Part shown: piece by piece, positions 1 to 18,581 of the stretch
Layout of the letters: every line of letters begins with the position of its first letter
How positions within the stretch are numbered: the first letter of the stretch is position 1
Translations under genes and position numbers: made by a program
From: a bacterium
Lineage (GTDB): Bacteria; JAJVIF01; JAGGVT01
Direction: 5' to 3'
Length of the DNA stretch: 18,581 nucleotides
Assembly (NCBI GenBank): GCA_021157815.1
Contig: JAGGVT010000085.1
Span: 1 to 18,581 of the forward strand
The notes under the pieces: model-generated
Database searches by the model: none
What the model was told of the DNA's origin: nothing
What the model saw: the letters and a program-made list of their open reading frames with translations, nothing else

Positions 1-269
1 CAACAGCGGAATACTGCTGTGTTTACTGGGGCTCGACAATACCGCCCGGCAGTTCACAGGTTTCCGACTATCATCACATGATTTCCGCCGGTACAGGTTG
101 TTATGAAATCAGCGATTTTGTTGATCCGAATTTTGATTACACTCCGGGTGATAATTTCTATCATCCGCAAAATACAGTTATTGCAACCGGTGCTGACGAC
201 GGCAGTGAAATGGGATGCTTCGGCGGTCCCGATGGCGGCTGGACTCCGCCAAGCCAGATTTATAACTAG
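1..269 (+). CDS. 3' end of secreted beta-helix-type protein (partial)
   Basis: The reading frame that includes the codon at position 3 is open from the window edge to a TAG at 267-269, giving about 88 residues of a protein that begins upstream. The tail contains DPNFDYTPGDNFYHP followed by DDGSEMGCFGGPDGGW and PPSQ. This matches the C-terminus of the large lipoprotein at 2551-5493 almost position by position (DPNYGGPGPTFYHV, then DDGSEMGAFGGPDGDW and PPSQ). The 'DPN..., ...DDGSEMG.FGGPDG' pattern is the usual closing rung of right-handed parallel beta-helix secreted proteins. I infer a paralogue that is exported and probably surface- or carbohydrate-associated. The ATG at 78 is in frame but is internal, because coding-like sequence (YCCVYWGS) precedes it. 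The function cannot be stated from this fragment. Confidence 0.75.
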   Translation, partial: TAEYCCVYWGSTIPPGSSQVSDYHHMISAGTGCYEISDFVDPNFDYTPGDNFYHPQNTVIATGADDGSEMGCFGGPDGGWTPPSQIYN

Positions 270-324
270 GAGAAGCTTTTGGAAAAGCATGGATTTCTGA
301 GGACAGACTTAAGAAGCGGCTTTC

Positions 325-460
325 GGGCTTGTTGAAAAACCCCCTTTGGGCGTAAACCGTAGGGACGAACCTTGTGTTCGTTCTAAAGGATGCGATAAAT
401 ACAGGGCGAATACAAGGTCCGCCCCTACAGTACGGGATAAAAAGAGGTTTTCAACAGCCC
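325..460. repeat. Small inverted-repeat (MITE-like) element, copy 1
   Basis: The ends are inverted repeats: GGGCTTGTTGAAAAACC at 325-342 and GGTTTTCAACAGCCC at 446-460, about 136 bp apart. Inside lies a second inverted repeat, GTAGGGACGAACCTTG (about 360-375) against CAAGGTCCGCCCCTAC (about 412-428). ACGGGATAAA sits just inside the right end. The same right end (ACGGGATAAA, then TTTTTCAACAGCCC) recurs in the element at 6586-6828. There is no ORF of note. I infer a non-autonomous mobile or palindromic repeat family. Confidence 0.6.
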
Positions 461-483
461 CTTTCGACGGAATGACAAGGTAA

Positions 484-513
484 TGTCATTCCGGGCTTGA
501 CCCGGAATCTATT
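484..513. repeat. Short palindromic repeat (GTCATTCCG / CTTGACCCGGAATCT type)
   Basis: Two adjoining small palindromes are visible: CGGAATGAC (469-477) pairs with GTCATTCCG (484-492), and CCGGG pairs with CCCGG around 491-505. The 15-mer CTTGACCCGGAATCT at 496-510 recurs exactly on the other strand at 15576-15590, also beside a GTCATTCCG module. This points to a dispersed family. It directly follows the inverted-repeat element at 325-460. Confidence 0.5.
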
Positions 514-534
514 TTTTCCCTGGCAAATCCATAG

Positions 535-563
535 TTGCATATATCCCCGCTCATATATATAAT
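535..563 (+). promoter_or_regulatory. Putative sigma-70-type promoter for the CstA gene
   Basis: The sequence shows TTGCAT at 535-540, a 17-nt spacer, then a perfect TATAAT at 558-563. The start of transcription would be near 570, giving a leader of about 42 nt. The -35 box matches only about half the consensus, and the local TATATA run makes chance matches likely. Confidence 0.45.
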
Positions 564-611
564 CGACTTGATAGGAATGAACTGGCTAATATATTTTTGA
601 GGTAATGCACA

Positions 612-2321
612 ATGCAATCTGTTCTAATCGCTGTTGGATCGTTTGTTCTCTACATCATTGCTTATAAAACATACGGGCAATTTCTCGCAAAAAAAATATT
701 CAAACTCGATGATTCCAATATCACCCCGGCGGTCAAGATAAACGACAAAAAGGACTATGTCCCAACCAAACTGGAAGTCCTGTTCGGGCATCATTATACA
801 TCAATCGCCGGTACGGGACCAATCGTTGGACCCGCAATCGGAATAATCTGGGGATGGGTTCCGGCGTTAATCTGGATTCTACTCGGCTCAATTTTCATGG
901 GAGCAGTCCACGATTTCGGCGCGCTTGTGGTTTCGGCGCGCAATCAGGGAAAAAGCATAGGTGACATTGCAGGAAAATACATATCGCGGCGAGTGCAAAT
1001 CATGTTCCTCGTGATTGTATTTCTGCTTCTGTTAATCGTCATCGCGGTTTTCTGTCTTGTAATCGCAAGTTTGTTCTCAATGTACCCTCAATCTGTCATT
1101 CCAATATGGATAGAAATACCGATAGCGATGGCTATCGGGCATCTGGTCTATAAAAAGGGGAAAGACGCTCTGAAGTTAAGCCTTATCGGCGTGTTTCTTC
1201 TTTACGTTTTTATAGTTGTAGGCGCCTATGTTCCAGTCAAACTACCCGCAATCGGCTCAATTCAGCCACTTGCATCATGGACTATAATTCTGCTGATTTA
1301 CGCGTTTATCGCATCAGTGATGCCTGTGTGGAAACTGCTTCAACCGAGGGATTATATCAATGGCCATGAGCTTTTTGTCGTTTTGTTTGTTTTAGCTATC
1401 GCTGTTTTATTCTCACGTCCGGAGATTGTCGCGCCGGTATATCAGGCGCATCCTGAGGGCGCACCTCCAATATTCCCATTTCTGTTCATAACAATTTCAT
1501 GTGGAGCGATTTCAGGATTTCATGCCCTGGTTGGTTCGGGGACGTCCAGCAAGCAGATGTCGAAAGAGAGCCATGCAATTGTAATCGGTTACGGCGGAAT
1601 GCTTCTGGAGGGATTTCTCGCAGTGCTTGTGATTATCGCGGTCGCGGGTGGAATCGGCCTTGCAGGCGGAGACAGCAACCTGACAGGATTCGCCGCATGG
1701 AGTGACCATTATTCATCGTGGGGCGCAGCGAAGGGACTCGGCGCGAAAATCGGAGCGTTTGTGAACGGCTCGGCGAAAATGCTTGGATTTATCGGAATCT
1801 CCTGGACAATCGCAATTACGGTTATGGGCGTTTTCGTGGCGTCATTCGCATCTACAACTCTCGACACCGCGACAAGACTGCAGCGATATATAATCTCCGA
1901 ACTCGGTGTGGAACTTCATATCAAGGCGCTGACTAATGTTTATGTTGCAACAGGTGTAGCGGTCGTAACAGCTGGAATCGTGGCGCTTGCTAAAGAGGGC
2001 GGCAAGGGCGGTCTGATTCTCTGGCCACTGTTCGGCGCGGCAAACCAGCTCCTCGCATGCCTTGCGCTCATGGTAATAACCGTTTATCTGCGCAAAAAGA
2101 AAATACAATCAATTTACACATTCGTCCCCATGCTGATAATGTTCGTAATAACCGGAGTCGCGATGGTTTACAACATGCATAATTTTTACGCTGACGGTTT
2201 GAAATCACTGCATCTGCTGGTAATAAGCCTGATTATAATGGTACTCGAAGCCTGGATGATAATTGAATCGTTCGTCTTGCTTTCCAAAAAGACCGATGCT
2301 GATGATTTGCAAAGCGCGTAG
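612..2321 (+). CDS. CstA-family carbon starvation / pyruvate-type transporter
   Basis: This is a 569-residue polytopic inner-membrane protein with about 15 hydrophobic segments. Family signatures are clear. An N-terminal block (DDSNITPAVKINDKKDYVPT, residues about 33-52) is followed by GHHYTSIAGTGPIVGPAIG (about 59-77) and GAVHDFGALVVSARNQGKSI. Near residues 298-315 lies CGAISGFHALVGSGTSSKQ, the conserved CstA core. Known members (E. coli CstA and BtsT) take up pyruvate, or peptides in the older assignment. This protein is shorter than E. coli CstA (about 700 aa), as is common in anaerobes. The start at 612 is supported by TGAGGT at 598-603 with 8 nt spacing. It appears monocistronic, with no U-rich terminator downstream, only the hairpin repeats at 2361-2486. 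With acetyl-CoA synthetase and an OFA transporter nearby, a role in small organic acid uptake is a reasonable inference; the substrate is not proven. Confidence 0.9.
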   Translation: MQSVLIAVGSFVLYIIAYKTYGQFLAKKIFKLDDSNITPAVKINDKKDYVPTKLEVLFGHHYTSIAGTGPIVGPAIGIIWGWVPALIWILLGSIFMGAVHDFGALVVSARNQGKSIGDIAGKYISRRVQIMFLVIVFLLLLIVIAVFCLVIASLFSMYPQSVIPIWIEIPIAMAIGHLVYKKGKDALKLSLIGVFLLYVFIVVGAYVPVKLPAIGSIQPLASWTIILLIYAFIASVMPVWKLLQPRDYINGHELFVVLFVLAIAVLFSRPEIVAPVYQAHPEGAPPIFPFLFITISCGAISGFHALVGSGTSSKQMSKESHAIVIGYGGMLLEGFLAVLVIIAVAGGIGLAGGDSNLTGFAAWSDHYSSWGAAKGLGAKIGAFVNGSAKMLGFIGISWTIAITVMGVFVASFASTTLDTATRLQRYIISELGVELHIKALTNVYVATGVAVVTAGIVALAKEGGKGGLILWPLFGAANQLLACLALMVITVYLRKKKIQSIYTFVPMLIMFVITGVAMVYNMHNFYADGLKSLHLLVISLIIMVLEAWMIIESFVLLSKKTDADDLQSA

Positions 2322-2360
2322 GTCGGGTCGCTCATTTAATGGGACGATTGAGACTAATTC

Positions 2361-2486
2361 GCTTATAACCCCGGTGAAGGGACACCGGGTTACATATTCG
2401 CGCATAACCCCGGTGAGGGGACACCGGGTAACATGTTGGGGCTAACTTACGCGCTACCCCGGTGAAGAGCCGCAGGTTTACATATT
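2361..2486. repeat. Tandem hairpin repeats, three units (upstream cluster)
   Basis: Three units lie at about 2361-2398, 2399-2437 and 2451-2486. The core is ATAACCCCGGTGAGGGGACA followed by CCGGGTTACATATT. Each good unit can fold with CCCGGTG pairing CACCGGG around a 6-nt loop. The third unit is degenerate in the 3' half of the stem (AGAGCCGCAGG). The same unit recurs in the same orientation at 5829-5914, after the lipoprotein gene. No U-run follows any hairpin, so classical terminator function is unlikely. Confidence 0.75.
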
Positions 2487-2506
2487 CCGCTTACATATGT
2501 TATACT
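2477..2506 (+). promoter_or_regulatory. Putative extended -10 promoter for the lipoprotein gene
   Basis: TTTACA at 2477-2482 is a 5-of-6 match to the -35 box. After an 18-nt spacer comes TATACT at 2501-2506, preceded by TG at 2498-2499 (extended -10). The -35 hexamer lies inside the third hairpin-repeat unit, where other units read GTTACA. The leader would be about 38 nt. Confidence 0.5.
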
Positions 2507-2550
2507 AATATTCAATCTTTTTTGAAAAAAATGAATCGATGAGGTGAATG

Positions 2551-5493
2551 ATGTCACGCACCAATGTTTTTCTAACACTACTTTTCATTACAGCTTTATT
2601 TGGATGTTCCTCCTCAAACAATTCGATTATTCCCGGTATGACGCCTGGTTCAGGCAGTTTGGACTCATCCGGCTATGACAGTCTTCCCGTTTTTATATCA
2701 GATTTGGATGCTCAGGGCAATCCGGCTGATGGATACGGGATTTTGGGGCTGTTTGAATTGGTCTTTTCAGATGAAAACGCGTCTCTTGTTCCGCTGAGAA
2801 AATCGGCATTGGAGGATGTACTTGAGGCTGTTGATATCACCAATTTCCTTTCGTTGGCGCCATGCACAGATTGCGTGAAAATCGCGTCGGTGGAACTTGA
2901 TCCGGATGGGAATGCGGTCGTTTCAATTGGAATAAAGCATCCATTTGGAGCTGGTGATCCGCTGAAGCCAATATCGGGGCGGAATCGAGCCGACCTGCAT
3001 GTTTTTAACGTTGAGGGAATAGTTATCTCAAATGCCGCGGGAATATCCTTTCCCGGAATAGGAGCAACCACTGCGGGATTATATTTGAAAAATGCAGATG
3101 GCCTAACGGGGTATCTGGATGCGTCACTCGAACGTATATTCGCAACAGATGCTACAGTTCACCCTTATATATTACATTTCGATGATTATTCAGCCGGGAA
3201 CTTTGATCCGGAATCGCTAACGGGATTCACGAGTGTAACAGATCCACCGCCGTCAGGAAATCTGGTGATGGCTATGGGCAGTGATTGCGACTATCAGGAT
3301 TACATCTTTGATCTTGATGAAATGGGTAACGTGGATTTTATCATCGCGGTTGGATGTACATACGCTGTCAGTGCAGCGTCAAGATCGGAGAGATTCACGC
3401 CTGAATACCGAGTGCCGCAGCATAACAAGAAAGCTGCGAGCGAGGTAAGTGTTGAGATTTTAACCAATGATCTTATAGGTGGCGATGTTGCATCAGAGGC
3501 AACTCTGCAGGTTAAGGTCGTTGATGTAAACCACGCGGTACCAGTCGGTACCGAACTTAACGAAATGCGAGCGGACAGTTCTGTTGGTGGTGTGGATGTC
3601 ATGGTCCCAGGCGTTACATCCAGTGTGGTCAATTTCTCAACGACCCCATTGAGCGGAACAGGACATGACCCGTCTGATCCACTTGTCTTTGAGGGTGTTA
3701 TCACGAATTCATCCGGTGGTGACGGTGGAAATTATCTCGGGATTGTTAAGGTTATTGACAGTTATATTCCCGGGCAGAATGTCGCGACACTGTTAAACGG
3801 AATGGATGGAATAACTCGAGTTGGCCCTGTAGAAAACCCACTTGGCGGCCTATTTCAAATTGATGAATTCGCCACTTACCAGGTTTTCAATATCGAAGTG
3901 ATATCGTATCAGGTCGAGCCGCAGTTCACATTCACACCGGAGCCATTCTATGATGACATTGGACCTGAAGGCTCTACAGAGGATCCTGTGCCGACCGATT
4001 GGGATGTCTATTTCGATGCGTCGCTTTCGGTAGGCGCGACAGCTTATGACTGGGACTTCGATAGTGACGGGACATATGAGTTCGTTGGTGACACTACGCC
4101 GTACAGGACCTGGCAGTACGCATATGATTCTGCGGAGACTTATCCGGTCACATACCTTGCTACTTTACGCTTAAACGGAAACGACACATGGACAATTACT
4201 CATCCGATTGTGGTTTCGCGAAGCATTTATGTAGATGGCGACTACACCGGTGTTGGAGATGGTTTGCCCGGCTCTCCATACAGCACGATAATGGAAGGCA
4301 TTAATAATAGCGTGACGGGGTGGACTGTCAGAGTTGATGCCGTTGAGACTGGAAATGGCTACTATGAGGAAGCGGTCGTGTTGGCATCAGGCATTGACCT
4401 GGTTGGCGACAACTGGAACGGTGGAACGGGAAAGCCGAAAATACACATAAACAGCAGTGGCGGCTGGAATGTTGTCGTCGATCATATGGTGGGAACTGAT
4501 GTCTCGGATGTAAAGATCAGCGGTTTCGATCTGACCACAAACGAGTTTGAGATTGAATGGTGGGGTGGGTTGGGCAACGGAAATTTCCAGTTGCTGTATT
4601 TGACGGATTGCTCTGATATCGCTGTTACAAACTGCAAATTCGGGACCACAGTCAATGCATGTCGCCTGACAGGTATCCTCGTCAGCGGTGGAACTGATCT
4701 CATGATCACGCATAACGAGTTCGTAAACCTCTTCAACACGCGAGACTACAATTGGTCCAGCGGAGTGACAGCCATCGGTCTCAACAATGTCACCAACACT
4801 CAAATAAGACACAATGAAATTCATCATATTAACTATCAGAACCGGCATAATTACGGGGATGCCATCATTACTCGTACTCAAGGCATTACTTGTTCCAGCT
4901 GTTCGAGCGGTCTCCAGGTGAACAACAACCTTATCTACGACATCTATGATCTCTCAGCAGCGGCTGGAAATTTCATGGGGGTCGCCGGCTATTACTACTA
5001 CAATTATATAGACGGAGTAACAATCTCTAACAGCCCCGGAGCAGTTGTGGCAAACAACACGATTGACGACTTAAATCCTGTGGGAGCGGCTGGTGATCAG
5101 GCAGGTGCGGTCTGGGGTGTGCGTTGTGGTACAGCCACACAAGCTGGAGAATCAATCGTGGTGAAAAACACGATTACGAGCAATCTGGTCGCGACTGAGA
5201 TCACAACGTACCCGTTGTATCGTGGCGCTGGATTCAATTCTGTTTTTACACTGACTGTCGATTACTCTTGTGTCTATAATCTCGATCTGACTAACGGTGG
5301 AAGTGAGTATTATAATCTTGCGGTCAAGGGAACGGGATCATTCGACAATACGGACAATCAGGATCCAAACTATGGCGGTCCGGGACCGACTTTCTATCAT
5401 GTCGGCAACCTGGCTCTTGTAAGCGATGACGGCAGCGAGATGGGAGCTTTCGGCGGTCCGGACGGGGACTGGATTCCACCCAGCCAGGAGTAG
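2551..5493 (+). CDS. Large surface lipoprotein with PKD-like and right-handed beta-helix domains
   Basis: The product is about 980 aa. A lipoprotein signal peptide (residues 1-18) ends in LFG-C19, a lipobox. A serine/asparagine-rich linker follows, then a conserved-looking module of unknown function (about 40-400, including CTDCVKIASVELDPDG and LHFDDYSAGNFDPES). A PKD-like domain at about 469-555 carries YDWDFDSDGTYEF. From about 557, YVDGDYTGVGDGLPGSPYST opens a right-handed beta-helix with many N/T/I ladder repeats, closing with GSEMGAFGGPDG. I infer an outer-membrane or cell-surface protein, possibly binding or cleaving polysaccharide, but I see no catalytic motif I can name. ATG codons occur at 2548 and 2551; GAGGTG at 2541-2546 leaves only 3 nt from GAGG to 2548 but 6 nt to 2551, so I prefer 2551. 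The tail matches the partial gene at 1-269. A strong terminator follows at 5572-5603. Confidence 0.85.
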   Translation: MSRTNVFLTLLFITALFGCSSSNNSIIPGMTPGSGSLDSSGYDSLPVFISDLDAQGNPADGYGILGLFELVFSDENASLVPLRKSALEDVLEAVDITNFLSLAPCTDCVKIASVELDPDGNAVVSIGIKHPFGAGDPLKPISGRNRADLHVFNVEGIVISNAAGISFPGIGATTAGLYLKNADGLTGYLDASLERIFATDATVHPYILHFDDYSAGNFDPESLTGFTSVTDPPPSGNLVMAMGSDCDYQDYIFDLDEMGNVDFIIAVGCTYAVSAASRSERFTPEYRVPQHNKKAASEVSVEILTNDLIGGDVASEATLQVKVVDVNHAVPVGTELNEMRADSSVGGVDVMVPGVTSSVVNFSTTPLSGTGHDPSDPLVFEGVITNSSGGDGGNYLGIVKVIDSYIPGQNVATLLNGMDGITRVGPVENPLGGLFQIDEFATYQVFNIEVISYQVEPQFTFTPEPFYDDIGPEGSTEDPVPTDWDVYFDASLSVGATAYDWDFDSDGTYEFVGDTTPYRTWQYAYDSAETYPVTYLATLRLNGNDTWTITHPIVVSRSIYVDGDYTGVGDGLPGSPYSTIMEGINNSVTGWTVRVDAVETGNGYYEEAVVLASGIDLVGDNWNGGTGKPKIHINSSGGWNVVVDHMVGTDVSDVKISGFDLTTNEFEIEWWGGLGNGNFQLLYLTDCSDIAVTNCKFGTTVNACRLTGILVSGGTDLMITHNEFVNLFNTRDYNWSSGVTAIGLNNVTNTQIRHNEIHHINYQNRHNYGDAIITRTQGITCSSCSSGLQVNNNLIYDIYDLSAAAGNFMGVAGYYYYNYIDGVTISNSPGAVVANNTIDDLNPVGAAGDQAGAVWGVRCGTATQAGESIVVKNTITSNLVATEITTYPLYRGAGFNSVFTLTVDYSCVYNLDLTNGGSEYYNLAVKGTGSFDNTDNQDPNYGGPGPTFYHVGNLALVSDDGSEMGAFGGPDGDWIPPSQE

Positions 5494-5499
5494 CTGGCT

Positions 5500-5546
5500 A
5501 GCCAGGAACTGACCAGCCAGGAACTGACCAGTCAGGAGGAACTGAC
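5500..5546 (+). repeat. 15-bp tandem repeats just after the lipoprotein stop codon
   Basis: AGCCAGGAACTGACC occurs at 5500-5514 and exactly again at 5515-5529. A third, altered copy is at 5530-5546 (AGTCAGGAGGAACTGAC). The period is 15 bp, so the lipoprotein reading frame is preserved. Read past the TAG at 5491-5493, the repeats would encode SQELT-SQELT-SQEELT, echoing the real C-terminus PPSQE. Confidence 0.8.
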
Positions 5547-5571
5547 TCTTATTTGGCACTTCGACAAAAAC

Positions 5572-5603
5572 AATCCCATCTCGAACAGCGAGATGGGATT
5601 TTT
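5572..5603 (+). terminator. Intrinsic terminator of the lipoprotein gene
   Basis: A perfect 12-bp stem (AATCCCATCTCG, 5572-5583, with CGAGATGGGATT, 5589-5600) with a 5-nt loop AACAG is followed by further T residues. It lies 78 nt after the stop codon. Confidence 0.9.
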
Positions 5604-5828
5604 CCTGAGCAGTTTTTTATTGTTACACCGGATGGTGTTGTAAAAAGAGGCAGGGGAGAATAATTCCGTTTGACATGCAGCCTGTAACCTGGGAATCCAA
5701 TTCGGCTTCACTCAGGGCAGGCTTTTTCCGGTGTATGATGCCAAAAGATCCAGGCAGAAATACAAATTCAAGAAATATTAAAAGCGCATAGCCCGTTTTT
5801 TACAAACCGGGATAAGAGAGGCTAACTC

Positions 5829-5914
5829 ACGCATAACCCCGGTGAGGGGACACCGGGTTACATATTGGTCGCTAAAGTACGCAATACTCCGGGGAGTGGA
5901 TGTCGGATTACTAA
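5829..5914. repeat. Hairpin repeats, two units (downstream cluster)
   Basis: One well-preserved unit (about 5829-5866) is nearly identical to the upstream cluster at 2361-2486. A degenerate unit follows at about 5867-5914 (TACTCCGGGGAGTGGATGTC). A shared spacer, GCTAAC followed by a T/C variant and ACGC, precedes the units at 5821 and at 2441. That suggests a full period of about 48 bp. The remaining DNA between 5604 and 5828 shows no gene, RNA or other repeat that I can support. Confidence 0.7.
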
Positions 5915-5920
5915 TCCGCA

Positions 5921-6463
5921 TTAATTTGCGGTTGGTTGCCCCGAGTCAAGCTGGTCGATTATCGTTTGGGCGAATTCCACGACTGCGGTGGGGCCGTCGC
6001 CGGTTACAATCGAGCCATCGACCTCCACCGATTGTCCTGTGTAGTTCGCTCCAGCCTTTTTTAATGCTGTCGCGGCGCTGGTGTAACTGGTCGCGGTTTT
6101 GCCCTTGAGGACTCCGGCGTGCGCCAGTGTCGGCGGGGCAAGGCAGATTGCGCCGAGCAGTTTGTTTTTCTCTATGGTTTCCTTGGCCAGCGAATGGGCT
6201 TTCAGGTCGTTCCAGTAAACCTGCGAGCCGACACCGCCAACGAAAATGACAGCGTCGTATTTGTCAATCTCCGCGTTGCTGTAAACGATATCGCTTTCAA
6301 CACGACTACCCAGCATTCCGCGCGCCCGTCCCTCTTTATCAGCCGCGATGTCAACAGTCGCTCCGGCGTCCTCGAACATTTTCTTTGGGACACTAAGTTC
6401 CTCATCGCGATAGCCTTTCGATGCGATAATCATCAGGATTCGCTTATTCTCAAGCTCCCTCAT
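5921..6463 (-). CDS. DJ-1/PfpI family protein
   Basis: This 180-residue cytoplasmic protein belongs to the class I glutamine-amidotransferase-like superfamily. The N-terminal strand KRILMIIASKGYRDEEL supplies the conserved acidic residue (E22). KYDAVIFVGGVGS (68-80) is the central strand and glycine turn. AICLAPPTLAHAG (105-117) is the nucleophile elbow with Cys107. The residue after the cysteine is Leu rather than the His of PfpI-type proteases, so it is closer to the DJ-1 type. Family members include chaperones, deglycase-type and hydratase-type enzymes; I cannot choose among them. The frame is open upstream to an ATG at 6529. I prefer the ATG at 6463 because GGAGG (complement of 6469-6473) lies 5 nt before it and the homologous domain begins there. 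A near-consensus promoter lies at 6551-6579, giving a leader of about 80 nt. Neighbouring genes suggest no specific partner. Confidence 0.85.
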   Translation of the reverse strand: MRELENKRILMIIASKGYRDEELSVPKKMFEDAGATVDIAADKEGRARGMLGSRVESDIVYSNAEIDKYDAVIFVGGVGSQVYWNDLKAHSLAKETIEKNKLLGAICLAPPTLAHAGVLKGKTATSYTSAATALKKAGANYTGQSVEVDGSIVTGDGPTAVVEFAQTIIDQLDSGQPTAN

Positions 6464-6550
6464 GATATCCTCCGTTTCCATGGGAATCATACGCCACTCA
6501 TCAGACGTAACGCTCCCTGGATTCATCAAAGAATACGCTTTAACAGAAAC

Positions 6551-6579
6551 ATTATAGATACCAAATGGGATTAAGTCAA
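6551..6579 (-). promoter_or_regulatory. Near-consensus sigma-70 promoter for the DJ-1/PfpI gene
   Basis: On the minus strand, TTGACT (complement of 6574-6579), a 17-nt spacer and a perfect TATAAT (complement of 6551-6556) precede the gene. Transcription would start near 6544. It lies just outside the left end of the inverted-repeat element at 6586-6828. Confidence 0.75.
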
Positions 6580-6585
6580 TCTGCT

Positions 6586-6828
6586 CGTAGCGCCGGCGTC
6601 CCGGGCTTGTTGAAAAAGGGATAGATTTTAATGTAACCCGGAATGCCTTTATAAAAAAACATGAATCAATTCTGCAACGTTAGCAGGCATTCCGGGGTTC
6701 CGCATAGATAGCCACTTCCCCGGCATGCCTGATTCACTTTATAGATAATTGTTTCTTTAGTTCGGGACGGCATGACTGGGTTACGGGATAAATAGGCTTT
6801 TTCAACAGCCCGGGACATCAGCGCTACG
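6586..6828. repeat. Inverted-repeat (MITE-like) element, copy 2
   Basis: The left end reads CGTAGCGCCGGCGTCCCGGG and continues CTTGTTGAAAAA (6586-6617). The right end, reversed, reads CGTAGCGCTGATGTCCCGGG and continues CTGTTGAAAAA (6795-6828). The arms are about 33 nt with few mismatches. ACGGGATAAATAGG just inside the right end is shared with the element at 325-460. An internal pair, GGAATGCC (about 6642-6649) and GGCATTCC (about 6688-6695), is also inverted. The open frame across it (6666-6857, minus) has no coding features. The outer CGTAGCGC to CCCGGG part may be an older palindrome containing the GTTGAAAAA-ended element. Confidence 0.65.
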
Positions 6829-7000
6829 ATTATTGATGATTTGCTTGTTGAGTTCATTTTTCATATTTCCAATCCTTTAAATACAATGATTAATCCATTT
6901 TTCATCCACCAAATAGACGGCGCCGAAATGAAAACCGCTGCAGGAAATGGCATATTTTTAGGATTTTTACTTGTAATAGTGAATTTTTCAGCTATCCTTA

Positions 7001-7028
7001 TTGACATTCATCATGAAATAGCTAAAAT
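7001..7028 (+). promoter_or_regulatory. Near-consensus sigma-70 promoter upstream of acs
   Basis: A perfect TTGACA at 7001-7006, a 16-nt spacer and TAAAAT at 7023-7028 (5 of 6) are visible. The predicted start, about 7034-7036, is at the foot of the hairpin at 7038-7065. If transcripts pass that hairpin, the acs leader is about 310 nt. Confidence 0.55.
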
Positions 7029-7037
7029 ACAGCGGGT

Positions 7038-7065
7038 TTCAGATTCCATCTGAAGCGTTTTTTTT
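7038..7065 (+). terminator. Terminator-like hairpin immediately after the promoter
   Basis: TTCAGAT (7038-7044) pairs perfectly with ATCTGAA (7048-7054) across a 3-nt loop. GCG and eight T residues (7058-7065) follow. It has the form of an intrinsic terminator on the plus strand, though the stem is short and AT-rich. No convincing gene ends here, so it may act as an attenuator or a 5' stem. Confidence 0.55.
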
Positions 7066-7069
7066 CGTG

Positions 7070-7102
7070 TGAGATCTCATGCAGAACGTGTGAAGTTTCA
7101 CA
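7070..7102. promoter_or_regulatory. Two perfect palindromes, possible operator pair upstream of acs
   Basis: TGAGATCTCA (7070-7079) and TGTGAAGTTTCACA (7089-7102) are both perfect dyads. Their centres are 21 bp apart, about two helical turns. The second resembles a CRP/FNR-family half-site pair (TGTGA...TCACA) but with 4 rather than 6 central bases, so it does not fit the E. coli spacing. The remainder of 7103-7320 holds nothing else I can support beyond a weak TTACCC/GGGTTAA inverted repeat near 7289-7305. Confidence 0.35.
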
Positions 7103-7326
7103 ATGTGATTGGATTAGGCATTTCGACAAGTGGATTTGATATCTTGCCGAGTGTTGGATGATGCTTGCAATTAAGGGGTAAAAGGGGGGAATATGCATTT
7201 GTGAGCTGATTCATAGTGTACTGACTGGAACACCTTAGGATGGTGGGGAATCACCATACATGATTATGTCATTTATATAAATTATTATTACCCGTCAAGG
7301 GTTAAATACTAAAAAGAGAAATTGTT

Positions 7327-7344
7327 ACAACTTTCGGAGGTTGT
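7327..7344 (+). promoter_or_regulatory. Hairpin overlapping the acs Shine-Dalgarno site
   Basis: ACAACTT (7327-7333) can pair with AGGTTGT (7338-7344), with one G-U pair, around a UCGG tetraloop. GGAGG at 7336-7340, 7 nt before the ATG at 7348, is partly in the loop and partly in the 3' strand. The stem would limit ribosome access if stable; it is short. Confidence 0.35.
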
Positions 7345-7347
7345 GTA

Positions 7348-9309
7348 ATGGCTGAAGAGAAATCAATTACCTCAATGATGCACGAGGACAGAGTATTCCC
7401 GCCGTCCGCTGAATTCAGCGCGAAGGCGTACATTAAGAATCTTGACGAGCACAAGAAAATATCTGAAGAGGCTGCCAAAGATTTCGAGGCTTTCTGGGCA
7501 GAAAAAGCTGAGCAACTTGACTGGTTCAAAAAATGGGACAAGGTTTATGACTGGGATCCGGAAAAAGCCGAGTGCAAATGGTTTGACGGTGGCGAGCTGA
7601 ACGTATCCTATAACTGCCTCGATCGCCACATCAAAACGGAGAAGAAAGACAAAGTTGCCATAATCTGGCAGGGCGAGCCTGAGGAAGATGTAGTGAAATA
7701 CACCTATCAAGATCTTTACAACGAAGTAAACAAATTCGCGAACGTACTCAAGAACAACGGCATTCAGAAAGGCGACCGGGTTTGCATTTACATGCCGATG
7801 ATTCCGCAGCTGGCAATCGCAATGCTTGCATGTACACGAATCGGCGCGGTTCATTCAATCGTTTTCGGCGGTTTCTCCGCTGAGAGTTTGAAGGACAGAG
7901 TTCTTGATTCCAAGTGCAAGATTCTTATCACTGCTGATGAGGGTCTCCGCTCAAGCAAACCCATCCCTCTCAAGAAAGCCGCGGACGCATCCCTTGAGAG
8001 TGTTGACTGTGTCGATAAAGTGATCGTCTATAAAAGAACCGGCGGCGACATCAACTGGGTTGATGGCCGTGATCTCTGGTGGGACGATGAAATGGCGAAA
8101 GCGGATGATTTCTGCGAGCCGGAACACATGAAAGCGGAAGACCCGCTGTTCATTCTTTACACATCAGGAACAACCGGAAAACCCAAGGGTGTTCTTCATA
8201 CAACCGGTGGATATCTCACCTATGTCTATCAGACAACCAAATGGGTTTTTGATATCAAGGACGAGGATGTATTCTGGTGCACCGCTGATATCGGCTGGAT
8301 TACCGGACATTCATATATCGTTTATGGCCCTCTTGCGCTTGGCGCGACATCACTTATGTTCGAGGGCGTTCCGAGTTATCCGAAAGCTGACAGGTTCTGG
8401 CAGGTTGTTGAAAAGTTTAAAGTCAACATTTTCTACACCGCTCCGACAGCGCTTCGCTCAATGATGCGAGAGGGCGACACCTGGCCGCAGGGAAGAGACC
8501 TCTCAAGCCTGAGACTTCTTGGCACGGTTGGCGAGCCGATTAATCCGGAAGCGTGGATGTGGTATTACAATATTATTGGAAAAGGAAATTGCCCGATTGT
8601 TGACACATGGTGGCAGACTGAAACAGGCGGAATCCTGATTACAGGTCTTCCCGGTGCGGTCCCAATGAAACCAGGCAGTGCGACGCTTCCGTTCCCCGGC
8701 GTTTTCCCGAAAATCGTTCGAGAGGATGGAACCGAGGCTGACGCTAACGAGGGCGGTCTTCTTATGCTCGAACGACCATGGCCGGGTATGATGAGAACAG
8801 TTTATGGCGATCATGATCGTTTCAAACAAACTTATTTCTCACGAATCAAAGGCGTATATTTCACCGGTGACAGCGCTCGACGGGATGAGGATGGCTACTA
8901 CTGGCTGATGGGCCGTATTGATGACGTTATCAACATTTCCGGACACAGAATCGGCACCGCGGAAGTTGAAAGCGCTCTTGTTGCACATCCGAAAGTCGCT
9001 GAGGCCGCAGTTGTTCCTATGCCCCACGAAATCAAGGGACAGGGACTCTATGCCTTCGTTACTTTGGTTCAAGGCGTTGAGAAAACCGATGAACTCAAAG
9101 CGGAACTCGTAGCGCAGGTTCGAAAAGAGATTGGACCTATCGCGAAACCGGACAAAATTCAGTTCGCGGATGCTCTTCCGAAAACACGTTCTGGCAAGAT
9201 CATGCGGCGAATCCTGAAAGCTCTTGCAGAGGGCAAGGATTCAGTAGGCGACACAACTACGCTTGCCGACCCGTCAGTTGTTGACATGCTCATCAAAGAG
9301 CGACAGTAA
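7348..9309 (+). CDS. acs: Acetyl-CoA synthetase (AMP-forming)
   Basis: This 653-residue cytoplasmic enzyme converts acetate, ATP and CoA to acetyl-CoA, AMP and PPi through an acetyl-adenylate. The length equals that of Salmonella Acs (652 aa), and all core motifs are present. They are the ATP-binding A3 loop [11 protein letters not shown] (271-281), [10 protein letters not shown] (419-428) in the acetate and adenylate pocket, YFTGD (504-508), [20 protein letters not shown] with the hinge region, and the A10 motif [11 protein letters not shown]. The last carries catalytic Lys617, the residue acetylated and switched off by Pat-type enzymes in homologues. GGAGG lies 7 nt before the ATG. The gene stands alone between a leader with promoter and hairpins (7001-7344) and a strong terminator (9324-9360). 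A CstA transporter and an OFA transporter nearby fit organic acid assimilation. Propionate use cannot be excluded, but acetate is the best call. Confidence 0.97.
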
Positions 9310-9323
9310 ACCGAAACAAACCA

Positions 9324-9360
9324 ACGCCCCCCCTAAACGGGGGGCGTTTTATTTTTTTTC
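9324..9360 (+). terminator. Intrinsic terminator of acs
   Basis: ACGCCCCCC (starting at 9324) pairs with GGGGGGCGT (9339-9347) over a short loop. It is followed by TTTATTTTTTTT. It starts 14 nt after the acs stop codon. Confidence 0.95.
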
Positions 9361-9366
9361 TTTTAA

Positions 9367-9402
9367 ATATGCGGGGTCGGGTATATAATATACCCCGCAT
9401 AT
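9367..9402. repeat. Hairpin with two alternative pairings
   Basis: ATATGCGGGGT (9367-9377) is the perfect inverse of ACCCCGCATAT (9392-9402). Inside it, GGGTATA and TATACCC form a second near-perfect inverted repeat that shares the ACCCC stretch. It directly follows the acs terminator. Confidence 0.6.
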
Positions 9403-9407
9403 ATGGG

Positions 9408-9628
9408 CAAGGGGCTTAAGAGCGTGTCGGGAAAGCATATTGATTCTGAAACATACCATTTTCCTGATAACTCTCGGATGCCGCCCACACATCACGTCTT
9501 TTTGTGATTTGTGGGTGATTACTGCGAAGTCATGCGATTTCACCCATAAAGCCGAGACGGCTGTATGGGCGGCACCCAGCGTTTTGAATCAAATTGACAC
9601 CTTGCACGACAGGCTCGTAAGCCCCTTG
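9408..9628. repeat. Nested palindrome of about 220 bp before the MFS gene
   Basis: The outer arms are 22 nt with two mismatches: CAAGGGGCTTAAGAGC then GTGTCG (9408-9429), against the inverse of 9607-9628. Middle arms ATGCCGCCCACACA (9478-9491) and TGTATGGGCGGCAC (9562-9575) pair 12 of 14. A short inner pair, GGGTGA (9513-9518) and TCACCC (9540-9545), lies between them. The whole block could fold as one long hairpin as RNA or DNA. It has no credible ORF. It may be a small mobile element or a structured RNA; the sequence alone does not decide. TTGACA at 9594-9599 lacks a matching -10 box. Confidence 0.6.
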
Positions 9629-9663
9629 TTATTCATTACTAAATAAATCATCTGGAGTTTTAC

Positions 9664-11019
9664 ATGGCGGATACAGAGCAGAAAGTATTGAATCGGTGGA
9701 TGGTCGTCGTAGGTGCGATTCTTATCCAGCTTTGCCTTGGGGCTATTTACGCGTGGTCGGCTTTTACAGGCAAACTGACCGTAGCTACCGAAGCTGGTGG
9801 ACACTACGGATTCACCACAACGCAAACACAGGCGATATTCTCCGCGGGCCTGGCATCATTTGCAATCATAATGGCGTTTATTGGAGGTCCGTGGCAAAAG
9901 AAATCCGGTCCTAAAATCGTTGCTATGACCGGAGGAATTGTACTCGGATTAGGGTATATCCTTGGTGGTATCTTCGGAAATTCCTTTATTATGCAGTTTA
10001 TATGTATCGGAATAATCGGTGGCGCGGGAATCGGGCTTGCTTATGTTGTCCCGATTGCTGTAGGCGCAAAGTGGTTCCCCGACAAGAAGGGGATGGTTAT
10101 GGGATTAGCGGTTGCCGGATTCGGATTCGGTGCGACAATCTGGGTTAAACTCGCCGGCTCATGGGGACATCTTCTCGATATGAGCCTTATGGGCTTGCCC
10201 GGAGTTCAATCCGTTTTCCTGATTTACGGAATCGCATTCCTGGTAATTGTGCTGATTGGTTCAATCTGGATGGTTAATCCGCCGGATGGATGGTTGCCTG
10301 CGGGATATACTCCACCTGTGCCAAAACAGGATGCCGGAGTGTCAACCGACACAAAAGGCTCGGTTGAATTCAATGTTAAGGAAATGTGGTCAACTCCACA
10401 ATTTTATATGCTCTGGCTTACGTTTATTTTCTCCGCTGGTACAGGATTAATGGTAATTGGCTGCATTAAACTGTTTGGAATCGACGCGCTTCAAGCGTCG
10501 TCCGCTAGACTAACCGCGGAGGCAGCGGCGGCGGCAGCCGGTACAGCGATGGCATGGTACGCAATCCTCAACGGGCTTGGCCGTATTGTCTGGGGTACTG
10601 TTTCGGATAAACTTGGCAGGAAAATATCGATTTTCCTGATGTCCCTTTTCCAGGGAATTATCATGCTCGTTTTCCTCAAACTTGGCGGAACAGTCGCGGG
10701 ACTGACAATCGGCGCGTGTATAATCGGATTCAACTTCGGTGGTAACTTTGCATTATTCCCGGCGGCAACAGCGGACTTTTTCGGCAACAAGAATGTCGGG
10801 ACAAACTACGGCTGGATGTTCACCGCGTACGGTGTCGGCGGAATTATAATGCCTATGATAGCCGGATATTTCAAGGATAAAGCAGGCGGCACAGGCGACC
10901 CGGCGGCATGGAGCGCTCCGTTTTTAATCGGTGGTGTGGTTTGTATTATCGCGGCGATTATCTCAATCCTTGCAAAACCGCCGCAGAAGAAAATAACCGG
11001 TGAGACAGTAACGGAATAA
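9664..11019 (+). CDS. OFA-family MFS transporter (oxalate/formate antiporter-like)
   Basis: The product has 451 residues and 12 predicted membrane segments. The N-terminus NRWMVVVGAILIQLCLGAIY then AWSAF (residues 11-35) is the hallmark opening of the OFA branch of the major facilitator superfamily. The second half-domain contains the MFS motif A variant GTVSDKLGRK, and GIGLAYVVPIAVGAKWFPDKK is also typical. The central loop (about 210-235) is cytoplasmic and hydrophilic. Known members exchange oxalate/formate or carry other small monocarboxylates; many are annotated only by family. GGAG at 9654-9657 sits 6 nt before the ATG. An alanine-rich stretch EAAAAAAG (about residues 286-293) is unusual but in frame. 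Placement after acetyl-CoA synthetase suggests acetate, pyruvate, lactate or formate as candidate substrates; this is inference. A bidirectional terminator follows. Confidence 0.9.
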   Translation: MADTEQKVLNRWMVVVGAILIQLCLGAIYAWSAFTGKLTVATEAGGHYGFTTTQTQAIFSAGLASFAIIMAFIGGPWQKKSGPKIVAMTGGIVLGLGYILGGIFGNSFIMQFICIGIIGGAGIGLAYVVPIAVGAKWFPDKKGMVMGLAVAGFGFGATIWVKLAGSWGHLLDMSLMGLPGVQSVFLIYGIAFLVIVLIGSIWMVNPPDGWLPAGYTPPVPKQDAGVSTDTKGSVEFNVKEMWSTPQFYMLWLTFIFSAGTGLMVIGCIKLFGIDALQASSARLTAEAAAAAAGTAMAWYAILNGLGRIVWGTVSDKLGRKISIFLMSLFQGIIMLVFLKLGGTVAGLTIGACIIGFNFGGNFALFPAATADFFGNKNVGTNYGWMFTAYGVGGIIMPMIAGYFKDKAGGTGDPAAWSAPFLIGGVVCIIAAIISILAKPPQKKITGETVTE

Positions 11020-11040
11020 TTCGAATTGAGAGAGATGAAT

Positions 11041-11076
11041 AAAAACAACCCCGGATATCATGTCCGGGGTTTTGTT
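11041..11076. terminator. Bidirectional intrinsic terminator between convergent units
   Basis: AACCCCGGA (11047-11055) pairs with TCCGGGGTT (11063-11071) across a 7-nt loop. TTGTTT follows on the plus strand. GTTTTTATT follows on the minus strand. It can stop the MFS transcript and also the minus-strand locus ending at 11291. Confidence 0.85.
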
Positions 11077-11136
11077 TATGTTCAGAGTTGACTCATTTAT
11101 CGTCCCTGAACAAGTCTATTATTACCAACATTAGCT

Positions 11137-11276
11137 AATTTGTACCGGGTACACATTAAAATTGAGGGATCTTTCTGATTATGGCAAATATACTCAGTTG
11201 CTTGTATTAATGCCTGTTTGAGAGAATTCCACAAAACGATGGATTGGGGCAATTTAATTCGTACCGGGTACCAATT
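11137..11276. repeat. GTACCGGGTAC inverted-repeat element
   Basis: The left arm AATTTGTACCGGGTACACAT continues TAAAATTG (11137-11164). The right arm CAATTTAATTCGTACCGGGT continues ACCAATT (11250-11276). They are near inverse of each other, and each contains a near-palindrome GTACCGGGTAC. The element is about 140 bp, with no transposase. The open frame on the minus strand at 11097-11282 spans the whole element and I do not accept it as a gene. I infer a non-autonomous element. Confidence 0.6.
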
Positions 11277-11290
11277 AACCACAAGGCGGA

Positions 11291-14050
11291 TTAATCGTTC
11301 ACGCTAAGCTCTTCGCCTTGTTTGATTATCTTTACGTTTATTTTCGTTTCAACAACTTGTGGTTTGACTGTGATGGCATCGCCGGGTTTAAGGTCAAACT
11401 CGTAGTATGATTGGTCGAATTTGTAATGTCGGGGAAGTTTGCTCTCATCGATGATTAAGACATAGTGCCCGGGCGGGAGCGATTCGAAATTGAATCCGCC
11501 TTTTTCATCCGTAATTCTGAATTCACCGCCGTTGTCAGAATGCAATTCAACCACGATTTCGAATGGGTCGTCGTTTTCACTTCGAATTGGAAGCGATGCG
11601 GCATCAATCCTGCCGGATATAGTGGCAGCGGTTGTGACACCAAAATCAAACAGCATGACACCGCCTTCGACATCCACCTTGACAGGCGTTTGCGGAATTG
11701 TGATACGGTTACTCCCGATGTTCTTCAGGTTGACTGTAATCGCATGTTCACCGGGTTTGATTCCCTTGATAGTGTATTTGCCATCCTGGTCGGTCAATGA
11801 TGCCCTGTCCTTTGTATGAATGAGCACACCGGGAATTCCCTGATTGTCTTTCTCAAGGTCGCGGATATGTCCGGTGATTTGAGCTATGTCATCCCGTCTT
11901 TCCAGCTTGATGCTTGTTGGGACTGTATATTCAACCATGACAGCGGTATCGCTTGTATCTTTGCCATTTTTCCGGATCATGGAATGGCGCGCGCGGACTT
12001 CAATCTGATTGTCGTTTTTATATTTATATCGAAGCGTGAGAGGTATATATATGCGTCGATATGAATTTCGCACGTTGTCTATATAAACACCGGATGCAAT
12101 ATATGCCCTGTCGGAGAAATCATATTTGAAATTCATGCCTGTTCTGGTTGAACTGCCACGATTAATATCGAAAGAATGGCCCTTGCGATAGCCCATAACC
12201 CCTGCAATCTCGAAATCATCGCTGACATCCCATGTGATTGTGCCATTATAGTTTATATGGTCTCTGGAATCCTGTAAAACCAGATCAGTGTTTTTTCCAT
12301 ATTCAAATCTGCCGTTGATGTAGTAATCGCCCCATCGATGGTTGGCGGCTAGTCTGAAGTAATTTTCCTTTGTGTTATATCTTGTTGATTCGAAGATGTT
12401 ATCGCGGACTGATGAAATGAATTCCACGCTTAAAAGTGTCGAGACGGAGGGGGCGTATGATGTACCCAGCCTGTAATATTCCTCTGAGAGGTCTGATATA
12501 AAATCCGTGTAGGATGTTAGATTACGTTGTTGGTTGCGCCAGTTACCGAATAGCTTGATTTTATTGCTGATTGGAACCATTCCGAAACATTCGGTTATGT
12601 TCAAATCATGGTAATAACCGCCAAATCCCGGGCTTGTGTTAATATGCCTTGCCATGAACTCGCCATCTTTGTGATTCACCCGCCATTCGATTCGATATGC
12701 GTTGTTGCGTCCGGGCATATCAGAATCGACATTGGCCGCATATTCGGCATCGAGATTATAGCTGCTGCCATCGCTGAATTCTCCCCTAAAGCCGACAATG
12801 GAGCGGTTATCAGGCGTATGTAACCGCTGTGTGTCAGTATCAGCCAGAAGCAGGTTCACACTTAATTTCTGATTGTCGCTCGGATTCAAACCAAGCGATA
12901 TGCCGATATCATTCTCATCATCGGGATACCTGTTTGAATGAGCGTAAAATGTTTCCAGTGAGAAGACATCGAATTTTGAATCAAACTTGATGCCTCGCCC
13001 ACTTTTAGGATTGTCCAGAAGCGGAGTTAGAATATAATGCCCATCCCCAAGGAAAATACTGTAGTCTTCATTGTCATACAACAGATGAATATGCTCATCG
13101 TTGGTCAGGAATATCATGCTCTTTTCACGCTCAGGCCCCTGATATAGAAGATCCAGACTGCTGGATTCATCTTGATCCAGCGCGCCGCTCAAACTGACTT
13201 CAACCTGGCCATTGAAGTTTACATCATCCCGATTATCAACCACAGCCTTGAATTTAACTTTCCCGGGCAGTTTGAGATACTCCTCGAAATTACCTGAATC
13301 GCGCGGGTAAACAATGATCTTTTCAGAGGTTCTTTGTGTGATTGGCTCTGCATTATCGTTAATGGGCATGATATGTGTCTCAAAACCGAAAATGGCATTG
13401 GAAACACGATAGATATTTGAGTTAAGGGAAATATCAAGCTGTATGAATGTAAATTCGTTCACATCAAGAGAAAGATGCTCAATATGCAGATTAACAATTC
13501 CAACATCGTTGTGGAAAGGAACAATATTAATGCTAACAGGAATGTTGCCGATGTTTTCGATTTTAAATTCCAGACTGTAATCCTCACCCGCCAACGCGGA
13601 GTTAATCGCCTGGCTAATTGAGGTTATTTCAATTGCAGGATTTGGAAGTACGGTAACATTGATTTGGTGCTCCTCAATTAAGGAGCCATCAGAGTCGTTT
13701 TTCAACTGCAGCATGACGGCATAAGTGTCCGCAAGCGCGTTTTGAGGTATGAAAAAACTGGCAAGCCGCATTATGGAGTCATTTGGCGGGATAGCGATAT
13801 CACCTGTGCCGGAGACTGACTGCCAGTTGTCAGGAAGTTTGATCGAGATTTTGCGGTTTATTTCCCGGATTCCCGGATTTGTGACAGTCACACCGGTAAC
13901 AACCAATTCCTTTGGCTGTGTTTGGATGGATTTTGGGCTTGTGATGGAAAGCAATTCAGCGCGCGTGCCAACAGCATAAGCGTTAAAACCTACTGTTGTC
14001 AGCAGAAGACATGCAAGTGCGAAGATATATGTAATTCGTGTTATTGCCAT
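11291..14050 (-). CDS. Usher-like outer-membrane barrel protein with Ig-like and carboxypeptidase-regulatory-like domains
   Basis: The product is 919 aa. A signal peptide (1-26, ending NAYA) precedes two Ig-like beta-sandwich regions (about 30-135 and 138-250, NEW3/CARDB-like spacing). A long region follows (about 262-715) with alternating polar/hydrophobic and aromatic residues and no long helix, as expected for an outer-membrane beta-barrel. It includes SIFLGDGHYILTPLLDNPKS and GRGIKF (331-356), reminiscent of the 'GD...GRG' strands of ushers and other large barrels. Two carboxypeptidase-regulatory-like domains close the protein (about 725-805 with GVLIHTKDRASLTDQDGKYT, and about 806-905 with DEKGGFNFESLPPGHY). 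By position and architecture I infer the outer-membrane pore or anchor of a fibre-assembly locus. It is not recognisably FimD-family. It starts 8 nt after the chaperone-like gene stop with no clear Shine-Dalgarno site, suggesting translational coupling. TonB-type transport is less likely because no plug domain or TonB box is seen. Confidence 0.7.
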   Translation of the reverse strand: MAITRITYIFALACLLLTTVGFNAYAVGTRAELLSITSPKSIQTQPKELVVTGVTVTNPGIREINRKISIKLPDNWQSVSGTGDIAIPPNDSIMRLASFFIPQNALADTYAVMLQLKNDSDGSLIEEHQINVTVLPNPAIEITSISQAINSALAGEDYSLEFKIENIGNIPVSINIVPFHNDVGIVNLHIEHLSLDVNEFTFIQLDISLNSNIYRVSNAIFGFETHIMPINDNAEPITQRTSEKIIVYPRDSGNFEEYLKLPGKVKFKAVVDNRDDVNFNGQVEVSLSGALDQDESSSLDLLYQGPEREKSMIFLTNDEHIHLLYDNEDYSIFLGDGHYILTPLLDNPKSGRGIKFDSKFDVFSLETFYAHSNRYPDDENDIGISLGLNPSDNQKLSVNLLLADTDTQRLHTPDNRSIVGFRGEFSDGSSYNLDAEYAANVDSDMPGRNNAYRIEWRVNHKDGEFMARHINTSPGFGGYYHDLNITECFGMVPISNKIKLFGNWRNQQRNLTSYTDFISDLSEEYYRLGTSYAPSVSTLLSVEFISSVRDNIFESTRYNTKENYFRLAANHRWGDYYINGRFEYGKNTDLVLQDSRDHINYNGTITWDVSDDFEIAGVMGYRKGHSFDINRGSSTRTGMNFKYDFSDRAYIASGVYIDNVRNSYRRIYIPLTLRYKYKNDNQIEVRARHSMIRKNGKDTSDTAVMVEYTVPTSIKLERRDDIAQITGHIRDLEKDNQGIPGVLIHTKDRASLTDQDGKYTIKGIKPGEHAITVNLKNIGSNRITIPQTPVKVDVEGGVMLFDFGVTTAATISGRIDAASLPIRSENDDPFEIVVELHSDNGGEFRITDEKGGFNFESLPPGHYVLIIDESKLPRHYKFDQSYYEFDLKPGDAITVKPQVVETKINVKIIKQGEELSVND

Positions 14051-14058
14051 TGATTATA

Positions 14059-14898
14059 TCATTCGACGTCGATTTTGAGCTTGTACTCCGCTCCAACAAT
14101 GTATTCATCTCCATCATCAGTAACAACCAAGGCGACATATTGGCCCGGTTTTAAAACACCCAGGTTTAAATGCTGCCTGATGCTGGTTTCAGGGAAGAGG
14201 CGTTTTCTAATACCCGTGAATCTTCCGACAACCGAACCGTCATTGCTGTAAAGGTCAACCCAGACATCAGGCCTGAGCCACCTTTCACCGGTGTTGGACA
14301 GGTCAACATTCAAAATTATTTCCTCGTTTTCATCTTTCGCCAATCCTGCCGATGTAAACTCGATTTCCTTTTTCCCTGTACCAGGAATTGATGCGACAAT
14401 CTGAATGCCGAATCGTACGATTTCCTGAATTGCCACGTTTATGTCGTCTTCGCCATTGATATCAGGTTTGATTTCAGTTGCGATCGGTTCAACGATAATT
14501 ATGCACCAGTATGTTCCAATGAGTTTTTCATCATCGGGGACAGCCAATGTGTAGTTAATAGTTGCAATGGAATCGGGTGGAATATGAACCAGTGAGCGTT
14601 CCAGATTGAGCCAGCCTGTGCATGACCTTTCAAGTGAACCAGGTTTCTTGTAGAAGGTTTCACCATCTGAATTGAAAGAGTAATCCTGAGGTGATATTCT
14701 GACAGAAACCTCTTCATTACTGCTTTTATTCTTGATTATTATTTTTCCCTTCGTTTCAAGCCCGGGCTTGATGGAATATTCGTGGGTAAGTTCGCTAATG
14801 ATGCTTATATCCGCGAACGCTGGAATGGCTGCACTCGTTACCATGAAGAAGATAAACAGGCAGATTGGAAATATGTAGTTTTTGCATTTTAAGTTCAT
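14059..14898 (-). CDS. Periplasmic Ig-fold chaperone-like protein (PapD/DUF916-like pattern)
   Basis: The product has 279 residues and a signal peptide (1-29, ending AFA). Domain 1 (about 30-145) shows the order typical of pilus chaperones and DUF916-type domains. YSIKPGLETKGKIIIKNKS gives the first strands, then VSVRISPQDYSF, then PGSLERSCTGWLNL. IPPDSIATINYTLAVPDDEK and LIGTYWCIIIVEPI close the domain. Domain 2 (about 165-279) is a second beta-sandwich ending LKPGQYVALVVTDDGDEYIV. I infer a two-domain periplasmic chaperone for the small secreted proteins encoded upstream; the family membership is by pattern only. GGAGT (complement of 14905-14909) lies 6 nt before the ATG. It is 18 nt downstream of the 159-aa gene and 8 nt before the barrel gene, so the three form one operon. 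Confidence 0.65.
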   Translation of the reverse strand: MNLKCKNYIFPICLFIFFMVTSAAIPAFADISIISELTHEYSIKPGLETKGKIIIKNKSSNEEVSVRISPQDYSFNSDGETFYKKPGSLERSCTGWLNLERSLVHIPPDSIATINYTLAVPDDEKLIGTYWCIIIVEPIATEIKPDINGEDDINVAIQEIVRFGIQIVASIPGTGKKEIEFTSAGLAKDENEEIILNVDLSNTGERWLRPDVWVDLYSNDGSVVGRFTGIRKRLFPETSIRQHLNLGVLKPGQYVALVVTDDGDEYIVGAEYKLKIDVE

Positions 14899-14916
14899 TA
14901 TTTGACTCCGGTTTTA

Positions 14917-15396
14917 CTATGTATCAACCACAGTGTAGATAATATTTGTGGTGTATGTTCCCGGTGCGATACTTACCGAGACACCACTGATTTTATATTG
15001 AATGTCGATTCCGGTGACATCATCAGTACCAGTGAAGAACTGCTGGTCGACACCGGATAGCTGAAGATAAGTTGTTCCGCCTGCTGTTGAGCCACCGCTA
15101 CCGCTGGATGTTCTTTTTACATGGACATACATATCCGAAGACCATGAGATATCAGATTTTCGAATGTCAATTCTCCATGCATCCCCACCGCCCAGTGTGT
15201 TGGCGATATCAACAATTACCTGGTCAACTGCGCTTTCATATTCAGATTCAAGGTCAGAGCCGGGACCGGCGGAAAGATCGAGAACATCGATGTTTTCTGT
15301 CCAGCTTCCGGTCAGTGTTATGTCAATCGAATGGACAGGTGATGTGGCAAATACCACAAGGATACTCAAAAGAACTATTTTGAGAATTCTGGACAA
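14917..15396 (-). CDS. Small secreted beta-rich protein, candidate fibre subunit
   Basis: The product has 159 residues. It starts with TTG at 15396, preceded by AAGGA (complement of 15406-15410) at 9 nt. No alternative ATG precedes the mature region, and the TTG gives an intact signal peptide (1-23, ending VHS). The mature part, about 136 aa, is beta-rich, with a Ser/Gly-rich loop (SSGSGGSTAGGTT). It ends GTYTTNIIYTVVDT, an alternating strand like the last strand of pilus, spore-coat-U and WxL-type subunits. The final strand resembles that of the 162-aa protein at 15800-16288 (HVYTVTYTLTDQ). I recognise no named family. As the first gene before the chaperone-like and barrel genes it is a candidate exported subunit or tip protein. 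Confidence 0.65.
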   Translation of the reverse strand: MSRILKIVLLSILVVFATSPVHSIDITLTGSWTENIDVLDLSAGPGSDLESEYESAVDQVIVDIANTLGGGDAWRIDIRKSDISWSSDMYVHVKRTSSGSGGSTAGGTTYLQLSGVDQQFFTGTDDVTGIDIQYKISGVSVSIAPGTYTTNIIYTVVDT

Positions 15397-15421
15397 GTAA
15401 TCGCGTCCTTAAAAATAATTT

Positions 15422-15448
15422 ACCGGATAAAAATATGAAATATCCGGT
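15422..15448. repeat. Leader hairpin upstream of the 159-aa gene
   Basis: ACCGGATA (15422-15429) pairs with TATCCGGT (15441-15448) around an 11-nt AT-rich loop. It lies just upstream of the AAGGA site of the minus-strand operon, so it would sit in the mRNA leader. No U-run follows it on either strand, so it is not a typical terminator. Confidence 0.5.
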
Positions 15449-15496
15449 GGACTTTAAAACTCATTAAGTCTATCGGCAAGATGAGGAGGTAAATTG

Positions 15497-15577
15497 ATGT
15501 ATATATATAGAGAAAAGTTTCCCGAGACCTCCGAAAAAGAAAAAAATGATGCTGGTTTGCGTAATCGGCAAGAGTAG
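15497..15577 (+). CDS. Possible 26-aa ORF with strong Shine-Dalgarno (doubtful)
   Basis: GAGGAGGT (15483-15490) lies 6 nt before an ATG at 15497. The frame runs 26 codons (starting MYIYREKFPETSEKEK) to TAG at 15575-15577. The peptide is charged and without membrane segment or signal. The Shine-Dalgarno GGAGGT is the inverse of ACCTCC at 15527-15532 inside the frame, so it could be masked. It is antisense to the operon leader. There is no supporting homology, and chance is quite possible. Confidence 0.2.
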   Translation: MYIYREKFPETSEKEKNDAGLRNRQE

Positions 15578-15665
15578 ATTCCGGGTCAAGGAAGCTGACT
15601 TAGAACATATATAGTTTGTCATTCCGACCATCTTCCTCCCTCCGGTCGTCAGATGTCGGAATGAC
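15576..15665. repeat. Palindromic repeat, second copy of the GTCATTCCG / CTTGACCCGGAATCT family
   Basis: AGATTCCGGGTCAAG (15576-15590) is the exact inverse of 496-510. Downstream, GTCATTCCGACCATCT (15618-15633) pairs with AGATGTCGGAATGAC (15651-15665), one base bulged, forming a hairpin. Part of this element lies inside the gap between the two subunit-like genes. Confidence 0.55.
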
Positions 15666-15715
15666 GATTGAACAGATTTTGTTTTTTAGAGGCTCTGGAA
15701 GATAAAAGATGCCTG

Positions 15716-15752
15716 AAAAAGCAAAACCGGAAGACTATGAAATGTCTTCCGG
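15716..15752 (-). terminator. Intrinsic terminator of the 162-aa gene
   Basis: On the minus strand, CCGGAAGAC and GTCTTCCGG (complements of 15744-15752 and 15727-15735) form a perfect 9-bp stem with an 8-nt loop. TTTTGCTTTTT follows. It separates this gene from the operon starting at 15396. Confidence 0.88.
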
Positions 15753-15799
15753 CACAAAATCAGATTTATATCAGGTATTTGGCGGGATACGGCTCCCTC

Positions 15800-16288
15800 T
15801 TACTGGTCGGTCAATGTGTATGTGACAGTATAAACATGATCACCGAGAACGGCGCTAGATGTAGCTGTTGCATCATAGGTCAGTGTCTCGTCGGCATCAT
15901 TACATTGTATGAGTGCGGTAATCACGTCAGTTGCGCTGGCTGCGATTAATGTTACCTTCCCGGCGCTTGTTCCGCTGGTACTCGTTACAGTTGCTTCGAG
16001 TGTGAGACCTACTTCACCATTTGTCACGGTATATTGTCCTGTAATCTTTTTATTCGTGGAGCTGTTTGTAGTGTAGGACAACGTGGATGTGGCGTCTGTC
16101 TCGGTGTTTGGCGGCTGACCGGCAGTTGCGGAATCGATTGTGATTGTAATATTTCCCGACACAGCAAGTTCGTTGATTGCGGATACGGTAACAGTCACAT
16201 CATGATTATCAGTATTGGCTGCCATAAGTGGGCATGTCATCATCATGACGATGAAAATCCCAAGTAGAATTCTTGTTACGAGTTTCAT
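15800..16288 (-). CDS. Small secreted beta-rich protein, candidate major fibre or surface subunit
   Basis: The product has 162 residues with a signal peptide (1-24, ending LMAA). The mature region, about 138 aa, is rich in Thr, Ser, Ala and Val. It has alternating strands (HDVTVTVSAINELAVSG, ITITIDSATAG) and a single Cys (in IQCND). It ends SAVLGDHVYTVTYTLTDQ, a closing strand similar to that of the 159-aa protein. GGGAG (complement of 16296-16300) is 7 nt before the ATG. The gene has its own terminator (15716-15752), so it is a separate unit, which would permit a higher expression level, as with a major subunit. I recognise no named family. The role is inferred from context and fold pattern. 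Confidence 0.65.
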   Translation of the reverse strand: MKLVTRILLGIFIVMMMTCPLMAANTDNHDVTVTVSAINELAVSGNITITIDSATAGQPPNTETDATSTLSYTTNSSTNKKITGQYTVTNGEVGLTLEATVTSTSGTSAGKVTLIAASATDVITALIQCNDADETLTYDATATSSAVLGDHVYTVTYTLTDQ

Positions 16289-16774
16289 TCTATTGCTCCC
16301 TCGTCTTTTAATGTTTCAGTATTTGTTAAAAAATACCTAATCAACAATAATTTCATGCCAACTAATATGAAATATTCCAGTATTTTAAAGATATACGCAA
16401 AAAATCTGCTGTTAATGCGATTTGAAGAGACTTAACCGGATTTAATAAACACGCCGGAAATGCTGATTGTAGTTCATATTGGGGCTGTTGGAAAAGTCAG
16501 ATAAATAATGATGAACCGCAGACCGGGAATCCATTTCCCAGGCTACAATTTATGGCGCTTCAATAAACTGTGTGGGTTATTTGCCCCCCCCGTAAAAAAA
16601 GGGGCATTCCCCGATAACGGGGTACGTCCACATGAGGCTTCAAATCAAATGTTATCAATATACTATGCTGTAACCCCTTATTTATACTGTGTTTATTCAC
16701 TTTGTTGGGACATTCCCCTTTTTTTACTCAATCCAAACTCAACCCACACGATTTATTGAAGAGCCATATTTATA
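16289..16774. other. Intergenic region with repeat fragments
   Basis: This AT-rich spacer separates divergent genes. GGGGCTGTTGGAAAAG at about 16482-16497 resembles the end of the GTTGAAAAA inverted-repeat family, here without a visible partner. Two small hairpins follow: GCCCC (16583-16587) with GGGGC (16601-16605), and CCCCGATAACGGGG (16609-16622). GGGAATCCATTTCCC (about 16525-16539) is a small palindrome. The frame open at 16508-16759 crosses these repeats and is not credible. No promoter for either flanking gene is clear enough to call. Confidence 0.45.
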
Positions 16775-17893
16775 ATGCCGGTAATATTATGCATTATACT
16801 GATATTTTATGTAATTCATAATTTTACCAGTGCTGATCACCAGAGTTATTGTACAGAGAAGAATTATTCAATATTTCAGGATAATAATGAAAACGTAATA
16901 ATCCTGGGTTGTGCCGGCAGCGCTGAAACATGTGAAATACGCATCATAGACCCCGTTACTTTAGAGCTTTTAAAAACTATCCCCATTGATGGATTATTGG
17001 AAAGAGCTATTAGTATTGAGAATGGGGAAACAATTTTAGCTTTAATATCTGAGGTAGATGGACTTATGGACACTCAGGACGGGAAACTCGTTAAAATAGA
17101 TTATGAAACAGGAGATTATCTTGATGAGTATGGATTTCCTGACAGGATGGCTATGGCAATGTCTGTTGATAGCTCGCGTGAGCATGTATATGTAACTGCG
17201 GGTTTTGTTCTAGAATATGAGGAAACTCCCTCTCTTTTACTCAAATTTAACATTGCTGATTTATCAGTTGAAACCACTACAGTTATCGGAGAAATTGCTG
17301 AAAAACTTGAGATATGCAACGATGACCAAAAACTATATACTTCTTATGATGGTGTGAAGATTCGCTATGATTATATTAATTATAGAGCGGCTAATACCGA
17401 ATACTATTATGAAATTACAGTGCATCAAACAAGCGATCTGAATAAAGTCGCTGCAATTGAAACTTCAATTTCACCCCGCACTTTGAAAATGGGTTACGAT
17501 AACAGGTTGTTTGTTGGAAATGGTGCACCAGCAATTGAGGGTTTCGATTATGCGCTTTTAGTTATTGATACGCAAACAGATCAGATTATTGGCACTTATG
17601 GTTTTGGACCAGATGATTCAGAGGGTATTAATCTCATGGGATTAAACCCATTAAGCCATACATTATATTGTACGACATTCGAATATGGTCATTATGATCC
17701 GGAATTTGATATGGTAGGATATCTTCCTTCCAGTCAAATTTTAAAAATAAATCTGGATGACTATTCACATGAATTTATCTCTGAATGCCTTGATCAAAAA
17801 TGGCAATTAGCAGTTTCTTATGACCAGGATTTCTGTAGAATATTCTGCACATCAGAAACAGCTCCAAATAATGTATTCTACATTGATCAATAA
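16775..17893 (+). CDS. Secreted beta-propeller-like (YVTN/WD40-like) protein
   Basis: The product has 372 residues and an N-terminal hydrophobic segment (MPVILCIILIFYVIHNF) serving as signal peptide or anchor. Recurrent blade-like units of about 45-50 residues are visible, for example IRIIDPVTLELLKTIPIDG, LVKIDYETGDYLDEYGF, LLKFNIADLSVETTTVIGE and LLVIDTQTDQIIGTYGFGP. Each has a 'hhhID..T.....' strand followed by a turn, typical of YVTN-type propellers. I infer an extracytoplasmic binding or scaffold protein; no enzyme motif is seen. Base and codon use is clearly more AT-rich than in the CstA, Acs or MFS genes, suggesting a different origin or expression class. The Shine-Dalgarno site is weak (GAAGAG, 11 nt upstream), so the start is uncertain. 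No terminator was found after the stop. Confidence 0.7.
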   Translation: MPVILCIILIFYVIHNFTSADHQSYCTEKNYSIFQDNNENVIILGCAGSAETCEIRIIDPVTLELLKTIPIDGLLERAISIENGETILALISEVDGLMDTQDGKLVKIDYETGDYLDEYGFPDRMAMAMSVDSSREHVYVTAGFVLEYEETPSLLLKFNIADLSVETTTVIGEIAEKLEICNDDQKLYTSYDGVKIRYDYINYRAANTEYYYEITVHQTSDLNKVAAIETSISPRTLKMGYDNRLFVGNGAPAIEGFDYALLVIDTQTDQIIGTYGFGPDDSEGINLMGLNPLSHTLYCTTFEYGHYDPEFDMVGYLPSSQILKINLDDYSHEFISECLDQKWQLAVSYDQDFCRIFCTSETAPNNVFYIDQ

Positions 17894-17981
17894 AGCTATC
17901 AACCATAGTTAATGAAAAAGGAAACAGGTACATTCAATTCTGTGCTACAAAATAATCCCACAGGTTAATCGATGTGACCTA

Positions 17982-18581
17982 ATGATGGAATGGGATCATT
18001 GGAGTATTTCACCCATTGCGAATCTTAATCCGGTCGGCGCTGACGAATACGATAACAAATATGACCTGCAAGTGGACACTCTTTGTGGTGGTCAAGCAAT
18101 TGTTTATCCTCATCCCTCGACGTTGGGTTTCAGGATGGAATTAAACAACCTTGACCCCGCCGACGGGATTGAAACAGTTGCGCTTGAAAGGGAATACAGC
18201 TATGGTTTGGATGTGTCTTTCTGGGCTGACTGCACAACGGGGAAACGTTATGGTGACCCGGAAGGCAGCAATTATGAAACCTGGATTGCGAATAAACATT
18301 TCTCCTTCAGCGAGTCATTCGACTGCCTGCTCCCTGAGTTCGATGAAGAACCGATTGTCCTTTACGGCGATGAGGCGGCGGAATTCATCCATTATGGATT
18401 GATGGGAGGGCTTGATCCCGAGCCGCCTAATCCGCCAAACCCGCCTATTTGGCCAACGAGTATCCCAATGGCTGGTGAGGGTGTAAATGGTGATTTGTAT
18501 TGCTATGGTGCCAATCGTTTCGATTACAGCATACTAATGGAAGACCTTATGGCGCACAATTGCGATCTGTTTATTGTCACG
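17982..18581 (+). pseudogene. Incomplete secreted-protein gene, apparently 5'-truncated, running off the window
   Basis: The frame including 17982 is open from 17916 to the window end. It reads as real protein from about 18003, for example SPIANLNPVGADEYDNKYDL and GFRMELNNLDPADGIETV. Two adjacent ATGs (17982, 17985) lack a Shine-Dalgarno site, and the N-terminus has no signal peptide, although the composition resembles a secreted protein. A proline-rich linker (PEPPNPPNPPIWP) separates a first domain (about residues 20-145) from a second beginning with YGANRFDYSILMEDLMAHN then CDLFIV. That pattern resembles the first strand and helix of a TIM-barrel glycosidase, though the match is too short to name a family. 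I infer either a gene that lost its start or a gene with an unusual start. The 3' end is outside the window. Confidence 0.5.

Follow-up and report, generated by a model that had tools for sequence, protein, structure and literature searches.

A candidate chaperone-usher-type locus whose chaperone is homologous to both the alpha chaperone EcpB and the WxL-interacting protein WxLIP

Here we describe a four-gene locus, found in an 18,581-nucleotide stretch of bacterial DNA (the window), that we read as a chaperone-usher-type system assembling surface fibres from small Ig-like subunits, a reading to which we give a probability of about 0.7. Our best reading of its wider place is an undescribed, widespread class that functions like the chaperone-usher pathway and connects the WxL/WxLIP family to the alpha chaperone-usher family, because its chaperone is homologous to both EcpB and WxLIP. 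The initial annotation of this DNA had suggested a fibre or surface-layer secretion system not yet described, and that proposal is supported here by gene order, by homology of the chaperone to WxLIP and EcpB, by a match of the subunits to WxL, by pilin-type C-termini and by the barrel-like strand content of the largest protein. We infer that these parts form one machine and that the machine makes fibres.

Four minus-strand open reading frames (ORFs) at 11291-16288 encode, in order of transcription, two small secreted proteins (S1 and S2), a chaperone-like protein and a barrel protein. Their coordinates confirm the arrangement given in the initial annotation, with intergenic gaps of only 18 nt between S2 and the chaperone and 8 nt between the chaperone and the barrel protein, as in a tight operon. 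The features of the locus are as follows:

15800..16288, minus strand: S1, 162 aa, secreted beta-rich subunit, own transcription unit
15726..15753, minus strand: intrinsic terminator after S1, hairpin of -22.2 kcal/mol, z -5.7
14917..15396, minus strand: S2, 159 aa, TTG start, secreted beta-rich subunit, opens the second unit
14059..14898, minus strand: chaperone, 279 aa, two Ig domains, periplasmic, WxLIP/EcpB superfamily
14395..14442, minus strand: predicted G1 donor strand within the chaperone (INVAIQEIVRFGIQIV, residues 153-168), showing hydrophobic alternation and a conserved Arg162
11291..14050, minus strand: barrel protein, 919 aa, likely outer-membrane, plausibly usher-like
13301..13954, minus strand: N-terminal Ig-like pair of the barrel protein, PapD/NEW3-type, residues 33-250, pLDDT mostly 70-87
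11906..13288, minus strand: predicted transmembrane beta-barrel, residues 255-715, ~24 strands
11294..11893, minus strand: C-terminal transthyretin-like domains (CarboxypepD_reg / SdrD_B), residues 720-919
11047..11071, both strands: bidirectional terminator closing the operon and a convergent MFS gene

The hairpin at 15753-15726 lies downstream of the S1 stop codon, and none of 200 shuffled sequences was equally stable; S1 is therefore a separate unit, which bears out its earlier assignment as such. The same hairpin may act as an attenuator between S1 and the second unit (S2, chaperone and barrel protein), and a similar one stands behind the first subunit in locus L048. The source genome is a draft of 221 contigs and 3.2 Mb in which the chaperone is present in one copy.

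The gene order is kept in two sister genomes. In G003, four small secreted proteins accompany a chaperone of 294 aa and a barrel protein of 930 aa; in G001 there are three small secreted proteins, with a chaperone of 299 aa and a barrel protein of 976 aa. A further locus of the same class (L015) holds a partial cluster, and the fourth of the four species that make up the class sample has no cluster, so the distribution is patchy. Two related genomes are labelled ‘bacterium’ (from Lake Pavin sediment) and ‘Planctomycetota bacterium’. Searching the genome contigs with the chaperone as a single sequence gave no match, an alignment-based query found three loci, all from the same class, and a profile built from four chaperones matched 53 of 385 genomes carrying about 43 different family labels; there was no match in the viral contigs scanned. 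Of 42 loci drawn from many families, 30 have an ORF matching the barrel profile no more than 1.5 kb downstream of the chaperone gene, mostly less than 100 nt away, and the remaining 12 have no such match downstream. The pairing of chaperone and barrel is not circular, since the first barrel search used query sequences from the window's class only and already recovered most of the downstream barrels. Upstream of the chaperone, the loci examined encode small secreted proteins with a shared C-terminal pattern. The initial annotation had noted that the order subunit-chaperone-barrel follows chaperone-usher logic and had made its proposal depend on this neighbourhood being conserved in other genomes; it is conserved, in same-class relatives and across many families, and the neighbourhood is confirmed as more than local chance.

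Taken alone, the window chaperone returned only noise in a single-sequence search of the PDB, matched DUF916 (WxLIP_PGBD) weakly (0.014) and scored 15.9 bits against PF06030, below the cut-off of 27.3 bits; PapD_N and PapD_C domains were found neither in it nor among the families detected in 32 homologues. A profile of these 32 homologues matched the Enterococcus faecium WxLIP structures 9i25_C and 9i1y with an E-value of 1.3e-13 over both Ig domains, which upholds the DUF916-type echo that had been noticed earlier from the sequence. The same search reached the alpha chaperone EcpB with an E-value of 0.014, far behind WxLIP. Aligned directly using hhalign, the chaperone family matched EcpB and a second alpha chaperone with a probability of 95.9% (E 6.4e-9, 202 columns), and FimC at 8%, which is near noise.

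This alignment, together with column statistics over the 32 homologues, suggests how the chaperone may act. The hydrophobic share at residues 155-163 runs 0.56, 0.12, 0.84, 0.19, 0.56, 0.28, 0.69, 0.06 and 0.88, a strict alternation in which positions 155, 157, 159, 161 and 163 are mostly hydrophobic and those between them mostly not; Arg162 is conserved in 25 of 32 homologues. In the hhalign alignment with EcpB, residues 157, 159, 161 and 163 line up with Ala111, Ala113, Ala115 and Ile117, donor positions of EcpB; mutating three of these abolishes subunit capture (PMC4654587). The protein thus has the sequence features of a two-Ig chaperone with an alternating-hydrophobic G1 donor strand, and insertion of that strand into a subunit is predicted. 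In WxLIP, a hairpin strand is likewise predicted to insert in parallel next to a WxL strand (PMC10599100). Two features of EcpB, an Arg89 on strand F1 that anchors the carboxylate and a cysteine pair in domain 2 (PMC4654587), are not shared. The column aligned with Arg89 of archaic and alternative chaperones holds Cys132 in the window protein and Ala, Gly or Ser in most homologues, and the window chaperone has no cysteine after residue 132. A C-terminal membrane helix was found in none of 30 barrel-linked chaperones. Three chaperones from two genomes (L064 and L077) do carry such a helix and all three are without a barrel, which is the expected direction if barrel-less forms are monoderm, although the numbers are small.

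Both subunits end in the manner of pilins, in which a glycine 14 residues before the C-terminus is a hallmark. The C-termini of S1 (GDHVYTVTYTLTDQ) and S2 (GTYTTNIIYTVVDT) each carry this glycine, exactly 14 residues from the end and ahead of an alternating strand, as do subunits of the classical and archaic pili. Of 84 candidate subunits, 28 have a G-x-aromatic motif 13-15 residues from the end, against 32 among the 881 other ORFs (p 2.8e-16), a 13-fold enrichment against a background that itself includes several unlisted subunits bearing the motif. The subunits form one family by cross-validation, in which profiles trained on two thirds of the set recovered 122 of 140 left-out instances, a figure raised by close paralogues; most of the remaining matches to the subunit profile are further small proteins from the same loci. 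S1 has sequence-like partners in loci L047, L048 and L050, and S2 is 39% identical in alignment to its counterpart in L050. Loci L060 and L061 encode a protein some 450 aa long that ends in the subunit-type C-terminal pattern, as would fit a two-domain tip adhesin. S1 is probably the major fibre subunit.

No Pfam or NCBIfam family fits the subunits, and the WxL domain PF13731 matched none of 42 subunits and nothing in the source genome. The subunit family profile nevertheless aligned over its full length with the WxL protein 9i25_A (E 5.7e-4). This entry is titled ‘WxLIP from Enterococcus faecium locus A bound to long WxL’, with WxL as chain A and WxLIP as chain C, so that the separately built chaperone and subunit profiles lead to both partners of one solved complex. 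Homology of the subunits to WxL is not firm, because, when profiles were compared with two further WxL-like proteins, only the last strand aligned, and we regard the relationship as suggestive. Comparison with EcpA gave at most the last strand, near noise, and that with FimA was also near noise. A model of S2 fused to the chaperone, made from an alignment of subunit homologues only, had a pLDDT of 43.

The 919-aa protein is likely to be an outer-membrane barrel and plausibly an usher. A single-sequence PDB search with it gave only noise. Its termini are as the initial annotation described them, with Ig-like sequence at the N-terminal end (a weak NEW3 match, 0.016) and carboxypeptidase-regulatory-like sequence at the C-terminal end (CarboxypepD_reg 1.3e-11, SpaA/SdrD-type 2.3e-8). 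The C-terminal domains are near universal among barrel homologues (CarboxypepD_reg in 25/26, SdrD_B in 24/26). In structure comparison, residues 33-136 matched the first domain of WxLIP 9i1y (103 residues, Z 11.4, rmsd 2.5); for the second N-terminal Ig domain, the match was a PapD-like domain of CEP192. The AlphaFold model, built from a four-sequence alignment and with a mean pLDDT of 51, suggests a barrel fold with 24 strand segments in residues 263-708; an amphipathicity count over the barrel region gave 23 segments, above shuffled sequences. An usher-like plug insertion is not visible in this model, which is poor outside the N-terminal Ig pair; at such confidence, neither it nor the S2-chaperone fusion model can establish an usher fold or the complex. 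Foldseek matched FimD ushers with E-values near 2e-5 and low TM scores, and a second structure comparison, limited to Foldseek-ranked entries and so possibly missing other barrel classes, gave LptD (Z 11.9), PapC (Z 10.6) and FimD (Z 10.3), with OpdK also listed in the range Z 10-12.

Sequence models of known ushers do not recognise the protein. The usher family PF00577 matched neither the window barrel protein nor its homologues and is absent from the whole source genome, CooC_C (PF15976) stayed below threshold in the window protein (E 0.17) and was not found in the source genome, and profile comparison with FimD was near noise. Profile alignment with alpha ushers reached 70% over the last barrel strand and the C-terminal domains, in the same order; neither the barrel itself nor the N-terminal part could be aligned. 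More generally, no Pfam usher, PapD, WxL or pilin model reaches threshold on any window protein. The system is thus, by its sequences, outside the usher, PapD and WxL families as their models define them.

Taken together with known systems, these observations outline a possible mechanism. Exported through Sec, S1 and S2 would arrive in the periplasm as Ig-like domains that are incomplete and unstable; there, the G1 strand of chaperone domain 1 (residues 153-168) would cap each subunit beside its C-terminal F strand. The N-terminal PapD-like Ig domains of the barrel protein may then receive the chaperone-subunit complex; the incoming subunit would displace the chaperone with its own N-terminal strand, the barrel protein would free the chaperone, and the growing fibre would exit through the barrel of about 24 strands. 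Transcribed from its own unit, S1 would serve as the major subunit, and S2, cotranscribed with the machinery, as a minor, tip or initiating subunit. What we infer from the locus as a whole is that fibres form, that donor strands cap the subunits and are then exchanged, that the N-terminal Ig domains recruit the complex and that S1 and S2 divide their roles in this way. Classical and archaic chaperone-usher pili (FimC/FimD, CsuC/CsuD) share this overall logic and, going by the predicted strands, a roughly 24-stranded barrel followed by periplasmic domains at the C-terminal end; they differ in that the window proteins lack PF00345 and PF00577, give FimC/FimD comparisons near noise and show no visible plug.

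The system might instead be a divergent member of the known alternative chaperone-usher family (alpha; EcpB/EcpC, CooC), too distant for Pfam to recognise. The gene order is that of ecpA-ecpB-ecpC in the E. coli common pilus (CS1/CFA class), the two-Ig chaperones are related at the profile level (96%) and share a donor-strand register with a large P0 residue, and the domains that follow the barrel align in order with those of alpha ushers. We nevertheless think this origin quite unlikely, since some alpha-family features fail: CooC_C is below threshold in the window protein and missing from its genome, the barrel and N-terminal parts cannot be aligned with alpha ushers, the window barrel protein has an N-terminal PapD-like Ig pair, the Arg89 anchor and domain-2 cysteines are absent from the chaperone, the subunits cannot be aligned with EcpA, and WxLIP far outscores EcpB in the same search.

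WxLIP and WxL, the closest solved relatives, form a surface platform on peptidoglycan (PMC10599100), and the locus could accordingly build a surface coat without polymerisation, in which the chaperone is a structural, WxLIP-like clamp or helps in transport, and single WxL-like proteins exported by the barrel decorate the surface, with no donor-strand exchange and no fibre. Like the Gram-positive (DUF916-DUF3324) clusters, each cluster here combines several small beta proteins with one two-Ig protein that is homologous over both domains, and the barrel-less versions in L064 and L077 have a membrane helix on the chaperone. The WxLIP clamp, however, is held by its C-terminal membrane helix, which all 30 barrel-linked chaperones lack, and in these loci an outer-membrane barrel is added; S1 and S2 also have no Pfam WxL match. 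Polymerisation is a better fit to several paralogous subunits per locus, one of them separately transcribed, and to pilin-type C-termini, and we consider the coat explanation improbable. The genes could also be mere neighbours: the barrel would be a porin, a receptor or an exporter like LptD, and the small proteins would be secreted but unrelated. This view draws on the poor barrel model, which LptD and OpdK match as well as ushers do. Such an accident is very hard to reconcile with an order and spacing found again in 30 of the 42 loci, across many families, and with subunits that form a single family, and we give it hardly any weight.

Chaperone-usher pili are usually discussed as Proteobacteria-centred clades, and WxL proteins as a separate Gram-positive surface platform whose mechanism is unclear. 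We found no description of the present system in the literature; most subscription journals lay outside the search, so its novelty is provisional. On the reading of the locus as a chaperone-usher-type system, fibre assembly of this kind would extend to many uncultured groups, through a barrel that usher models do not recognise, and names can be offered for many proteins now filed as carboxypeptidase-regulatory-like or hypothetical. It would also become testable whether WxLIP acts as a donor-strand chaperone. More tentatively, and with the odds somewhat against it, donor-strand capping of Ig-like surface subunits may be one ancient system with two forms, a diderm form in which a soluble chaperone works with an outer-membrane barrel, represented by this class and standing apart from all known chaperone-usher clades, and a monoderm, barrel-less form with a membrane-anchored WxLIP. 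If that were true, chaperone-usher pili and WxL proteins would be linked through the class described here.

Besides the genes for the chaperone and the outer-membrane, usher-like barrel protein, the window includes the following:

612-2321, plus strand: CstA-type permease
2548-5493, plus strand: lipoprotein-like secreted protein, 981 aa
7348-9309, plus strand: acetyl-CoA synthetase
9664-11019, plus strand: MFS transporter

The permease, synthetase and transporter genes sit together on the plus strand and perhaps form a cluster for pyruvate/acetate use; they are unrelated to the chaperone-barrel finding. The 981-aa protein had no Pfam match; its second half, judged by eye from the sequence, reads like a right-handed beta-helix.

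Downstream of the barrel gene lies a 24-base near-palindrome, TTAATTnGTACCCGGTACnAATTAA, with two copies:

11136-11152 and 11255-11271, minus strand: near-palindrome copies 3′ of the barrel gene

Across the draft genome that contains the window, 42 instances of its core pattern are found, versus none for the reversed control, and copies are frequently paired in the same orientation at a spacing of 94-150 bp. The enclosed stretches include at least two sequence families (one in the window, C95, C99 and C172, another in C29 and C175), the remainder being seemingly unrelated in sequence. This is perhaps a mobile or mosaic repeat element.

Among other loci with chaperone homologues, L063 carries an array of genes for the small secreted beta-rich subunits:

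L063 8687-15817, minus strand: run of subunit genes upstream of the chaperone gene

Because at least five of these are consecutive and closely similar (180-181 aa each), recent amplification of the subunit is suggested. The chaperone-like proteins of L073 and L079 are ∼545 aa long, possibly double; where the usual barrel would follow them, these loci instead encode different secreted proteins of 385-600 aa. Thermotoga maritima is a named control match to the DUF916 model.

The single-contig, 0.8 Mb genome L064 encodes two chaperone homologues:

L064 7257-8222 and 9811-10830: chaperone homologues, each with a C-terminal membrane helix

The genome has no barrel, and its subunits of about 250 and 516 aa share the C-terminal pattern of other subunits. 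L064 represents a WxL-like version of the system, possibly a monoderm one.
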